Assembly (NCBI GenBank): GCA_900696645.1
Contig: CAADGV010000024.1
Span: 159,039-223,038, forward strand
Direction: 5' to 3'
DNA: 64,000 nucleotides
Source of the DNA: an uncultured Chlorobiota bacterium
Lineage (GTDB): Bacteria > Bacteroidota > Ignavibacteria > UBA10030 > UBA6906
The position numbers and the translations under genes are program-made. Below are positions 1 through 64,000 of this stretch, piece after piece. The notes beneath the pieces are model-generated. The model was not told the origin of the DNA. It worked only from the letters and a program-made list of their open reading frames with translations, and did no database searches. Every line of letters begins with the position of its first letter. Positions within the stretch are counted from its first letter, which is position 1.

Positions 1-861
1 TTCGAACACTATTTCGGGCCGTATCCGTTTGTTCGAGACGGCTACAAACTTGTGGAGTCGCCGCATTTGGGAATGGAGCATCAGAGCGCCGTTGCGTACG
101 GCAACAACTACTTGCAGGGATACAGGGGCAGATCATCATCCGAGGTGGGACTGATGTTCGATTTCATCATCATTCATGAAACGGCCCATGAGTGGTGGGG
201 GAACAGCGTCACATCGAACGACATCGCCGATATGTGGATTCATGAGAGTTTTGGCGCGTACGCCGAAGCCGTGTACGTTGAGTGTCTGTTCGGGTATCAT
301 AAGGCGATGCAATACGTGAACGGCAAGAAATGGAATGTGCAGAACGACCGTCCCATCATCGGCACGTATGGCGTTCATCAACGCGGCTCCGGCGACATGT
401 ACGACAAGGGACAGCTTGTGCTGAACACGCTGCGGCACGCCATCAACAATGATTCCCAGTGGTGGGATATCGTGAAGAGCATTGCGCAGCGGTTCAGATA
501 CAGTTCTATCGATGCAGAGGATATTTTCAGGCTTGTCAACGAAAAGACGAAATCGGATTACACCTATTTCTTTGAACAATATTTCAAAAGTACAAAACCG
601 CCCCGGCTTGAGGCAGCCTTGACCAAAAAGGGGGCTGCCGTTGAACTGCGCCACCGATGGGTTGCAGATGTAGAGGATTTCCGTATGCCCGTCAAAATCA
701 CCGCCGGAGCGGGTGAGTATGCCTTTATCCATCCGACGACATCGTGGCAAACGACCCGACTCGACAAGCTAAATCCACTGGAATTCCGTGTTGCAGAAGA
801 GCAGTTCTATGTGGATGTGAGAGTGACTGTTCAATACCTGGATCCGGCCGGAGGGCACTGA
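1..861 (+). CDS. M1 family zinc aminopeptidase, C-terminal part (5' end outside window)
   Basis: Partial gene. The frame is open from base 1, so the first Met/GTG inside the window (base 52) is not the true start. It contains a GMEHQ motif, equivalent to the GxMEN exopeptidase motif of M1 peptidases. The zinc site follows: HETAHEWW, then a Glu 18 residues after the second His (in WIHES), which is the HEXXH-X18-E pattern. A Tyr in YDKGQLVL fits the transition-state tyrosine. About 95 residues after the catalytic domain form a beta-rich end. The family removes N-terminal residues from peptides; in this bacterial group such proteins are often periplasmic or exported, but the signal region is not visible here. 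Only the 3' gene boundary is certain. Confidence 0.9.
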   Translation, partial: FEHYFGPYPFVRDGYKLVESPHLGMEHQSAVAYGNNYLQGYRGRSSSEVGLMFDFIIIHETAHEWWGNSVTSNDIADMWIHESFGAYAEAVYVECLFGYHKAMQYVNGKKWNVQNDRPIIGTYGVHQRGSGDMYDKGQLVLNTLRHAINNDSQWWDIVKSIAQRFRYSSIDAEDIFRLVNEKTKSDYTYFFEQYFKSTKPPRLEAALTKKGAAVELRHRWVADVEDFRMPVKITAGAGEYAFIHPTTSWQTTRLDKLNPLEFRVAEEQFYVDVRVTVQYLDPAGGH

Positions 862-862
862 T

Positions 863-1054
863 TCTCCTAAATGCCTGAGCAATGCAAAGGAGCTGAATCA
901 CAGACGCCCTGCGCAAGCCGCCGCCAATCTCCCCCACGAAAAAACCGCAATCGAGCGTCAAATCGCCGCTACCGACAAGCAGATCGACGCTCTCGTCTAT
1001 GAACTCTACGGCCTGACGGACGAAGAAATCAAAATCGTAGAAAGTACCCCGTAG
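863..1054 (+). pseudogene. Fossil C-terminus of a restriction-modification methylase (Type IIG/TaqI-like)
   Basis: The frame reads through to a TAG at 1052-1054 and encodes a tail containing ATDKQIDALVYELYGLT followed by DEEIKIVE. I recognise this as the highly conserved C-terminal end of Eco57I/TaqI-like class restriction-methylation proteins, normally preceded by several hundred residues. Here nothing recognisable precedes it: upstream, the same frame merely overlaps the aminopeptidase in another phase, and no start codon or ribosome binding site is evident. I read it as the leftover 3' end of a deleted gene. The motif assignment is from memory of the family; a protein search of the ~60-residue translation would settle it. 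Confidence 0.65.
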
Positions 1055-1074
1055 GAACGTTCAGTTGAACGTCC
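1051..1074. repeat. Small imperfect dyad after the methylase fossil
   Basis: GGAACGTTCA and TGAACGTCC form an imperfect hairpin with a two-base centre, directly overlapping the stop of the fossil reading frame. There is no T-run, so it is a weak terminator candidate at best. The rest of 1075-1284 shows no gene and no convincing promoter. Confidence 0.3.
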
Positions 1075-1284
1075 CCCACCAAGTGAAGAGGAGACTGGGA
1101 AGAGAGAATGGGGTTTAGGGCAGGCCGTGGGTTTCTTGTCAGATTTCCCTCCTCTTTGTAGAAGATTCAATCGACATTTTGCCAGAGCATCCCGATTCCC
1201 GCAGCCGTTCGGCTTTTGGTCTGCTTGGCATGTGTGTTGCTTATTTTCACACAGTTCGGATAGCCTTCAACAAAGCGTAGTACT

Positions 1285-1812
1285 ATGTCAAGCTTTCATG
1301 CTATGATGTCAATAGGCGCCCTTGTATTGCTCACGACAATACTCATGGGTTACAATCAGCGCACCGCAATGTCTGCTCTTGATATCACCCGGGCAAAGGA
1401 AGCTCAGGCCATGACTGCGCTGGGTTCATCATACATCGAGTTTGCCCAGGGGTTGGCGTACGACAGGTATTCCGACACTGCATCAGTTGCCCCGGGCAAC
1501 GCATCTCTTTTTACTCCCTCAGCTTCCCTCGGGCCCGACGGCGGTGCCGAGGATACTCTTACCTCGTTCAACGACTTTGATGATTTGAACGGATATCAAC
1601 TCGACAGAACAGGGCCTGACGCTAAAGGGTATCGGGCATTGTTCAATGTTCGCTATGTGTTGCCGGGCGATGTGAATGCCTACACAAGCAATAAGACCTT
1701 TTCGAAACGACTTGATATCAAGCTCTGGAGAATCAATCCCCCGTTTCACGGTGCTGACAAGGCAGATACTGTCCGCCTTCACTATGTCATGGGATATTTC
1801 CTCTTTGAATGA
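1285..1812 (+). CDS. Pseudopilin-like membrane-anchored protein
   Basis: 175 residues. The N-terminus has a single hydrophobic segment (about residues 6-22, MSIGALVLLTTILMG) followed by an amphipathic stretch rich in Ala/Glu, the layout of type IV pilin-like minor subunits. The C-terminal part is a soluble Asp/Tyr-rich domain I do not recognise. No classical prepilin peptidase site with a Glu at +5 is clear, so processing is uncertain. It is the first of three closely spaced genes (10 and 9 bp gaps) with the same single-helix design, which suggests a common membrane-anchored assembly related to type II secretion or type IV pili. The assignment rests on architecture and context. Confidence 0.55.
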   Translation: MSSFHAMMSIGALVLLTTILMGYNQRTAMSALDITRAKEAQAMTALGSSYIEFAQGLAYDRYSDTASVAPGNASLFTPSASLGPDGGAEDTLTSFNDFDDLNGYQLDRTGPDAKGYRALFNVRYVLPGDVNAYTSNKTFSKRLDIKLWRINPPFHGADKADTVRLHYVMGYFLFE

Positions 1813-1821
1813 AAAGGTAAA

Positions 1822-2427
1822 ATGGCAACTGCATTAGATTTGCTCATTTCGATGTTCATCGGCATTGCCATTTTCGGAATCATCATTGCCGGAACCCGGA
1901 ATGCTGCGGATGACTCCTCCTTTCAGCGTTATGAAACGCAAACCATGGAATCGCTGCTTTCGACAATGGAAGTACTGGAATCGGACATGCGGAATGCAGG
2001 GGCGGGAGTAGCGGATACGTTGCCGATGATCAGCCGCGCCGAGTTTTCTGAGGTGATACTGCATCAGGTTATCAAACGAGGTTCGGCAAAGGTGGATACC
2101 ATCCACTACTCATTGGGTTCGACGGGCGAGTTATCGAAAACAGAAAATCCCAACGACAGATACCTGTACAGAAAGGTGAACAAGGAACCGGCTCTGCGTG
2201 TCGGGGTTGTAACGGAATTTGGGCTCCGCTATCTAACGGCGGCCAATGTCGTATTACCCGTACCCGTTCCAACTGATCGCCTGTCGGAAATCAATGCGGT
2301 TGAACTGACTATCGAAGTCCAGAGCATGAATGCACTTGAAAATGCCGCAGGAATAGAAGGCCCAAAACGCTATTCTGCTTCCCGTTTTGATAACCGAAGG
2401 TTTGAATCTAAAAATCTGAAACGTTAG
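1822..2427 (+). CDS. Pseudopilin-like protein, PilW/GspJ-type architecture
   Basis: 201 residues. The N-terminal helix (MATALDLLISMFIGIAIFGIII) is followed by a stretch containing TMESLLSTMEVLESDMRNAG. Early 'xLxxDMRxAG' wording like this is typical of PilW/GspJ-like minor pseudopilins, whose helix continues into an alpha-helical spine. The C-terminal half is beta-rich. It follows the previous gene after 9 bp and precedes the next by 9 bp, so the three are almost certainly one transcript. Function inferred: a minor subunit of a pilus-like or secretion pseudopilus structure. The exact subfamily cannot be determined without a profile search. Confidence 0.6.
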   Translation: MATALDLLISMFIGIAIFGIIIAGTRNAADDSSFQRYETQTMESLLSTMEVLESDMRNAGAGVADTLPMISRAEFSEVILHQVIKRGSAKVDTIHYSLGSTGELSKTENPNDRYLYRKVNKEPALRVGVVTEFGLRYLTAANVVLPVPVPTDRLSEINAVELTIEVQSMNALENAAGIEGPKRYSASRFDNRRFESKNLKR

Positions 2428-2436
2428 GAGATTTCA

Positions 2437-3696
2437 ATGCTCAGCAAAGCTTCGTTAATCATGGTAATGGGATTTGGCGCAATTATCGGCTACGTCGGGC
2501 TGAATATGGCCCGGAATGCGGGCACAGCCAACGACGGTAGCTCGATATACGCCGAGAAGGCAACATTGCAGAATCTCGCATTCACCGGAGCAAACATAGG
2601 CCTGGCAAACCTCTACCAGGATTCGCTATGGCGCGGGCCAGTAACACAGCAGGTTAATGTGAATGGAATAGCGGGAAGCTTCACGGTTCTTGCGGAGAAG
2701 GGAGCCTCAGGGGCACTCGTCCGCAGTATTTCCTCTTTGAGATCAATTGCAGGGCCTATGAGGCACGATACTGTCGAAATATCCTTCACGGAATTCGAGG
2801 AAAACAGCTTCTCGCTGTACGCATGGATGAGCAACAATGAAGGGAAGGTTTACTGGTTTACGGGAGACACAGTGCGGGGTGCCCTGCATTCGAACTCAAG
2901 CCTGAATGTTTCCGGCTATCCGGTGTTCATGGAAAAAGTGACGACTGCAGGTGACATTAAAGGGGATAAGACGAATGCACAGTTCAAAAAGGGATACAAG
3001 ACCGGTGCTTCGCGCATTACATTCCCGAGTGATCTCTCGAGACTGGTGACAGCGGCAAACACGGGGGGGCGATACTACACACAGGCGGTTGAAGTAACGT
3101 TGCAACCAGGGTCAAGTGCTGCGGGTGACGGAAGGGCTATTGTGCGTTCGCTTTCAGGTACCGCGATCAATGACACCATCCGTGTTTCTGCTTCAGGCTT
3201 CAATGGGGTTATCGGAAGTTCCCAAAAAGTGAACGTAAAGGGAACACTCGACGGGAAATTGACGGTGTTTTCTCAACAAGATATCTGGATCCAGGACGAT
3301 GTGATCTACGCAAGCGGATCCAATTACTCAACAGGAAACGACTTGCTGGGACTGGTTGCTGAAAGGAATGTTATCATCGCAAACAATCAAGCCAATGCCC
3401 AATTGGTTAAGGTACAGGCCAGCATCTTCTGCAGAAGCGGCTCCTTCTATGCCGAAAACTACCAGAACCGGCCAAAAGGTGTTCTGCATGTCCAGGGCTC
3501 CATCGTCCAAAATGATCGAGGGGCCGTTGGTACTTTCTCCGGCTCATCTCACTTATCCGGATTCTTGAAACGGTATACGTATGACCAACGGCTTGCCAAC
3601 AACCAAGTCCGGCCGCCATTCTATCCGGGGTTCTTCGATCTGCGCCGGAGAATAGCAGGTTGGTGGATTGGGGGTGGAGGGGTAGAAGCCGGATGA
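2437..3696 (+). CDS. DUF4900-like pilus-associated protein
   Basis: 419 residues. A ribosome binding site (TTAGGAGATTTC) precedes the ATG. An N-terminal membrane helix (about 5-24) is followed by a long beta-rich domain with phrases such as [46 protein letters not shown] and [14 protein letters not shown]. Together these look like the DUF4900 family, which has a PilX-like N-terminal anchor and a repetitive beta region of unknown role. It ends with [11 protein letters not shown] and a Pro/Tyr-rich tail, as such proteins usually do. It is the last gene of the three-gene operon, and a hairpin covers its stop codon. I know of no experimentally defined function. Confidence 0.65.
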
Positions 3697-3709
3697 AGTT
3701 CCATCCGGC
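3688..3709 (+). terminator. Hairpin over the stop codon of the DUF4900-like gene
   Basis: GCCGGATG (3688-3695) and CATCCGGC (3702-3709) form a perfect 8-bp stem with a 6-nt loop. The left arm contains the last codon and most of the TGA stop. An AAAAC run follows rather than T residues, so it may stabilise the 3' end rather than terminate. Confidence 0.4.
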
Positions 3710-3752
3710 AAAACTCACCTTGTGAGAGCAACGGGCGTTCAACTCGAGCAGA

Positions 3753-3787
3753 GGGCCGATAATAAGTGTATCGGCCTTTTCCTTTTT
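3753..3787 (+). terminator. Rho-independent terminator of the pseudopilin operon
   Basis: GGCCGATA (3754-3761) and TATCGGCC (3769-3776) form an 8-bp stem with a 7-nt loop. The T-rich run TTTTCCTTTTT follows. It lies 57 bp after the stop of the third operon gene. Confidence 0.85.
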
Positions 3788-3886
3788 GCAGGGGAAAGGA
3801 AAGTTTGTACCTTTCAAGTGTGCCGAACTTGGCAATTGTGGCGATTGCTTCCTATCAAGGACAGAATTCACAACGCAATTATACCC

Positions 3887-6013
3887 ATGCATTTCCCAAA
3901 GAGACAAAACCGCCTCGCCCGCGAAAAAAGTCCGTATCTCCTTCAGCATGCAAACAACCCCGTTGATTGGTATCCGTGGGGGGAAGAGGCATTCGCTAAA
4001 GCCCGGTCAGAGGGTAAGCCGATTTTCCTTTCCGTCGGCTATTCAACGTGCCATTGGTGCCACGTGATGGAGCGTGAATCATTCGAAGTCGAATCCATCG
4101 CCGGGATCATGAACGAACATTTTGTCAACATCAAAGTCGATCGCGAGGAACGTCCTGACGTTGACAAGGTGTACATGACGTCACTCCAGGCGATGGGTGA
4201 GAACGGCGGCTGGCCGATGTCGATGTTTCTTACTCCCGAGCTTAAACCATTTTTTGGCGGAACGTACTTCCCTCCCGAGAACAGATACGGCAGAATTGGA
4301 TTTCCCGAATTACTGCAACGCATCACCCACGCTTGGAAGAACGAACGCGAACGGGTAGCGGAATCTGCCAAGAGTATTGCACAGTTTCTGCACGATTTGC
4401 CGACGGCAATGAAAGGAACAGAATCGCTTGACATCGCGTTGTTGCAGACTTGTTTCACCCAGGCAACAAGGAACTACGACACGCAGTTCGGCGGGTTCGG
4501 AGGCGGACCGAAATTTCCCCGGCCGGCGGTGTTCAACTTTCTGCTTCGTTACTTCAACCGCACGGGCGAACTGAAAGCTATTGACATGACCTGCCATACG
4601 TTGCGTCAGATGTCCAACGGGGGCATGTACGACCACATCGGCGGCGGTTATCATCGCTACTCCGTGGATGGCCAATGGCGGGTTCCGCATTTCGAGAAGA
4701 TGTTGTACGACCAGGCACAGATTTGCATTTCACTGACGGACGCATACCTAATAACCCGAGACCCCTTTTTTGCGCGCCGATTACGTGAAACCCTCGCGTA
4801 CGTGTTGCGAGACTTAACGGACAAGAAGGGTGGATTTTATTCTGCTGAAGATGCAGACAGCAGACTTCCGGATGCTATCGATGAAACAGGTGAGGGGGCA
4901 TTTTATGTGTGGTCGAAAAAGGAAATAAACGATGCGCTCGGTCAGGAAGCAAAGATGTTCAGCTTCTACTACGGCGTGGAGGAAAGCGGAAACGCATTGA
5001 ACGATCCGCAGCATGAATTCACGGGAAAGAACATTCTGTATGTTGCCAACACAGTTGCTGAAACTGCGGCCTTTGCCCGCGTGAGCGAAGCAGAGGTTGA
5101 GGCACGGCTTGAGCGTGCACGGAAGCAGTTGTTCGATATCCGGTCGAAGCGATCGCGGCCTCATCTTGATGACAAAATCATTACTGCCTGGAACGGCCTC
5201 ATGGTCTCCGCATTTGCGCGTGCAGCGCAGGCGCTGAATGAGACGGCGTATGTGCAGGCAGCTGAACGAGCCGCAGCGTTTATTGCGGACACTCTCTACA
5301 ACAAACAATCAAACACTCTCCTTCGCCGGTTTCGTGAGGGAGAAGCAAAGTTCGAAGCATATCTTGATGACTACGCATTCCTCATTCAGGGGCTGATTGA
5401 TTTGTATGAAACATCGTTCGAGCCCCGGTGGCTTCAACAAGCAATGCAGTTGACGGAAAAGAAGATTGAGTTGTTTTGGGATGAAGGAGGGGGAGGGTTC
5501 TTTGATACAACAGGAAGGGATATCTCAATTCTGGTTCGTATGAAAGAACAGTATGATGGTGCCGAGCCAACGGGGAATTCTGTAGCAGCAATGAACCTGC
5601 TCCGCTTGTCCGCAATGACGGATAATCGTGATTGGCGTGAGAAAGCCGAACGAACGTTGAGGGCATTCGGCGATGTGCTGCAGAAGGCGCCGCTCGCAAT
5701 GCCCCAGATGGCTGCGGCGTTTGATTTTTCAATTGATGGCGTAAAGCAGATTGTGCTTGCAGGAAAGCGGCATGATGAGACAACACGCAAGATGATAAGG
5801 GAAATCCACTCCCGCTATCTCCCGAACAAAGTCCTCATCCTTATTGATGAGGAAGCACAACAGATGGATTTCGGAAGTGCGGGCACGTTTCTGAAATCCG
5901 TTTCGATGATTGATGAGAAGCCGACTGCATACGTGTGTGAGGACTTTGTCTGCCAACTTCCGACAACCAGCATCTCAGAAATGATCAAGTTACTTGAAAG
6001 AAGATCGAAGTAG
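3887..6013 (+). CDS. YyaL/SSP411-type protein: DUF255 thioredoxin-like domain plus six-hairpin domain
   Basis: 708 residues from the ATG at 3887; the longer frame from 3722 runs across the upstream terminator and is rejected. The start [20 protein letters not shown] is the usual one for this family (N-R-L-x-x-E-x-S-P-Y-L). Residues ~10-170 form the DUF255 thioredoxin-like domain with a CHWC motif (Cys55, Cys58) followed by HVMERESF. The rest is an (alpha/alpha)6 barrel related to N-acylglucosamine 2-epimerase and glycosidases, with conserved [10 protein letters not shown] and [12 protein letters not shown] blocks. The length is normal for the family. The biochemical role is not established; a cytoplasmic redox or sugar-related function is usually assumed. 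It is probably monocistronic, with a strong terminator 38 bp downstream. Confidence 0.9.
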
Positions 6014-6050
6014 AACGAACGAGCTTCACAAAGGAATTGCGGTGAACAGC

Positions 6051-6084
6051 AAAGCCGGAACGGCGTGTTCCGGCTTTCATTTTA
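6051..6084. terminator. Strong terminator, possibly bidirectional
   Basis: AAAGCCGGAAC (6051-6061) and GTTCCGGCTTT (6067-6077) form a perfect 11-bp stem with a 5-nt loop, followed on the plus strand by CATTTT. It lies between the 3' end of the YyaL gene and the 3' end of a minus-strand gene, so it can serve both convergent genes. Confidence 0.85.
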
Positions 6085-6330
6085 GTGGATTGGGCGGTTG
6101 AGGGTCCACCCGGGTTTGCGTTTCTTCATCTTCTCTTCAGCAGGATTTGTTTTGAGTTGCTCTGCAAGTTGCCGGGCGAACGTGTCTGCCTGATTCTTGT
6201 CCAAGAACCAATCGGTGCTGATGCTCTTCTTAAACAGCAGTCTCTTTCGTTGAAGGCGAACAATCCAGGGCATTCCCTTCTCGTTTGCCTGCCTTGTTTC
6301 AATGATATAGTCGCCGATGGTTGTGTTCAT
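6082..6330 (-). CDS. Small conserved-looking protein of unknown function
   Basis: 82 residues from the ATG at 6330 (MNTTIGDYIIETRQ...); a GTG 39 bp further upstream would add 13 residues. The sequence is rich in charged residues and Trp, with a middle part WIVRLQRKRLLFKKSIS and a helical C-terminal half (QADTFARQLAEQL). I recognise no domain. It is a plausible real gene because it ends exactly at the shared terminator and has sensible composition. A competing plus-strand frame over the same bases is just an N-terminal extension of the ArfB gene. Confidence 0.55.
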   Translation of the reverse strand: MNTTIGDYIIETRQANEKGMPWIVRLQRKRLLFKKSISTDWFLDKNQADTFARQLAEQLKTNPAEEKMKKRKPGWTLNRPIH

Positions 6331-6414
6331 GGGAGAAATCCGCGGGAATGTTATGTATATTGTGAACACAAAGTACGCAGAAGCACAGCCAAGTTCAACA
6401 TCGGCTCTCTTTCG

Positions 6415-6843
6415 ATGACGATTCAGATTACATCGGTGTTGTCCATTCCCGAACGTGAGGTAACATTCCGGTTTGCCCGGAGCAGCGGTCCGGGCGGACA
6501 GAATGTCAATAAAGTGGCAACGCGTGTCGAGTTGGTGTTCAACGTCAGGGATTCAGGGTCACTGACGAACGAGCAGAAAGAACGGGTCTTCGCCCGACTG
6601 GGTTCGCGCATCGATTCAGGCGGGAACCTTCACTGTGCATCACAAGAATCGCGGAGTCAATGGAGAAACCGCGAGGTTGTCGTTGAGAAGTTCGCGTCAT
6701 TGTTGCGAAAAGCCCTCGCTGTTCAGAAGAAAAGAAAACCAACCAAACCCTCAGCAGCATCGCGGCATTCTCGCATCTGCAACAAGAAATCACACAGCGT
6801 GAAGAAGAAACTGCGGGGAAGAGTGAGCCCCGCCGGTGAGTGA
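6415..6843 (+). CDS. arfB: ArfB (YaeJ)-type peptidyl-tRNA hydrolase / alternative ribosome-rescue factor
   Basis: 142 residues from the ATG at 6415; the longer frame from 6085 crosses the minus-strand gene and is rejected. Residues 22-34 read RSSGPGGQNVNKV, with the catalytic GGQ (27-29) shared by class I release factors and ArfB/ICT1. After the ~105-residue catalytic domain comes a Lys/Arg-rich tail (KKRKPTKPS..., KKSHSVKKKLRG), the part that in ArfB enters the empty mRNA channel of stalled ribosomes. The single-domain length and basic tail distinguish it from full release factors. It frees ribosomes stalled without a stop codon by hydrolysing peptidyl-tRNA. No operon partner is evident. Confidence 0.9.
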   Translation: MTIQITSVLSIPEREVTFRFARSSGPGGQNVNKVATRVELVFNVRDSGSLTNEQKERVFARLGSRIDSGGNLHCASQESRSQWRNREVVVEKFASLLRKALAVQKKRKPTKPSAASRHSRICNKKSHSVKKKLRGRVSPAGE

Positions 6844-6857
6844 TGGCCATACTGCTC

Positions 6858-6889
6858 TTCTTTAACACGGAACTTCTTTAACACGGAAC
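6858..6889 (+). repeat. 16-bp direct repeat, two copies
   Basis: TTCTTTAACACGGAAC occurs twice back to back (6858-6873 and 6874-6889) between the arfB and TonB-receptor genes. It could be a tandem operator or a simple duplication; nothing else in 6844-6949 is recognisable. Confidence 0.6.
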
Positions 6890-6949
6890 TTCGTCCGCTG
6901 CTTCAGTGTTCTTAGCGTGCACTGCTCTTTCAATTAAGACATCCATACG

Positions 6950-9226
6950 ATGAAGAGGCTTCTCGGAACATTATTGCTGCTGTTTGCGGGTTCAATTGTG
7001 CGGATTCATGCACAAACAGGAACCATCACCGGAACAGTTGTCAACCAGATTACACAGGAACCCTTGCCGTTTGCAAACGTCAGAGTTCTCGGAACACAAC
7101 TCGGCGCTGCGACTTCAGTTGACGGCACGTTCTCGATCGCAGAGGTTCCGGTCGGGACGTATCAGGTTCAGGCATCGCTTGTCGGGTTCGCGCCGTTCAT
7201 TCTGAGCGATGTGGTGGCAAGAGTGGGGAAACCCGCCGATCTGAAATTCCAATTGCAACCTACCGATATTGCTTTCGAAGAAGTTGAAGTGAGTGGGAGG
7301 TACTTTCAGAAATCGCCTGATGCAGCCGTCAGTGTTCAGCGGCTTTCCTATGAAGAAATTCGACGGTCGCCGGGTGGATTTGAAGATGTGGTGCGGGCCA
7401 TTTCCGTCCTGCCGGGTGTTGCGCAAGTGTCGCCGGGACGAAATGATCTCGTTGTCCGCGGCGGAGCTCCGTCTGAGAATCTCTTTGTGGTGGACAATAT
7501 TGAAATTCCCAACATCAATCACTTCGGCACGCAAGGCGCGAGCGGAGGCCCGCTCAGCTACATCAACCTGGATTTTGTACGAGAGACGGCCTTCTCCACC
7601 GGCGGGTTCGGTGCAAAATACGGAGACCGCATGTCATCGGTACTCACAATTGATTTGCGAGACGGGAGAAATGACAAGCTGGGAGGCAAAGCTACCATCT
7701 CTGCAAGCCAATTCGGCCTCAATGCTGAAGGGCCGCTTGACGACAACGGCACGTTCGTTTTTTCAGCGAGGCGAAGTTATCTGGATTTGATTTTCAAAGC
7801 AGCGGGCTTTGCGTTTGTTCCCGAGTATTGGGACTTCCTTGGAAGAGTCTCGTACAGAATCGACAACACCAATCGATTGACGTTTCTGGGTGTCGGGGCT
7901 ATCGACGACGTGAGTTTCTTCAATGATGATGCAACCAAAAGATTCGACAACTCACGCGTACTCGGCACGGCGCAGCGGCAATATGCGAGCGGAGTGAGTT
8001 GGATTCGCCTTTTTGGCAACGGCTTTTCAACTGTGACGCTTGGCCGCAGTTATGTGAACTACAACGGAGTTCAACGCGATTCTCTTCTCGTCCCCTTCTT
8101 TACTAATCGCTCAAAAGAAGGGGAAACAAGTCTCCGCGGCGACGTTGTGTTGCAACTGCCGCATTCGGAACTATCATTTGGTGCACAGGCGCGCTACATC
8201 AATTTCAAAGCAAACCTTGCAATACCGGCATACATATCAACTTTTGGAGATACGCTCGATGTTCTGGTGAATAATTATGCAGAAACCGGTCATAAGATCG
8301 GAGTGTACGGACAGTACTCGCAACGGGTGACGAGAAATCTTCAACTGACCGCAGGTGGAAGATTTGACTATTTCAACATGATCAACAAAAAAACATATCT
8401 TTCACCTCGGGGCTCCATCACGTATGATTTTTCAGATCTTACATCAATCAGTGCCAGCGCCGGGATGTACTATCAGAATCCGTCGTACATCTGGTTGGTG
8501 GCGAACCCTCTGAACAAGAATCTTGAAGCTACTCGTGCCGACCAATTTGTTCTGGGCGTGGAACATTTGCTGCGGGCCGATCTGAAGCTGCGCGTTGAAG
8601 GATTCTACAAGAACTACAGCAACTACCCTGCAAGCGTGACGCGGCCGTATCTTGTTCTGTCCAACACAGGCGGAGGGTTTGGCGGATCCGATGAGAACTT
8701 TGCTTCGTATGGACTTGACCATCTGGTGAGCGGCGGAAGGGGACGGTCATACGGCGTTGAGTTCCTTCTGCAGAAGAAGCTGTCGGAAATACCGATATAC
8801 GGACTTGCAAGCCTGACACTAAGTTCAGCACAATTTAGCGCGCTTGATGGTGTTGAGCGGCCGGGTGCCTTTGACCAACGCGTTATCTTCAATGTGAGCG
8901 GTGGCTATCAGTTCAATGAGCGGTGGGAAGCGAGCGTGAAATTCCGTTTTGCCTCCGGCAGCCCGTACACGCCGTTCAGGCAAGACGGAACGCAGAACGC
9001 TGCTGAGTACAACTCTTCCCGATTGAAGAATCTCCACAGCCTTGATATACGGGTAGATCGTCGCTGGAATTTTGCGAACTGGGACTTGATTGTGTATCTC
9101 GACATTCAGAATATCTATAACAACAAGGCAGTCAGCCAGATTCGCTGGAATGCGCGTGAGCAGCGCACAGAAGCGAATGAAAGCATTGGAATTCTCCCCT
9201 CCATCGGAATCAGTGCCGAGTTGTAG
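6950..9226 (+). CDS. TonB-dependent outer-membrane receptor with N-terminal carboxypeptidase-regulatory-like domain
   Basis: 758 residues. There is a signal peptide (about 1-21, ending IHAQ), then a beta-sandwich carboxypeptidase-regulatory-like domain (~24-105; GTITGTVVNQITQEPLPFANV). The plug domain (~125-235) contains GFEDVVRAISVLPGV and the NDLVVRGGAPSENLFVVDN box, and the rest is an outer-membrane beta-barrel. The barrel is compact compared with typical 900-1000-residue SusC proteins, and there is no adjacent SusD-like lipoprotein, so a SusCD nutrient system is not indicated. The substrate is unknown. It appears to be transcribed alone: gaps of 106 bp upstream and 248 bp downstream. Confidence 0.9.
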   Translation: MKRLLGTLLLLFAGSIVRIHAQTGTITGTVVNQITQEPLPFANVRVLGTQLGAATSVDGTFSIAEVPVGTYQVQASLVGFAPFILSDVVARVGKPADLKFQLQPTDIAFEEVEVSGRYFQKSPDAAVSVQRLSYEEIRRSPGGFEDVVRAISVLPGVAQVSPGRNDLVVRGGAPSENLFVVDNIEIPNINHFGTQGASGGPLSYINLDFVRETAFSTGGFGAKYGDRMSSVLTIDLRDGRNDKLGGKATISASQFGLNAEGPLDDNGTFVFSARRSYLDLIFKAAGFAFVPEYWDFLGRVSYRIDNTNRLTFLGVGAIDDVSFFNDDATKRFDNSRVLGTAQRQYASGVSWIRLFGNGFSTVTLGRSYVNYNGVQRDSLLVPFFTNRSKEGETSLRGDVVLQLPHSELSFGAQARYINFKANLAIPAYISTFGDTLDVLVNNYAETGHKIGVYGQYSQRVTRNLQLTAGGRFDYFNMINKKTYLSPRGSITYDFSDLTSISASAGMYYQNPSYIWLVANPLNKNLEATRADQFVLGVEHLLRADLKLRVEGFYKNYSNYPASVTRPYLVLSNTGGGFGGSDENFASYGLDHLVSGGRGRSYGVEFLLQKKLSEIPIYGLASLTLSSAQFSALDGVERPGAFDQRVIFNVSGGYQFNERWEASVKFRFASGSPYTPFRQDGTQNAAEYNSSRLKNLHSLDIRVDRRWNFANWDLIVYLDIQNIYNNKAVSQIRWNAREQRTEANESIGILPSIGISAEL

Positions 9227-9474
9227 CAGCCTGCTCGGCAAAGAGAGGTGCCATGAGTTGAATCGTTGCACCCTCAAATCATTTCCCATATATTAACTGC
9301 GGGTACCAGCAGCCTACGGATACCTGTTCTTCTTACTTTCCCAAAAACACAAGCAGCGGTACATTGAATGTAAAGCGATGAACGATCAAGGACGTTTCAG
9401 CGCCTCCTGAATACATATGTACGCTCTGTTTCTGCTTTTGCATTCTCGCACACATTATAAGGGTCAGAACCTTC

Positions 9475-10125
9475 ATGAAACTTGACAGTTTTCTTCACGC
9501 ACTTCTTCCGAAGGACGACAAGTTCTTCAGATATTTTGAGAAGGATGTTCAGAATCTCCACCAGGCGGCAAAGATGTTCAGCGAACTGATGTCGAACTCA
9601 ATGTCCAAAGAGGAACGCGCACAAAAGATCCGCCGCATCGAAGAGTTCGAGCACAAAGGAGATGAGATAACACATCAGATTTTTTCCGAACTCGGATCAA
9701 CGTTCATCACGCCATTCGACAGGGAAGATATCCATGCCCTTACCTCAAAACTGGATGATATTCTCGATTACATACAAGGGGCGGCAAACCGGATTGTGTT
9801 GTACCGTGTTGATATCATTCTGCCGGAAATGGAGCGACTCGCCAGTTTGATCTATCAGGCTGTGCAAGAACTGAGCATGGCCATCCACCATCTGCGTGAT
9901 TTTCAGAACGAACCGAGTATTCGCGAAAATCTTGTGAAGATCCACAGTATTGAAAATGAGGCGGACGATCTATTCGAGCGAGCAATCGCTAACCTATTTG
10001 ATACCTGCAAGGATCCGATCCTTCTCATCAAAAACAAAGAGTTGATCGTCAGTTTGGAAACGGCAACGGACAAGTGCGAGGATGCCGCAAACGCCATTGA
10101 ATCCATTATAGTCAAGAACTCCTGA
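9475..10125 (+). CDS. DUF47 family PhoU-like phosphate transport regulator
   Basis: 216 residues, almost entirely alpha-helical. Phrases typical of the DUF47/PhoU_div family include ERAQKIRRIEEFEHKGDEIT, TPFDREDIHALTSKLDDILDYI and SIENEADDLFERAI. The stop lies one base before the start of a PiT-type phosphate permease, the standard pairing. Proteins of this family are thought to modulate Pit-type transport, by analogy with PhoU acting on the Pst system. The 248 bp upstream hold no gene; a hairpin-like AAGG...CCTT flanks the start but no clear promoter was found. Confidence 0.9.
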   Translation: MKLDSFLHALLPKDDKFFRYFEKDVQNLHQAAKMFSELMSNSMSKEERAQKIRRIEEFEHKGDEITHQIFSELGSTFITPFDREDIHALTSKLDDILDYIQGAANRIVLYRVDIILPEMERLASLIYQAVQELSMAIHHLRDFQNEPSIRENLVKIHSIENEADDLFERAIANLFDTCKDPILLIKNKELIVSLETATDKCEDAANAIESIIVKNS

Positions 10126-10126
10126 T

Positions 10127-11128
10127 ATGCTGACACTCGTCATTATCATCATCGGGTTGGCGTTACTGTTCGATTTCCTGAACGGCATGAACGATGCCGC
10201 CAACTCCATTGCGACAATTGTTTCGACGCATGTTCTTTCTCCGCGCCTTGCGGTATTGTGGGCGGCATTCTTCAATGTGGTGGCCGCATTCGGGTTCGGT
10301 GTGCATGTTGCCAATACAATCGGCAAGGGGATTGTGGAACTTTCCGTTGTCAACGAGTATTTGATTCTCGGTGCCTTGATTGGCGCCATTGTGTGGACGC
10401 ACGTATGTACTCGTTTCGGACTGCCCATCAGTGTGTCACATGCACTAATCGGAGGATTGGCCGGTGCAGGTCTTGCAAAAGGAGGCATTGGGGCACTCGT
10501 GATGGGAGGACTAATCAAGGTGTCGTTGTTCATTTTCCTTTCACCGCTTCTCGGACTTATCATTGCATACTTCTTCATGGTTGGCGTAACGTGGCTGTCC
10601 CGGAAATCATCCCCGCACAAGGTAGACCGGGTGTTTCGCGTTGGCCAGTTGATATCGTCCGCTGCGTACAGTCTTGGTCACGGCACGAACGATGCACAAA
10701 AGACCATGGGCATCATTGCTCTCGTTCTATACACTTCAGGTTACCTTGGCAATGAGTTTTATGTGCCTGTATGGGTCATCCTCTCTGCTCATGCTGCAAT
10801 TGGGCTTGGCACGTATATGGGAGGGTGGAAAGTTGTCCGCACGATGGGCATGAAACTGACACATCTCAGGCCCATTGGCGGGTTTTGTGCTGAAACTGCA
10901 GGTGCATCGGTCCTTCTGGGAACTGCGTTGGCTGGGATTCCTGTGAGTACGACACATACGATAGCCGGCGCGATTATGGGTGTTGGATCTACAAGACGCT
11001 TGTCTGCTGTGCGATGGGGGATTGCGGGAAAAATAGTCTGGGCGTGGATTCTTACCATTCCGGCATCTGCAACAGTTGCTGCCGGCGGATATTTAGTTGT
11101 TGAGGCGATTCATCAACTGCTCAGTTAG
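10127..11128 (+). CDS. pit: PiT family inorganic phosphate permease
   Basis: 333 residues with about ten hydrophobic segments. The two PiT signature repeats are visible: near the N-terminus LFDFLNGMNDAANSIATIVST, and in the second half YSLGHGTNDAQKTMGIIAL. Both carry the GxNDA motif that binds phosphate. It also has the GLPISVSHALIGG and GIPVSTTHTIAGAI repeats. The protein imports metal-phosphate with protons or sodium across the inner membrane. It is translationally close-coupled to the DUF47 gene, one base apart. Family length is normal for the short bacterial/archaeal type. Confidence 0.93.
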   Translation: MLTLVIIIIGLALLFDFLNGMNDAANSIATIVSTHVLSPRLAVLWAAFFNVVAAFGFGVHVANTIGKGIVELSVVNEYLILGALIGAIVWTHVCTRFGLPISVSHALIGGLAGAGLAKGGIGALVMGGLIKVSLFIFLSPLLGLIIAYFFMVGVTWLSRKSSPHKVDRVFRVGQLISSAAYSLGHGTNDAQKTMGIIALVLYTSGYLGNEFYVPVWVILSAHAAIGLGTYMGGWKVVRTMGMKLTHLRPIGGFCAETAGASVLLGTALAGIPVSTTHTIAGAIMGVGSTRRLSAVRWGIAGKIVWAWILTIPASATVAAGGYLVVEAIHQLLS

Positions 11129-11141
11129 GTAAAAAAACAGC

Positions 11142-11170
11142 TTGAACTTCTTTTCTCTTTTGCGTATCAT
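11142..11170 (+). promoter_or_regulatory. Sigma-70-type promoter of tRNA-Asn
   Basis: TTGAAC (11142-11147), a 17-bp spacer and TATCAT (11165-11170) lie 21 bp before the mature tRNA 5' end. The spacer length is ideal and the position right for a short tRNA leader. Confidence 0.65.
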
Positions 11171-11191
11171 GAACACGAATTGCAAAACAAT

Positions 11192-11266
11192 TCCGCGATA
11201 GCTCAATGGTAGAGCATGCGGCTGTTAACCGCAGGGTTGCAGGTTCGAGTCCTGCTCGCGGAGCCA
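11192..11266 (+). tRNA. tRNA-Asn (anticodon GTT), CCA encoded
   Basis: Cloverleaf: acceptor TCCGCGA pairs with TCGCGGA, with a G discriminator and genomic CCA. The D arm contains AGCTCAATGGTAGAGC. The anticodon stem GCGG/CCGC has loop CTGTTAA, giving anticodon GTT (Asn). The T arm is GCAGGTTCGAGTCCTGC. 75 nt. It lies downstream of the phosphate permease with its own promoter and a following hairpin; no integrase or duplicated tRNA end is visible nearby. Confidence 0.97.
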
Positions 11267-11267
11267 G

Positions 11268-11306
11268 AAGCTCCGGTTCCCGACTTCGTCGGGACTGGAG
11301 CTTTCG
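11268..11306 (+). terminator. Terminator hairpin after tRNA-Asn
   Basis: AAGCTCC...TTCCCGAC (11268-11284) pairs with GTCGGGA...GGAGCTT (11288-11303) around a TTC loop, with one small bulge, followed by TTCG. It begins right after CCA. The T-run is short, but the stem is long and stable. Confidence 0.6.
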
Positions 11307-11585
11307 TATTCTATGGGCCAATCCTCGTTTTGTTTCACTTCTTCCCATTTCCTTTTTCTGTCCCGTCTCCTCTGAGTTTGTATGTGATTTCCACCGTCTT
11401 CTCGCCCTGCTTGACAGAACATCGAATCTCCTCGGCATATCACATTCAAGAGGTTGCGTTTGGTTTCGGCGGTGAGGCTGAGCAAATGAATGCGTCAATA
11501 AGTGACATTCTTCGAACGCCCGTAAGCCCTTTGCGAACCGGTCTGCCAGAACAATAGATGAAATTGTTGCGGCAGACGATTTCAT
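11307..11585. other. Intergenic region without a recognisable gene
   Basis: Short frames exist on both strands but they overlap the tRNA or have no conserved features and no ribosome binding site. I see nothing else in it besides moderate C/T richness. Confidence 0.5.
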
Positions 11586-11614
11586 TTGACTAACGACTCC
11601 CCCCGAAGTATATT
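11586..11614 (+). promoter_or_regulatory. Sigma-70-type promoter upstream of first GH8 gene
   Basis: TTGACT (11586-11591), a 17-bp spacer and TATATT (11609-11614). The base context after the -10 (TATATTTAG) resembles that of the promoter before the second GH8 gene. A GCCGAT/ATCGGC dyad (11642-11669) lies in the predicted 5' untranslated leader of about 100 nt. Confidence 0.6.
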
Positions 11615-11721
11615 TAGACGGAATTTTGAAAGCATCGATTTGCCGATAGTATGCCGGTCATGAATCGGCCACTCTGGGCGTCTCTTCTGTAGTATTTTCA
11701 TAGTCACATTTCACGAGATGT

Positions 11722-13509
11722 ATGCGTGCAACGGTAATTTGTATCGCTTTATGGAGTGCTACGGCTCTGGTGCCGGAGATGTTAGGCGGACTGAAGGACA
11801 ATCTCACCGGAGGAACCTCTGTGGATACTCTGGGCAGCGGATGCTTGAATTTTCCGTTCCCTCAAAACACCACCTTTCCGTTCGGTATCATGCCGAACGG
11901 CAGCGATCATGCTGTGGCCCATCAATCTTACCTCGCATGGAAGAACAACTACGTAACAACCGATGGGGCCTGCGGTTTCCGCAGGGTAGTGTTCAACGAC
12001 ATGCATACAACTTACTCCGAGGGAATAGGATACGGGATGCTGCTTGCTGTAAATGCCGGGGATCGGGAATTGTTTGATGATCTGTTCGGATACTACAACA
12101 ATTTCCTCGATCATAACGGACTAATGCACTGGTGGATTGGCAGCAACTGTCAGGTTATCGGGATTACGGCGGCAACCGATGCGGATCAAGATGTGGCGTT
12201 TGCACTGCTCCAAGCTCACCAGCAATGGTGCAGCGAAGGGGCAATAAATTATCTGCTGAGCGCACAAACCATCATCGATCGGCTGTACGCCTACACTGTT
12301 GAAGCAGGCACGTATGTTCTCAAGCCGGGAGATAATTGGGGGGGCTCGCATGTGACGAATCCTTCGTATTTTGCTCCGGCATACTACAGGGCATTTCGTG
12401 AGGCCACCGGCAATGCAGGCTGGGATTCGGTTATCACCAAATGCTACGAGATTCTGAGCAACGCAGCGCATCACACAACAGGTTTGGTACCCGATTGGTG
12501 CCAGGCAAATGGTCAACCGGCAAACGGCTTTGCGTATTACTACTACTACGATGCAACACGAACACCGTGGCGGATTGCACTTGATTACCTCTGGTATGGA
12601 GATCAACGAGCCTACGACTTTTGCACAAAGATCTCCGATTTTGTACGAGGGATTGGCGCCCCGAATATACTTGAAGGATATCATCTCAACGGAAGCCCGC
12701 TCAACTGGTCGCACATAAATGTGTTTATCGGTCCGTTCGGTGCGGGCGTAATGGCTACGAATCAAAGTTACCAGTCGTTTTGTGATTCAATGTACAACGA
12801 GAACGTAACTACTGTCCCATGGTTCATTCCCGGCAATTATTACAACTACAGTCTAAGAACGCTAACGCTGTTTTTACAGACCGGAAATTTTCTCAACCCG
12901 AACGAAATGCCGTTGCCGGTACAGCTCGCATATTTCAGAGGGCGCGTTACTCTGCCCGGTAACCACGCATTGCTTGAATGGGGAACACTCTCAGAGCTGA
13001 ACAACTATGGATTTGAGATTCAAAAAAGGCTTCAGTCGGACCCGGCGTTTGCAACGCTACCCAATAGTTTCATCCCGGGTCACGGGACGACGCTTGAGCC
13101 TCAATTTTATTCATTCATGGATTCTGAAGCCATAAATCGCCCGACATATTACAGGTTGAAACAAATCGATCTTGACGGGAGAGTTCATTTCACCGATGCA
13201 ATATTCGTTGAGGCCTCAACATCGGTGTATGAAGAATCCGTCCCGCCGGCTTTTTCACTTCATCAGAACTATCCAAATCCTTTCAATCCATCGACACGGA
13301 TTCGGTTTGCCATTCCGAAAGACGCCAACGTTAAGGTGAGTGTTTACAACTCCCTCGGGCAACTCGTGGCTCACCTTATTAATGAAGAGAAGCATCGCGG
13401 GTATCACGAAGTCGTATTCCACGCAGATGGGTTGTCGAGCGGTGTATACTATTACACTCTTAGAGCCGATGGCTTCGTAGCATCCAGGAAACTCATTCTC
13501 ATCAAATAG
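11722..13509 (+). CDS. Secreted GH8 glycoside hydrolase (endoglucanase type) with type IX secretion tail
   Basis: 595 residues. A short hydrophobic N-terminus probably acts as export signal. The GH8 catalytic domain spans about 40-390: YSEGIGYGMLL carries the likely proton donor Glu100, ATDADQDVAFALL matches the GH8 signature, and YDATRTPWR (Asp277) is the likely counterpart of the general base of Clostridium CelA. GH8 enzymes cut beta-1,4 glucans, xylan or chitosan with inversion; the substrate here is unknown. A beta-sandwich linker (~396-500) follows. The last ~80 residues are a type IX secretion sorting domain (HQNYPNPFNPSTRI ... LILIK), which directs the protein across the outer membrane. 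First of three GH8 paralogues. Confidence 0.88.
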   Translation: MRATVICIALWSATALVPEMLGGLKDNLTGGTSVDTLGSGCLNFPFPQNTTFPFGIMPNGSDHAVAHQSYLAWKNNYVTTDGACGFRRVVFNDMHTTYSEGIGYGMLLAVNAGDRELFDDLFGYYNNFLDHNGLMHWWIGSNCQVIGITAATDADQDVAFALLQAHQQWCSEGAINYLLSAQTIIDRLYAYTVEAGTYVLKPGDNWGGSHVTNPSYFAPAYYRAFREATGNAGWDSVITKCYEILSNAAHHTTGLVPDWCQANGQPANGFAYYYYYDATRTPWRIALDYLWYGDQRAYDFCTKISDFVRGIGAPNILEGYHLNGSPLNWSHINVFIGPFGAGVMATNQSYQSFCDSMYNENVTTVPWFIPGNYYNYSLRTLTLFLQTGNFLNPNEMPLPVQLAYFRGRVTLPGNHALLEWGTLSELNNYGFEIQKRLQSDPAFATLPNSFIPGHGTTLEPQFYSFMDSEAINRPTYYRLKQIDLDGRVHFTDAIFVEASTSVYEESVPPAFSLHQNYPNPFNPSTRIRFAIPKDANVKVSVYNSLGQLVAHLINEEKHRGYHEVVFHADGLSSGVYYYTLRADGFVASRKLILIK

Positions 13510-13581
13510 TCTTCCGAACTCTGGTTTGTAAGACGAAATCGTCACAATCTGCTGCCCTCCCCGCATAATTCTTGGCAGTTC

Positions 13582-13610
13582 TTGACAACCCTCCTATCTA
13601 CGTGTATATT
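13582..13610 (+). promoter_or_regulatory. Near-consensus sigma-70 promoter of the second GH8 gene
   Basis: TTGACA (13582-13587), exactly 17 bp, then TATATT (13605-13610). It sits 70 bp before the GTG start at 13680, in the 170-bp gap between the first and second GH8 genes, so the second gene has its own transcription start. Confidence 0.75.
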
Positions 13611-13679
13611 TTAGCGCGAGACAAACCTGTATTTACAAACACACATCATTCCTTTCGCAAAAAGTAGAATAGGGGGAGC

Positions 13680-16289
13680 GTGAACCTGCTTCGATTTGTA
13701 GAGAGAATCATTCTTCTTACCGTTATAGGTGTCGGGTCGTTATGGGCACAGCAATCCGGCATTTCCGACACGCCGGAATGCCACAACTATCCGTTCCCGC
13801 AAAATGCCATCTATCCGTATGGTCTAATGCCGGCGGATCGTAATCACCTTCACGCTCAACAATCATATCTTAGCTGGAAGAACAACTATGTCACAGCCGA
13901 CGGAGCATGCGGATTTCGGCGGGTGCTGTTCAACGACATGAGTTCGACCTATTCTGAGGGTATTGGGTACGGAATGTTGCTCGCCGCCAACTTTGATGAT
14001 CAATTACTATTCGATGATCTTTGGCGTTACTATGTTGCCAATCTTGATCAATACGGATTGATGCACTGGTGGATTGGCAACAACTGCCAGGTGTTGGGCA
14101 TCAATGCCGCAACCGATGCCGACGAGGATGTTGCATTTGCGCTTTTGCTTGCAGACAAGCAGTGGTGCAGCACCGGCCCTCTCAACTACAGGCAACTCGC
14201 AATCACACAAATCAATCGCATCTATCAACGCCAAGTTGAACGCAACACGTATGTGCTGAAGCCCGGCGATACGTGGGGAGGTTCGAACGTGACAAATCCT
14301 TCGTACTTTGCTCCCGCATACTACCGCGCATTTCGCGAAGCAACAGGGAACGCGGCGTGGGATTCGGTGATTACGAAATGTTATCAGATTCTGAACAACG
14401 CCGCACACCCGACAACCGGACTGGTGCCCGACTGGTGTCAGGCGAATGGTCTGCCTGCAAGCGGTTTTGCCTATTATTACTACTACGACGCAACAAGAAC
14501 CCCGTGGCGGATTGCACTGGATTATTTGTGGTTCGGTGATCAGAGGGCAAAGGCATTTTGCGAAAAAATCTCCTCATTTGCCCGCAACATCGGGTCCATC
14601 AATATCGGTGAGGGATACCAGTTAGATGGAAGTCCTATGGGATCGGCGCATATCAATGTGTTTGTCGGTCCGTTCGGGGCCGGTGCAATGGGAACGGGTT
14701 CGACATTTCAGGCTTTCTGTGACTCGGCCTATCAGGACAATGTTGCGACTGTGCCGCCGTTCGTGAATGGCAACTACTACAACTACAGTCTGCGAACCCT
14801 CACGCTTTTTCTTCAGACGGGGAATTTCTTCAACCCGTTGGCGGACCCGGTTCAGATACCGGCAACCCCGTCATTGGTAAGTCCGCTCAACGGTTCAACT
14901 GCTAACCCAACTTCTCCTGTACTGACGTGGCATGTGGCCGCCCGGGCGACGAGCTACAGAATACAGGTTGCGGAAGATTCAATGTTCACGTCAATAGTGC
15001 TGGATGATTCGACTCTTGTTGATACAATCCGGGTTGTTCCGGGATTGTCGAATGCATCCGTGTACTATTGGCGCGTTAGGGCAAAGAATCATGTTGGATG
15101 GAGTGAATTTGGGGCCTCGTGGAAGTTCACAACAATCCCTCTGCCGCCGGGTACTCCAGCATTGAACTTACCCGCCAACGGAGCAACAGGAGTAACGACA
15201 TCCCCTATTCTTTCATGGGACAGCTCGCTGACGGCAACGTGGTACCGCGTTCAAGTTTCAAGCGATTCGTTGTTCTCAAGTCTTGTCGTTGATGACTCCA
15301 CGGTCTCAGCAACCTTCTTGCACATCGGGCCACTGGAGTATCTGACAACATACTATTGGCGTGCAAGCGCCCGCAACGAAGGGGGCTCGAGTTCGTTCTC
15401 GGAGGCATGGCGTTTCACGACTACGCTCTCACCGCCTTCACTCATACTGCCGCCCGACAGTGCCGCAGGAGTCTCGACAAATCCTCTGCTATCATGGGCT
15501 TCAGTGCCGGGCGCGCTTCTGTATCATGTGCAGGTTTCGCTGGACTCGTCATTCAGTGCGGTAGTTTTTGATAGTGTGGTGGTCGGCGAAACAGAATGTT
15601 ATGCAGTCGGACTTGAGAATTCACTCAAATATTTCTGGAGAGTGAGAGCAAGCAACACGGAAGCTGTTGGAGTTTGGTCGGATGTATGGAAATTCACAAC
15701 GATCCCTCGTTTGCCGGACCAGGTCGTGCTTGTCGCTCCGCCGAATGCAGCGATTATAACATCCGACAGTGTGCAATTTCTATGGCGTGCAAGTCAACCG
15801 GAAGTTGAATTCTATTGGTTTGAAATAGCAAACGATTCAACGTTTGAAGGATCGAAAATCGACTCAACACTGACCGATACAATCCGCGTGACCCGCGGTC
15901 TTCTGAATCATTCCTCGTTTTGGTGGAAGGTACGATCGAAAAACGCGGCTGGGTGGGGAGAATTCAGCGATGTTCGGAAGTTCAACGTCGTGACCACGGG
16001 CTTGAGCACGGCGTATTCCGTTCCGGAGGAGTTCGAGCTTGCGCAGAATTATCCGAACCCGTTCAACCCTGCAACAACAATCAAGTACGGTTTACCGCGG
16101 AACTCGCACGTATTCCTGTTTGTGTTCAATACGCTTGGTCAGGTTGTGGAAGAGATGGTAAATGATTATCAGCAAGCGGGTTATCACGAAATCACCTTCC
16201 GAAATACTCACCTGGCAAGTGGTGTCTACTACTATCAATTGCGTGCCGAAGGAGTGATTCTGACAAAGAAATTCGTTCTGATCAAGTAG
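13680..16289 (+). CDS. Secreted GH8 glycoside hydrolase with four Fn3-like modules and type IX secretion tail
   Basis: 869 residues from a GTG; AGGGGGAG sits almost against it, and an in-frame TAG 15-21 bp upstream excludes a longer start. Signal peptide 1-24 (ends LWAQ). The GH8 domain (~30-400) has YSEGIGYGMLL, ATDADEDVAFALL and YDATRTPWR as in its neighbour and is strongly similar to it throughout. Then come four fibronectin-III-like repeats of ~90-95 residues (about 404-490, 495-585, 588-680, 683-775), each with a YYWRVRAxN or similar core and a final W(K/R)FTT. The C-terminus is a type IX sorting domain (LAQNYPNPFNP ... FVLIK). It is probably a cell-surface or secreted beta-glucan-type hydrolase. 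Confidence 0.88.
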   Translation: MNLLRFVERIILLTVIGVGSLWAQQSGISDTPECHNYPFPQNAIYPYGLMPADRNHLHAQQSYLSWKNNYVTADGACGFRRVLFNDMSSTYSEGIGYGMLLAANFDDQLLFDDLWRYYVANLDQYGLMHWWIGNNCQVLGINAATDADEDVAFALLLADKQWCSTGPLNYRQLAITQINRIYQRQVERNTYVLKPGDTWGGSNVTNPSYFAPAYYRAFREATGNAAWDSVITKCYQILNNAAHPTTGLVPDWCQANGLPASGFAYYYYYDATRTPWRIALDYLWFGDQRAKAFCEKISSFARNIGSINIGEGYQLDGSPMGSAHINVFVGPFGAGAMGTGSTFQAFCDSAYQDNVATVPPFVNGNYYNYSLRTLTLFLQTGNFFNPLADPVQIPATPSLVSPLNGSTANPTSPVLTWHVAARATSYRIQVAEDSMFTSIVLDDSTLVDTIRVVPGLSNASVYYWRVRAKNHVGWSEFGASWKFTTIPLPPGTPALNLPANGATGVTTSPILSWDSSLTATWYRVQVSSDSLFSSLVVDDSTVSATFLHIGPLEYLTTYYWRASARNEGGSSSFSEAWRFTTTLSPPSLILPPDSAAGVSTNPLLSWASVPGALLYHVQVSLDSSFSAVVFDSVVVGETECYAVGLENSLKYFWRVRASNTEAVGVWSDVWKFTTIPRLPDQVVLVAPPNAAIITSDSVQFLWRASQPEVEFYWFEIANDSTFEGSKIDSTLTDTIRVTRGLLNHSSFWWKVRSKNAAGWGEFSDVRKFNVVTTGLSTAYSVPEEFELAQNYPNPFNPATTIKYGLPRNSHVFLFVFNTLGQVVEEMVNDYQQAGYHEITFRNTHLASGVYYYQLRAEGVILTKKFVLIK

Positions 16290-16412
16290 CCGAACAATAC
16301 CCTTCTCTGTGTACCGGAAACTCTGTGACATGAAACAAATGCCGGGCACTGACTTTTGCACACAATACTGCTGTTCGGCATTTAATAGTTTCGTACGCAC
16401 GACAACATCGAG

Positions 16413-17549
16413 ATGACCACGTCAAATACGCCGCTTGTTTCAGTTGTTATTCCAGCCTACAACGCAGAGAGATTTATCGGCAAAACTCTTGAATCGATTT
16501 TGTTACAGACCTACCCTCACTTCGAAGTTCTTGTTGTTGACGATGGTTCAACCGATGGTACTGCCGATATAATCAAATCATTTGCCGTTCATGATTCCCG
16601 TTTTCAACTTCTCCAAAAAACAAACGGAGGGGTGGCGACAGCACGCAACATGGCGATCCGCAACGCATCAGGCGAGTTTATTGCCCCATGCGATTCCGAC
16701 GACGTATGGTATCCGGACAGATTGAAGGCGCAGGTTGAGTGTATGATGCAGTCGGATGAGTCTGTCGGACTCGTTTATTGTTGGTCAAAAATCATTGACG
16801 AAGATGACCAGCCCATTGTTGACATTACGCACTCTTACGAAGGGAGAGTATTTGCCGATCTTGTCTATTCAAACTTTCTTGGAAACGGCAGTTGCGCTCT
16901 CATCCGGCGGAGTTGTTTTGATGCAGTGGGGGAGTATAACGGTGCTACGACACCGTGTGAGGAATGGGACTTGTATATCAGGGTTGCCGAACGGTATGAG
17001 GTTCGGCTCATTCCGACTATTCTTGTTGGATACAGGGAAGTGCTGACGAGCCTGTCCGCAAACCACTACCGGATGGAGGGCGCTTTTGCATCGCTGCTGA
17101 GGGAGATTAGAAATCGCCACCCGCAAATTCCGAGTTCGATACTCCGGGTGGCGAAAGGTTCATATTATCTGTATCTCACAGGCAAGAGCAATCGTCGCAG
17201 CCGGTACGGCACATCGCTCAGGTATTTAGGGGTATGTCTCTTTTCGGATCCATTGCGATTGCTTTCATCCGAATTCCATTCTACCCTTGCAAAGGCAATC
17301 GTCCGGTTTCTTGCTCATCCCGTAACATCCAGGATCTGGAAGGACGATCGCATGTGGCGCACGATGAGGCGGAAACTTCATGTGCCTGTTGCAACGCAAG
17401 AGAGTAATGAAGCAGAGAAGGAAAAAACGTCCGCCACAGAAACTCCTTTGCGCCTGTTTGACCGCTTGCATAACTCACGCATGAAACGATTCAGAGATGA
17501 AGCAAATGCCGTTTTGACCGCTGACAGGCAGCAGGCACACGGGAAGTAA
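16413..17549 (+). CDS. GT2 family glycosyltransferase
   Basis: 378 residues. The GT-A fold starts at once (PLVSVVIPAYNAERFIGKTL), with VVDDGSTDGT for nucleotide binding, APCDSDDVWYP as the DxD-type metal/sugar-nucleotide site, and PCEEWDLYIRVAERYEV in the acceptor region. The C-terminal ~100 residues are basic and lack clear membrane helices, so it is probably a cytoplasmic or membrane-peripheral enzyme. It sits alone between the second and third GH8 genes. This may mean that it builds the glycan that the GH8 enzymes trim, but that is inference from position only. Confidence 0.88.
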   Translation: MTTSNTPLVSVVIPAYNAERFIGKTLESILLQTYPHFEVLVVDDGSTDGTADIIKSFAVHDSRFQLLQKTNGGVATARNMAIRNASGEFIAPCDSDDVWYPDRLKAQVECMMQSDESVGLVYCWSKIIDEDDQPIVDITHSYEGRVFADLVYSNFLGNGSCALIRRSCFDAVGEYNGATTPCEEWDLYIRVAERYEVRLIPTILVGYREVLTSLSANHYRMEGAFASLLREIRNRHPQIPSSILRVAKGSYYLYLTGKSNRRSRYGTSLRYLGVCLFSDPLRLLSSEFHSTLAKAIVRFLAHPVTSRIWKDDRMWRTMRRKLHVPVATQESNEAEKEKTSATETPLRLFDRLHNSRMKRFRDEANAVLTADRQQAHGK

Positions 17550-17596
17550 GAACGGCTCCAACGTGCAGAAGAATCCAAATTCCTTTTGATAATCTG

Positions 17597-19768
17597 ATGA
17601 CATTCAAACGCTTTCCATTTCCGAACTCAAGAATTCAACGGGTAGTCTTCCTCATTGTGTGGATGGTGTTCATTTTTGTGAGTTCCACCTACTCTCAATG
17701 GATGAGCAGAACGAGCGGAAGTACAGATCCGTTCTCAGCCGTGACAAACGCCGTTGAGGGCCGTTGGTATGCAGTAGGGGCACGAGGGCTCATCGTCTGC
17801 TCGGAAGACGGCGGTGTTACATGGAGCAAGCAATCAAGTGGCACAAACAATTGGCTCAGTTCGGTCAGTTTCGTTGATGAGAATACTGGTTGGATTGCGG
17901 GATGGAATGGAACAATCCTCTCCACCTCCAATGCCGGCGGGAGTTGGCTCAGCCATAAAGGAGTGATATCAAAATCGCTGTACGGCGTCACCTTCTCTGA
18001 CAAGAGAAACGGTACAGTAGCAGGTTTTGAGGGAACGATTCTTCGAACCAAGGATGGTGGCGTAACCTGGGTGGAGCAGTCAAGCGGAACAACGGCAAAC
18101 CTGCGCGACATATTCTTTTCCGATAGCGTCACGGGTGTTGCCGTCGGATCAGAAGGAACGATTCTTCGCACAACCGATGCGGGAGAGACATGGACCCCGC
18201 AGTCATCCGGGAAAACGACGCTGCTACACAAAGTTCGTTATGTCAACACGAGCTTTGGAACTGCGGTCGGCGAAGCGGGGACAATTCTGATCACGACAAA
18301 CGGGGGAGTTGATTGGCAAGAGCGTTCTGCCAACACTACGTCGGATCTTTGGGATGTGTACTTTACAGACGAAAAAACCGGCTTCATCGTAGGCTCTAAA
18401 GGAACACTGTTGAAGTCGACTGACGGCTGTACTACTTGGGCAAATCAGTCAGCCGGAACGGAAAGTGACCTACGTGGTGTATCGTTTGCAACTGCTGCGA
18501 TTGGTGTTGCCGTGGGCGTTCAGGGAACCATCCTCCAGACACTGAACGGAGGGGGTTGCGAGAATTTTCCGTTTCCTCAGAATCTTTCATACGAATACGG
18601 CATTATGCCGCTGCAGCGCAATCACGCGGTTGCTGAAGCATCGTACATAAGTTGGAAAACCAACTATGTGACATCGCAGGGTGCATGCGGTTATCGGAGA
18701 GTCTTGTTCGACGATATGCGTTCAACAACGTCCGAAGGAATCGGATACGGCATGTTGTTGGCTGTTACGTTCGGCGATCAGGCACTCTTTGATGATCTGT
18801 GGTCGTACTACCAGAGATTCCTGAACAAGAGCGGATTCATGGATTGGCATATTAGTGACAGTTGCACAATTTTGGGTTACGGCGGCGCAACCGACGCTGA
18901 CGAAGATGCAGCGTTTGCATTGTTGCTTGCAGACAAGCAGTGGTGCAGCGATGGCAGAATCAACTATCGGGAGGATGCGCGTATTCTGATTGAGCGGATT
19001 TTCAAGCATCAGGTTGAACCGGAGACGTTTGTTCTCAAGCCGGGAAACGGTGCGTGGGGTGGATCGCATCTCCTTAACCCATCGTATTTTGCCCCCGCAT
19101 ATTACCGGGCGTTCGAGGCTGCAACGGGCAATTCAGGTTGGTCGAAGGTCATCGAGAAATGCTATGAAGTCTTGAGAAACGCTGCCCATCCCCAAACCGG
19201 CCTTGTGCCGGACTGGTGCAAGGCAGACGGATCGCCGGGACAAGGACGCGAGAACAATCATTACTATTTCTGGGATGCAACAAGAACGCCGTGGCGTATA
19301 GCCCTCGATTATCTCTGGTATGGGAACGATGAAGCGCGGCAGTTCTGCTTGAAGATTGCCGGATTTGCGCGAACAATCGGCGCAGCAAATATCGCGAACG
19401 GGTATTTGCTTGATGGCAAGCCGATGGGGCCGGAGCGCAACAGCATATTTGTCGGCCCGTTCGGGGCGGTTGCAATGGCAGCGGGCGAAACGTATCAAGC
19501 ATTGTGTGATTCACTGTATCGCGAGAACGTTCTCCGTGAACCTCCGGCTGCGGGGAATTACTACAACTGGAGTCTGCGCACGCTGACCTTGCTTCTCCAA
19601 ACGGGTAATTTCCGCCCTCCTGACCTGTTCCGACGTCCATTGCGGAGTTGCTTGCTGTGTAAAAAATTGCTACAATGTCTGTGGCAATACGCCGTTATAT
19701 ATATCTCTCTGCAACAAAAACCTCCGTTCTTTCACACCCTGCATCGGATTGCAGGTACCGACCTGTGA
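17597..19768 (+). CDS. Ycf48-like beta-propeller fused to a GH8 hydrolase domain; no type IX tail
   Basis: 723 residues. The N-terminal hydrophobic segment (about 14-33) acts as signal or anchor. Residues ~40-320 hold seven repeats of ~45 residues with the pattern GTIL-x-T-x-DGG-x-TW (e.g. EGTILRTKDGGVTW), as in Ycf48/BNR-type seven-bladed propellers. A complete GH8 domain follows directly (~325-680): SEGIGYGMLL, ATDADEDAAFALL and WDATRTPWR. After LLLQTGNF, where both paralogues continue into secretion or Fn3 modules, this protein has ~40 unrelated Leu/Cys-rich residues and stops. The tail looks like non-coding sequence read in frame, so the original C-terminus may have been lost. Confidence 0.85.
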   Translation: MTFKRFPFPNSRIQRVVFLIVWMVFIFVSSTYSQWMSRTSGSTDPFSAVTNAVEGRWYAVGARGLIVCSEDGGVTWSKQSSGTNNWLSSVSFVDENTGWIAGWNGTILSTSNAGGSWLSHKGVISKSLYGVTFSDKRNGTVAGFEGTILRTKDGGVTWVEQSSGTTANLRDIFFSDSVTGVAVGSEGTILRTTDAGETWTPQSSGKTTLLHKVRYVNTSFGTAVGEAGTILITTNGGVDWQERSANTTSDLWDVYFTDEKTGFIVGSKGTLLKSTDGCTTWANQSAGTESDLRGVSFATAAIGVAVGVQGTILQTLNGGGCENFPFPQNLSYEYGIMPLQRNHAVAEASYISWKTNYVTSQGACGYRRVLFDDMRSTTSEGIGYGMLLAVTFGDQALFDDLWSYYQRFLNKSGFMDWHISDSCTILGYGGATDADEDAAFALLLADKQWCSDGRINYREDARILIERIFKHQVEPETFVLKPGNGAWGGSHLLNPSYFAPAYYRAFEAATGNSGWSKVIEKCYEVLRNAAHPQTGLVPDWCKADGSPGQGRENNHYYFWDATRTPWRIALDYLWYGNDEARQFCLKIAGFARTIGAANIANGYLLDGKPMGPERNSIFVGPFGAVAMAAGETYQALCDSLYRENVLREPPAAGNYYNWSLRTLTLLLQTGNFRPPDLFRRPLRSCLLCKKLLQCLWQYAVIYISLQQKPPFFHTLHRIAGTDL

Positions 19769-19910
19769 GTGAAGAGATTTTCAACGTTTCCTCATCTCCA
19801 TTTTCTTTCTCCGTCCTGTATCCACAACCACCCGGCTGATGTAAAGCCCTTGGTACGCCTTTCCCATGCGGGGCATAACGGAAACATGCTTAGCCGAGGA
19901 ATGATCTTTC

Positions 19911-20798
19911 ATGTACAACTCGATTGTCCTTGTAAAACAGGTACCGGATACGACTAACATCTCCGGTCAGGTGATGAAGGAAGACGGAACAGTGAACCGT
20001 TCCAAGCTTCCGGCAATCTTCAATTTTGAAGACAGGGTTGCCCTCGAATTCGCCCTTCAAGTCAAAGACCGGTGCGGCGGCAAAGTAATTGCCGTTACGA
20101 TGGGCCCGCCCCGAGCATCCGATGTTCTCCGGGAATGCCTGTACATGGGAGCCGACGAAGCGTATCTCATAACGGACAGGAAGTTCGCCGGAGCCGATAC
20201 ATTGGCAACGTCGTATGTTCTCAGTGAAGCCATCAAGAAGATCGGTAGCGCCGACCTCATCTTCGCGGGCAGACAAGCCATTGACGGCGACACGGCACAG
20301 GTCGGGCCGCAGACAGCCGAGAAACTCGGCATTCCGCAAATCACGTACGTCGAAGAAATTCTCGACATCAGCGAAAGAACTGTTCGGGTGAAGAAGAAGA
20401 TTGATGGGGGCTATGAGATTCTGGAAAGCCAGCTTCCCGTTCTGCTTACTGTACTCAAGGATGCAGCGGAGCCGCGGCCGTTCAGCGCCAAACGCTTGAT
20501 GGCATACAAGGGGGCAAAATCACTCCTCGAGTTGGAAAAGCTTGCGGAAGGGAACTCACTGCTCTACACTGACAAGCTTGTCTACGAATACAAAAACCGC
20601 TCTCTCTTCATTCCGACTCTCACAGCGGAAGACCTGCATATTGATGTTGCACGATGCGGCATCAAAGGCTCGCCGACAAAGGTGTATGAAGTTGAATCCG
20701 TTGTGCTCACCGGGAGCAAGCCGATGCGTTTTGAGAATTCCAAGGCCGGTATGCTGTCGCTTGTCGATATGTTGATGGAAGATAGAATCCTCGGATGA
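19911..20798 (+). CDS. etfB: Electron transfer flavoprotein beta subunit
   Basis: 295 residues. It has the ETF-beta opening (SIVLVKQVPDTTNISGQVMKEDGTVNR), DRVALEFALQVKD, the conserved IFAGRQAIDGDTAQVGP AMP-binding segment, and PQITYVEEI. It is about 40 residues longer than the usual subunit, with the extra length at the C-terminus. It forms the heterodimer with EtfA that passes electrons from acyl-CoA dehydrogenases to the respiratory quinone pool. Its stop overlaps the etfA start by 4 bp (ATGA). A GAGGAA sequence lies about 10 bp before the ATG. Confidence 0.95.
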   Translation: MYNSIVLVKQVPDTTNISGQVMKEDGTVNRSKLPAIFNFEDRVALEFALQVKDRCGGKVIAVTMGPPRASDVLRECLYMGADEAYLITDRKFAGADTLATSYVLSEAIKKIGSADLIFAGRQAIDGDTAQVGPQTAEKLGIPQITYVEEILDISERTVRVKKKIDGGYEILESQLPVLLTVLKDAAEPRPFSAKRLMAYKGAKSLLELEKLAEGNSLLYTDKLVYEYKNRSLFIPTLTAEDLHIDVARCGIKGSPTKVYEVESVVLTGSKPMRFENSKAGMLSLVDMLMEDRILG

Positions 20799-21823
20799 TG
20801 ACTATGGAAAACTGCACAAATGACGTTTGGGTGTTTGTCGAGCAACGCGACGGAAAACCCGCCGAAGTGAGTTTCGAGCTTCTGAGCAAAGGACGCAAAC
20901 TCGCCGATAGCATGGGAGGGAAGCTGAAGTCGATTGTTCTCGGTGATGATGTGGAAGCAATTGCCGTTGATTCATTCCGGTTTGGTGCCGACGAAGCATA
21001 TCTTGTTTCGCATCCCGAACTCGGACGCTACAAAACGCTGCCCTACGCGAGAGTGTTGAATGAGCTTGTTGGCACACACAATCCGCGCATCGTTCTTTTC
21101 GGGGCTACGATCATAGGGAGGGACCTTGCTCCGCGGATTGCCTCGCATACCCGCAGCGGGCTTACGGCGGATTGTACCGATCTGAGAATTGCCGATGTTA
21201 CATATCTTGGCAAGGAACACAAAAACCTTCTGCTGCAAATCAGGCCGGCGTTCGGCGGAAATATCATTGCCACCATTATCACTCCCGATACACCGACGCA
21301 GATGGCGACTGTCCGTGAAGGAGTAATGGAACTTCACCCGCTTTCGCATCCTCACAAAGTGAAAATAACCCGCATTCCGTATGAGCCGGACGGATTGGAT
21401 CACCTCATCACCATTATCGAACAGCATCGAACGGAGAACAAGGTGAACCTGAAGGGCGCCCCGATTATTGTTGCGGGAGGATACGGGCTTGGAACAAGAG
21501 AGAACTTCCGGCTTGTGCATGAGCTTGCGCATACGATCGGCGGCGAGGTTGCAGGCAGCCGTGCAGCGGTGGATGCCGGTTTCATACCGCATGAACGGCA
21601 GGTCGGGCAAACAGGTGTCACGGTCCGCCCGAAACTGTACATCGCAATCGGTATTTCGGGGGCTATTCAACACAGAGCCGGAATGCAGGAAGCCAAGAAG
21701 ATCATTGCCATCAATACCGACCCCGATGCACCGATTTTCGATGTATCGCATTACGGCATCGTCGGGGATGCGACCGATGTTATCCCGAAATTCATTGAAG
21801 CATTCAAAAGCAGACTGAAGTGA
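20795..21823 (+). CDS. etfA: Electron transfer flavoprotein alpha subunit
   Basis: 342 residues. The N-terminal domain has WVFVEQRDGKPAEVSFELLSKGRKLAD. The C-terminal FAD domain contains IIVAGGYGLGTRENFRLVHEL, GSRAAVDAGFIPHERQVGQTG, LYIAIGISGAIQHRAGM and IIAINTDPDAPIF, all classic EtfA FAD-binding blocks. It is translationally coupled to etfB and followed after 6 bp by an acyl-CoA dehydrogenase. The pair and the dehydrogenase form one operon for fatty-acid or acyl-CoA oxidation. Confidence 0.95.
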   Translation: MMTMENCTNDVWVFVEQRDGKPAEVSFELLSKGRKLADSMGGKLKSIVLGDDVEAIAVDSFRFGADEAYLVSHPELGRYKTLPYARVLNELVGTHNPRIVLFGATIIGRDLAPRIASHTRSGLTADCTDLRIADVTYLGKEHKNLLLQIRPAFGGNIIATIITPDTPTQMATVREGVMELHPLSHPHKVKITRIPYEPDGLDHLITIIEQHRTENKVNLKGAPIIVAGGYGLGTRENFRLVHELAHTIGGEVAGSRAAVDAGFIPHERQVGQTGVTVRPKLYIAIGISGAIQHRAGMQEAKKIIAINTDPDAPIFDVSHYGIVGDATDVIPKFIEAFKSRLK

Positions 21824-21829
21824 GTTACA

Positions 21830-23551
21830 ATGCCGAATTATTTCCTTGACAATCCTGACATCCTTTTTCATTTCAACACGTTTGATCTAAAGGAAGTTGT
21901 TGCCATCACGGAAGACGACTACACGCAGTCGAGAGAGTTTTCGTATGCTCCGACGCAGTATGAAGATGCAATGGGGAACTACAGGAAAGTGCTTGAAGTA
22001 GTGGGCGATCTTGCCGGAAACTTCATTGCTCCGAGAGCAGCCGGGGTTGATCATGAGGGAGCAACATTTGCCAACGGCCGGGTCACATACGCCGAAGGCA
22101 CGCGCAAGAACCTCCGGCAACTCTCGCAAGCGGATTTGATGGGAATGATTCTTCCCCGCAAGTACGGCGGATTGAACTTTCCTTTCACCATTTACATGAT
22201 GACGGTTGAAATGCTTTCACGAGCCGATGCATCGTTGATGAACATCTTCGGATTGCAGGATATCGGCGATACGATTCGCAAGTTCGGGAACGAAGGCCAG
22301 CGGATGGAATTTCTTCCCAAAATCAGCTCGGGAGAACATACCGGCGCAATGGCGCTGACGGAGCCGGATGCAGGTTCCGACTTGCAGGCGGTTAAACTTC
22401 ACGCATATCAGAATGAACAAGGCGCCTGGTTTCTTCGCGGCATGAAGCGTTTCATCACCAACGGCAATGCGCAGGTACTGCTTGTTCTTGCCCGTTCGGA
22501 ACCCGGAACCAAGGACGGCCGGGGCCTGAGCCTGTTCGTGTGCCATCATGACAAAACAGTCAAGATCCGCCGCATTGAGAACAAGTTAGGCATTCACGGC
22601 TCTCCCACATGCGAGTTGCAGTTTAACGACACGCCAGCTCAACTTGTCGGTTCACGACGGTTCGGACTGATTAAGTACGTGCTGGATCTGATGTACCGGG
22701 CGCGCATGGGCGTGTCGGCACAAGCCCTGGGAATTTCACAGGCAGCGTACGAAGAGGCGCTGAAGTATGCTCGTGAACGCAGACAATTCGGGAAAGCGAT
22801 TGCCGATATTCCCGTTATCTCCAACATGCTGATTGATATGCGGGTGACGCTGGAAAGTAATCGTTCGCTGTTCTACAGCACGACACAATGTGTTGATGTA
22901 AAGGAGAAGTTGGAAGACAAGATCGAGAAAATGAAAGGAGAAGGGAAGTCCGTCGCCGAGGAAACCGCAAGGCTCAAACACATCACGAAAGTGGCCAATC
23001 TGCTCACGCCCTTGTCGAAATACATGCTCGCTGAATGCAGCAACAGGATAACGTACGACGCGCTGCAAATTCACGGTGGCACAGGGTACATGAAGGAGTT
23101 TCACGTCGAGCAACTTGCCCGCGATGCGCGCATCACGAATATTTATGAAGGGACTTCGCAACTGCAGATTGTCGCGGCGTCCGGCGGAGTTATCAATGAT
23201 GTGTTAGGGGAGATGTTCGAGGCGAAAGAGAAACGCGAGTATAAGGGGGGGCTTACACGGCTTGCCAACCATCTGAAGGAAATCCGGCGGCTGTTTCTTG
23301 ACAGCTTGAAGTATGTGGTTGACAAGAAGGACACGGGATTCCAGGATGTTGCTGCGAAAGATCTTGTAGAGATGTACGGCTCTCTCTACACCGGCTATCT
23401 GTTGCTGGATGAGGCGGAGATTGAGCCGCGCAAGGTGTTCATCGCAAACCGCTACATCGTCACCGCGCTGGCGCAGGCACGAAGGAACGCCGAGGCAATC
23501 AGGGGAGAGTTGTTCGGAGATTTGCTGCACGCAAGCAAGATTCTGCAATAA
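21830..23551 (+). CDS. Acyl-CoA dehydrogenase
   Basis: 573 residues, longer than the ~380 of short enzymes. An N-terminal extension (1-50) is present and the C-terminal ~130 residues resemble the extra helical domain of long acyl-CoA dehydrogenases. It contains GAMALTEPDAGSDLQAVKL (FAD/substrate contact), a YARERRQFGKAI helix, LQIHGGTGYMKEFHVEQLARDARI, and IYEGTSQLQ with the likely catalytic base Glu440. It oxidises an acyl-CoA to the 2-enoyl-CoA and hands electrons to the co-encoded EtfAB. Chain-length preference cannot be read from the sequence. Confidence 0.93.
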   Translation: MPNYFLDNPDILFHFNTFDLKEVVAITEDDYTQSREFSYAPTQYEDAMGNYRKVLEVVGDLAGNFIAPRAAGVDHEGATFANGRVTYAEGTRKNLRQLSQADLMGMILPRKYGGLNFPFTIYMMTVEMLSRADASLMNIFGLQDIGDTIRKFGNEGQRMEFLPKISSGEHTGAMALTEPDAGSDLQAVKLHAYQNEQGAWFLRGMKRFITNGNAQVLLVLARSEPGTKDGRGLSLFVCHHDKTVKIRRIENKLGIHGSPTCELQFNDTPAQLVGSRRFGLIKYVLDLMYRARMGVSAQALGISQAAYEEALKYARERRQFGKAIADIPVISNMLIDMRVTLESNRSLFYSTTQCVDVKEKLEDKIEKMKGEGKSVAEETARLKHITKVANLLTPLSKYMLAECSNRITYDALQIHGGTGYMKEFHVEQLARDARITNIYEGTSQLQIVAASGGVINDVLGEMFEAKEKREYKGGLTRLANHLKEIRRLFLDSLKYVVDKKDTGFQDVAAKDLVEMYGSLYTGYLLLDEAEIEPRKVFIANRYIVTALAQARRNAEAIRGELFGDLLHASKILQ

Positions 23552-23587
23552 TCAGAAACAATCAGATCATAACGAGGAAACAACATC

Positions 23588-23803
23588 ATGGCAAAGAGGA
23601 CGGCGTACTACTACTATCGCATTTACGATGACAAAGAGCAGTTCAACTACATCCGGAGTACTTTTCAGGAGAAGAAGATCAGGAGTCTTTTGAAGAAATT
23701 CGAAAAAACTCATCAGGAATACTACAACACGGAATTTATTGATTTTCTCAAGAAGCAGGACCCGAAGGCCGAATTGATTGATGTAGCCCCGATTTCATAC
23801 TGA
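23588..23803 (+). CDS. Small conserved-looking basic protein, unknown function
   Basis: 71 residues, rich in Lys and Tyr (AYYYYRIYDDKEQFNYIRST, then KKIRSLLKKFEKTHQEYYNTEFIDFLKKQ). AACGAGGAAACAACATC precedes the ATG, a good Shine-Dalgarno. It lies 36 bp after the acyl-CoA dehydrogenase and is probably the last gene of the etf operon. I do not recognise the family; no cysteines and no membrane segment. Confidence 0.7.
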   Translation: MAKRTAYYYYRIYDDKEQFNYIRSTFQEKKIRSLLKKFEKTHQEYYNTEFIDFLKKQDPKAELIDVAPISY

Positions 23804-23881
23804 GGCGCGATTGGCCCGGCTCCGGGGCTTCTTGATGTGATGGCTTCGGGGGAGGTCTATGTTCGGGCCGTGCCCGCCAAT

Positions 23882-23903
23882 ATCAGGATAGGAATATCCT
23901 GAT
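23882..23903 (-). terminator. Hairpin over the stop codon of the minus-strand zinc-ribbon gene
   Basis: ATCAGGATA (23882-23890) and TATCCTGAT (23895-23903) form a perfect 9-bp stem with a GGAA loop. The minus-strand TGA stop (23885-23883) is part of the stem. There is no T-run after it on either strand. Confidence 0.45.
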
Positions 23904-24134
23904 CAACGCCCGCAGGAAGGGTTTGGCGAATTCGAGCAGAATGATTCCCAACCCTATTCCCAACAATACCACTTGTGTTACTCTCAGCGCTTTTCTTCTT
24001 ACCCTCATTCCCCTCCAGTTGCACTCATGACACCTGAAGTAATGCACCGGCAAAACTGCCCGAATAGCCTTTTCTGATACGGTTTTGCTCCTTGAGCGGT
24101 ACACGCGTGAGCTTTTGCAGGATGGGCATAGCAT
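23883..24134 (-). CDS. Small membrane protein with N-terminal zinc ribbon
   Basis: 83 residues. The N-terminus has a four-Cys zinc ribbon: CPSC at residues 3-6 and CHEC about 30 residues later (YFRCHECNWRGMRVRRK). The C-terminal half is one transmembrane helix (TQVVLLGIGLGIILLEFA) and a short tail. The basic WRGMRVRRKALR segment before the helix suggests the ribbon is cytoplasmic. Function unknown. A promoter candidate lies ~67 bp upstream on the same strand. Confidence 0.75.
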   Translation of the reverse strand: MLCPSCKSSRVYRSRSKTVSEKAIRAVLPVHYFRCHECNWRGMRVRRKALRVTQVVLLGIGLGIILLEFAKPFLRALIRIFLS

Positions 24135-24200
24135 ACAGTCTATTGAGTTTGTTCCCTATCACATGAACTAAAACGGCAAAGAGTTACATACTTGAGTTGC

Positions 24201-24229
24201 ATTGTATCACTTGAATGCACAAGATGCAA
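24201..24229 (-). promoter_or_regulatory. Sigma-70-type promoter for the zinc-ribbon gene (minus strand)
   Basis: On the minus strand: TTGCAT (24229-24224), 17 bp, TACAAT (24206-24201). This predicts a leader of about 60 nt before the ATG at 24134. Confidence 0.45.
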
Positions 24230-24703
24230 GAGACGATGCAAAAACGAGGATGCTGCAAACTGAAGTTTCCGAATTCGTTCAGGGGGGACGAATCGGGAAA
24301 ACAGGGAAGTCATCCCGTGTGCTGAGGACGGCAAGTTCGGAGAGATGTCGGTCGGTTGGCACGTTTCGCGTGTCACCTATGAGCACAGAACATAATTGAC
24401 TTTCACGCATTATTCGGTTACACTAATGCGTTACTCGAACGGACTTTTCGGGCTCTAACTGCAAGTCCGGCATAATCTTAGAGTCAACTGTGTGCTTGCA
24501 CTGACGACACCGGCATCAGGTCGGGCGGGAACTGCCGATGGAGTCAAATGGGGAGAGCGCAATACCATTTCCTTTGTCATTGACGCGACGGTGCTGGAGT
24601 CACGGCGAAGGATGTCTCACAGTACCCCCTCCCACATTGCCCCATCGGATCAAGGCGGCAAAATTTTCCGAATTTACGTTAGTAGGTTGTGACTTCCCCG
24701 GCT
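24230..24703. other. Gene-free intergenic stretch
   Basis: 474 bp without a credible protein gene; frames on both strands lack a ribosome binding site and conserved features. It contains a plus-strand promoter candidate with an overlapping dyad (24396-24431, listed separately) that points at no annotated gene. No riboswitch or tRNA pattern recognised. Confidence 0.45.
24396..24431 (+). promoter_or_regulatory. Orphan promoter with overlapping operator-like dyad
   Basis: TTGACT (24396-24401), 17 bp, TACACT (24419-24424). A perfect inverted repeat ACGCATTA (24405-24412) / TAATGCGT (24424-24431) with an 11-bp centre brackets the -10 box. This is the geometry of a repressor or LysR-type (ATTA-N11-TAAT) site. 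No plus-strand gene follows for more than 1 kb. Confidence 0.4.
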
Positions 24704-25405
24704 TTATTGACCGAGGGAGAGTCGTTTGGCAAGTACGGTTGGCAGGCCTTGGCCCAGAATTGCCTTTGCCGCTCCTTCGACATCATATTCTGACCGGATA
24801 TTCTGATATGTCCACTGTTCCGAGTCGAATATGCCGAAGCTGAGTTGCGGATTGCCATCGCGCGGTTGTCCAACGCTGCCGACATTGACAAGAAAGCGCA
24901 TGTCCTTCTTGAGTGAGAAGGTCTTCAGATTTTCACCGCATACAAAAGGGATGTGTGTGTGGCCGATGAAACACAAAGGCGTTGAAAACGCAGGAAACTG
25001 GTCCCGGGCAAGAGCAAGAGATGAAACGTAGGTCCATTGCCCGGGTTCGAGCGGAGAAGCGTGCGCAAGTGTTGCAGGTTCTTTGGCCGTGGAATAGGGG
25101 AGCGAACTCAGAAAGCTGAGATTATCCGGCGTGAGTACCGAATGAGTCCACTCGGCGGCAATACGGCCGGGCTTCGTGAAGTAGTGGGCAACGGAAGTGT
25201 CGATGGCGGCAAGGTCGTGGTTTCCCAGAACGGTCAGGGTACAACGCTCACGGACAAGCCCGATGCATTCGTTAGGATTGGCACCATACCCGACAATATC
25301 GCCGAGACAATAGACTTCATCAATGCGGGAACGGTCAATAATCGATAACGCCTTGGCAAGTGCCTGAAGATTGGAATGAATATCAGCAACAATAGCGACG
25401 CGCAT
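24704..25405 (-). CDS. Calcineurin-like metallophosphoesterase (YfcE/MJ0936 type)
   Basis: 233 residues from the ATG at 25405 (MRVAIVADIHSN); an upstream extension of 44 residues is not conserved-looking and would run into the BY-kinase leader. Metal-binding motifs appear in order: ADIHSN, GDIVGYGANP, LGNHD, then FIGHTHIPF near the C-terminus, plus NVGSVGQPRDGNP, typical of the small phosphodiesterase group. It probably hydrolyses a phosphodiester or phosphoprotein; the substrate is unknown. It is divergent from the BY-kinase gene across a 107-bp gap. Confidence 0.88.
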   Translation of the reverse strand: MRVAIVADIHSNLQALAKALSIIDRSRIDEVYCLGDIVGYGANPNECIGLVRERCTLTVLGNHDLAAIDTSVAHYFTKPGRIAAEWTHSVLTPDNLSFLSSLPYSTAKEPATLAHASPLEPGQWTYVSSLALARDQFPAFSTPLCFIGHTHIPFVCGENLKTFSLKKDMRFLVNVGSVGQPRDGNPQLSFGIFDSEQWTYQNIRSEYDVEGAAKAILGQGLPTVLAKRLSLGQ

Positions 25406-25512
25406 ATTCGGTAAGTTACTTGTTGGAACGACAAAAGCAAGTGAGGCGTGACTGTACAGAAAAGAATTGTGAACAGAGAAGTATTCGAACGTAATATCAA
25501 GCAAGGTGCAGC

Positions 25513-27864
25513 GTGGAAACAATAAACTTTGGAACAAACGGTGATATGCACGGAGGACTGCCGCGTGAATCCCATGTGCAGGAGTATGTCTCCATTATTC
25601 TTCGGGGAAAGTGGGTCATTCTTGCCTCGATGCTGCTTGCCACTGCCATCAGCGCATTCGTCACATTGCGCACCGATCCGGTGTACGAATCCGCGGCTCT
25701 TGTTCTTGTGGATATGAAAGGAAAAGGTGGCCAGCTTCCGTTCTTTGATTTTGCAGGGACGAGCTTCAACAAGATGACGAATGAGCTTGAAATCCTCAAA
25801 TCACGAACGATGGCGGAGGCGGTTGCTCAGGATCTGCTGAAGGACGCGGAACATGCCAGCCCGATCACAGAGGTAACCCCGATACTTCAGGTGATTGTTG
25901 ATGGCGTTCCCCAACAGAAACTCGCCAGCGTGAGGGAGGTTGCAGGGCGACTGCTCGGGTCGGTGTCGTTTGTTCCCATTCGTGACTCGGATATCATCCG
26001 GATCACGGCACGCAGCAATCACCGGGCGGAGGCGGCATTGCTTGCCAACACCTACATGAAGGTCTATGCCGAGCGTAACATGGATGCCAGCCGTACACGT
26101 TCCCGTGCTGTGCGCGAGTTCCTGCAGAGCCAGTTGGAAACCCGCAGAAGTGCCCTGGATACAGCCGAGGCATCCCTTCAGGCATACATGAAGTCTGCCG
26201 GCATGGTCTCGCTCGACGGTGAGTCCAACAAGGTTGTAGCCCAGTTATCTCAACTCGAGGCAAACCGCGACGCCATCGAGGTGGAAATTCGCTCGAAGGA
26301 AACCGCACTCGCTTCCTACCGTGAAGAGATTACCAAGCAGGAACCCAGCGTTGCACGAACGCTCGGCGAATCGAGCGATGCGTATATCCGCTTGCTGCAG
26401 GACAAGCTTGCCGCACTTGAGGTACAGCGTGATGTTGTCATTGCCCAGAATCCCGCGCTTGCCGGACAGTCTATTTACTCCGAGAAATTGAAGGAAATTG
26501 ATTCTCAAATCTCAGCCCTGAAGAAGAATCTCAAATCACGAACAGAAGCATTCCTTAAAACCATCGGCTCCGGCGACGACGGCATTGGAAGCGCTGCATT
26601 TGTCGGGCAGATGAGGCAGAAGATTGTGGAGCAACAGATTGAGTTGGAAGCTCTTGATTCTCGCAAGCGGGCTCTGCAGTCTGTTATTTCACAATACGAG
26701 CGGCAGTTCAACCAGATCCCGGAGAAAAGTATTGAACTGGCGAAACTCCAACGGGCTAGGCTCAGTAACGAGAAACTCTACCTCCTCGTCGAGGAAAAGT
26801 ACAACGAAGCCGCCATTACCGAAAAATCCGAATTCGGGTACGTTGACATCATCGATCCGGCAATTGTGCCGGGCGGGCCCGTCAGTCCGAACATGCGCAA
26901 GAACCTCATTCTTGGCCTGTTAGTCGGCCTCGGACTTGGTGTAGCGTACGTCCTCCTGCGTTCCTATCTCGATGTTCGGGTGAGAACTCCCGAGGATCTG
27001 AAGCGATTCGGGTTCATTCCGCTTTCCGCCGTGCATCAAATGGACAATGTGCCCAGACAGGAGGGATCCACAGGAAACGGGCATTCCCATCACGAAAGTA
27101 CCGATTTCGACCCGCATCTGGTTGCGTACCACAATCCGCTGTCGCCTCTCGCCGAGGCGTACCGCCGTTTGCGTACGAACGTTCTGTACGCACAACTTGA
27201 CACGCCGCTGAAGAGTTTTCTGGTTACGAGCGCAAACCCGTCGGAAGGGAAATCCACCACTATCTCCAATCTTGCTGTTGCATTTGCACAAGCCGAAAAG
27301 AGGGTGTTATTAGTTGATGCGGATATGCGTCGGTCGACAATTCACAACTACTTCAGGATCAACAAGAACCCGGGGCTCACGGATGTCTTTGTAGGGAGTG
27401 TCACCATTGATGAGGCACTGAACAAGAATGTTGTGGAGAATCTGGACGTGCTGTGTTGCGGTACAACGCCTCCCAATCCGGCGGAACTTCTCGGCTCGCG
27501 CAGAATGCGTGAATTCATCGAACAGATGAGCGGGAAGTACGACATCCTGATGTTCGATTCGCCGCCGCTGCTTGCCGTCACGGATGCGGCCGTTCTCTCG
27601 ACTGTTGTCGATGGGGCAATTCTTGTAGCTTCCGCTGGGAAGACCCGTGCCACGGCAATCTACCGTGCAACAGAATCTCTGGCCAGTGTCGGGGGAAAAG
27701 TACTCGGCGTGCTGCTCAACAATTTTGATGTCAAGAAAGCATACGGCGGCTACTACGGCAGCTACGGCTACAGTTACTACGCGCACAACTACGGCTACTA
27801 CCATTCCAACGGAAACGGTGAAAGCCCCAAGAAGCGAAAGAAGTCCCTGCGAAGAAGTGCATGA
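25513..27864 (+). CDS. Polysaccharide co-polymerase fused to BY-kinase (Wzc/Wzz type)
   Basis: 783 residues from a GTG preceded by AAGGTG. The Wzz chain-length domain has its first membrane helix at ~32-52 (WVILASMLLATAISAFV), a periplasmic coiled-coil region ~180-420, and a second helix at ~463-482 after the PxxPxxP-like IVPGGPVSPNMRKN. The cytoplasmic tyrosine kinase has Walker A SANPSEGKSTT (~573), Walker A' VLLVDADMRR and Walker B ILMFDSPPL. The tail (~745-772) holds ten Tyr residues in GGYYGSYGYSYY and neighbouring residues, the autophosphorylation cluster. It controls chain length and export of the polysaccharide made by the downstream cluster. The stop overlaps the next start (ATGA). 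Confidence 0.93.
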   Translation: METINFGTNGDMHGGLPRESHVQEYVSIILRGKWVILASMLLATAISAFVTLRTDPVYESAALVLVDMKGKGGQLPFFDFAGTSFNKMTNELEILKSRTMAEAVAQDLLKDAEHASPITEVTPILQVIVDGVPQQKLASVREVAGRLLGSVSFVPIRDSDIIRITARSNHRAEAALLANTYMKVYAERNMDASRTRSRAVREFLQSQLETRRSALDTAEASLQAYMKSAGMVSLDGESNKVVAQLSQLEANRDAIEVEIRSKETALASYREEITKQEPSVARTLGESSDAYIRLLQDKLAALEVQRDVVIAQNPALAGQSIYSEKLKEIDSQISALKKNLKSRTEAFLKTIGSGDDGIGSAAFVGQMRQKIVEQQIELEALDSRKRALQSVISQYERQFNQIPEKSIELAKLQRARLSNEKLYLLVEEKYNEAAITEKSEFGYVDIIDPAIVPGGPVSPNMRKNLILGLLVGLGLGVAYVLLRSYLDVRVRTPEDLKRFGFIPLSAVHQMDNVPRQEGSTGNGHSHHESTDFDPHLVAYHNPLSPLAEAYRRLRTNVLYAQLDTPLKSFLVTSANPSEGKSTTISNLAVAFAQAEKRVLLVDADMRRSTIHNYFRINKNPGLTDVFVGSVTIDEALNKNVVENLDVLCCGTTPPNPAELLGSRRMREFIEQMSGKYDILMFDSPPLLAVTDAAVLSTVVDGAILVASAGKTRATAIYRATESLASVGGKVLGVLLNNFDVKKAYGGYYGSYGYSYYAHNYGYYHSNGNGESPKKRKKSLRRSA

Positions 27865-28406
27865 CGTTTCATCCACCATCTGTCTGGAAGATCATGAAGA
27901 ATTTCCTTCTGTTCGGTATTATCGGCGTTACGACGGTTCTGCTGTCTGCATCTGCACATGCGCAGCTCGATCAAACAGGGCTGCTTTCCGCCACATCGGT
28001 GGGAACCACGACGTCGAACTTCTATTTCGCGAAGCCTAATGAGCTGACCATCATCGTGAATGTTTTGGGGTTTGTGCAAAAACCCGGACGGTACGAAATC
28101 TCCAGCACCATCGATCTCATCAACCTGCTTGCACTTGCCGGCGGACCCTCTTCGGACGGAACACTGAAGGGGGTGAAAATCTCCCGACTCGTTCGAAACG
28201 AGGAACGCTTTGCCCGGCAGGAATTCACCATCGATCTAAATGATCTGACACGGGTTGGCGCGGAACAACTCGCTTTACAGCCCGGCGATGTTGTGGAGGT
28301 TGACAGATCCACGTGGTCGGTTGTACGTGATATCTTCGGTGTTGTGGGGTATGCTGCCGTGATTACAACAACCGCAGCCACGGTCATCAATCTGGCCCGG
28401 AGATAA
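27861..28406 (+). CDS. SLBB-domain polysaccharide export-associated protein, short form
   Basis: 181 residues. Signal peptide about 12-33 (ends AHAQ). One SLBB-type domain (~55-150) includes VLGFVQKPGRYEISSTIDLINLLALAGG and LQPGDVVEV. A C-terminal hydrophobic helix (YAAVITTTAATVI) follows. The N-terminal polysaccharide-export domain that defines Wza-type secretins is missing, and the protein is about half Wza length. It overlaps the BY-kinase stop by 4 bp. It probably acts in the periplasm with the kinase/co-polymerase; a full outer-membrane exporter is not seen in this window. Confidence 0.8.
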   Translation: MTFHPPSVWKIMKNFLLFGIIGVTTVLLSASAHAQLDQTGLLSATSVGTTTSNFYFAKPNELTIIVNVLGFVQKPGRYEISSTIDLINLLALAGGPSSDGTLKGVKISRLVRNEERFARQEFTIDLNDLTRVGAEQLALQPGDVVEVDRSTWSVVRDIFGVVGYAAVITTTAATVINLARR

Positions 28407-28440
28407 GTTGTCCCACACAACGGTCAGGGGGTATTTCGCG

Positions 28441-29004
28441 ATGAACCATCTCATATCTGCAACAGGGCACACCGCACGGTGGTACGCGCTGTACACTCGT
28501 TCACGGTTTGAAAAGAAGATCGATGATGATTTTCGGCGGCGGGGAATTGAATGCTTCCTTCCGCTCGTGGAAGAGGTGCGTCTGTGGAGCGACCGGAAAA
28601 AGAAAGTGCTTGAGCCCCTGTTCAGAGGGTACATCTTTGTGCGAACGGATTTGCGCAACAAGGTCTCCATCCTCCAAACCGACGGCATCGTCCGGTTTGT
28701 GGGTGTGCGCAACACGCCATCTCCTGTTCCGGAACAACAAATCAACTGGGTTCGCATTCTTGCAGGCTCGCCTGATGCGATTCGTCGCGAAGAGTATGTG
28801 AGCGTGGGCGAGGTTGTACGGATCACTGCGGGTCAGTTCAAAGGTGTAGAAGGATTTGTCATGAAAGTGAAGGATACGGCTCGTGTTGCCGTGTCGCTGT
28901 CGTGCATTGCCCAATCGGTATCTGTGGAAGTGCCGCAGGAATTTTTGGAGAGAATCGATCAACCTGTCGCTGAACCAAGTATCGGTTTCGTTCGCAGGCT
29001 GTAG
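28441..29004 (+). CDS. UpxY/RfaH-like NusG-family transcription antiterminator
   Basis: 187 residues from the ATG at 28441, preceded by CAGGGGGT at good spacing; a TTG 33 bp upstream is the alternative start. The NGN domain (~10-110) has RWYALYTRSRFEKKI, FLPLVEEVRLWSDRKKKV and EPLFRGYIFV, then a KOW motif (VSVGEVVRITAGQFKGVEGFVMKV). In this size class and context such proteins allow RNA polymerase to read through long polysaccharide operons. It lies third in the cluster, directly after the kinase and SLBB genes, ahead of ~35 kb of sugar genes. A sequence similar to the ops element lies about 110 bp downstream. Confidence 0.9.
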   Translation: MNHLISATGHTARWYALYTRSRFEKKIDDDFRRRGIECFLPLVEEVRLWSDRKKKVLEPLFRGYIFVRTDLRNKVSILQTDGIVRFVGVRNTPSPVPEQQINWVRILAGSPDAIRREEYVSVGEVVRITAGQFKGVEGFVMKVKDTARVAVSLSCIAQSVSVEVPQEFLERIDQPVAEPSIGFVRRL

Positions 29005-29019
29005 TTCAAGAATCTCTTT

Positions 29020-29051
29020 CGACGTCGTTGACAGACTCGTCCGTGACGTCG
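29020..29051 (+). promoter_or_regulatory. Leader hairpin after the antiterminator gene
   Basis: CGACGTC (29020-29026) and GACGTCG (29045-29051) form a perfect 7-bp stem with an 18-nt loop, 16 bp after the stop of the NusG-like gene. It could be an attenuator or pause hairpin ahead of the sugar genes. Confidence 0.4.
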
Positions 29052-29114
29052 CATTGTAAGACCATGTCCGAGTAGGCCGCATCGTGCAGCTCAAAAAGCA
29101 CAATGTGACTGAAA

Positions 29115-29127
29115 GGGCGGAGCGTGC
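29115..29127 (+). promoter_or_regulatory. ops-like element (one base short)
   Basis: GGGCGGAGCGTGC matches the RfaH-recruiting ops sequence GGGCGGTAGCGTGC except for the absence of the T after GGCGG. It is preceded by CTGAAA, as in JUMPstart leaders. It lies between the antiterminator and the first downstream gene. The missing base is important in the E. coli element, so function is uncertain. Confidence 0.35.
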
Positions 29128-29140
29128 CTGAGAGGACAAG

Positions 29141-29175
29141 TCCCAAATCCCAATTGCCAAATTCCAAGTACCAAG
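29141..29175 (+). repeat. Heptamer array, left arm of first S23 cassette
   Basis: Five back-to-back heptamers: TCCCAAA, TCCCAAT, TGCCAAA, TTCCAAG, TACCAAG (consensus TNCCAAR). They end 28 bp before the four-helix-bundle gene. The same motif in inverted orientation follows that gene. Confidence 0.8.
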
Positions 29176-29203
29176 CAGCGACCGCGGAGCCTATTGACGA
29201 AAC

Positions 29204-29563
29204 ATGATGAACACAGACCGTCCATATGACCTTGAGGAGCGGACGTTCCTGTTTGCAAAGGAAGTCGCACTCTTCTGCAAGCGTTTGCCGAAGAATGTCG
29301 AGAACATAGAATACATCAAACAGGTCATACGATCATCAGGCTCAGTCGGTGCGAATTACATTGAGGCCAATGAATCGTTGGGAGAAAAAGACTTTTCACT
29401 GAGGTTAAAGATCAGCCGTAAGGAAGCCAAAGAGTCGATGTACTGGTTACGACTCATTTGTGAGACAAACAATACCCAATTCGCCGGGTCCGGGACAGTT
29501 CTCGTGAATGAGGCGAATGAATTGCGGAAAATCCTTTCCACCATCATAAACAAAGCGAAATAG
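29204..29563 (+). CDS. Four-helix-bundle protein, S23/IVP family (first copy)
   Basis: 119 residues, all helical. It has the family's typical blocks: F(A)KEVALFCKRLPKN, YIKQVIRSSGSVGANYIEANE, FSLRLKISRKEAKESMYWLRLI and ANELRKILSTIINKAK. The family is named after proteins encoded in 23S rRNA intervening sequences, is related to the Avd protein of diversity-generating retroelements, and also occurs free-standing. Its role outside those settings is unknown. Here it lies inside a sugar operon, bracketed by inverted heptamer arrays, with no rRNA or reverse transcriptase nearby. The start may be either of two adjacent ATGs (29204, 29207). Confidence 0.9.
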   Translation: MMNTDRPYDLEERTFLFAKEVALFCKRLPKNVENIEYIKQVIRSSGSVGANYIEANESLGEKDFSLRLKISRKEAKESMYWLRLICETNNTQFAGSGTVLVNEANELRKILSTIINKAK

Positions 29564-29573
29564 GCACTTCATC

Positions 29574-29601
29574 ATTGGAATTTGGAGTTTGGACTTTGGA
29601 A
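29574..29601 (+). repeat. Heptamer array, right arm of first S23 cassette (inverted)
   Basis: ATTGGAA, TTTGGAG, TTTGGAC, TTTGGAA: four in-phase heptamers whose complement is TNCCAAN, the motif of the left arm. The array begins 10 bp after the S23 stop and ends 14 bp before the next gene's ATG. Confidence 0.8.
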
Positions 29602-29615
29602 TTTCACATAGAATT

Positions 29616-30917
29616 ATGAGTATCAAACAGGAGTTTCTCAAGAGAATTGACTCAAGAGATGCCCGGATCGGCATCATCGGCCTCGGCTACGTCGGATTGC
29701 CGCTCGGACTCTGCTTCGCGGAGAAGAAGTTTCGCTGCGTCGGCTTTGATATCGACCGGAAAAAGACCGACGCATTGTCGAAAGGCGAATCGTATATCAA
29801 ACACATTCCTTCCGAACGCATCAGGCAGGCTGTCTGTTCAGGGATGTTCAGCGCGACAACAGACTTTTCGAAGATTGCGGAGTGTGACGCTGTTCTGATT
29901 GCCGTACCGACACCGTTGAACAAGAATCGCGAGCCTGACATGTCGTACATCGTCAGTACGTGCGAGACGGTTACACCGTATGTGCGTGCAGGTCAGTTGT
30001 TCGTGCTGGAGTCAACTACCTATCCCGGCACAACGGACGAGGTGGTCGTTCCGATTCTCGAATCAACCGGATTGAAATGCGATGTTGACTTCTTCGCGGC
30101 CTTTTCTCCCGAGCGTGAGGATCCGAACAACAAGGAATACCGGACCGAGACGATCCCGAAAGTCGTCGGTGCAACATCACCTGAAGGACTGGCCGTTGCG
30201 GACAGGCTCTACTCACAGATCGTCGTGCGAACCGTTCCTGTTTCTTCAACGCGTGTTGCCGAGGCGACAAAACTGATGGAGAACATCTTCCGCTCTGTAA
30301 ACATCGCCCTCGTGAATGAGTTGAAAGTCGCCTTCATGAAAATGGGAATTGATGTGTGGGAAGTGATCGAAGCAGCGAAGACAAAACCGTTCGGCTACAT
30401 GCCGTTCTATCCGGGTCCGGGACTCGGCGGCCACTGCATTCCTATCGATCCGTTCTATCTCACGTGGAAAGCACGAGAGTACGGAGTTGCTACGCGGTTC
30501 ATCGAGCTTGCAGGGGAGATCAATACTGCCATGCCGGACTTTGTTGTGCAACGAGTGATGGAAACACTCAATGACCATGGCAAGGCACTTAAAGGTTCGA
30601 AGATCCTGATCCTGGGTCTTGCATATAAAGCCAACGTTGACGACGACCGCGAATCTCCTTCTTATCATCTGATCGAGAAGTTGGAAGAGAAAGGGGCAAC
30701 CGTGAGCTACAACGATCCGTTCGTTCCCGTTATTCGTCCCTCCCGTGAATGGTCGAAGTATGCCGGCCGCGAGTCGGTGGAAGTAAGCAACAACTACGAT
30801 CTCATCCTCATCGCCACACCGCATGACGAATACAGGAAAATGGATTTCAGTAGCTTCTCCGCGCCGATTGTGGATACGAGAAATATTGTGTCCGGCGGTA
30901 GAGCATACAAGGCTTAG
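29616..30917 (+). CDS. Nucleotide-sugar dehydrogenase (UDP-HexNAc 6-dehydrogenase, WbpA/WecC type)
   Basis: 433 residues from the ATG at 29616; the frame extends upstream into the heptamer array (TTG 29589) but those codons are repeat-derived. N-terminal NAD-binding GIIGLGYVGLPLGL; middle AEATKLMENIFRSVNIALVNEL; catalytic Cys in GPGLGGHCIPIDPFYLTWKA; C-terminal ILGLAYKANVDDDRESP. It oxidises the 6-OH of a UDP-N-acetylhexosamine to the uronic acid, giving an acidic sugar for the polysaccharide. The repeats on both sides leave no obvious Shine-Dalgarno. Confidence 0.92.
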   Translation: MSIKQEFLKRIDSRDARIGIIGLGYVGLPLGLCFAEKKFRCVGFDIDRKKTDALSKGESYIKHIPSERIRQAVCSGMFSATTDFSKIAECDAVLIAVPTPLNKNREPDMSYIVSTCETVTPYVRAGQLFVLESTTYPGTTDEVVVPILESTGLKCDVDFFAAFSPEREDPNNKEYRTETIPKVVGATSPEGLAVADRLYSQIVVRTVPVSSTRVAEATKLMENIFRSVNIALVNELKVAFMKMGIDVWEVIEAAKTKPFGYMPFYPGPGLGGHCIPIDPFYLTWKAREYGVATRFIELAGEINTAMPDFVVQRVMETLNDHGKALKGSKILILGLAYKANVDDDRESPSYHLIEKLEEKGATVSYNDPFVPVIRPSREWSKYAGRESVEVSNNYDLILIATPHDEYRKMDFSSFSAPIVDTRNIVSGGRAYKA

Positions 30918-30919
30918 CT

Positions 30920-30961
30920 GATTGTTGTTTGTTGATGGTTGATTGTTGACAGTCGATGGTG
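30920..30961 (+). repeat. Heptamer array, left arm of second S23 cassette
   Basis: Six in-phase heptamers: GATTGTT, GTTTGTT, GATGGTT, GATTGTT, GACAGTC, GATGGTG. They begin two bases after the stop of the dehydrogenase gene. The motif differs from the first cassette's. Confidence 0.8.
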
Positions 30962-30995
30962 TATCATGTGAAGTCACAAACACGTGTGGTGCATC

Positions 30996-31418
30996 ATGAA
31001 CGAACAACAGCCATCAGCGAAGGAACCCCTCAGGTCAGCGATTCACAAGTTGGAAGATCTCGAGTGTTACGTGAGGGCCAGGGCATTTCGAAAGCGTGTC
31101 TCCGAGACTTGTAAGCTCCTGCCGAAAGAAGAACAGTTTCGTTTGAGAGATCAACTGCTCAGATCGTCGAGATCCGTTGCGGCCAATATTGCAGAAGGCT
31201 ATGGTCGTCACCATCATCAGGAAAATCTCCAGTTCTGTCGTCAGGCCCGCGGTTCACTAACGGAGACAATCGAACATTTGAATTGTGCACTTGACGAGAG
31301 ATTTGTCGACGATGCACTGTACACTTTGCTGCGAGAGGAAAGCGACACATTGCTGAAGATCCTCAACGGCTACATCTCATACCTTCGAAAAGCAGCGGCA
31401 GCGGCAAAATCACGATAA
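30996..31418 (+). CDS. Four-helix-bundle protein, S23/IVP family (second copy)
   Basis: 140 residues from the ATG at 30996 (an in-frame GTG 12 bp upstream is possible). Family blocks: LEDLECYVRARAFRKRVSETCKLLP, RLRDQLLRSSRSVAANIAEGYGR, NLQFCRQARGSLTETIEHLNCAL and LLKILNGYISYLRKAA. It is clearly diverged from the copy 1.4 kb upstream, so this is not a recent local duplication. It is likewise bracketed by inverted heptamer arrays, here of the GATTGTT type. Confidence 0.9.
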   Translation: MNEQQPSAKEPLRSAIHKLEDLECYVRARAFRKRVSETCKLLPKEEQFRLRDQLLRSSRSVAANIAEGYGRHHHQENLQFCRQARGSLTETIEHLNCALDERFVDDALYTLLREESDTLLKILNGYISYLRKAAAAAKSR

Positions 31419-31445
31419 TCCCATCGCAGCACAGCCAAGGCGTTG

Positions 31446-31473
31446 AACCATCAACTAACAACTATCAACAATC
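31446..31473 (+). repeat. Heptamer array, right arm of second S23 cassette (inverted)
   Basis: AACCATC, AACTAAC, AACTATC, AACAATC: four in-phase heptamers complementary to the GATTGTT type of the left arm. The last one directly abuts the TTG start codon of the next gene at 31474. Confidence 0.8.
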
Positions 31474-32484
31474 TTGCCTGAATACCTCGTCACCGGTTCC
31501 GCCGGCTTCATCGGCTACCACCTTGCTGAGCGGCTGCTCAATGACGGCGTGCGGGTTGTCGGGCTAGACAACATGAATGCGTACTACGATGTCAGTCTGA
31601 AGGAGGCGCGGCTCGAACGGCTTCGACGCCACAAGGGATTCAAGTTTGAGAAACTCGACCTTGCAGACCGGAGCGGGATGGAACGGCTGTTCGCTGAACA
31701 CACCTTCGATGTGGTTGTCAATCTGGCGGCGCAGGCGGGCGTCCGTTACTCGCTTACCAATCCGCATGCGTACATCGATTCGAACATTGTCGGGTTTTTG
31801 AATATCCTTGAAGGATGCAGGCACGCGAAGGTGAAGCATCTCGTCTTCGCATCCAGCAGCTCGGTGTACGGTGCCAACACCCAAATGCCCTTTGCCGTGT
31901 CGGACAATGTCGATCATCCAGTATCGTTGTACGCGGCAAGCAAAAAGTCAAACGAGTTGATGGCGCATTCGTATGCACATTTGTACAAGCTTCCGTGTAC
32001 AGGACTTCGTTTCTTTTCCGTGTACGGCCCGTGGGGGAGACCGGACATGGCGATGTTCTTGTTCACGAAGGCGATCCTGGAGGGGAAGCCAATCGACGTG
32101 TACAACAACGGCGACCTGCAACGCGACTTCACCTACATTGACGATATTGTCGAGGGAGTTGCGCGTGTCGCAGCACGAATCCCGTCCGCAGACCCGGCAT
32201 GGAACGGCGATGCTCCGAATCCCGCAACAAGCAAAGCGCCGTACCGTCTCTACAACATCGGCAATCATAATCCGGTACACCTGATGCACTTCATTGAACT
32301 GATCGAGAAGGCAGCAGGGCGGACGGCGGAAAAGCGATTTCTTCCGATGCAGCCCGGAGATGTGCCCGCAACATTTGCCGATGTGGACGATCTTGTGCAG
32401 GATGTCGGCTTTGCGCCGGCCACACCGATTGAAAAAGGAGTGAAGAAATTTGTGGAGTGGTACAGGGAGTATTATGGGTGTTGA
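31474..32484 (+). CDS. UDP-glucuronate 4-epimerase-like NAD-dependent epimerase
   Basis: 336 residues. The start must be TTG at 31474, because the Rossmann motif ([14 protein letters not shown]) begins at residue 4. Catalytic SSSVYG and YAASKKSNE (the YxxxK pair), and an active-site end [14 protein letters not shown]. The motif [17 protein letters not shown] near residue 30-46 is typical of UDP-glucuronate/UDP-GlcNAc-uronate epimerases, which would convert the dehydrogenase product to the galacto form. The heptamer array reaches right up to the start, so the ribosome binding site has either been replaced or is absent. Confidence 0.88.
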
Positions 32485-32529
32485 GGATGAGGATGAGATT
32501 GATGGTTGATCGAAAATCGATTTGGAGAA

Positions 32530-33357
32530 ATGGAAACACAGGCAGTAGTGAATACTTCGCGTAGCAATCCCGGTTGGCAAGGGGTGGGAACACCCGGAAT
32601 TGAGTATTTCTCAGGGCGTGTGAAGAGTATTCTTTCAGGGCTAACAACATTCAAACCGGGAACCGGAAACCTTCTTCTTGCCACACTTGCAGACTTCTGG
32701 AATAACTGGATTCTTCCGTATAAAAGGGCGAACTGTGTCTGTTGTGGATGGAATGGCAGTTCTTTTCTGGCTTCAGCCAATTGGCGCACCGTAACCTTTC
32801 AATCCCGATGTCCCCATTGTGATTCGAGATCTCGCCATCGCGGCCTTGTCCGGTATTTGGACCTCCACGCGTCGGAACTGAATCATCGGCGGACGCTTTT
32901 GTTTGCTCCAGAGGGCATCATTCTCAAGTCACTCAGAAGAATCGGCATAGATATATTGCAAACAACTGACTTCATACTCGCTGACGTCGATTTTCCCGGC
33001 GAAGACATCCAGAAGCTTACGCTTGAAAACGCATCATTCGATCTGGTGCTGTGCAATCATGTGTTGGAGCACGTCGCTGATGACCAATCCGCTATCCGTG
33101 AATGCGCCAGGATTTTGAGCAGTGATGGTATTGCATTATTTACCATTCCCGGCGACTACGACAAGGCGGAAACCTGGTACTTCACGAGCCCTGATAGCAA
33201 CGGACATCATCGCCATTACGGGCTTGATGTTCTCACGAAATTCAAGAATGCGTTTCCGTTCGTTGAAGCAGTTGATATGTCAACATTTGGTTCGCGGGAG
33301 GACCATATTCGTTATCGTGATTTGTTGTTTGTTTGTAGAAAGAATAGCATTGCGTGA
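32530..33357 (+). CDS. Class I SAM-dependent methyltransferase with N-terminal Cys pairs
   Basis: 275 residues from the ATG at 32530 (TTTGGAGAA just before); an in-frame TTG at 32506 is the alternative. An N-terminal CVCCGWNG and CPHCDSRSRHRGL pair may bind zinc. The C-terminal half has the methyltransferase pattern FDLVLCNHVLEHVADDQSAIRECARIL and IALFTIPGDY. The usual glycine-rich SAM loop is weak, so the enzyme is a divergent member. Its target is probably a sugar or a lipid-linked glycan, inferred from context. Confidence 0.8.
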   Translation: METQAVVNTSRSNPGWQGVGTPGIEYFSGRVKSILSGLTTFKPGTGNLLLATLADFWNNWILPYKRANCVCCGWNGSSFLASANWRTVTFQSRCPHCDSRSRHRGLVRYLDLHASELNHRRTLLFAPEGIILKSLRRIGIDILQTTDFILADVDFPGEDIQKLTLENASFDLVLCNHVLEHVADDQSAIRECARILSSDGIALFTIPGDYDKAETWYFTSPDSNGHHRHYGLDVLTKFKNAFPFVEAVDMSTFGSREDHIRYRDLLFVCRKNSIA

Positions 33358-33402
33358 GGTACCGCGCGACACATTTGTTCTCAGCAATATGTATCCAATA
33401 AC

Positions 33403-34254
33403 ATGACGACAGTGGACCCATCAATCCAAGCCACGATTCCAGTGATCCGCATTGAGCCTTCGCGCGGGTGGGTGTCGTTGAAACTAAAAGAACTGTGGGA
33501 GTACCGCGAGCTCTTGTATTTCCTGACGTGGCGTGATATCAAAGTGCGCTACAAGCAAACGGCGCTCGGAGCCGCGTGGGCAGTGTTGCAGCCGTTCATG
33601 ACAATGGTGGTGTTCAGCCTCTTCTTCGGGAAGCTTGCCCAGATTCCTTCGGACGGGCTTCCGTACCCGATCTTCAGTTTTGCAGCGTTGGTTCCCTGGA
33701 CGTTCTTCGCGTACGGACTGAGTCAATCGTCAAACAGTCTTGTGGGCAGCGCAAATCTAATCAAGAAAGTCTACTTCCCGCGGCTCGTTGTTCCGATTTC
33801 CAGCATTCTCTCGGGCATTGTCGATTTCGCTTTGTCGTTTGTAATGTTGTTAGTGTTGATGGTTTACTTCGGCATTTTCCCGACGATGAACGTCATCTGG
33901 CTGCCGGCGCTGTTGCTGCTTGCAGGTGTGACGTCGCTCGGTGTCGGACTCTGGCTCTCGGCGCTCAATGTCGAGTACAGGGATGTTCGCTATGTAATTC
34001 CGTTCCTGACACAGTTCTGGATGTTTGCAACGCCGATTGCGTACCCGAGTAATCTGCTGCCCGAATTCTGGCGGCCGATCTACGCGCTGAACCCGATGGT
34101 TGGCGTTGTCGAGGGTTTTCGTTGGGCGCTGCTTGGCACGGATACGCAGCCGGGACCGATGATCGTCGCTTCTTCGCTTGCCGCGTTAGTTCTTCTCGTG
34201 AGCGGCGCATTTTACTTCAAAAGGATGGAGAAGAATTTTGCGGACCTTGTGTAG
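33403..34254 (+). CDS. wzm: ABC-2 polysaccharide export permease (Wzm type)
   Basis: 283 residues with six hydrophobic segments. Conserved ABC-2 polyol/polysaccharide exporter phrases include ELLYFLTWRDIKVRYKQTALGAAWAVLQP, GLPYPIFSFAALVPWTFFAYGL, ALNVEYRDVRYVIPFLTQFWMFATPIAYP and LNPMVGVVEGFRWALLG. It pairs with the ATP-binding protein encoded 102 bp downstream. Together they move an undecaprenyl-linked glycan across the inner membrane. Confidence 0.93.
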   Translation: MTTVDPSIQATIPVIRIEPSRGWVSLKLKELWEYRELLYFLTWRDIKVRYKQTALGAAWAVLQPFMTMVVFSLFFGKLAQIPSDGLPYPIFSFAALVPWTFFAYGLSQSSNSLVGSANLIKKVYFPRLVVPISSILSGIVDFALSFVMLLVLMVYFGIFPTMNVIWLPALLLLAGVTSLGVGLWLSALNVEYRDVRYVIPFLTQFWMFATPIAYPSNLLPEFWRPIYALNPMVGVVEGFRWALLGTDTQPGPMIVASSLAALVLLVSGAFYFKRMEKNFADLV

Positions 34255-34356
34255 AGCACATCACAGATGTAGAGCAAGACTCCTGTCTCGCTACAGGGGG
34301 ATCTCGAATCAGGCGATTCGACCTACGTTCCTATGAATTTCAGCTAACCTCCAAGC

Positions 34357-35667
34357 ATGTCTGATACGGCAATACGGGTAGAGCAGCTCGGCAAATTCTA
34401 CAAGATCGGTGCGCAGAAAGCGAAGTACAAAACCTTCCGCGACACACTTGCCCATGCCGCCGCGACCCCTGCACGGATGGCCCGCTCACTCTTTTCCCGC
34501 AACGGACAAGCGAAGACTGATGACAACACGTTCTGGGCACTCAAGGATATTTCATTTGAAGTAAAACGCGGCGAGGTCGTCGGCATAATCGGGCGCAACG
34601 GGGCTGGGAAGAGTACCTTGCTCAAGATTCTCTCCCGAATTACAGACCCGACCACCGGATTTGCCGAAATTCACGGGCGTGTGGGCTCGCTGCTCGAAGT
34701 GGGCACAGGATTCCACCCCGAACTGACGGGACGCGAGAACATCTACCTCAACGGCGCAATTCTCGGCATGAGCAAAGCCGATATCGAGCGGCGATTTGAT
34801 GAGATGGTGGCGTTTGCCGAAGTGGAAAAGTTCATCGACACACCGGTGAAGCACTATTCCAGCGGTATGTACCTCAGACTTGCGTTTGCTGTGGCAGCAC
34901 ACCTTGAACCGGAGATTCTTTTGGTAGATGAGGTGTTGGCCGTGGGGGATGCGCAGTTTCAGAAGAAGTGTTTGGGGAAGATGGGGGAGGTGGCGAAGGA
35001 GGGGAGGACAGTGCTGTTTGTAAGTCACAATATGGCAGCTATCGATAATCTATGTAGCGATGTCATTGTACTGTGTACAGGAGAATTAGCTTTCAAGGGA
35101 AAGACATCAACGGGTATTGAACAATACCTTTCGGGTTTAGCAACTGCTGAGAATTCACAGGTTGATTTGAGTCTTCGAAACCGCCCTTCTTGGGCGCTTC
35201 CATGGATTGTTGATGCAAGGGTTCTTAATACTGAAGGGAAGCAGCAGTCCAATTTTGGACTGGGTTCAGATGTGACAATCGAGTTGGATTTCAGAACACC
35301 CAATGGGGAAAAGCTCAGAAGACCGGTAATGGGATTGGTAGTCAACCATAGTGTCAGGGGTACAGTGGGTGCCATAAATTCACTAATGACAGGGTTTGAG
35401 CCAAACAAATCAGAGTATTCGATGGGAAGAATCCGTTGCAAGATAAGTGGGACCCCTTTTCTTCAAGGACTCTACACAGTTGATCTTTGGCTTGGCGATG
35501 GCCCTCGTGATGTCGACACTGTTACTGGAGCCCTTTCCTTCTCCATTGAAGCCACTGACATCTACGGGACAGGACGATCGCCATTTGCCACTCTAGGGAT
35601 TGCGTTGATCAGAGCTTCATGGGAGATCGAAGCAACTAGACCTGTTCTGGTCGCACACAAAGATTAA
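34357..35667 (+). CDS. wzt: ABC polysaccharide export ATPase with C-terminal glycan-binding domain (Wzt type)
   Basis: 436 residues. Nucleotide-binding domain 1-~245: Walker A GRNGAGKSTLLK (~77), Q-loop region VGTGFHPELTGRENIYLNG, signature YSSGMYLRLAFA, Walker B EILLVDEVLAVGD (~186), and switch His in FVSHNMAA. From ~250 a beta-sandwich domain (SNFGLGSDVTIELDFRTPNGEKL and onward) matches the Wzt C-terminal domain that recognises the end-capped O-polysaccharide. Base usage changes sharply near the domain border (about 35040): GC-rich before, clearly AT-richer after, continuing into the next two genes. That fits replacement of the specificity domain by recombination. Confidence 0.93.
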   Translation: MSDTAIRVEQLGKFYKIGAQKAKYKTFRDTLAHAAATPARMARSLFSRNGQAKTDDNTFWALKDISFEVKRGEVVGIIGRNGAGKSTLLKILSRITDPTTGFAEIHGRVGSLLEVGTGFHPELTGRENIYLNGAILGMSKADIERRFDEMVAFAEVEKFIDTPVKHYSSGMYLRLAFAVAAHLEPEILLVDEVLAVGDAQFQKKCLGKMGEVAKEGRTVLFVSHNMAAIDNLCSDVIVLCTGELAFKGKTSTGIEQYLSGLATAENSQVDLSLRNRPSWALPWIVDARVLNTEGKQQSNFGLGSDVTIELDFRTPNGEKLRRPVMGLVVNHSVRGTVGAINSLMTGFEPNKSEYSMGRIRCKISGTPFLQGLYTVDLWLGDGPRDVDTVTGALSFSIEATDIYGTGRSPFATLGIALIRASWEIEATRPVLVAHKD

Positions 35668-35685
35668 TTATTGCTTGGTTGGGTT

Positions 35686-36453
35686 ATGAAAGATTGTTCT
35701 GCAAATGCCCAAGGTCTTAGAGAGGATTATTATAAGAACTTATGGGAGTCGAAAGCTTGGGGTACTGAAGAACCAAATGCGGATGAGAATCTGAGGTTGG
35801 ATGCGATACGAAGACTGATTGAAACGGACGTTATACCTAATTCAGGGCGACGACTAAAGATTCTCGATCTTGGTTGTGGGCGTGGCTGGTTGACTCGAGT
35901 TCTCTCCCAATATGGCAGCACAATTGGTGTAGATCCAGTATCTTCTGGAATTGAACGGGCAAAGAAGCTCTTTCCCGAGATTGACTTCCGTGTCGGAGAT
36001 GCAAATACCATTCTTGAGAGCGAGAAACCATGCTCGTTCGACCTAATTGTGTCCTCAGAAGTCATCGAGCACGTGCCGAACATGAAGAAGGGCCACTTCC
36101 TCGAATCGATACAAAGGTTATTGTCGGTGAATGGTTTTGTAATACTGACGACCCCAAGGGCTGAAGTATGGTTAGATTGGAAGAAGTTGGGTAAGGCAGA
36201 TCAACCCATTGAAGAATGGATCAGCGAAAGAGCGTTAGACGCACTAAGTCAACAAGTGGGGCTAGTCACAATCAAAAGAGAGCGATTGGCTGTGAGAAAA
36301 TTGAAACTGAACTGGGCAAACAATATTCTTGCATCTCGGTTCTTTACCCTCACGTTTTCTCGCTCGTTAGATTCGTTTGCCGAACGCTGGCTGAAATATT
36401 ATTGTGGGCTATACCAAGTGGTTTTGTTGCAGCGCGTGGATCTTACGAGATAA
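35686..36453 (+). CDS. Class I SAM-dependent methyltransferase
   Basis: 255 residues from the ATG at 35686; a TTG at 35671 would add five residues. The SAM-binding motif ILDLGCGRGWLTRVL is at about residue 56, then IGVDPVSSGIERAKKLFP, and FDLIVSSEVIEHVPNMKKGHF as the post-motif acidic loop. The C-terminal helix-rich region has no membrane segment. It lies directly behind wzt and may add the methyl cap that Wzt-type transporters recognise. That link is inference from position. AT-rich compared with the genes before wzt. Confidence 0.85.
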   Translation: MKDCSANAQGLREDYYKNLWESKAWGTEEPNADENLRLDAIRRLIETDVIPNSGRRLKILDLGCGRGWLTRVLSQYGSTIGVDPVSSGIERAKKLFPEIDFRVGDANTILESEKPCSFDLIVSSEVIEHVPNMKKGHFLESIQRLLSVNGFVILTTPRAEVWLDWKKLGKADQPIEEWISERALDALSQQVGLVTIKRERLAVRKLKLNWANNILASRFFTLTFSRSLDSFAERWLKYYCGLYQVVLLQRVDLTR

Positions 36454-36558
36454 TTACTTTGTACTTTGGCGGTGATATGGCGATGCCTTTTATATTGACT
36501 GCACTTCAACGTTTTGTTTTTGCAATCCCAATTACAAGTTCCATTTTTCTTAGTCAGG

Positions 36559-37545
36559 ATGAGATTTAGCGTTATCATTCCAACTCGTAATAGATGCACT
36601 CTTCTGACCGATATACTACGGTCTCTTTGCGCGCAGTCTTTTCCTTCTGATGACTACGAGATCCTTGTCGTAGACAATGGCTCAACTGATGGCACAAAGC
36701 AGATCGTCGAGAAATGCCAGTCGACGAGTTCCGTTCGGGTTGGTTACTTTCTGGAGTCCAATATAGGTCTTCATTGGGCGCGACATACAGGCGCACGTAA
36801 TGCCCAGGGTGAGATACTCGTTTATACCGATGATGACGCTCTTGCAGAGCAAGACTTCCTTATCAACTTAGACAAAGCTTATCGCGTTTTGGATGCCGAC
36901 AGTGCCGGAGGAAGAATCCTTATCAAATGGGATGCTGAGCCACCACATTGGATTCGAAACTACGAAAAGACTCTTGGACATATTGATTTGGGAAACCCAA
37001 TGAGGCTTTTAACAGCAGGTGAGAAACTACACGGTGGGAACCTTTCAATTAAGAAGGCAAGGCTCTTTGAAATCGGCGGGTTCAATCCAGATCAAGTTGA
37101 AAATTATCTCATTGGGGATGGTGAAACAGGACTATGTCGGAAAATGCATGCAAATCGATGGCGAATAGCGTGGGTTCCTGAGGCAGTAGTTTGGCATCGA
37201 CAGTTTGTAGCACAGCATGCCACAATGGCTGACATGTCGAGGAGATTCTGGAACAACGGGGTGGCAGATGCCTATCGACGCTATGTCGTTGATCGAACTA
37301 GAATGTCAAAGACAGGTATCTTGCGAACAGCTGCTCGGCATTGTATGACCGCTGGTAAGGACCTTTGCTTTGCAATCTTAAACTGCGTGCTCAGAAAGGA
37401 ACGAGGGTATTCCTTTTTGTTCCATTTCGTATACAGGCTAGGGAAGGCCCACTTCTATTGGAAAGTGTTTCATAGCGCCAGATTCCGAGAGATCATTGGC
37501 AAAGACACACTGTTGCAGAATAGCCGCAGGCTGGTGATTTCGTGA
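36559..37545 (+). CDS. GT2 family glycosyltransferase
   Basis: 328 residues from the ATG at 36559; the frame extends 45 bp upstream but the fold begins with MRFSVIIPTRNR. GT-A motifs: VVDNGSTDGTKQIV, VYTDDDALAEQDF (DxD region), HGGNLSIKKARLFEIGGF, and a conserved GDGETGLCRKMHANRWRIAWVPEAVVWHR. The last ~70 residues are basic/hydrophobic. It probably adds one sugar of the repeat unit. It lies in the AT-rich patch. Confidence 0.87.
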   Translation: MRFSVIIPTRNRCTLLTDILRSLCAQSFPSDDYEILVVDNGSTDGTKQIVEKCQSTSSVRVGYFLESNIGLHWARHTGARNAQGEILVYTDDDALAEQDFLINLDKAYRVLDADSAGGRILIKWDAEPPHWIRNYEKTLGHIDLGNPMRLLTAGEKLHGGNLSIKKARLFEIGGFNPDQVENYLIGDGETGLCRKMHANRWRIAWVPEAVVWHRQFVAQHATMADMSRRFWNNGVADAYRRYVVDRTRMSKTGILRTAARHCMTAGKDLCFAILNCVLRKERGYSFLFHFVYRLGKAHFYWKVFHSARFREIIGKDTLLQNSRRLVIS

Positions 37546-37606
37546 CTCAATGCCAAATCACATACTAAACTTAAACTAACTCACAAAGTCAAAGGGGAGA
37601 AAGAAC

Positions 37607-38044
37607 ATGAGAGCTGTTGATGATGCAGATGTAATAGTATCGGGTGTGCAAATCGATAAGATAATTTTTGAAAACGCTCCGCTTGCCTTTATCATTCGCT
37701 CAGCCTTCTCGCCTGATACGACTACGTTTCTCACGCCACCTCACTTCAAACAACAAGTGGGCTATGTCGTGTACCCTGCAGGCGGAGAAATTGCACGTCA
37801 CGTACATCTTCCTCTTGAACGCCATTTAGTAGGGACATCTGAAGTCCTTGTTGTCAAAAAGGGGCATTGCTTCATCGATATTTACAATGACAATCGTGAA
37901 CTGGTCGCGACTCGGGAGTTGTTTACCGGTGACGTGATGCTCATGGTTGGCGGCGGGCATGGATTCAGAATGATTGAGGAGACAGTGTTTCTTGAAATCA
38001 AACAAGGGCCCTACACAGGAATAGACGAGAAGGAACGGTTCTGA
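37607..38044 (+). CDS. Cupin-fold protein, sugar-metabolism context
   Basis: 145 residues. Strong ribosome binding site (AAAGGGGAGAAAGAAC before ATG). The sequence has cupin-like spacing: VVYPAGGEIARHVHLPLERHLVGTSEVLVVKKG, then a second motif FTGDVMLMVGGGHGFRMIEE. The His residues in the first motif could bind a metal. The stop overlaps the aminotransferase start (TGATG), so it is likely a partner in making or shaping the same amino sugar. The precise activity (isomerase, epimerase or binding protein) cannot be assigned. Confidence 0.75.
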   Translation: MRAVDDADVIVSGVQIDKIIFENAPLAFIIRSAFSPDTTTFLTPPHFKQQVGYVVYPAGGEIARHVHLPLERHLVGTSEVLVVKKGHCFIDIYNDNRELVATRELFTGDVMLMVGGGHGFRMIEETVFLEIKQGPYTGIDEKERF

Positions 38045-39201
38045 TGCAATCCGTTGTAAATATTGATACGTCCATAATTCCCGTGAATGAACCGTTCATC
38101 GGTGAAAAGGAACTGGAGTATGTTCAGGAATGCCTCAGCACCGGCTGGGTTTCATCCGAAGGCCGATTCATTCGTGAGTTCGAAGAGAAATGGGCGGCGT
38201 ATTGTGGCATGAGGTATGGCGTAGCGATGAGTAATGGAACGGTTGCTCTTCAGGCTGCAGTCGCTTGCCTTGATCTGCAGCCGGGCGACGAAGTCATTAT
38301 GCCTGCCTTTACGATCATTTCGTGCGCACAGGCGGTTACATACAACGGCGGAGTACCAGTCTTAGTGGATGTAAACCCGCGTACATGGTGCATGGAAGTG
38401 AGTCAACTCGAGTCCCGAATAACCTCCCGGACGAAAGCAATAATGCCCGTGCATATCTATGGCCATCCGGTAGACATGGATGCAGTTCTGGAACTTGCGA
38501 TGAAATACAATCTAACAATTATCGAAGATGCAGCCGAGGCCCACGGTGCGGAGTACAAGGGCAGCAAATGCGGTGGCCTTGGCGATCTGAGTGTTTTCAG
38601 TTTCTATGCAAACAAGATTGTCACCACCGGTGAGGGTGGCATGGTACTTACAAACAATGAGCGCCTTGCCGAGAGGTTGCGTTCGATCAGGAATCTCTGT
38701 TTCAGGAAAGAGCGCAGGTTCTACCACACAAACCTTGGGCACAACTTCAGGCTCACGAATATTCAGGCTGCAATCGGCCTTGCTCAGATAGAGAGGATTG
38801 AAGAATCGGTTGCCCGAAAGCGATTGATGGGTGAGGCATACAACGAACGTCTGCAGAACATCGCAGGGCTTCAATTGCCAACCGAGGAGCCTTGGGCCAA
38901 GGATGTCTACTGGATGTATGGCGTTGTTGTTGACGAGAGTACGGGCCTCGATGCAGCCTCGTTCAGCGAGTGGCTTGCCGGCAACGGTGTTATTACCCGT
39001 CCATTCTTTCTTGGAATGCATGAACAGCCGGCGTTTCATCAAATGGGCCTGTTCCATGATGAGCGCTATCCGGTAACCGAACGAATCTCGCGGCAGGGTT
39101 TCTATCTGCCGTCAGGGATGACGATCACAATTGGACAAATTGACCGTGTTTGTACTTTGATTCGCGAACGGCTCAGTTCCGTTCAGGAAGGCCTGTCATG
39201 A
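38044..39201 (+). CDS. DegT/DnrJ/EryC1/StrS family PLP-dependent sugar aminotransferase (perosamine-synthase-like)
   Basis: 385 residues. The N-terminal VNEPFIGEKELEYVQECLSTGWVSSEG and SNGTVALQAAVACLDLQPGDEVIMPAFT are the family's opening blocks; IIEDAAEAHGAEYKG holds the PLP-ring Asp. FSFYANKIVTTGEGGM holds the Schiff-base Lys, and NFRLTNIQAAIGLAQIERIEE follows. It transfers an amino group to a keto-deoxy nucleotide sugar (most similar in wording to GDP-perosamine synthases). No dehydratase making such a keto sugar is obvious in the window apart from the epimerase-type SDR genes. Overlaps the cupin gene by 1 bp and the methyltransferase gene by 4 bp. Confidence 0.92.
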   Translation: MQSVVNIDTSIIPVNEPFIGEKELEYVQECLSTGWVSSEGRFIREFEEKWAAYCGMRYGVAMSNGTVALQAAVACLDLQPGDEVIMPAFTIISCAQAVTYNGGVPVLVDVNPRTWCMEVSQLESRITSRTKAIMPVHIYGHPVDMDAVLELAMKYNLTIIEDAAEAHGAEYKGSKCGGLGDLSVFSFYANKIVTTGEGGMVLTNNERLAERLRSIRNLCFRKERRFYHTNLGHNFRLTNIQAAIGLAQIERIEESVARKRLMGEAYNERLQNIAGLQLPTEEPWAKDVYWMYGVVVDESTGLDAASFSEWLAGNGVITRPFFLGMHEQPAFHQMGLFHDERYPVTERISRQGFYLPSGMTITIGQIDRVCTLIRERLSSVQEGLS

Positions 39202-39953
39202 GCGTGTTTGGAAGCTATGCAAAGTTCTATGACGGATTGTACAAAGACAAAGACTACGCTGCAGAGTGCAACTTCTTGGAGGAAGTGTTTGCGCAGTATT
39301 CATCCAACAAGATTGTCACGATTCTTGACCTTGGGTGTGGCACGGGTGGACACGCTATACCGCTTGCCGAGCGAGGGTATCACGTTATTGGTGTGGATCG
39401 ATCGGAAGCTATGCTTGCCGAAGCGAGGACAAAAGGAAACCGTATGAGTTCAGACTTTGTGCAAGCAGATATTTCGAATATTAGAATGGACAAGACATTC
39501 GATGCAGTCATCGCAATGTTCGCCGTCATGAGCTATATGACGACGAACGAAGGTCTCATGGGGGCCATAAGGACTGCCCGACACCATCTTCGGCCCGGTG
39601 GTCTTTTTTTCTTTGACGCATGGTTCGGTCCGGCAGTACTAACCCAGCGCCCTAGCGACCGTTACAAAATCATGGAGAATGATGGGGATCGCATTGTTCG
39701 CTTTGTTCACCCTGAGATGAATCTTCTCAAACACACGGTTGATGTGAACTACAAGGTTCTGCTAACGAGGGATAAAACAATAATAAGCGAAGTTGACGAG
39801 ACACATCAAATGCGCTTTTTCTTTCCTATGGAAATCTCACATTATCTCGAACAGTCGAGCTTCCGCGTAAGAAAACTATGCCCCTTCCTGCGAATTGACA
39901 AAGAGCTGACAGAGCATGATTGGAATCTGGCTGTGATTGCAGAGGCGGAGTGA
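39198..39953 (+). CDS. SAM-dependent methyltransferase, sugar N-methyltransferase-like
   Basis: 251 residues from the ATG at 39198, overlapping the aminotransferase stop (ATGA). SAM loop ILDLGCGTGGHAIPLAERG, then VIGVDRSEAMLAEAR and FDAVIAMFAVMSYMTTNEG. The opening YAKFYDGLYKDKDYAAEC and the MSYMTT region resemble TDP-amino-sugar N,N-dimethyltransferases such as TylM1/DesVI. Encoded right after the aminotransferase, it may methylate the newly installed amino group. That assignment combines family resemblance and context. Confidence 0.8.
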   Translation: MSVFGSYAKFYDGLYKDKDYAAECNFLEEVFAQYSSNKIVTILDLGCGTGGHAIPLAERGYHVIGVDRSEAMLAEARTKGNRMSSDFVQADISNIRMDKTFDAVIAMFAVMSYMTTNEGLMGAIRTARHHLRPGGLFFFDAWFGPAVLTQRPSDRYKIMENDGDRIVRFVHPEMNLLKHTVDVNYKVLLTRDKTIISEVDETHQMRFFFPMEISHYLEQSSFRVRKLCPFLRIDKELTEHDWNLAVIAEAE

Positions 39954-41230
39954 AACAGCCGGACAATAACAAGGTTGTTGCCTTTGTTCAGTTTTCCTAT
40001 CGAACAGAGAACAAAGTGTTCATCGGTGCCTTTTCGGACTTGCTAAGGGAGCGCGGCGCAAAAGGGGTATTCATCACAGATGATCAAAAAGCCCCGGGTC
40101 ACTGGGCATCGGAAATTCTACAATTCCGTTTAACAAACAATGGCCAACCGCCACTTTCAGTGGGGGCGAATGCAAGCGTACCAAATCGCTGGTCTGGGCC
40201 AAGAAGTTTGGCGCATGTGTCACGGTTGAGAAATCGACTCTATACAATGAAGCTTGACATTCTAAAGGGGCTTGAGATATTTAGAAAACTCCGCTTCACC
40301 TTTTCCACAGTCTATTCCCAAGAGAATATTGTTTCCCTTGTTGGGATCGAGCCACTAGGCGGTTTTGTGGCTGGTCTGGTTGCTCTTGTACTACGAAAGC
40401 CCTTTGTTTATTGCAGTATGGAACTTCAAATCCGCTCATTCAAGACATGGATGGGGAACACTTTGTTTGAGTTCGTGTTCAAGCGGATTCTACGGCGAGC
40501 TTTGCTTGTAACGGTTCAGGATATGGATCGTGCGAGGGTCTTGCAGAATTACTATCAGCTTCCCGGCGACAGGATAAGTTTGATGCCTGTTGGCACAACG
40601 GAGTTGAAGAGATACGAGAAAACTGACTATCTCTACCGAAAGTTGGGGATCGAAACATCCCGAAGAATAATCCTCTATGCCGGCTCAATTCGTGCTTGGG
40701 CTTGCGTTCTTGATATCGCAAAGTCAGCCCACTATTGGCCGCATGAGTATTGTCTGGTTATTCACGGCTTTGTCTCGAGCAAGGATAACGAGTATTTTAT
40801 GTCAATCCAAGAGTATGTTGACAATGAGATGGTATACCTTTCAACAGAAATACTTCCATGGTCTGAACTAGATTCGCTGCTTTGCTCCGGCCACATGTCC
40901 ATTGCGGCTTATTCAGACAAAGCCGAGAACACCTCCTACATATCTGCCTCGTCCAACAAATTGGCGAGCTATGCACGATGCGGGCTTCCGCTGCTGATTA
41001 CCCACTCGGGCAATGTGGCGCGCATGTTCGAGAAGATTGCCTGGGGAGTGACGTTTAGAGACTTCAATGATATCCCGGGGGCAATGTCGGCCATTGCCAA
41101 CGACTATGAAGGATATCGGAAAAGGTGTTATCAGGCGTTCGAAAATTTTTATGACCTGAATTTCCTAGGTAGGACGTTCGCCGACGCGATTGTTGGTTCG
41201 TATAGCGATTCTGTCGTGGAAAGAACTTAA
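39950..41230 (+). CDS. GT4-like glycosyltransferase
   Basis: 426 residues from the GTG at 39950, overlapping the previous stop by 4 bp; an earlier in-frame ATG lies inside the preceding gene and is rejected. N-terminal VVAFVQFSYRTENKVFIGAFSDLL. The middle has a C-terminal GT-B-type domain: IILYAGSIRAWACVLDIAKSAHYWP and a later SNKLASYARCGLPLLITHSGNVARMFE, which is the usual nucleotide-sugar binding end. Family membership is moderately clear; donor unknown. Confidence 0.75.
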   Translation: MKQPDNNKVVAFVQFSYRTENKVFIGAFSDLLRERGAKGVFITDDQKAPGHWASEILQFRLTNNGQPPLSVGANASVPNRWSGPRSLAHVSRLRNRLYTMKLDILKGLEIFRKLRFTFSTVYSQENIVSLVGIEPLGGFVAGLVALVLRKPFVYCSMELQIRSFKTWMGNTLFEFVFKRILRRALLVTVQDMDRARVLQNYYQLPGDRISLMPVGTTELKRYEKTDYLYRKLGIETSRRIILYAGSIRAWACVLDIAKSAHYWPHEYCLVIHGFVSSKDNEYFMSIQEYVDNEMVYLSTEILPWSELDSLLCSGHMSIAAYSDKAENTSYISASSNKLASYARCGLPLLITHSGNVARMFEKIAWGVTFRDFNDIPGAMSAIANDYEGYRKRCYQAFENFYDLNFLGRTFADAIVGSYSDSVVERT

Positions 41231-41265
41231 CCTGAATTCTCTTGGTTAATAGAAAGGGACATGCT

Positions 41266-42249
41266 ATGGCGCCAGATTCTCAAAATCGAACAGTACTGGT
41301 TACGGGCGGCGCCGGCTTTGTCGGAAGCAACGTTGCAAAAGCGCTGATCCAACACGGATTCCATGTTGTCATCCTTGACAACGAATCCACAGGCAGCAGA
41401 AAGAATGTGCCACCCGAGGCGGTGTACATTCTCGGTGATGTGAGGCAAGAAGTTGACCTTGAAAGAGCATTTTCTCAGCGTATTGACATTGTGTTTCATA
41501 TTGCCGGGCAGGCGTCAATCAGGAAATCGTTCGACAACCCAACGCAGGATTTGGATGTCAATACTAGAGGAACAGTCCTCGTAACCTCATATGCACAAAG
41601 GTACGGCGTTGGTAGACTCATATATGCAAGTTCCATGACCATATACGGTAATCCGGTTGTTGTTCCTACTCCGGAAGAATGTCCACCCGATCCGTTGTCG
41701 TACTATGCAATCTCCAAATACGCCGGTGAGCGGTACGTTCTGGCGGCAGCACGGAATAGCAACGGTAGCCATCCCATACAGGCAACGTGCTTTCGTATGT
41801 TTAATGTGTACGGTCCGGGGCAAAGCCTGAGTAATAGCTACCAAGGAGTGTTTGCAATTTTTATTGGGAATGTGCTGCGAAATGAACCCATTAAGATTCA
41901 CTCGGATGGAAAACAGTCCAGGGACTTCGTCCATATTGATGACATTACTCGTGCGTGGGTTATGTCCATTGACAATCCCGCAACCTACGGGCAGGTTATC
42001 AACTTGGGCTCCGGTGAGGATGTTTCAGTGAATCGCCTTTGCGATTTCGTTCTGAGTACATTCGGCACGAACCGTGAAACGTATCCTATACAATTCCATC
42101 CCCCCCAGCCAGGAGATATCCGCAAATCCGTGGCAGACAACTCCAAGGCACGCAGAATGATAGGATGGGTACCGCAGGTTCGCCTTGAGGAAGGGATGTC
42201 TGAGACGATCAGATGGGCTACTGAGCAGAAGAAGCTGCAACTTGCCTGA
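41266..42249 (+). CDS. NAD-dependent nucleotide-sugar epimerase/dehydratase (GalE-like SDR)
   Basis: 327 residues from the ATG at 41266 preceded by GAAAGGGA; earlier in-frame codons are not conserved-looking. NAD motif VTGGAGFVGSNVAKAL, then FHIAGQASIRKSF, catalytic Ser/Tyr/Lys in YASSMTIYGN and YYAISKYAGERYVL, and DFVHIDDITRAWVM in the substrate-binding half. It is of the UDP-glucose 4-epimerase type, but members of this family also act as dehydratases or reductases, so the exact sugar is open. Confidence 0.87.
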   Translation: MAPDSQNRTVLVTGGAGFVGSNVAKALIQHGFHVVILDNESTGSRKNVPPEAVYILGDVRQEVDLERAFSQRIDIVFHIAGQASIRKSFDNPTQDLDVNTRGTVLVTSYAQRYGVGRLIYASSMTIYGNPVVVPTPEECPPDPLSYYAISKYAGERYVLAAARNSNGSHPIQATCFRMFNVYGPGQSLSNSYQGVFAIFIGNVLRNEPIKIHSDGKQSRDFVHIDDITRAWVMSIDNPATYGQVINLGSGEDVSVNRLCDFVLSTFGTNRETYPIQFHPPQPGDIRKSVADNSKARRMIGWVPQVRLEEGMSETIRWATEQKKLQLA

Positions 42250-42264
42250 TGAAGGCATGAGAAT

Positions 42265-43398
42265 ATGAGCGGCGCTGGATACAAATACGAAGTGACACTG
42301 TACGCAACCCCTGACTTCCGGCATGCTTCGTATATCATGAAAGGACTCTCGGATTTGAAGAGAGAGGGGATAGTGAGGATTAAGCCAAGGATTCGTGGCC
42401 TGCAATATCGTGATCGGTTGGTAGTGGATGCCGGCAGACTGGTGCGCTCGAATCGTCCCTATCCTTGGTCGCCCATCTGTCGGATCAAAGATATTGATTC
42501 AGGAGTAGTTACAAGGATTGCCATTGATCTCCAAGATTGGCCGAATTGGTTTTCGCACCACGCCTTGACACATTCTGATATTGTGTATAAACGGTGCTAC
42601 GACAGGAAAATCACAGAGATTGTAGAGCGAGAGTATAAAGTCAAAGTGCTTCCATTTGGAATGTCTCATTCATATGGTCTCGATGACAACGTATTCTCAC
42701 AGTGGAAAGTAAAGACCCTCAAGCTGTTGGGCAAACTCGAGTCGGTTGTCAATGATCCACTTCGGTTGAAAGGTCCCTTCTCCGGTAAAGGCGCGAATGG
42801 TCTGCATACTTCTGTTCATGTAAAATCAATGTCGTTCGTCAATGTAAGGGCCGAACTCCCGGAATGCTATGCATTCTTCCAGGTGAAATATTATGATTGG
42901 AATAACCGCTGGTCGACTCCTCTCAATGAATACCGTGCAGAAATTATTCGAAATTTGAAGCGACATTTGGGCGTCAGGTTTCAGGGAGGCATGTACTTTG
43001 ACTGTCCTGTTCCCCCTGCATACCAGGACTGCATTACGAATTTGCCCACAACGCAGGCCCACTATTTGGATATGGTGCAACAGGCGACAGTGGTCGTTTC
43101 AACAAATGGATTTGCGCAGTCTCCACCGTGGAAATTGTGCGAATACCTTCAAATGGGTAAGTGTATTGTTTCGGAGCCGATAGCGTATGAGCTTCCCGTG
43201 TCATTGGTGGATGGTAGGGATGTACTGTACTTTCAAACTCCTGATGATTGCGCAGTTGTATGTCAATCGTTGCTGGACAATCCCCGGCAAATGGAAAAGT
43301 TAGGGGAAAATGCCCGGGCATTCTATGAAGCCAATATTAAGCCACGAAACAAAATCCTAAGGACGATCAGCCACTCTCTTGAGGCAAGACTCCAGTGA
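42265..43398 (+). CDS. Probable glycosyltransferase, divergent GT-B type
   Basis: 377 residues. The opening YEVTLYATPDFRHASYIMKGLSDL is followed by a region I do not recognise. The C-terminal part (FAQSPPWKLCEYLQMGKCIVSEPIAYELP, then NPRQMEKLGENARAFYEANI) is typical of the final domain of GT-B glycosyltransferases. The N-terminal half lacks a clear glycine loop, so it may be an atypical transferase or a glycan-modifying enzyme. It begins 15 bp after the epimerase gene. Confidence 0.65.
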   Translation: MSGAGYKYEVTLYATPDFRHASYIMKGLSDLKREGIVRIKPRIRGLQYRDRLVVDAGRLVRSNRPYPWSPICRIKDIDSGVVTRIAIDLQDWPNWFSHHALTHSDIVYKRCYDRKITEIVEREYKVKVLPFGMSHSYGLDDNVFSQWKVKTLKLLGKLESVVNDPLRLKGPFSGKGANGLHTSVHVKSMSFVNVRAELPECYAFFQVKYYDWNNRWSTPLNEYRAEIIRNLKRHLGVRFQGGMYFDCPVPPAYQDCITNLPTTQAHYLDMVQQATVVVSTNGFAQSPPWKLCEYLQMGKCIVSEPIAYELPVSLVDGRDVLYFQTPDDCAVVCQSLLDNPRQMEKLGENARAFYEANIKPRNKILRTISHSLEARLQ

Positions 43399-43464
43399 TG
43401 TGATGTGGCTTAGTCCCTTTTGAAACTGCGAGAGGGGGCTCATATCCTAATTGGGTAGTCCTTT

Positions 43465-44583
43465 ATGGTAAGTCCTGCAAGAATACTCTTCACGATTCCC
43501 AACTTCATTACGGCTGGTTCAGGCCGTGTAATGTTCAACATTCTTGAAAGACTTGACCGCAACAAATTTCTGCCATCCATCTGTGTGTTACGAAGAGGTG
43601 GGAAACTTGATGCTGAGGTTGAGCGTTTAGGAATTCCCTTACTTGAGCTTCCCTTTACCGTGGATGCGAAGCCGTACTGGAGTCTTTTAGAGCGTTCACG
43701 GAGAGCGGCGGAAGTATTTCGTCCATACAGATTTAATTTATGGCATTCATTTCACTACGCGGGGGAGTATACTGAGCCGATTATTGCCAGATTCGCAGGG
43801 GCACGAGCGTGGGTTTATACGAAGAAGGCAATGGGCTGGGGATCAAGGGCATGGAAAATCCGCTCTCTTCTTGCGACTCGCATAGTTGCTGACAATTCAG
43901 ACATGTTACGCGTCATGTTTGATCGGCCACGATTTGCACGCAAGGTCAAAGTAATCCATCACGGAATTCCTGCAGATCAGTATGCGCCTACCGATAAGCG
44001 ACTTGCGCTGAGAAAGCATCTCGGCATCGGTAGCAGGCAAATTGTTGTGACATGCGTAGCCCATCTTTTGCCGGTCAAAGGGCAAACTACACTGATAGAA
44101 GCCCTTAGTCAAATGCCGGATGGGCATTTGCTTCTTGCCGGAATGCCTCTTGATGTAGAATATGTCCATGCGTTGCATGCCCAGGTTAAGAAGCATGGTT
44201 TGGAGGGCCGTGTCCACTTTCTTGGTGCAGTGGCGGACGTTCCGGCTTTGCTCTCCGAGACAGACGTATTCGTCCTGCCAACGTGGGCCAAGTGGAGGAT
44301 GGAGGGGTGTCCTGTGGCTTTGTTGGAAGCAATGTCCTGCGCGTGCGCTTGCATTGCAACAGACATTCCCGGGTCACGCGACCTTATTGAGCATGGGAAA
44401 AGCGGATTGCTGGTACCTGCGGAAGATTCCCGAACACTTGCAGCCGCACTGCGTCGGCTCGTTTCTTCGCCCGAAGAGAGAACTGCGTTGGGCTTTGCTG
44501 CGCGTGAGCGGGTTCTGGATCGTTTTACAATCGAGCATGAAGTCGCAGCCCACGAACAAATGTACAGTGAACTCCTCGGATGA
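43465..44583 (+). CDS. GT4 family glycosyltransferase
   Basis: 372 residues. N-terminal ILFTIPNFITAGSGRVMFNILERL, then HHGIPADQY before the C-terminal Rossmann domain, VTCVAHLLPVKGQTTLIEAL, and the E-x7-E-type donor motif in GCPVALLEAMSCACACIATDIPGSRDLIE. The usual retaining GT4 architecture with complete length. It is the last gene before a 240-bp repeat-filled gap, so a transcript boundary or slippage point may lie here. Confidence 0.9.
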   Translation: MVSPARILFTIPNFITAGSGRVMFNILERLDRNKFLPSICVLRRGGKLDAEVERLGIPLLELPFTVDAKPYWSLLERSRRAAEVFRPYRFNLWHSFHYAGEYTEPIIARFAGARAWVYTKKAMGWGSRAWKIRSLLATRIVADNSDMLRVMFDRPRFARKVKVIHHGIPADQYAPTDKRLALRKHLGIGSRQIVVTCVAHLLPVKGQTTLIEALSQMPDGHLLLAGMPLDVEYVHALHAQVKKHGLEGRVHFLGAVADVPALLSETDVFVLPTWAKWRMEGCPVALLEAMSCACACIATDIPGSRDLIEHGKSGLLVPAEDSRTLAAALRRLVSSPEERTALGFAARERVLDRFTIEHEVAAHEQMYSELLG

Positions 44584-44604
44584 TGGTTGTGACCAGGGTG
44601 AAAG

Positions 44605-44624
44605 AAAACCGCGAAGGCGCGAAG
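44605..44624 (+). repeat. AAAACC-CGAAGGCGCGAAG repeat, copy 1
   Basis: AAAACCGCGAAGGCGCGAAG lies 22 bp after the stop of the preceding glycosyltransferase. The same 20-bp sequence with one change recurs at 49325 inside the end of another glycosyltransferase gene. Confidence 0.65.
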
Positions 44625-44668
44625 TGAATGTTGGTTGAGTGTGGCAAATAGAATTTGCGGTTTTACGC

Positions 44669-44805
44669 ATTCCCCTCTGTGTGTCGGCTTTGTGTGGACG
44701 CGAGAGGGGAAGTGAAGGGGTGTGTATCACAGCCATTCGTCACACCCCGACCGCTGAAGCGGTCACCCCTCTCTCCAACGCTCTTGCTGACGCATAGAGG
44801 GGAAT
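44669..44805. repeat. 137-bp intergenic element of nested inverted repeats
   Basis: Outer ends ATTCCCCTCT (44669-44678) and AGAGGGGAAT (44796-44805) are perfectly complementary. Inside are GAGAGGGG/CCCCTCTC (44702/44766), GGGGTGTG/CACACCCC (44717/44741) and GACCGCT-GA-AGCGGTC (44749-44764). No reading frame. It looks like a small non-autonomous repeat or a structured RNA; the next gene starts 18 bp later. Confidence 0.65.
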
Positions 44806-44823
44806 GAGGATCGAGCGATTGAT

Positions 44824-46638
44824 GTGATCAACACGGGTGAATTAATACAGAATCTGCCGTCAACTCAAATGATGCAGGAACCATGGGAGGCAACCTCGAT
44901 GATTGCCGACCTCCTGATCGGCTTTTGCTTGCGCGACAGTATGCCGCGAGGACGCGACGGTAGGTCGGAATGGGATGCGGAGAATTTTTTGGAAGAAACT
45001 CAACTTCTTCTTCAAAGTCAGGGAAGAGGGTGGAAGGGTTATCCGTACAGGACTCTCGAAAAAGACGAATGGCGATTGAGTCTTCTCGGCGAGGTTTTCG
45101 GGACAACGGATTCTGAGAATGCAGTTCTGCAGTTTGTCCGGAATCCGCAAGCATGTCCACTGAACGGACATTTTCTTTTGTTCGGCTACAACACTGCAAC
45201 GCATGAATGGCATGTTTGGACGGACAGGTTCGGGACGCTTCACGCATACTACGCCGAAAACGGGCATCAAGCTGCGATCGGCACGTTCTTCCCGACTGTA
45301 GCGGCTATTGCGTCAAGGCGCAGAGTTGACAGAACCGCTCTTGCAGGATTCTTCAGATTCGGGTTCTTCCCCGCTGACAGGACCTACTTCGAGGATGTCC
45401 GCATTTTTCAACCTGCTTCGCATTATATCTTTGACGAAAACGGCCAATTACTGCAATCCGGCAGATATAAGCAATGGAAACATATTCCTGATCAGCAACG
45501 ATCATATGACGACACAGTAGCCGAGTTTGCGCAATTGTTCGGAACCGTCATGGATGAGATGACGGCGGAAGGACGCATTGCCCTTCCCATTTCCGGCGGA
45601 CTCGATTCCCGCTCGACTGTAGTGCCTCTGCATTCCGACATGCAAAATATCTGGAGCTACTCATACGGCTACGCCGACGACTCTCCCGAAATCTCAATCG
45701 CGAACGAGATTGCAGAGGCGCGGTCACTTCCGTTTGAGAGCTTCACCATCACACCTTATCTCTTTGACCGTCTTGATCATGTTCTCGCGTCGGTGGAAGG
45801 ATTCCAGGATGTCACGCAATGCAGACAGGCGTTCGTCACCGATCAGATAGCGACAAAGGCAGACTACCTGATTGCCGCGCATTGGGGGGATGTCTGGATG
45901 GACAGCATGGGCGTTGACGGGATGATAGGGCATGATACCGGTACGCTGGCTGACATGACTTTCACAAAGATGAAGAAGCGAGGAAGTGATTGGCTGGTTG
46001 GGAATATGCTTCGGTCCGGCCGGGCAGAAGCCGATTCGAATCTTCGCGACATTCTGCTGAAAGAACTCATACAGTATGAAGGAATTGCCGATCCCGATTT
46101 CCGTCTCAAGGCAGTTAAAACCGACACGTGGTCGTTTCGCTGGACGGTTGCGAGCCTGCGCATGTTTCAGGCCGCAGCATTTCCGCGGTTGCCGTTTTAC
46201 GACGCGCGTCTTGCGGATTTCTTCTGCACCGTGCCGACGGATTTCGTCAGGGATAGGCGACTGCAAATCGACTATATCAAACGCTTCGCCCCCGATCTTG
46301 CGCGGATTACCTGGCAGGCGTACGATGCGGATCTATTCCGGTATCAGTATTTCAATTCGCTGCTCCTGCCCAAGAGGGCTGTGCGCAAAGCGGCAAGGAT
46401 GATCACGCGTCGAACTGTCGTTTCAAGGAACTGGGAGATTCAGTTCAGCGGCGAGCAGGGGAAAAAGGGTCTTGAACACTTTCTGCTGCGTCCGGGGCTT
46501 CGGATTCACGAGTACTACTCTCCCGACTCATTGCAAAGGCTGCTGACGGATTTTCACACGTCGGCTCCCGATGCGGGTAAGGGGTACGCGGTTTCGATGC
46601 TGCTCACATTTTCGGCATTTCTTGAGATGTATGGTTAG
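44824..46638 (+). CDS. Asparagine-synthase-like protein without the N-terminal glutaminase Cys
   Basis: 604 residues from GTG 44824; ATGs at 44869 and 44899 are plausible alternatives (the latter gives MIADLLIGFCLRD). The N-terminal half resembles a class II glutamine amidotransferase fold (GHFLLFGYNTATHEWHVWTDRFGTLHAYY) but has no Cys at position 2. The PP-loop ATPase is clear: LPISGGLDSRST at ~255, then SIANEIAEARSLPFESF and TQCRQAFVTDQIATKADYLIAAHWGDVW. Such proteins are common in polysaccharide clusters and may form amides, or use ammonia from elsewhere; activity unproven. It overlaps the next gene by 8 bp. Confidence 0.82.
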   Translation: MINTGELIQNLPSTQMMQEPWEATSMIADLLIGFCLRDSMPRGRDGRSEWDAENFLEETQLLLQSQGRGWKGYPYRTLEKDEWRLSLLGEVFGTTDSENAVLQFVRNPQACPLNGHFLLFGYNTATHEWHVWTDRFGTLHAYYAENGHQAAIGTFFPTVAAIASRRRVDRTALAGFFRFGFFPADRTYFEDVRIFQPASHYIFDENGQLLQSGRYKQWKHIPDQQRSYDDTVAEFAQLFGTVMDEMTAEGRIALPISGGLDSRSTVVPLHSDMQNIWSYSYGYADDSPEISIANEIAEARSLPFESFTITPYLFDRLDHVLASVEGFQDVTQCRQAFVTDQIATKADYLIAAHWGDVWMDSMGVDGMIGHDTGTLADMTFTKMKKRGSDWLVGNMLRSGRAEADSNLRDILLKELIQYEGIADPDFRLKAVKTDTWSFRWTVASLRMFQAAAFPRLPFYDARLADFFCTVPTDFVRDRRLQIDYIKRFAPDLARITWQAYDADLFRYQYFNSLLLPKRAVRKAARMITRRTVVSRNWEIQFSGEQGKKGLEHFLLRPGLRIHEYYSPDSLQRLLTDFHTSAPDAGKGYAVSMLLTFSAFLEMYG

Positions 46639-47833
46639 GCCGTTGAAGCTGCTTATTGTCGGGATTGCGTGGCCGCCCGAGACGTTTCTTGAAAGACTCA
46701 TTAGCGGCCTCTTGCAGCACGGCATTGAGATCACGATTGCGAGCAGCAAAAAGCCGGGAGGCAATTTGCCTTCAGGACTTGTGTGGCTGAAGCTTCCTTC
46801 GTCTGAGGCTCCGCCGCCGGTAGCTGCGGCGGAAACAATGTCCGGTGCTGTTCGTGCATTTCTTTCATCGCCTTCTGACTTCGGCAAGTTGTCTTCTTCG
46901 AAAGCGGGCATCGCCGCATCACGATATTTCCTTCCTTTCGCAGGCAGAAAGTGGGACGTCATCTACTTCCCGTGGAACTCCGCTGCTGTGGAGTATCTTC
47001 CGTTGTTTGGGCTTGGCGCGGCGACGATCATCAGTTGCAGAGGTTCACAGATTAATGTTGCGCCGCACAACCCGGAGCGCAGTTCTTTTCGTGACGGATT
47101 GAAGACCACTCTTCAGAAGGCGACGAAGATTCATTGTGTGTCCGAGGCAATAGCCGAAGAGGCAACGCAATACGGATTGCAGAGTGACAAGGCGGTTGTC
47201 ATCCGCCCGGCTGTGGACAGTGAGTACTTCGTACAGCAGACCGCGGCAATAACTAAACGTGACTTCGTGCAGCTTGTTATGACCGGATCGCTTGTCTGGG
47301 TTAAGGGATATGAGTATGCCCTGCTTGCCGTTCGTGCCGCGATCGATGCAGGAGTTCATGTCGCCTTGAACATCATCGGGGATGGATCAGAAAAACAGAG
47401 GATTTTGTTTGCGATTCATGACTTAGGACTTCAACAACATGTCACGTTAAGCGGAAAGTTATCTCCTGAAGCAATCCGGCGGGAATTGTGCAATTCCGAT
47501 ATCTTCCTTCTTTCAAGTCTGAGTGAAGGAATCTCAAACGCTGCACTTGAAGCGATGTCATGCGGATTGCCCATCGTGACAACCGATTGCGGCGGCATGC
47601 GTGAAGCGGTTGACAACGGAGTTGAAGGATTCGTTGTGCCAGTGCGGGATCCGCAGGCAATGGCTGAGGCGTTGGTCAAGCTTGCACACGATGAAGGCTT
47701 GCGGAAAAAGATGGGCGGAAATGCTCGTGCACGGATTGAGCAGGAATTTTCGATTCGTGATCAGATACAGGATTGGTTGCATCTTCTCGAGCATGCACGT
47801 TTAGGCATGAGTACCGGGAAGGTGGCGGCGTGA
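46631..47833 (+). CDS. GT4 family glycosyltransferase
   Basis: 400 residues from the ATG at 46631, which overlaps the preceding stop; the frame extends 20 codons upstream inside that gene and is rejected. N-terminal LLIVGIAWPPETFLERLISGLLQHG. C-terminal domain: VMTGSLVWVKGYEYALLAVRAAIDAGVHV, then SDIFLLSSLSEGISNAALEAMSCGLPIVTTDCGGMREAV, the standard GT4 donor-binding block. It resembles the next glycosyltransferase in layout. 93 bp separate it from the next start; that gap contains a GC-rich hairpin. Confidence 0.9.
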   Translation: MVRPLKLLIVGIAWPPETFLERLISGLLQHGIEITIASSKKPGGNLPSGLVWLKLPSSEAPPPVAAAETMSGAVRAFLSSPSDFGKLSSSKAGIAASRYFLPFAGRKWDVIYFPWNSAAVEYLPLFGLGAATIISCRGSQINVAPHNPERSSFRDGLKTTLQKATKIHCVSEAIAEEATQYGLQSDKAVVIRPAVDSEYFVQQTAAITKRDFVQLVMTGSLVWVKGYEYALLAVRAAIDAGVHVALNIIGDGSEKQRILFAIHDLGLQQHVTLSGKLSPEAIRRELCNSDIFLLSSLSEGISNAALEAMSCGLPIVTTDCGGMREAVDNGVEGFVVPVRDPQAMAEALVKLAHDEGLRKKMGGNARARIEQEFSIRDQIQDWLHLLEHARLGMSTGKVAA

Positions 47834-47883
47834 TGAGGGCAGATAGAGAATGAATGTGGGTATTCATCCGACCTCACCCCAAA

Positions 47884-47906
47884 CCCCTCTCCTGAGAGGA
47901 GAGGGG
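47884..47906. repeat. Perfect GC-rich hairpin repeat between two glycosyltransferase genes
   Basis: CCCCTCTCCT (47884-47893) and AGGAGAGGGG (47897-47906) with a GAG loop, preceded by CCTCACCCCAAA. This is the kind of short palindromic intergenic repeat widespread in many bacterial genomes. The T-run is short (CTTT), so termination is possible but not certain. Confidence 0.65.
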
Positions 47907-47926
47907 CTTTGCCCGAAGGGTGCGGC

Positions 47927-49369
47927 GTGAGAGTTGTGCTGGTTGTACAGAGTTTTCCGAAACTTTCCGAGACGTTTATTTTCCGTAAGGTCTCGGCATT
48001 GTTGGAAAGAGGTTGGGATGTGTATGTGGTATGCAGCGAATCGGAGGCCGTGGAATGGGTGTACTTCTTAGGGGGAGTTCACCGCGGAGACGCCGAGTAC
48101 GCAGAGGGAAATTCACAAAACAAAAACCACTCAGTGCCCTCAGCGTCTCGGCGGTTGATTATCTCATTACGATCTCGTGTTCACAAGGTATGGCCACACA
48201 CGCCTCATTGGTGTGCCGGGCTGTTGGTTCCCGTTGCGCTGATCCATTGTCTCGCAAAGAACCCGGTTGGAACAATCTGCTACCTCCGTCTCGGGTGGCG
48301 GTTGGTTGGAATCGGCGTCCTCAAAAAACTCTATACGGATCGTCCGATCATTTGCTTGAAGCCTGATGTAGTACACTTTGAATTCGGCGCGCTGGCAGTC
48401 GGGCGCATGCATCTTAAGGAATTGCTGCAGTGCCGGATTGTGGTGAGCTTCAGGGGGTATGATTTGAATTTTGCGGGGTTGGAGAGTTCAGTGGGATGGA
48501 CTAAAACTCCCCCAGAAGTAGATGGAGATACAAAGGGAATTCACCGCGGAGACGCAGGGTACGCGGAGGGGTACTTGTATTACCGTGAGATATGGGAGAA
48601 GGCGGATTGCCTGCACCTCCTCGGCGAAGACCTGTGGCGTCGGGCGCAGGCGCGAGGATGCCCGCCAGCAAAACACCACGTGCTGATTCCTCCGGCAATT
48701 GATACGGAGCAGTTCAATCCGGGTAACCGCATTCACGATGCCGTAGCCGGAACGCTTGCTCGTCCGCTTCGGATTCTCAGCGTCGGGCGGTTGGAGTGGA
48801 AGAAGGGATACGAGTTTGCATTGCGTGCGGTTCAGATGCTCGTTGCCCGCGGGATATCTGTCGAGTACCGGATCGTCGGAGCGGGAGCGTACTTTGAGGC
48901 GTTGGCGTTTGCACGGCATCAGATGGGATTAGAGAAGAATGTTGTGTTTGAAGGTCCCTTGTCTCCGTTAGTTCTCATTGAGAAAATGAAGTGGGCGGAT
49001 GTTTTTCTTCATGCAGCAGTCTCCGAAGGGTTCTGCAATGCCGTGATGGAGGCGCAATCAATGAAGTTGCCTGTCGTGTCTTCCGATGCCGACGGTCTTG
49101 GAGAAAACGTTGCAGACGGAAAGTCGGGATATGTCGTCCCGCGTCGCAATCCGGAGGCGCTTGCCGGGAGGTTGGAACACCTGGCACGAAATCCCGCTCT
49201 GAGGCAACGCATGGGCGAAGCAGGCCGCGTACGCGTAAAGAGAGAATTCAATCCCATGAGCCAACTCGCGGCGTTCGAGGGGGTATATCGCGGGGTCTTT
49301 GGGGCGATACATCCAAGGGATAGGAAAACCACGAAGGCGCGAAGACGCGAAGTGAGTTTAAGCGTGTAA
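47927..49369 (+). CDS. GT4 family glycosyltransferase carrying in-frame palindromic-repeat insertions
   Basis: 480 residues from GTG 47927 (GAAGGG upstream). The start MRVVLVVQSFPKLSETFIFRKVSA is typical of this GT4 group, and VVHFEFGALAVGRMHLKELL, VSFRGYDLNFAGLE, LHLLGEDLWRRAQ and EGFCNAVMEAQSMKLPVVSSDADGLGE are conserved blocks. Two foreign segments interrupt it: residues ~50-78 (HRGDAEYAEG onward) and ~185-215 (ending HRGDAGYAEG), both encoded by copies of one palindromic repeat in the same reading phase. The last residues (KTTKARRREV) come from another repeat. Whether the enzyme still works is unknown; the frame is intact throughout. Confidence 0.85.
   Translation: MRVVLVVQSFPKLSETFIFRKVSALLERGWDVYVVCSESEAVEWVYFLGGVHRGDAEYAEGNSQNKNHSVPSASRRLIISLRSRVHKVWPHTPHWCAGLLVPVALIHCLAKNPVGTICYLRLGWRLVGIGVLKKLYTDRPIICLKPDVVHFEFGALAVGRMHLKELLQCRIVVSFRGYDLNFAGLESSVGWTKTPPEVDGDTKGIHRGDAGYAEGYLYYREIWEKADCLHLLGEDLWRRAQARGCPPAKHHVLIPPAIDTEQFNPGNRIHDAVAGTLARPLRILSVGRLEWKKGYEFALRAVQMLVARGISVEYRIVGAGAYFEALAFARHQMGLEKNVVFEGPLSPLVLIEKMKWADVFLHAAVSEGFCNAVMEAQSMKLPVVSSDADGLGENVADGKSGYVVPRRNPEALAGRLEHLARNPALRQRMGEAGRVRVKREFNPMSQLAAFEGVYRGVFGAIHPRDRKTTKARRREVSLSV
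48078..48158. repeat. Palindromic repeat inside a glycosyltransferase gene, copy 1 (both arms)
   Basis: Left arm 48078-48106 (begins TTCACCGCGGAGACGCCGAG) and right arm 48130-48158 (ends CGTCTCGGCGGTTGA) are complementary at 21 of 29 positions by my count, with a 23-bp A-rich centre. It is translated as HRGDAEYAEG plus a following Ser/Asn/Arg-rich segment. Confidence 0.8.
48540..48571 (+). repeat. Palindromic repeat inside the same gene, copy 2 (left arm only)
   Basis: Begins TTCACCGCGGAGACGC and matches the left arm of copy 1 at 28 of 31 positions by my count. It lies in the same strand and reading phase (HRGDAGYAEG). No matching right arm follows within 100 bp. Confidence 0.8.
49325..49354 (+). 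repeat. AAAACC-CGAAGGCGCGAAG repeat, copy 2, within the end of a glycosyltransferase gene
   Basis: AAAACCACGAAGGCGCGAAG, then ACGCGAAG, supplying the last codons (KTTKARRREV) of the gene ending at 49369. The core differs at one base from the copy at 44605. Confidence 0.7.
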
Positions 49370-49378
49370 CTTGTGAAT

Positions 49379-51064
49379 ATGCTCTCTGATATTCCACATA
49401 TAACACTCATCTGGTTCGGCAATGGCGAATCTGTACCCCGTTGGCCACTGGGGGATGTGCTTGTCGCCGAGCCTTCAGTATTGTTTGTCGCTTCTCTTAT
49501 CCGAGAGAATCTTCCCGTTTCAACCTCTGATGCGTGGCTCTTCTGGGATGGTTCTTTGGGAAACCCCGATCCCGAACAAGTGATTGAGATAATGAAACGC
49601 CCGGGCAATATCCGGCATGCCGGACTCAAACTCGGGATGAGAGGGCTCCCCGCGGCGATTGACTTTGTGAGCCCGGCCTGGATGCTCAACCGTGATCCCG
49701 ATCCGGCAATCGAGGCGACATCGTGGCGACTCACGTGGCGCTGCTGTTTGATACAGACGAATGTACTGCGGCAGATGGGCGGAATCGATTCCCGATTTGA
49801 ATCGCTCGATGCTGCCATGCTGGAGTTGGGACACCGATGTGTGACGCGAGGGGTGATCACCCGACATCTGCCGCGACTTGTTCCCGAGGGAGCAACTGCT
49901 TTGATGCCGGGACTTAGTTGCGAGGATGAGTTCCGCTTCATCTACTATCGGTTTGGAATGAAGTGGCTGACATGGGCTTTTTCGAGAACGATCATGCAGG
50001 GGAACGTCTCTCGCATAGCTGCATTGAAAGCATATCTCCGCGTTCGCCGCGAGCAACGTTCCACAACACCGGTTCCGTTCAAACAAGAGCCGATAAACCG
50101 CAATGGGATTGCGTCCGATGCAAAAGTGAGTGTTATCATCCCGACTGTCGACAGGTATCCCTATCTGCAATCGCTGCTGGCACAACTCAAAAACCAGACC
50201 GTTCGACCTTATGAAGTGATTGTTATTGATCAGACACAAGCAGAGCATCGCCGGACGGATTTCGGGCAGTTTTTTCCGGAGCTGCCGCTTACTGTTTTGT
50301 ACAGAGATGAGGCCGGCCAATGCAGCTCACGCAACGCAGGTCTGCAACAGTCGACTGGTGATTACATCCTATTTTTAGATGACGACGACGATAACCTTCC
50401 GCCGACGCTGATTGAATCCCATCTGAAAACTCTTCATGAGTTTCGTGCGGACGTTTCATCGGGAGTGGTTCAGGAAGTCGGCGTCGATCGCCTGCCGGAT
50501 GAATTCACGTTGATGCGCGTCTCCAATGTGTTTCCCACAAATAATACGCTCGTACGGCGTGAGGTTTTGTACAAATCGGGACTCTTCGACCTTGCATACG
50601 AGAGGGGGGTCCGGGCTGATGGCGATTTGGGGATGAGGATTTACCTGAGCGGCGCAATGATGATGCTGAATCCCGACATATCGCTTCTGCATCACCATGC
50701 TCCCTCCGGCGGCCTTCGGAAACACAAGGCCCGCGTTATTACGTATGCAGCAAGTAGAAAGAGCCTCACCGTTCGTCATCTTCCGAATCCGACAGAAGCA
50801 TACTTACTGTATCGCTATTACTCTGACCGGCAGGTGGGGGAGAGTCTTCTGTTGCGTGTGTTTGGATCTTTGTTTGTTGAGGGAAACCTTCTGAAGAGAA
50901 GTTTGAGATTGGCTATCGGAATGGCATTTCTTCCGTTAACGCTCGGGCAGGTTCGCAGACGTTACGTAGAGGGCAAGAAGCTTCTGACAGAATTCCCAAT
51001 AATCCCACGTCTCCGGAAAGATCAACAATCCAGCAAGCAATTCATTGCACACGTTTCAGACTGA
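49379..51064 (+). CDS. Two-part GT2 glycosyltransferase
   Basis: 561 residues from the ATG at 49379; a GTG six bases earlier is equally possible, and no ribosome binding site is visible because the repeat at 49325-49354 lies just upstream. Residues 1-~210 look like a degenerate GT-A domain (AWLFWDGSLGNPDPEQV, WRCCLIQTNVLRQMGGIDSRF). From ~245 a regular GT2 domain begins: VSVIIPTVDRYPYLQSLL, VIVIDQTQ, DYILFLDDDDDNLPP as the metal site, and ADGDLGMRIYLSG. The first half may have lost catalysis and keep a binding role. Overlaps the next gene or abuts it, depending on its start. Confidence 0.85.
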   Translation: MLSDIPHITLIWFGNGESVPRWPLGDVLVAEPSVLFVASLIRENLPVSTSDAWLFWDGSLGNPDPEQVIEIMKRPGNIRHAGLKLGMRGLPAAIDFVSPAWMLNRDPDPAIEATSWRLTWRCCLIQTNVLRQMGGIDSRFESLDAAMLELGHRCVTRGVITRHLPRLVPEGATALMPGLSCEDEFRFIYYRFGMKWLTWAFSRTIMQGNVSRIAALKAYLRVRREQRSTTPVPFKQEPINRNGIASDAKVSVIIPTVDRYPYLQSLLAQLKNQTVRPYEVIVIDQTQAEHRRTDFGQFFPELPLTVLYRDEAGQCSSRNAGLQQSTGDYILFLDDDDDNLPPTLIESHLKTLHEFRADVSSGVVQEVGVDRLPDEFTLMRVSNVFPTNNTLVRREVLYKSGLFDLAYERGVRADGDLGMRIYLSGAMMMLNPDISLLHHHAPSGGLRKHKARVITYAASRKSLTVRHLPNPTEAYLLYRYYSDRQVGESLLLRVFGSLFVEGNLLKRSLRLAIGMAFLPLTLGQVRRRYVEGKKLLTEFPIIPRLRKDQQSSKQFIAHVSD

Positions 51065-51068
51065 GAGC

Positions 51069-52172
51069 TTGGCACAACAGCCGATTGTGGGCAGCCGCGT
51101 TTCCGTTTCATTTGTTGATAACCTGCTGTTTGCAACTGAAGAGCGGTGGTATCTTAACGATTTCTTCCGCTGGCTCGAGTATGACAAACCAGTTGAACGC
51201 CGACGATTCGGGCGAAGCATTGAACAGTTGCCGGGATTGTCCGAGGCAAAGGGTCCCAATGAAGCGGATGTCTGGATTCTCCCTATGACATGGAACTTTT
51301 ACCTTGAACACAGGAAAGTCGGGCTCGTTCACGAGGCAGTGAAAGAAGGATTGAATAAGGGGAAGAAGGTCGTTGCTTTCAGCACGGGTGATTTTACAGC
51401 AAATGTTCCGTTCAGCGGACTTACGATCTTCGAGGCGTCGGTGTACCGGTCCCGCAACATCGGGGCGCAGGCAATGCCCGTGTTCATTGAAGATTATCTT
51501 GAAAAATATTTTGACGGAAAACTCGTTCTTCGTGAAAAGCAATCAAAGCCCGTTGTCGGATTTTGCGGTCAGGCATCGAGCGGCCGTCTTTCAGAGGTTG
51601 CCCGGTCTGCGCGTCTTGGTTTCCAACGCACTGCTTGGAAACTAGGCGCACGGAAATGGGAACCGGCAACGGTTGAGCATACAGCCCTGCGTTCGAGGGT
51701 CCTTGAAAAACTTGCACGCTCGCCGCTTGTGCAAACTAATTTCATCCTGAGGAAAAAGTACAAGGGGGGCGATACTATAGGAGACAGCAGCGATCTGAAA
51801 ACCGAATTTGTTCGAAACATAGTCGAATCGGACTACACGGTATGCGTGAGAGGTACCGGTAATTTTTCGACTCGATTCTACGAGACATTGTGCCTCGGCA
51901 GGATTCCCGTTTTCGTCGATACCGATTGTCGTTTGCCGTTTGATGAGGTAATTGACTGGAAACGATATTGTGTATGGGTTACTGAAAGCGAGATTGATTC
52001 GATAGCAGAGAAGGTGGCAGACTTTCACAATTCTCTTACAGACAATGGGTTCAAGCACGTGCAGGCGGCCTGCCGGAAACTCTGGTTCGGGCATTTGCAG
52101 CGGGATGCATACTACGGACATTTCTCCGGGTCCTTCGTTTCAAAAGAAAAGCTCGAAGCCATTGTTTCATGA
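51069..52172 (+). CDS. Exostosin-like (GT47-type) glycosyltransferase
   Basis: 367 residues from TTG 51069 (GAGAG before it); TTG 51045, inside the previous gene, or GTG 51087 are alternatives. It has the exostosin C-terminal block: DYTVCVRGTGNFSTRFYETLCLGRIPVFVDTDCRLPFDEVIDWKRY, including the RFYE and P-x-F/Y region that contacts the nucleotide. The N-terminal half holds a GPNEADVWILPMTWNFY stretch. Bacterial members transfer sugars in polysaccharide synthesis. Ends with an ATGA overlap into the deacetylase gene. Confidence 0.82.
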   Translation: MAQQPIVGSRVSVSFVDNLLFATEERWYLNDFFRWLEYDKPVERRRFGRSIEQLPGLSEAKGPNEADVWILPMTWNFYLEHRKVGLVHEAVKEGLNKGKKVVAFSTGDFTANVPFSGLTIFEASVYRSRNIGAQAMPVFIEDYLEKYFDGKLVLREKQSKPVVGFCGQASSGRLSEVARSARLGFQRTAWKLGARKWEPATVEHTALRSRVLEKLARSPLVQTNFILRKKYKGGDTIGDSSDLKTEFVRNIVESDYTVCVRGTGNFSTRFYETLCLGRIPVFVDTDCRLPFDEVIDWKRYCVWVTESEIDSIAEKVADFHNSLTDNGFKHVQAACRKLWFGHLQRDAYYGHFSGSFVSKEKLEAIVS

Positions 52173-53026
52173 AAGCTTCACTTCTCATCATCTGGGACTA
52201 CGACGCTGCAATCGGTCAGGTCAACGCGTCGTATCCGTACAAGTTTGATGAGAAGAAGATATTCGATGAAATCGAAAATGTTGAGTATTTGCTAAAGCTT
52301 GGAACAAAACTGAACATTCAGATGACGTTTGCCTGTACCGGATTCGCGGGAGAACCCGGCGTATTTCCATATCACGTGCCGCACCAAATTGCACGAATCC
52401 ACGATGCGGGCCATGAAGTTGCCTCGCATTCATGGCGGCATGAGTGGTTTCCATTTCTTGAGCGGGAACAGATCGTACGGTCGCTGACACGAAGCAAAGA
52501 AACGCTGGAAAAGTGTATTGGCAAGCCTCATTCGGTGTGCGGGTTTGTCCCTCCTTTCAGTCGCCCCATGAGTTGGTACTCCAGAGGCGTGCTGAGTTTT
52601 GGGGACCGTGCATTCCGGCCGGGCCATCCCGGCGCAAGTCTCGGGTCGCTCCTGACTATTGCTGAACAGGTCGGCTACTCCTGGGTCAGGGTTGTCTATT
52701 CCCCCATCTTGCGCAAAGTATTTGGTTCAGATGGAGTTGCACTTAGGGATGCGTGGCGACGGAACGGGAAAGTAGTCTGCGTGCCCCAACACTACAATGG
52801 ATTTGACGAACGGGCCCGACAACTTCTGGATCAGGCTGTCGCGGAGAGTGGCGTCCTTGTCATTACAGGTCACCCATCCGGATTGAGTCGCTTAAAAGAA
52901 GAGAACGTGCAGCACGTTAATACATTTCTTGAATATGCAGCCCGACTGCAATCTGAACGTAAGCTGGAAATCTCAAGTGTACAACGGTATCTTGTCGGAA
53001 CCGAACGCAGAGAACTCGCGAATTGA
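52169..53026 (+). CDS. Polysaccharide deacetylase family protein (NodB-like)
   Basis: 285 residues. The start overlaps the preceding stop (ATGA). The NodB metal site appears in modified form: LIIWDYDAAIG at the N-terminus (Asp-Tyr-Asp in place of the usual TFDD) and HEVASHSWRHEWF, with the His pair spaced HxxxH as expected. VCGFVPPFSRP and VLVITGHPSGL are the later motifs. It would remove N-acetyl or similar groups from sugars of the polysaccharide, in the cytoplasm or on lipid-linked intermediates, as no signal peptide is visible. Confidence 0.85.
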   Translation: MKASLLIIWDYDAAIGQVNASYPYKFDEKKIFDEIENVEYLLKLGTKLNIQMTFACTGFAGEPGVFPYHVPHQIARIHDAGHEVASHSWRHEWFPFLEREQIVRSLTRSKETLEKCIGKPHSVCGFVPPFSRPMSWYSRGVLSFGDRAFRPGHPGASLGSLLTIAEQVGYSWVRVVYSPILRKVFGSDGVALRDAWRRNGKVVCVPQHYNGFDERARQLLDQAVAESGVLVITGHPSGLSRLKEENVQHVNTFLEYAARLQSERKLEISSVQRYLVGTERRELAN

Positions 53027-54050
53027 TCATCTGGCGGATGAAGCGCAAGGGATAGTTATTCCGTTCTGCGAAGAACTATACGGAGCACATCAGGCTTTTG
53101 CGCAGAAGATGTGGCCTTCCAAACGCCGCCGCAGAGAGCCGGCGTACAACAGATGGAAGTTCCGCGGGAAAGCCTCGGGACCGGTTGACGGTTTGCTGTT
53201 GGCTGTTGTCAATGGCGAGGTCGTCGGTCAGTTGGGGGTTATTCCGGTTAGCCTGAGAATTGACGGGCAGGATTACCCCGCGCAATGGGCCTGCGATCTC
53301 ATGGTCGATCCTTTGTTGCGGAGAAGGAAACTCGGATCTCTTCTCTTTTCCGCGGCGATGAAACGAAAGATGATCACGCTGGGAAGCGACCCGAGCGAGA
53401 AGGCGGACCTCACAATGACGCATCTGGGATTCCGGCCTCTGAAAGGCCCGGTGAAAATGATTCTTCCCATCAATGCGGCGCACGTACTGCGTTGGAAATT
53501 GCCGCAACTACCTGATTCTTTAGCTGATGCACTTGGCCGTTGTCTCCAGCCGTTGATTCGTTTGCGTTCATTTCGATTGGCACAAACGCAGGCGACTGAC
53601 GGTGTGAGGCTTGCCAAGTGGCATGAAGCCGTTCCCCTCCTGAGGAAAAGATTCATCCGCATTCCTCATGTTGTGCATGACGATGCCTTTTATGAATGGC
53701 GATGCTCGGGGTTGACCGGCTATTCTTCACAGCTGGACGCGTTTATCTCGGATTCAGGCTCAGCCGCAATCGTGGAGGGTTCTCCTTCATACTACTATGT
53801 CTATGAATGGCTTGCAAAAGATCTGTCAGAAAGCAGGAGTCTCTTTGGTGCGATTCTGCGGCACGCACGTATCCAGAAGAGTCAGACGATCATGGTATTT
53901 GCCAACACAAACGACGAAGTCGAACAGTTGAAACATCTGGGATTCCTGGCAATGAGAACGCCCGTGAAGGTGATCTATTACCCTTCCGGCAGCATGGATA
54001 AACATGCGAACTTCCATTACACGATCTATGATTCGGATGGAAACCTATAG
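52977..54050 (+). CDS. GNAT-type N-acyltransferase
   Basis: About 357 residues. The start is uncertain: the frame overlaps the deacetylase gene, and GTG 52977 or TTG 52992 are both possible. The central GNAT region reads AVVNGEVVGQLGVIPVSLRI, WACDLMVDPLLRRRKLGSLLFSAAM (the acetyl-CoA pyrophosphate loop, here R-R-x-K-L-G), and MTHLGFRPLKGPVKM. A second half (HDDAFYEWRCSGLTGY, GAILRHARIQKSQTIMVFANT) resembles another GNAT-like lobe. It probably acylates an amino sugar, perhaps the position freed by the preceding deacetylase; this is inference. Confidence 0.78.
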   Translation: MYNGILSEPNAENSRIDHLADEAQGIVIPFCEELYGAHQAFAQKMWPSKRRRREPAYNRWKFRGKASGPVDGLLLAVVNGEVVGQLGVIPVSLRIDGQDYPAQWACDLMVDPLLRRRKLGSLLFSAAMKRKMITLGSDPSEKADLTMTHLGFRPLKGPVKMILPINAAHVLRWKLPQLPDSLADALGRCLQPLIRLRSFRLAQTQATDGVRLAKWHEAVPLLRKRFIRIPHVVHDDAFYEWRCSGLTGYSSQLDAFISDSGSAAIVEGSPSYYYVYEWLAKDLSESRSLFGAILRHARIQKSQTIMVFANTNDEVEQLKHLGFLAMRTPVKVIYYPSGSMDKHANFHYTIYDSDGNL

Positions 54051-54061
54051 CCTGAACACCT

Positions 54062-55537
54062 GTGAGTGGCCGAAAACCGTTCTCAGTATTGTTATTTGAC
54101 TTCAATGCCGTTATGAGATTGGTTCTGTTTGCCGTCGTAGTAGTGACTATCTATGTCGCGTTGGCACAGCAGGCTACTCCCGCCAGCGGGACGGACACCG
54201 GCAAGCTCCATTTGGCCGGTGCCACATCACTTGTCACATCGGGAGAATATCGGATAACCCAACGGCCACCACTCTATCCACTGTTTCTTGCGGCGGTCGC
54301 CAAGATAACGGGAACTCCTGCCGAGCCAACGACAAAGGCCGCCCGGGAAATGGGCAACAGGGAAAGATTGGATGTCTCGACGGCCCTTTTGGGTGCTCCA
54401 TACTTGTCTGCTCTGCTTTGGGCTCAATACCTCCTTTGGCTGTTAACTCTGGGCTTTGCGATAGCCGTCCTAAAGATGACAGATACATTGACGAGTTGGG
54501 CGATGCTCCTATTCTGCGCCCCTTCAAGTTGGTTGATGGTTACTTTCGTGCATGACCTTATTGTCGCACATACGACCCTGCTTTTCGGAGTTCTGTGTTT
54601 TGTGATTGCCTATACGCAGCACCGCAAAAGTCTTCCGTTTTTGCTCTCTGCAGCGTTCTTTGCTTTGGCGTCGTTGGCACGTCCGGCCTATCAGGCGCTG
54701 AATATCTTTCTGGTAGTAGTCATGTTCCTTCCTATTCTCAAGGATCATGGCAAACAATGGGCAATCAGGTTTGCAGCTTACAATGCCATAATGTGGTTGC
54801 TGATTGTGGGCGGATGGTCGTTGTACAACTACTCCAAGAATGATGTATACGGCGTTTCATCTGCCTCTGGAGTTGCATTGAGTACAAAGACAGGGTTGTT
54901 CCTCGATAGGGCGGCGGAGATTTACCCTGAAGAGATTTCTGCATTCCTGAAAATCCGTGACGATCTGATCATGCATTCCGAATCGCGGTCCAGCGCTCTT
55001 TTGGGAGATCAGGCGAGTCTGTGGTTGATGGACAATCGGGGCCTAACATACGCCCAGGCATCAAGATTCCTGACACGAATCAATATCATTGCGATTTCCA
55101 GAGCCCCCCTGCAATATTGTTGGGAGGTTGGAAAAGGCATGCTGGCATTCTTCTTCCCGTCGGTACCGGATTGGAGTATGCCCTTGAGGCTTGCAGTCAC
55201 AGTCGTCGAGGTAAGTGCTGTTATCCTCTTCCTTGGTTCCGTTGCGATTTGGCTGTCCATGCACTTTCTGCGATGGAGAGGTCACTCGGTGATAACGAAA
55301 TGGTCAAGAAACGACACTATACTCTTATTGGTGGTTGCACTATTTTTGTATACGCTTCTGGTGGCAAGTTGTGTTGATCTTGGGAAGTCTTACAATCGCG
55401 TCCCTGTTCAATTTGTGATTCCCTTGGCGGTGGCCTTAATTGGAAGAAGAGTTGCAAGAAGTGACCAAAATCGAGCACAACTTGACAGCAAGAAAGATTT
55501 AACTTCTGCGCATGAGGGTCATACTATTCTCCAGTGA
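54062..55537 (+). CDS. Polytopic membrane protein, GT-C/PMT-like glycosyltransferase candidate
   Basis: 491 residues from GTG 54062, with about nine to ten hydrophobic helices and a short cytoplasmic tail. After the first helix there is a loop with GEYRITQRPPLYPLFLA, close to the R-x-PPLYP pattern of undecaprenyl-dependent GT39/PMT-like enzymes, although the acidic DE/DD pair in the first loop is less clear. Such enzymes use lipid-linked sugars on the periplasmic side. It could decorate the polysaccharide or a protein. Overlaps the next gene by 26 bp. Confidence 0.7.
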   Translation: MSGRKPFSVLLFDFNAVMRLVLFAVVVVTIYVALAQQATPASGTDTGKLHLAGATSLVTSGEYRITQRPPLYPLFLAAVAKITGTPAEPTTKAAREMGNRERLDVSTALLGAPYLSALLWAQYLLWLLTLGFAIAVLKMTDTLTSWAMLLFCAPSSWLMVTFVHDLIVAHTTLLFGVLCFVIAYTQHRKSLPFLLSAAFFALASLARPAYQALNIFLVVVMFLPILKDHGKQWAIRFAAYNAIMWLLIVGGWSLYNYSKNDVYGVSSASGVALSTKTGLFLDRAAEIYPEEISAFLKIRDDLIMHSESRSSALLGDQASLWLMDNRGLTYAQASRFLTRINIIAISRAPLQYCWEVGKGMLAFFFPSVPDWSMPLRLAVTVVEVSAVILFLGSVAIWLSMHFLRWRGHSVITKWSRNDTILLLVVALFLYTLLVASCVDLGKSYNRVPVQFVIPLAVALIGRRVARSDQNRAQLDSKKDLTSAHEGHTILQ

Positions 55538-56699
55538 ATTCCCCCCCGGACCTGGGGGACTTGGCACCCATGCATACTATCTCTCAAAATCGATGAGCGA
55601 GAAAGGATGGGAGATTGTTGTATTGACCCCGCAGGATTACGCGTCTGCTGCGGAGGTTGCGGAATTCAATCGTACACAGGCTTTTCCAATCGTTACACTG
55701 CCTTCGGGCCGTGGCGCGATTATCGAATTGTTCACCCGGGTGAAGGTGCTCGCTCGTCAACTTAAGAGCATGAATCCCGACATCGTCGTCGCAAGCGGGG
55801 AACGCGCCGCGTGGCTGGCAGCGCTTGTCTGTTTTCTGACCTCCCGCCGATTTGTGGTGGTCGGGCATGGGACGGAGTACGGTACTGCCTCGGGTTGGCG
55901 GCCATTCCTTACGCGACTTGCTCTCAACCGGGCCGATCTCGTGATTGCTGTGAGCAATTTTACGCATGACCTCGTCAAGAAGCTTGGCGCGACCCCCCGT
56001 CGAATGACAGTAATTCCCAACGGTGCCGATCCTGATCTCTTTATGCCCTTGCCTGCGGATCAGATTATCGAGTTCAAGCGCAAGATCGGCATGCATGACC
56101 GGCACGTTATACTCACCGTTGGACAAGTAACAGAACGAAAGGGGCAGGAGGTCATTATTCGGTCGCTTCCGCAAGTTCTTGATTCCATACCGAACACACA
56201 CTACGTTATGGTAGGGCTCCCGACCGGGAAGGAAGTTCTCATGTCTCTGGCAAAGAGTCTGGGAGTTCATGACCACGTCCATTTCGCAGGAAAAGTGTCC
56301 CAACAGGAGTTGGTTCGTTACATGAATGCATGCGACGTTTTTGCGATGACCAGCCGCATGACAAGTTCAGGAGATTGTGAGGGATACGGTATTGCAGCAG
56401 TTGAAGCGGCTTTGTGCGGCAAGCCAGCTGTTGTGTCGGGCGAGTCAGGGCTTGCAGAGGCGATAGTCGATGGAGAAACAGGGATTGTAGTCCCACCGAA
56501 CGACGTGCCGGCAACTTCAGCGGCGCTTATTCGCTTGCTCTCTGACAGGAATCTGAGAAGGCATATGGGCGAAAATGCACAAGCGAGGGCGCTGCGCGAG
56601 CAAACATGGTGTCGGCGCGGGGCTGAGATGGAATCAGCCTTGCGAGGACTTGTAGAGGGCGAACACATTGTTGCGCAAAACCTGACTCACACAGTGTAA
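55512..56699 (+). CDS. GT4 family glycosyltransferase
   Basis: 395 residues. MRVILFSSEFPPGPGGLGTHAYYLSKSMSEKG is a complete GT4 start; VIPNGADPDLFMPL and ILTVGQVTERKGQEVIIRSLPQVL open the C-terminal domain, and GDCEGYGIAAVEAALCGKPAVVSGESGLAEAI is the donor-binding block. Full length. The 26-bp overlap with the previous membrane protein is longer than usual but the start fits the family. Confidence 0.92.
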   Translation: MRVILFSSEFPPGPGGLGTHAYYLSKSMSEKGWEIVVLTPQDYASAAEVAEFNRTQAFPIVTLPSGRGAIIELFTRVKVLARQLKSMNPDIVVASGERAAWLAALVCFLTSRRFVVVGHGTEYGTASGWRPFLTRLALNRADLVIAVSNFTHDLVKKLGATPRRMTVIPNGADPDLFMPLPADQIIEFKRKIGMHDRHVILTVGQVTERKGQEVIIRSLPQVLDSIPNTHYVMVGLPTGKEVLMSLAKSLGVHDHVHFAGKVSQQELVRYMNACDVFAMTSRMTSSGDCEGYGIAAVEAALCGKPAVVSGESGLAEAIVDGETGIVVPPNDVPATSAALIRLLSDRNLRRHMGENAQARALREQTWCRRGAEMESALRGLVEGEHIVAQNLTHTV

Positions 56700-56701
56700 C
56701 A

Positions 56702-57943
56702 GTGGCGAATCTTCTGATAATTTCACATACGGAGCATTACTACTCAGACGGAGTGTATTACGGGTGGGGCCCGACAGTTCAGGAAATTGATTATCTGGCA
56801 ACGTTGTTCAGCCGGGTACGTCACGTGGCGTGGCTTTATGACGGCGCACCTCAAAACAGCTCTCTGCCCTATAGCGCAGACAATGTGACACTTGTTCCGG
56901 TCTCCGCGTCGGGAGGAAACACATTCACAAGCAAACTCGGCATACTTTCCGCTCTACCTCTCTATGTCCGGACACTCCTGCGTGAAATGAGGTCTGCCGA
57001 TGTCGTGCACGTTCGCTGCCCCGCGAGTATCAGTCTGATTGCCATTGTGCTGCTGACTTTTCTAAGAAAGCCTTCTTACCGTTGGGCAAAATACGCGGGA
57101 AATTGGCGCCCGACACGCAGTTCCTTGTCATATGCCCTGCAGAGATGGTGGCTAAATCGTAACCTCCATAGAGGTGCAGTGACTATTAACGGCAGGTGGG
57201 AGGGGCAACCCGGGCACGTATTTTCTTTCTTGAATCCTTGTCTTTCGAAGGAAGAACTGGCAACAGCAAGGAGTTCTGCTCAAGTGAAGAGAATATCAAA
57301 ACCGGTCCGGTTAGTCTTTGTCGGGTATCTAGGAGAATCCAAAGGTGTTTCTCGTCTGTTGCACATAACGCAACGGCTGGTTCGGGAATTGCCTGAGGTG
57401 CATTTAGATGTTGTGGGTGATAGTCCTGCGAGGGCCGAATACGAAGCGCTCGCACGCAGTCTCGGAATAGCGGGGCATATCACATTCCACGGCTGGAAGC
57501 CGCGTACAGAATTGGGGGAGATCTATCAAAAAGCGCATATTATGATATTTCCCACCGACAGCGAAGGATGGCCCAAAGTTGTGAGCGAAGCGATGGCGTA
57601 CGGAATAGTACCACTTGTCGGAAGTGTTTCAAGCATTCCCCAGATTCTCGAAGAGACGAAGGCGGGAATAGCAATTGATCCCTACGACACTAATACTTTT
57701 GCCGAAGCAGCTCTTCGATGTATCCGGGAACCCGAAGTGTGGACTCGGATGAGCATTGCCGGAATTGAATCGGCATGGAAATTTACATACGAAACATATC
57801 TGATGAATGTCTCCAATGTATTTCAGAAGGTATGGGGAATTACTCTTGCTTCGAACTCAACAAACAAATCCGGTGTCACGCATATACTCGACGATCATAC
57901 AATGAGGAGTACAAATGTCGAGATTGACCAGGTTCAAACATAA
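56702..57943 (+). CDS. GT4 family glycosyltransferase
   Basis: 413 residues from GTG 56702, two bases after the preceding stop. N-terminal LLIISHTEHYYSDGVYYGWGPTVQEIDYL, then PVRLVFVGYLGESKGVSRLLHITQRLV and HIMIFPTDSEGWPKVVSEAMAYGIVPLVGSVSSIPQIL as the donor-binding block. The tail after ~385 is variable. No membrane segment. Confidence 0.9.
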   Translation: MANLLIISHTEHYYSDGVYYGWGPTVQEIDYLATLFSRVRHVAWLYDGAPQNSSLPYSADNVTLVPVSASGGNTFTSKLGILSALPLYVRTLLREMRSADVVHVRCPASISLIAIVLLTFLRKPSYRWAKYAGNWRPTRSSLSYALQRWWLNRNLHRGAVTINGRWEGQPGHVFSFLNPCLSKEELATARSSAQVKRISKPVRLVFVGYLGESKGVSRLLHITQRLVRELPEVHLDVVGDSPARAEYEALARSLGIAGHITFHGWKPRTELGEIYQKAHIMIFPTDSEGWPKVVSEAMAYGIVPLVGSVSSIPQILEETKAGIAIDPYDTNTFAEAALRCIREPEVWTRMSIAGIESAWKFTYETYLMNVSNVFQKVWGITLASNSTNKSGVTHILDDHTMRSTNVEIDQVQT

Positions 57944-58028
57944 TGTTCATGCTCGACAGCGTTTTAAGGAACTGGAGTCCTTGTATGAAAGCACAGGGTT
58001 GGCTCCATCATTTCATTTCATACTCTGA
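57915..58028 (+). CDS. Possible 37-residue peptide or gene remnant
   Basis: ATG 57915 opens a short frame (MSRLTRFKHNVHARQRFKEL, then ESLYESTGLAPSFHFIL) that overlaps the end of the preceding gene by 29 bp and fills most of the 99-bp gap before the ligase gene. Its composition is protein-like, but it is too short to assign. It may be the 5' remnant of a deleted gene. Confidence 0.3.
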   Translation: MSRLTRFKHNVHARQRFKELESLYESTGLAPSFHFIL

Positions 58029-58042
58029 TTTCAAGGAAATAC

Positions 58043-59485
58043 ATGTTAGCAGATAGCTATCGAGCGAGAGCCATTCCTTCCCGTATAGATAGTAAGTTGG
58101 AACAGGCGACATCGTGGTTTCTGATCGGATTTGCGTTGCTTCACATCCCGCTTGCATTTCTTATGCGCGGCGACAATACTATTGCAACAGTCCATGCTTT
58201 TGGGACACTCATCATGGGCTTACTCTTTATTGTCAAGAGCAAGAATCCTGTCCAAGTAGTTTACGTCGCAGCCTATATGGCCGGCGCCGAAGTTTTGTGG
58301 CGCATGAACAAAGCGGCGATTCCATGGGAATTTGTCAAATACTCGATAGTGTTGTTGCTCGGTTTGCTCTTGATTCGTTCTGCACGATCGCTTCGAGGGT
58401 TTGGGCTCCCGTTAATATATATGATGCTTTTGGCTCTCTCAGTTCCCCTCACATTGGAAGAACTCGGCTTCTCTCAGGCAGCACTTGGCGGGCTGAGCTT
58501 TAATCTCTCGGGCCCTCTGTGCCTTGCTGTGGCAGCACTCTTTTTTCGACAGCACATTCTTCAGGAATCTGAAATCCGGACAATACTGTGGATGACTGCA
58601 ATTCCCGTGATTGGAGTGGCCACGATTGCACTGAACTCGGTACTCACGATTGAGATTTATTTCGGCCTTGGCTCAAACGTTGCTGCAAGCGGTGGATATG
58701 GACCCAACCAGGTTTCATCCACCCTGGGCCTCGGAGCATTGTTCTGCCTCGTGCTTGCCATCTTCACCAAAGAAAAATTCTTCATTTTCATCACGTTAAC
58801 GTTGACCTTATGGTTCCTCTCGCAGGCAGCGTTGACATTGTCGAGAGGGGGATTGTTCGCTTCTGTTCTCTGTATGATAATAGTGGGTTTGCATCTGTTG
58901 AGGGATCCGAAGAAAAGAAACATCGCCTTGGGAATTGCAGCGACTCTGTTGTTTATTGGTGGATACTTCATTGTTCCGGAATTGGATTCTTTCACCTACG
59001 GTGCGGTTGACAAACGTATGCAAGATGTGAATACAACTCACCGTGCGGATATTGTGTTGCAGGACCTTGAGGTTTGGGCAGAAAATCCATGGGTGGGGGC
59101 CGGGCCCGGTATGTCAGCAGGGCTCCGAGCGAAGAAGGATTGGACGGGGCGGAAATATGCAGCCCATACCGAATTCAGTCGTTTGTTGTCTGAACATGGC
59201 GTTGCAGGACTGGGTGCAATGATTATCCTTGTTGCAATGGGCTGGAAAGCGTATGCACGTTCCACTTCACTCCAGCAACAGGCCTTGGTTGCAGGGCTCC
59301 TTGCGTGGTCGTTCGCCGAAATGACACATTCCGCTATGAGGCTGGGAGCAGTTTCCTTTCTGTTTGGTTTGGCTATGGCGCATATGAAATTTTCCGACAG
59401 CCCAACTGAGGCTGCCCGGACATCACAGCCTGAGAAGAAAACCTCGGGTGTCAATCGTCTCCGGCCGGGCAGGATACCGGTGTAA
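58043..59485 (+). CDS. O-antigen ligase/polymerase family membrane protein
   Basis: 480 residues; AAGGAAATAC precedes the ATG. About eleven to twelve hydrophobic helices with a larger periplasmic loop. The end region contains DIVLQDLEVWAENPWVGAGPGMS and AAHTEFSRLLSEHGVAGLGAMI, the Wzy/WaaL pattern in which G-x-GPG and HTEFSRLLSEHG are conserved. It joins or transfers polysaccharide chains on the periplasmic face. Whether it polymerises repeat units or ligates chains cannot be told from sequence alone. Overlaps the next ATG by one base (TAATG). Confidence 0.88.
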   Translation: MLADSYRARAIPSRIDSKLEQATSWFLIGFALLHIPLAFLMRGDNTIATVHAFGTLIMGLLFIVKSKNPVQVVYVAAYMAGAEVLWRMNKAAIPWEFVKYSIVLLLGLLLIRSARSLRGFGLPLIYMMLLALSVPLTLEELGFSQAALGGLSFNLSGPLCLAVAALFFRQHILQESEIRTILWMTAIPVIGVATIALNSVLTIEIYFGLGSNVAASGGYGPNQVSSTLGLGALFCLVLAIFTKEKFFIFITLTLTLWFLSQAALTLSRGGLFASVLCMIIVGLHLLRDPKKRNIALGIAATLLFIGGYFIVPELDSFTYGAVDKRMQDVNTTHRADIVLQDLEVWAENPWVGAGPGMSAGLRAKKDWTGRKYAAHTEFSRLLSEHGVAGLGAMIILVAMGWKAYARSTSLQQQALVAGLLAWSFAEMTHSAMRLGAVSFLFGLAMAHMKFSDSPTEAARTSQPEKKTSGVNRLRPGRIPV

Positions 59486-60633
59486 TGTCTCAATCGTTGT
59501 TAGAGAAAAGAGTACAGTCTCCACTCACCTACGTTTCCGGTATGCGGCGAGAGTCGGGAACGGTAGTACTTCAGCAGGTGATCAAAGAGGATTTGCCGAG
59601 CCTGCGCGTGCTGCAAGTCGGCAATTTTCTCTCAGCCCGCGGATACACCGTGCAGTTTGTCGAGGAGCTTTCCGACAGGCTCGAACAGGATGGATGGCAC
59701 ATCATCAGGGCTTCGGATCAGGTAAAAAAAGTAAGCCGCCTTGCATCAATCCTGAGCAGGATTTTTGTCAACCGAAAGAACTTCGATGCCGCGCATATTA
59801 CAGTGTACAGCGGGGCCGCCTTTGTGTGGGCTGAAGCGGCGGCAGGAATGTTGAGAGTGTTGCGAAAGCCTGTCGTACTCTCACTTCACGGCGGCAACCT
59901 TCCTTCATTTGCAGAACGGTGGCCGGGGCGTGTAAGCCGGTTGCTGAACTCGGCAGATTTGGTGATAGCACCTTCGGGATACATGCGAAACGCCATGCTG
60001 AAATTCCGCAAAGACATTTTGCTGATCGCCAACCCGGTCGATACGCGACTCTTTGCGTACCGTCATCGCGAGAATGTCAGGCCGCGTCTCGTTTGGCTTC
60101 GGTCATTTCATGAGACGTATAATCCGACACTCGCTGCACAAGTCCTTTCGCTGCTTGTGCAGGAGTTTCCCGATATGACACTCACAATGGCCGGGCCCGA
60201 CAAAGGTGACGGCAGTTTCCAACGCGTAAAAGAGACGGCGCGGGAACTGGGGGTTGAGCGGAACATCGTATTTACGGGGCGATTGGATAACAAGGAAGTT
60301 CCCGGTTTCCTGAGCAACGCAGATATATTCGTTAACACCACAAATGTCGATAACACTCCGATAAGCGTCCTTGAGGCAATGGCATGCGGCCTCTGTGTTG
60401 TAACGACGAATGTGGGAGGGATTCCGTATTTGCTGGAAGATGAGAATGAGGCCCTTCTTGTCGAACGGAATGATCCTGCAAGCATGGCGGGGGCAATTCG
60501 CAGGATTGTCACGGAACCGGATCTGGCCCGCCGACTCTCACAACACGCCCGACGAAAAGCGGAGCAATGTGATTGGCAGAAGGTACTGCACGAGTGGAAA
60601 AGAGTCTTCACATCCCTGCACAGAAATGGATAG
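59485..60633 (+). CDS. GT4 family glycosyltransferase
   Basis: 382 residues. N-terminal LRVLQVGNFLSARGYTVQFVEELSDRL, LSLHGGNLPSFAERWPGRV, LIANPVDTRLF, and the C-terminal FVNTTNVDNTPISVLEAMACGLCVVTTNVGGIPYLL donor block. Complete GT-B length. It is probably one of the last sugar-adding enzymes of the repeat unit. Confidence 0.92.
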   Translation: MSQSLLEKRVQSPLTYVSGMRRESGTVVLQQVIKEDLPSLRVLQVGNFLSARGYTVQFVEELSDRLEQDGWHIIRASDQVKKVSRLASILSRIFVNRKNFDAAHITVYSGAAFVWAEAAAGMLRVLRKPVVLSLHGGNLPSFAERWPGRVSRLLNSADLVIAPSGYMRNAMLKFRKDILLIANPVDTRLFAYRHRENVRPRLVWLRSFHETYNPTLAAQVLSLLVQEFPDMTLTMAGPDKGDGSFQRVKETARELGVERNIVFTGRLDNKEVPGFLSNADIFVNTTNVDNTPISVLEAMACGLCVVTTNVGGIPYLLEDENEALLVERNDPASMAGAIRRIVTEPDLARRLSQHARRKAEQCDWQKVLHEWKRVFTSLHRNG

Positions 60634-60636
60634 GAA

Positions 60637-62073
60637 TTGCATTGGAACTTCATTCAATGTGCGTTATTGAGTTTGCTTAAACACCTCTACGACAACTCTC
60701 CCTATGCCCTTCGTGTGTTGGGTGCATCGGCGTACGGGTTGCGGGTTCGGCAATGGCGCTACGGCAGGAAAACAAACGAGTTTGTGCAGACTGCGCTGGA
60801 GCGTGACGGCTGGTCTGCAGATCGCTGGAATGATTGGCAGAAGGAGCGGCTTGCATACATCCTCCACTGTGCTGCGACGAGAGTACCATACTACCGCACG
60901 ATGTGGGAGAGCCGTCGTCGCAAGGGAGATAATTCGTCTTGGGAGATTCTACAGAACTGGCCGATCCTCAAGAAGGAAACGTTACGCGAAAATCCGTCGG
61001 CGTTCGTTGCCGATGATTGCGATGCAAATAGAATGTACCGCGAACAAACAAGCGGCACCACGGGAACGCCGCTCGCTCTCCTGCATTCAAGGGAGACTCT
61101 CCGGCACTGGTACGCGCTGTTTGATGCACGCGTGAGGGAGTGGAACGGGTTTTCCCGCAATGACAGATGGGCGATTATCGGCGGACAGCTTGTTACTCCG
61201 GTTCGTCAGGTCCGTCCGCCGTACTGGGTTTGGAATGCTGCGCTGAAGCAGCTCTATCTTTCGGCGTATCATATTTCAGCCGACACGGTCAGTCACTATT
61301 TTTCAGCACTCAGAACATACAAGGTTCGATACATTCTCGGATATCCGTCCGCCCTTGCGGCCCTCGCGCAATACGCTCACAGACTTGGCATTCCGCCTCC
61401 CGGCGTTCAATTGGCAATCAGCAATGCCGAGCCGTTGTATGACTATCAGCGTGAAAGCATAGCGCTCGGCTTTGGTTGTCCGGTAAGAGACACCTACGGT
61501 ATGGCCGAGTATGCGTGCGGGGCGAGTGAATGTCCGAAAGGCACAATGCATCTGTGGCCCGAGGTCGGCGTTTGTGAAGTATTGGAGGATGATGCCGTCA
61601 TGCCGGTTTTTGCCGGGGAAAGCGGGCGACTTGTCGCAACGGGGCTTCTGAATCCCGACATGCCTCTTGTGCGGTATGAGGTCGGCGATAGAATTGCATT
61701 GTCGGATTCGTCTGATTGTGCATGCGGACGCTCCCTTCCAATCATACAAAAGATTGAAGGAAGATCGGATGATGTCATTGTCACGCCGGATGGCAGATTT
61801 GTTGGTCGGCTCGACCCTGTATTCAAGGCGGATCTGCCCGTTATCGAAGCGCAGATTATTCAGGAGGAGTACGATCGTCTTCGTGTGAAGATTGTCCCCG
61901 CCGCAACGTTCAACGGCAAGCACTCCTCTGAAATCGTTCAGCGATTGATTGAACGTGTAGGCCCGATGCGCATTGATGTGGAGTTGGTTGATTGCATTGA
62001 ACGGACAAAGAATGGTAAGTTCCGTGCAGTTGTTTCGAAAGTGAAGGGTAGTCCGGTTCATGAACTCAGCTAA
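60637..62073 (+). CDS. CapK/PaaK-like adenylate-forming enzyme
   Basis: 478 residues from TTG 60637, 3 bp after the previous stop; the first ~10 residues could be non-native. The AMP-binding motif YREQTSGTTGTPLAL (~135), VRYILGYPSALAALAQY, and DTYGMAEYACGASECPKG, then GRSDDVIVTPDGRFVGRLDP, follow phenylacetate-CoA-ligase-like CapK proteins common in capsule clusters. It activates a carboxylic acid as adenylate, perhaps for transfer to the glycan; the acid is unknown. The stop overlaps the next gene by 14 bp. Confidence 0.87.
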   Translation: MHWNFIQCALLSLLKHLYDNSPYALRVLGASAYGLRVRQWRYGRKTNEFVQTALERDGWSADRWNDWQKERLAYILHCAATRVPYYRTMWESRRRKGDNSSWEILQNWPILKKETLRENPSAFVADDCDANRMYREQTSGTTGTPLALLHSRETLRHWYALFDARVREWNGFSRNDRWAIIGGQLVTPVRQVRPPYWVWNAALKQLYLSAYHISADTVSHYFSALRTYKVRYILGYPSALAALAQYAHRLGIPPPGVQLAISNAEPLYDYQRESIALGFGCPVRDTYGMAEYACGASECPKGTMHLWPEVGVCEVLEDDAVMPVFAGESGRLVATGLLNPDMPLVRYEVGDRIALSDSSDCACGRSLPIIQKIEGRSDDVIVTPDGRFVGRLDPVFKADLPVIEAQIIQEEYDRLRVKIVPAATFNGKHSSEIVQRLIERVGPMRIDVELVDCIERTKNGKFRAVVSKVKGSPVHELS

Positions 62074-63130
62074 AGCTTCCGGCGTGCAGCCCCTTGTCAG
62101 CCTCATCATGCCCGTTCGCAACGAAGCGGACTTCATCGGGCGGTGCCTCGATGCCGTTGTTGGGCAGGATTATCCCGCCGGATTGCTGGAGATCATCATC
62201 GCTGACGGCATGTCTGACGACCGGACGCGGAATATCATCACGTCGTATCAGGAACGTCATCCAAACATCTCGCTGATTGACAACCCGGAACGCATTGCCG
62301 CGACGGCACTGAACAGGGCGATACGGAAGTCGGCGGGGGAAGTTGTTATCCGCGTTGACGGCCATTGCGAGATTGCTCGCGATTACGTCAGCAGGTGTGT
62401 TGCCCATTTACAGAAGGATGGGGTAGATGCGGTCGGCGGGCCTATTACAACGGTCGGACAAACGGCCGTTGCACGGGCTATTGCCGTTGCCATGAGTTCG
62501 ACATTTGGCGTCGGGGATTCGGGCTTCAGAGTGTTGAAGGATGAAACCCGGTTTGTTGATACAATAGCGTTCCCTGCATACAAGCGCGATCTTATCGAGC
62601 GGGCGGGTTTATGCGATGAAGAACTTGTCCGCAATCAGGACGACGAGTACAACTACCGCCTCAGGTCGTTGGGGGCTAAGCTCCTTCTTGCCGCTGATGT
62701 CCAATCAACGTATTATAGCAGAAGTTCGCTGAAATCCCTGTGGCGCCAATATTTTCAGTACGGATACTGGAAAGTACGCGTATTGCAAAAGCTGCCAAGG
62801 CAGATGCAATTGCGGCAGTTTATCCCGCCGCTATTTGTCGGGACGTTGTTTGCGGGGGTTGCGATGATGCCGTTCAGTTCTTTCGGAATGATTGTGTTTG
62901 GAATCCCGTTCGGTTTGTATCTTGTTGCGAATCTTATTGCTTCCGTGATAACCGGAGCAAGAAATAACCGGCGCGTTGCCGGTCTTTTGCCCATCGTTTT
63001 TCTCATCTTACATATTTCCTACGGTGCGGGGTTTCTTACAGGACTCATCCGATTTTGGAATCGATGGAGCGACCGGGTAGGCGGAGTGCCTGTGCGTCGT
63101 GATCTGCACGCTTCTCTTGAGACGAAATGA
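62060..63130 (+). CDS. GT2 glycosyltransferase, ExoA-like, with C-terminal membrane helices
   Basis: 356 residues. PLVSLIMPVRNEADFIGRCLDAVVGQDYP, EIIIADGMSDDRT, and VIRVDGHCEIARDYV as the metal site; LVRNQDDEYNYRLRSLGAKLLL and the SLWRQYFQYGYWKVRVLQ region are conserved in ExoA-like succinoglycan transferases. Three hydrophobic helices follow at ~255-335, so it sits on the inner membrane. ATG overlaps the previous gene by 14 bp and its stop overlaps the next ATG (ATGA). Confidence 0.92.
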   Translation: MNSAKASGVQPLVSLIMPVRNEADFIGRCLDAVVGQDYPAGLLEIIIADGMSDDRTRNIITSYQERHPNISLIDNPERIAATALNRAIRKSAGEVVIRVDGHCEIARDYVSRCVAHLQKDGVDAVGGPITTVGQTAVARAIAVAMSSTFGVGDSGFRVLKDETRFVDTIAFPAYKRDLIERAGLCDEELVRNQDDEYNYRLRSLGAKLLLAADVQSTYYSRSSLKSLWRQYFQYGYWKVRVLQKLPRQMQLRQFIPPLFVGTLFAGVAMMPFSSFGMIVFGIPFGLYLVANLIASVITGARNNRRVAGLLPIVFLILHISYGAGFLTGLIRFWNRWSDRVGGVPVRRDLHASLETK

Positions 63131-63852
63131 TGGCAAGCGGCGCGGACATGCTTCTTACTGAATCTGAGAGAATAAAATCCGAATACCGCCGACGAAGCGA
63201 GAGTCTCTCACCGGATAAATATGCCCAGTGGCAGCCCGATGTGTGGCTGACCTTGTCGGAGCGCAAGCGGCTTGCGACAGTAATGCTGCATAGACTCGGC
63301 GTGTTTCCGGATGCAAGCAGCAGATGTCTTGAAGTGGGATACGGAACAGCGGGTTGGCTGAGTGATTTGATCGGTTGGGGAGTTCCTGAAACCAACATCA
63401 GCGGTATTGAGCTGGATGAACAACGTGCAGGCATTGCACGGCAACTTCTCCCGGCAGCGGACTTGCGTGTCGGAGATGCGGCTAACATGCCTTGGGCAAA
63501 TGAATCATTTGATTTAGTTGTCGCATCGACTGTCTTCACGTCGATTCTCGATCTTGAAATAAGAAAGAAGGTTGCCGGAGAGATCACGCGTGTGCTTGCT
63601 CAAGGCGGAGCATTACTCTGGTACGACTTCACATTTAATAATCCGAACAATGCAAACGTGAAGAAGGTAACGAAGAAGGAATTGCGCTCGCTTTTTCCGA
63701 CATTATCAGGTGAGATGAAAAGTCTGACACTTGCCCCACCGATAGCGCGTCCGGTTGCCCGCATGAGTTGGAGTTTTGCCACTATGCTGAGTGCGGTACA
63801 GTTCCTTCGGACACATTTGCTGGCGGTGTTGGTGAAGGATAAGAAAGGTTGA
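63127..63852 (+). CDS. Class I SAM-dependent methyltransferase
   Basis: 241 residues. SAM loop CLEVGYGTAGWLSDLIGWG, then ISGIELDEQRAGIARQLLP, ADLRVGDAANMPWANESFDLVVASTVF and GGALLWYDFTFNNPNN. It is a typical class I fold of the Methyltransf_11 type. It is the last gene of the cluster in the window. Its stop codon lies within a hexamer array, directly followed by the long heptamer array. Confidence 0.87.
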   Translation: MMASGADMLLTESERIKSEYRRRSESLSPDKYAQWQPDVWLTLSERKRLATVMLHRLGVFPDASSRCLEVGYGTAGWLSDLIGWGVPETNISGIELDEQRAGIARQLLPAADLRVGDAANMPWANESFDLVVASTVFTSILDLEIRKKVAGEITRVLAQGGALLWYDFTFNNPNNANVKKVTKKELRSLFPTLSGEMKSLTLAPPIARPVARMSWSFATMLSAVQFLRTHLLAVLVKDKKG

Positions 63853-63872
63853 GGTTAAGGTTTAGGATGAGG
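63847..63872 (+). repeat. Hexamer array over the methyltransferase stop codon
   Basis: GGTTGA, GGTTAA, GGTTTA, GGATGA, then GG: four in-phase hexamers. The first one contains the TGA stop at 63850-63852. It runs straight into the heptamer array. Confidence 0.7.
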
Positions 63873-63873
63873 C

Positions 63874-64000
63874 AAATCAGAAATCAGAAATCAGAAATCA
63901 GAAATCAGAAATCAGAAATCAGAAATCAGAAATCAGAAATCAGAAATCAGAAATCAGAAATCAGAAATCAGAAATCAGAAATCAGAAATCAGAAATCAGA
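63874..64000 (+). repeat. Perfect AAATCAG heptamer array, truncated by window edge
   Basis: Eighteen perfect copies of AAATCAG from 63874 to 63999 plus one base, continuing past the window. There are no spacers, so it is not a CRISPR array. The period and intergenic location match the shorter, degenerate heptamer arrays around the two S23 genes. Confidence 0.97.

Follow-up and report, generated by a model that had tools for sequence, protein, structure and literature searches.

Palindromic repeats in coding DNA

Rickettsia palindromic elements (RPEs; Ogata et al. 2000, as presented in PMC2229807 and PMC4316617) are palindromic repeats that occur both in intergenic DNA and, in frame, within genes coding functional proteins. 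In R. conorii, the insert-bearing guanylate kinase is both translated and active, and its substrate affinity is altered (PMC2229807). In-frame palindromic elements are recorded for Rickettsia, Wolbachia and Methanocaldococcus in the works cited by PMC2996958. The REPs of many free-living bacteria also have in-frame intragenic copies, including double insertions in one gene, and in recB of Xanthomonas different REPs occupy about one site in related species (PMC3733652). In REPs of the GTAG and CGTC types, stems measure 5–13 bp, loops are for the most part short, and one end has a GTAG or CGTC tag (PMC3733652). ERIC/RU-1, Correia and other MITE-like repeats provide open frames that are fused to genes (PMC2229807), while PARCELs are palindromic coding DNA whose tandem amphipathic repeat domains are expanded in genes (PMC2996958).

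The repeat analysed here lies in a stretch of 64,000 nucleotides (the window) from the genome of an uncultured Chlorobiota bacterium. We take this genome not to be a Rickettsia, its size (4.2 Mb), the ~51% GC content of the window and the presence of a T9SS C-terminal sorting domain in one gene being judged against general knowledge of Rickettsia genomes. The sorting domain would by itself suggest a Bacteroidota-like placement. Like RPEs, the repeat is palindromic and dispersed, with intergenic copies and in-frame intragenic ones, its insertion is tolerated and its palindromy decays gradually. It differs from them by its length (~75–85 bp versus ~100–150 bp for RPEs), by its lineage, by one of the copies described below (copy 2) being half an element, and by having convincing internal copies in one gene only, in this genome and in a sister species alike, whereas RPEs are found in many genes. 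By analogy, the repeat would work like an RPE without being one, the two being set apart by lineage and description. The resemblance to RPEs in an unrelated lineage, proposed in an earlier note on this DNA, holds for the in-frame loop inserts and for a gene that stayed open and under selection; however, the repeat family is almost wholly intergenic and the locus is not the first case outside Rickettsia, since in-frame palindromic repeats of other bacteria were already published (PMC3733652, PMC2229807). The phenomenon itself is known, best from Rickettsia, and this locus adds to it a clear new case from a non-rickettsial bacterium.

The likeness to GTAG/CGTC REPs lies in the mostly intergenic location, the preference for tandem and convergent gene pairs, the few in-frame copies (sometimes two per gene) and the finding of differing repeats at one site. 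The arms of 26 bp, the 23-nt loop and the lack of a tag at either end are unlike these REPs, and arm length and missing tag place the family outside the GTAG/CGTC definitions. Unlike GTAG-type REPs, it has no linked Y1 (RAYT) transposase: none of the three Y1_Tnp genes of this genome has a repeat arm within ~1.5 kb. With ERIC/RU-1, Correia and MITE-like repeats it shares the character of a small dispersed inverted repeat whose open frames extend or interrupt genes. Compared to a MITE, the inverted repeat is present, no transposase was shown, and no empty site was close enough in sequence to judge target-site duplication. The palindromic coding DNA inside a gene is also reminiscent of PARCELs, the tandem resemblance being limited to the array at site 2 of the sister species (see below). 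A text search of the literature for a description of the repeat sequence returned nothing relevant.

Repeat copies in a GT4 glycosyltransferase gene

The gene that carries the repeats (47,927–49,369, plus strand) codes a GT4 glycosyltransferase (GT-B). Its open frame of 480 codons, counted from the likely GTG start at 47,927 and preceded by GAAGG (47,915–47,919), agrees with the length given in the earlier note. The enzyme is of the exopolysaccharide type; its nearest NCBIfam model is EpsE/WcaL, with a score below the cut-off, and the best Foldseek matches of its structural model are MshA/BshA. The EX7E catalytic motif (E367/E375) is conserved. Other glycosyltransferase genes surround it, including a paralogue in the neighbourhood, and a further GC-rich inverted repeat (AAACCCCTCTCCT/AGGAGAGGGGCTT, 47,881–47,909) lies directly upstream. 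A scan of viral contigs for additional relatives of the enzyme found none.

Two segments of the gene, 48,073–48,108 and 48,535–48,570, form a direct repeat on the same strand with 32 of 36 bases identical, while the best direct match in codon shuffles of the gene (n = 60) reached only 25/36. The 28/31 identity reported previously corresponds to the sub-stretch 48,078–48,108/48,540–48,570. The two copies are in the same codon phase, and translation in this phase yields the peptides announced, HRGDAEYAEG (copy 1) and HRGDAGYAEG (copy 2). Copy 1 is a complete imperfect palindrome on the plus strand, with 26-bp arms (left arm 48,081–48,106; right arm 48,130–48,155, an imperfect reverse complement of the left) and a loop of 23 nt, whose RNA folds far more strongly than shuffled sequences (z = −3.78). 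Copy 2 (48,535–48,570, plus strand) is the left arm alone, so that the idea of a palindrome present twice applies in full to copy 1 only. The earlier note missed a third repeat (ACCACGAAGGCGCGAAGACGCGAAG, 49,328–49,352, plus strand), which belongs to a sister subfamily and supplies the C-terminal tail of the enzyme.

Alignment with uninterrupted homologues delimited the inserts. The site-1 segment (F47 to R82; 48,068–48,169, plus strand) has 34 codons versus 8–9 in the homologues, and the site-2 segment (L185 to Y218; 48,482–48,577, plus strand), read in this genome from one assembly of the species, has 32 versus 4. The net extra length is 25 or 26 residues at site 1 and 28 at site 2 relative to four homologues that have neither segment and are 50–55% identical (records titled Aggregatilineales, Thermoleophilia, Anaerolineales and Bryobacterales). 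The inserts are also absent from three more distant homologues of the same phylum and from the neighbouring paralogue. Both segments interrupt GT4 sequence that normally runs on, as had been claimed, and none of the eight homologues and paralogues compared has them, so that the refutation foreseen in the earlier note did not occur.

The repeat does not account for the left ~50 bases at site 2 (48,482–48,534). The genome holds no close second copy of this flank, and its single weak second match led us to reject it as a dispersed repeat. The insert contains a 16-base inverted match to the left flank of copy 1, TACTTCT[TA]GGGGGAGTT, equalled in 0 of 300 shuffled genes, a weak test because it was chosen after the match had been seen. 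Of all the repeat copies examined, copy 1 is closest to copy 2 and copy 2 to copy 1 (32/36; the next-best match is 30/36 for copy 1 and 27/36 for copy 2), a pattern more in keeping with local copying, or with a very close sister copy, than with two insertions unrelated to each other. Two copies need not mean two transpositions: copy 2 may have arisen locally from the left arm of copy 1.

The ortholog in a genome of the same genus (G001, the sister species) is an open frame of 590 codons. Its site 1 keeps the left arm of the palindrome (32/36 identical) in a shorter insert of 25 residues that is still in frame but no longer forms the strong hairpin (z = −1.37). At site 2, in the loop occupied here by copy 2, it has 138 residues from an unrelated in-frame tandem array of 10.8 units of 33 bp (CCGATTCTGGAGAATCGGGTTACGGCTGCCGGG; L089, 1517–1871). 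The 33-bp unit is confined to the G001 gene save for one weak match elsewhere, and is absent from G000 and G002. What is constant at site 2 is the site and not the element, as the repeat differs in the sister species, and this one loop took different repeat DNA in each of the two species. Seven collinear neighbour genes are 67–86% identical between the species with 0–1 gaps, so the length changes are particular to the GT4 gene. Over 382 core codons the orthologs give dN 0.18 and dS 1.48 (dN/dS ~0.12), indicating purifying selection, and the enzyme with its inserts still looks functional from its sequence. The identity of four-fold sites, 5/6 in the shared arm versus 70/148 in the core, hints, if weakly, at a younger arm or one whose DNA itself is constrained.

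An AlphaFold2 model of the enzyme (26 sequences) is a confident GT-B fold with a mean pLDDT of 86.5. Values below 50 were found only in insert 1 (residues 53–59), insert 2 (186–194 and 202–213) and the C-terminal repeat (464–480); in the sister-species protein they were limited to residues 51–60, 177–310 and the C-terminus. Both insert-bearing loops are in the N-terminal domain and the inserts are low-complexity. Note that a low pLDDT is expected for segments without homologues and is not proof of disorder. The model places the inserts in surface loops, as had been anticipated, predicts these loops to be disordered, and predicts an undisturbed fold around them.

The repeat family in this and other genomes

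The arm pattern matches this genome 69 times at ≤1 mismatch, versus 4 times for the reversed control. These arms form 54 clusters, 25 of which have both arm orientations within 110 bp. Using fetched genome stretches and a home-made gene caller, 40 of the 54 were assigned to intergenic regions, six to gene edges and eight to the inside of gene calls. The last group comprises the three clusters of the GT4 gene, two at gene 3′ ends and three chance-like single arms (in genes L101, L117 and L121), taken as chance since the reversed control itself gives four matches. The GT4 gene is the only gene of this genome with convincing internal copies; the search for other coding copies that the earlier note proposed gave no further convincing ones. 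The genes flanking the repeats form 37 tandem, seven convergent and two divergent pairs, a REP-like pattern. Locations between genes account for 26 of 30 in the sister species, where the GT4 gene again holds the sole convincing internal copy.

At least one exact arm was present in 79 of 395 sampled genomes of the phylum, with a very uneven spread. The exact arms surveyed in other genomes (201 in 150 loci) included two convincing internal copies; two lone arms without a partner (L327 and L338) and L272 were not counted as insertions. One of the two internal copies is a compact full palindrome, in frame within a type III methyltransferase-like gene (L201, minus strand, 1051–2682) of genome G085, which represents another family of the class. 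It is read in the phase of the GT4 copies and codes NRRDAEAQSE in a linker before GFKVFEL, where the solved relative 6k0w has ~11 residues fewer. The GT2-like gene L234 of G263 (minus strand, 1796–2830) has ~110 residues more than L081, and the extra residues include a copy of this repeat in another phase and the repeat-like peptides PPTE..., NTLYPIPYT... and TTEAQRHRE. Part of the gene is duplicated in tandem (97% over 240 residues), and it may be decaying.

Because one of their strands is poor in T, the arms rarely introduce stop codons. Of the six frames, 53% are open in the family's palindromes versus 42% in intergenic 75-mers, a modest effect. An Rfam search gave no known RNA or intron family above the gathering score; two weak matches to miRNA precursors, both on the minus strand, were dismissed as hairpin artefacts.

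Origin of the inserts

We consider it highly probable that a mostly intergenic palindromic repeat entered a loop of the GT4 gene before the species split, that a second arm was added later, and that the loops are near-neutral. From a family of dispersed palindromes, mostly intergenic and patchy over the phylum, a single copy would have inserted at site 1, in a variable loop on the surface of the N-terminal domain, before the two same-genus species diverged, the length of the repeat and its stop-free reading in the frame used keeping the gene open. The lineage leading to this genome would later have gained one arm of this repeat at the second loop (site 2), its most likely source being copy 1 or a copy very closely related to it, while in the sister species this loop would have grown instead by tandem duplication of the unrelated 33-bp unit. 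The added peptides would be translated as disordered loops and be roughly neutral; selection on the surrounding enzyme would maintain the frame of the inserts while the palindrome slowly decays. The insert boundaries, the orthologous copy at site 1, the differing filling of site 2, the purifying selection on the core and the low predicted order of the inserts are the direct basis of this reconstruction, from which we infer translation, neutrality and the direction of copying.

Two independent transpositions of a selfish, Rickettsia-type protein-coding palindromic element adapted to coding regions would provide another origin. The full palindrome at site 1 is in line with it, as is the compact in-frame palindrome of the same phase in the methyltransferase-like gene of G085, a member of a different family in the class. 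The strand and phase common to copies 1 and 2 also agree, but such a coincidence has a prior of 1 in 6. The two copies being each other's closest relatives, the missing right arm of copy 2, the nearly all-intergenic family in both species and the mere two convincingly internal copies among the 201 arms (150 loci) of other genomes make this origin unlikely. Assembly artefact or pseudogene decay deserves next to no weight: the assembly has 46 contigs and repeats favour misassembly, but site 1 is common to an independent genome at dS ~1.5, the frames are open over 480 and 590 codons, dN/dS is 0.12 and the EX7E motif is intact.

The inserts might also be more than neutral, if repeat-driven variation of loop length in the acceptor-side domain shifted enzyme specificity and hence the surface polysaccharide. 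Such a role, which we judge rather improbable, would suit the position of both loops in the N-terminal domain, a site 2 wholly different between species, a gene set among other glycosyltransferases, and a GT2-like gene of another genome with several repeat-derived inserts; the low complexity and predicted disorder of the segments, and the lack of such variation in other genes of the cluster, speak against it. There is likewise a slim chance that the glycosyltransferase genes of surface-polysaccharide clusters in this class are a sink for intergenic repeats, certain of their loops repeatedly taking up in-frame repeats of unrelated kinds, be it a palindrome, a minisatellite or another spacer repeat; if true, this rapid frame-preserving diversification of loops would alter the polysaccharide. 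At the other extreme, the inserts could stay untranslated, the hairpin being bypassed by the ribosome or the RNA segment removed. Copy 1 can form a strong mRNA hairpin, and bypassed palindromic elements are known from the mitochondria of the yeast Magnusiomyces capitatus (cited in PMC6649704). We find this very improbable, because every insert of both species is in frame and stop-free, which bypassing would not need, the sister-species copy has lost the hairpin, and no intron or other Rfam family scored above the gathering threshold.

With its shared insert, one loop with differing repeats, uninterrupted homologues and a structural model, the locus that we interpret as a site-1 insertion followed by local gain of an arm is an orderable case of a spacer repeat turning into protein. 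It supports the view of in-frame palindromic insertion as a rare but general side effect of the spread of repeats, one not peculiar to Rickettsia. Annotators should be cautious with such segments, which are not conserved domains.

Two further arrangements of related repeats were observed. An intergenic copy of the sister repeat (ACCGCGAAGGCGCGAAG, 44,608–44,624) is found directly downstream of another gene in the same cluster. In genome G025, short arrays (C50:27–206 and C52:446–680) show plus and minus arms alternating at regular spacing, in the manner of tandem palindromes.
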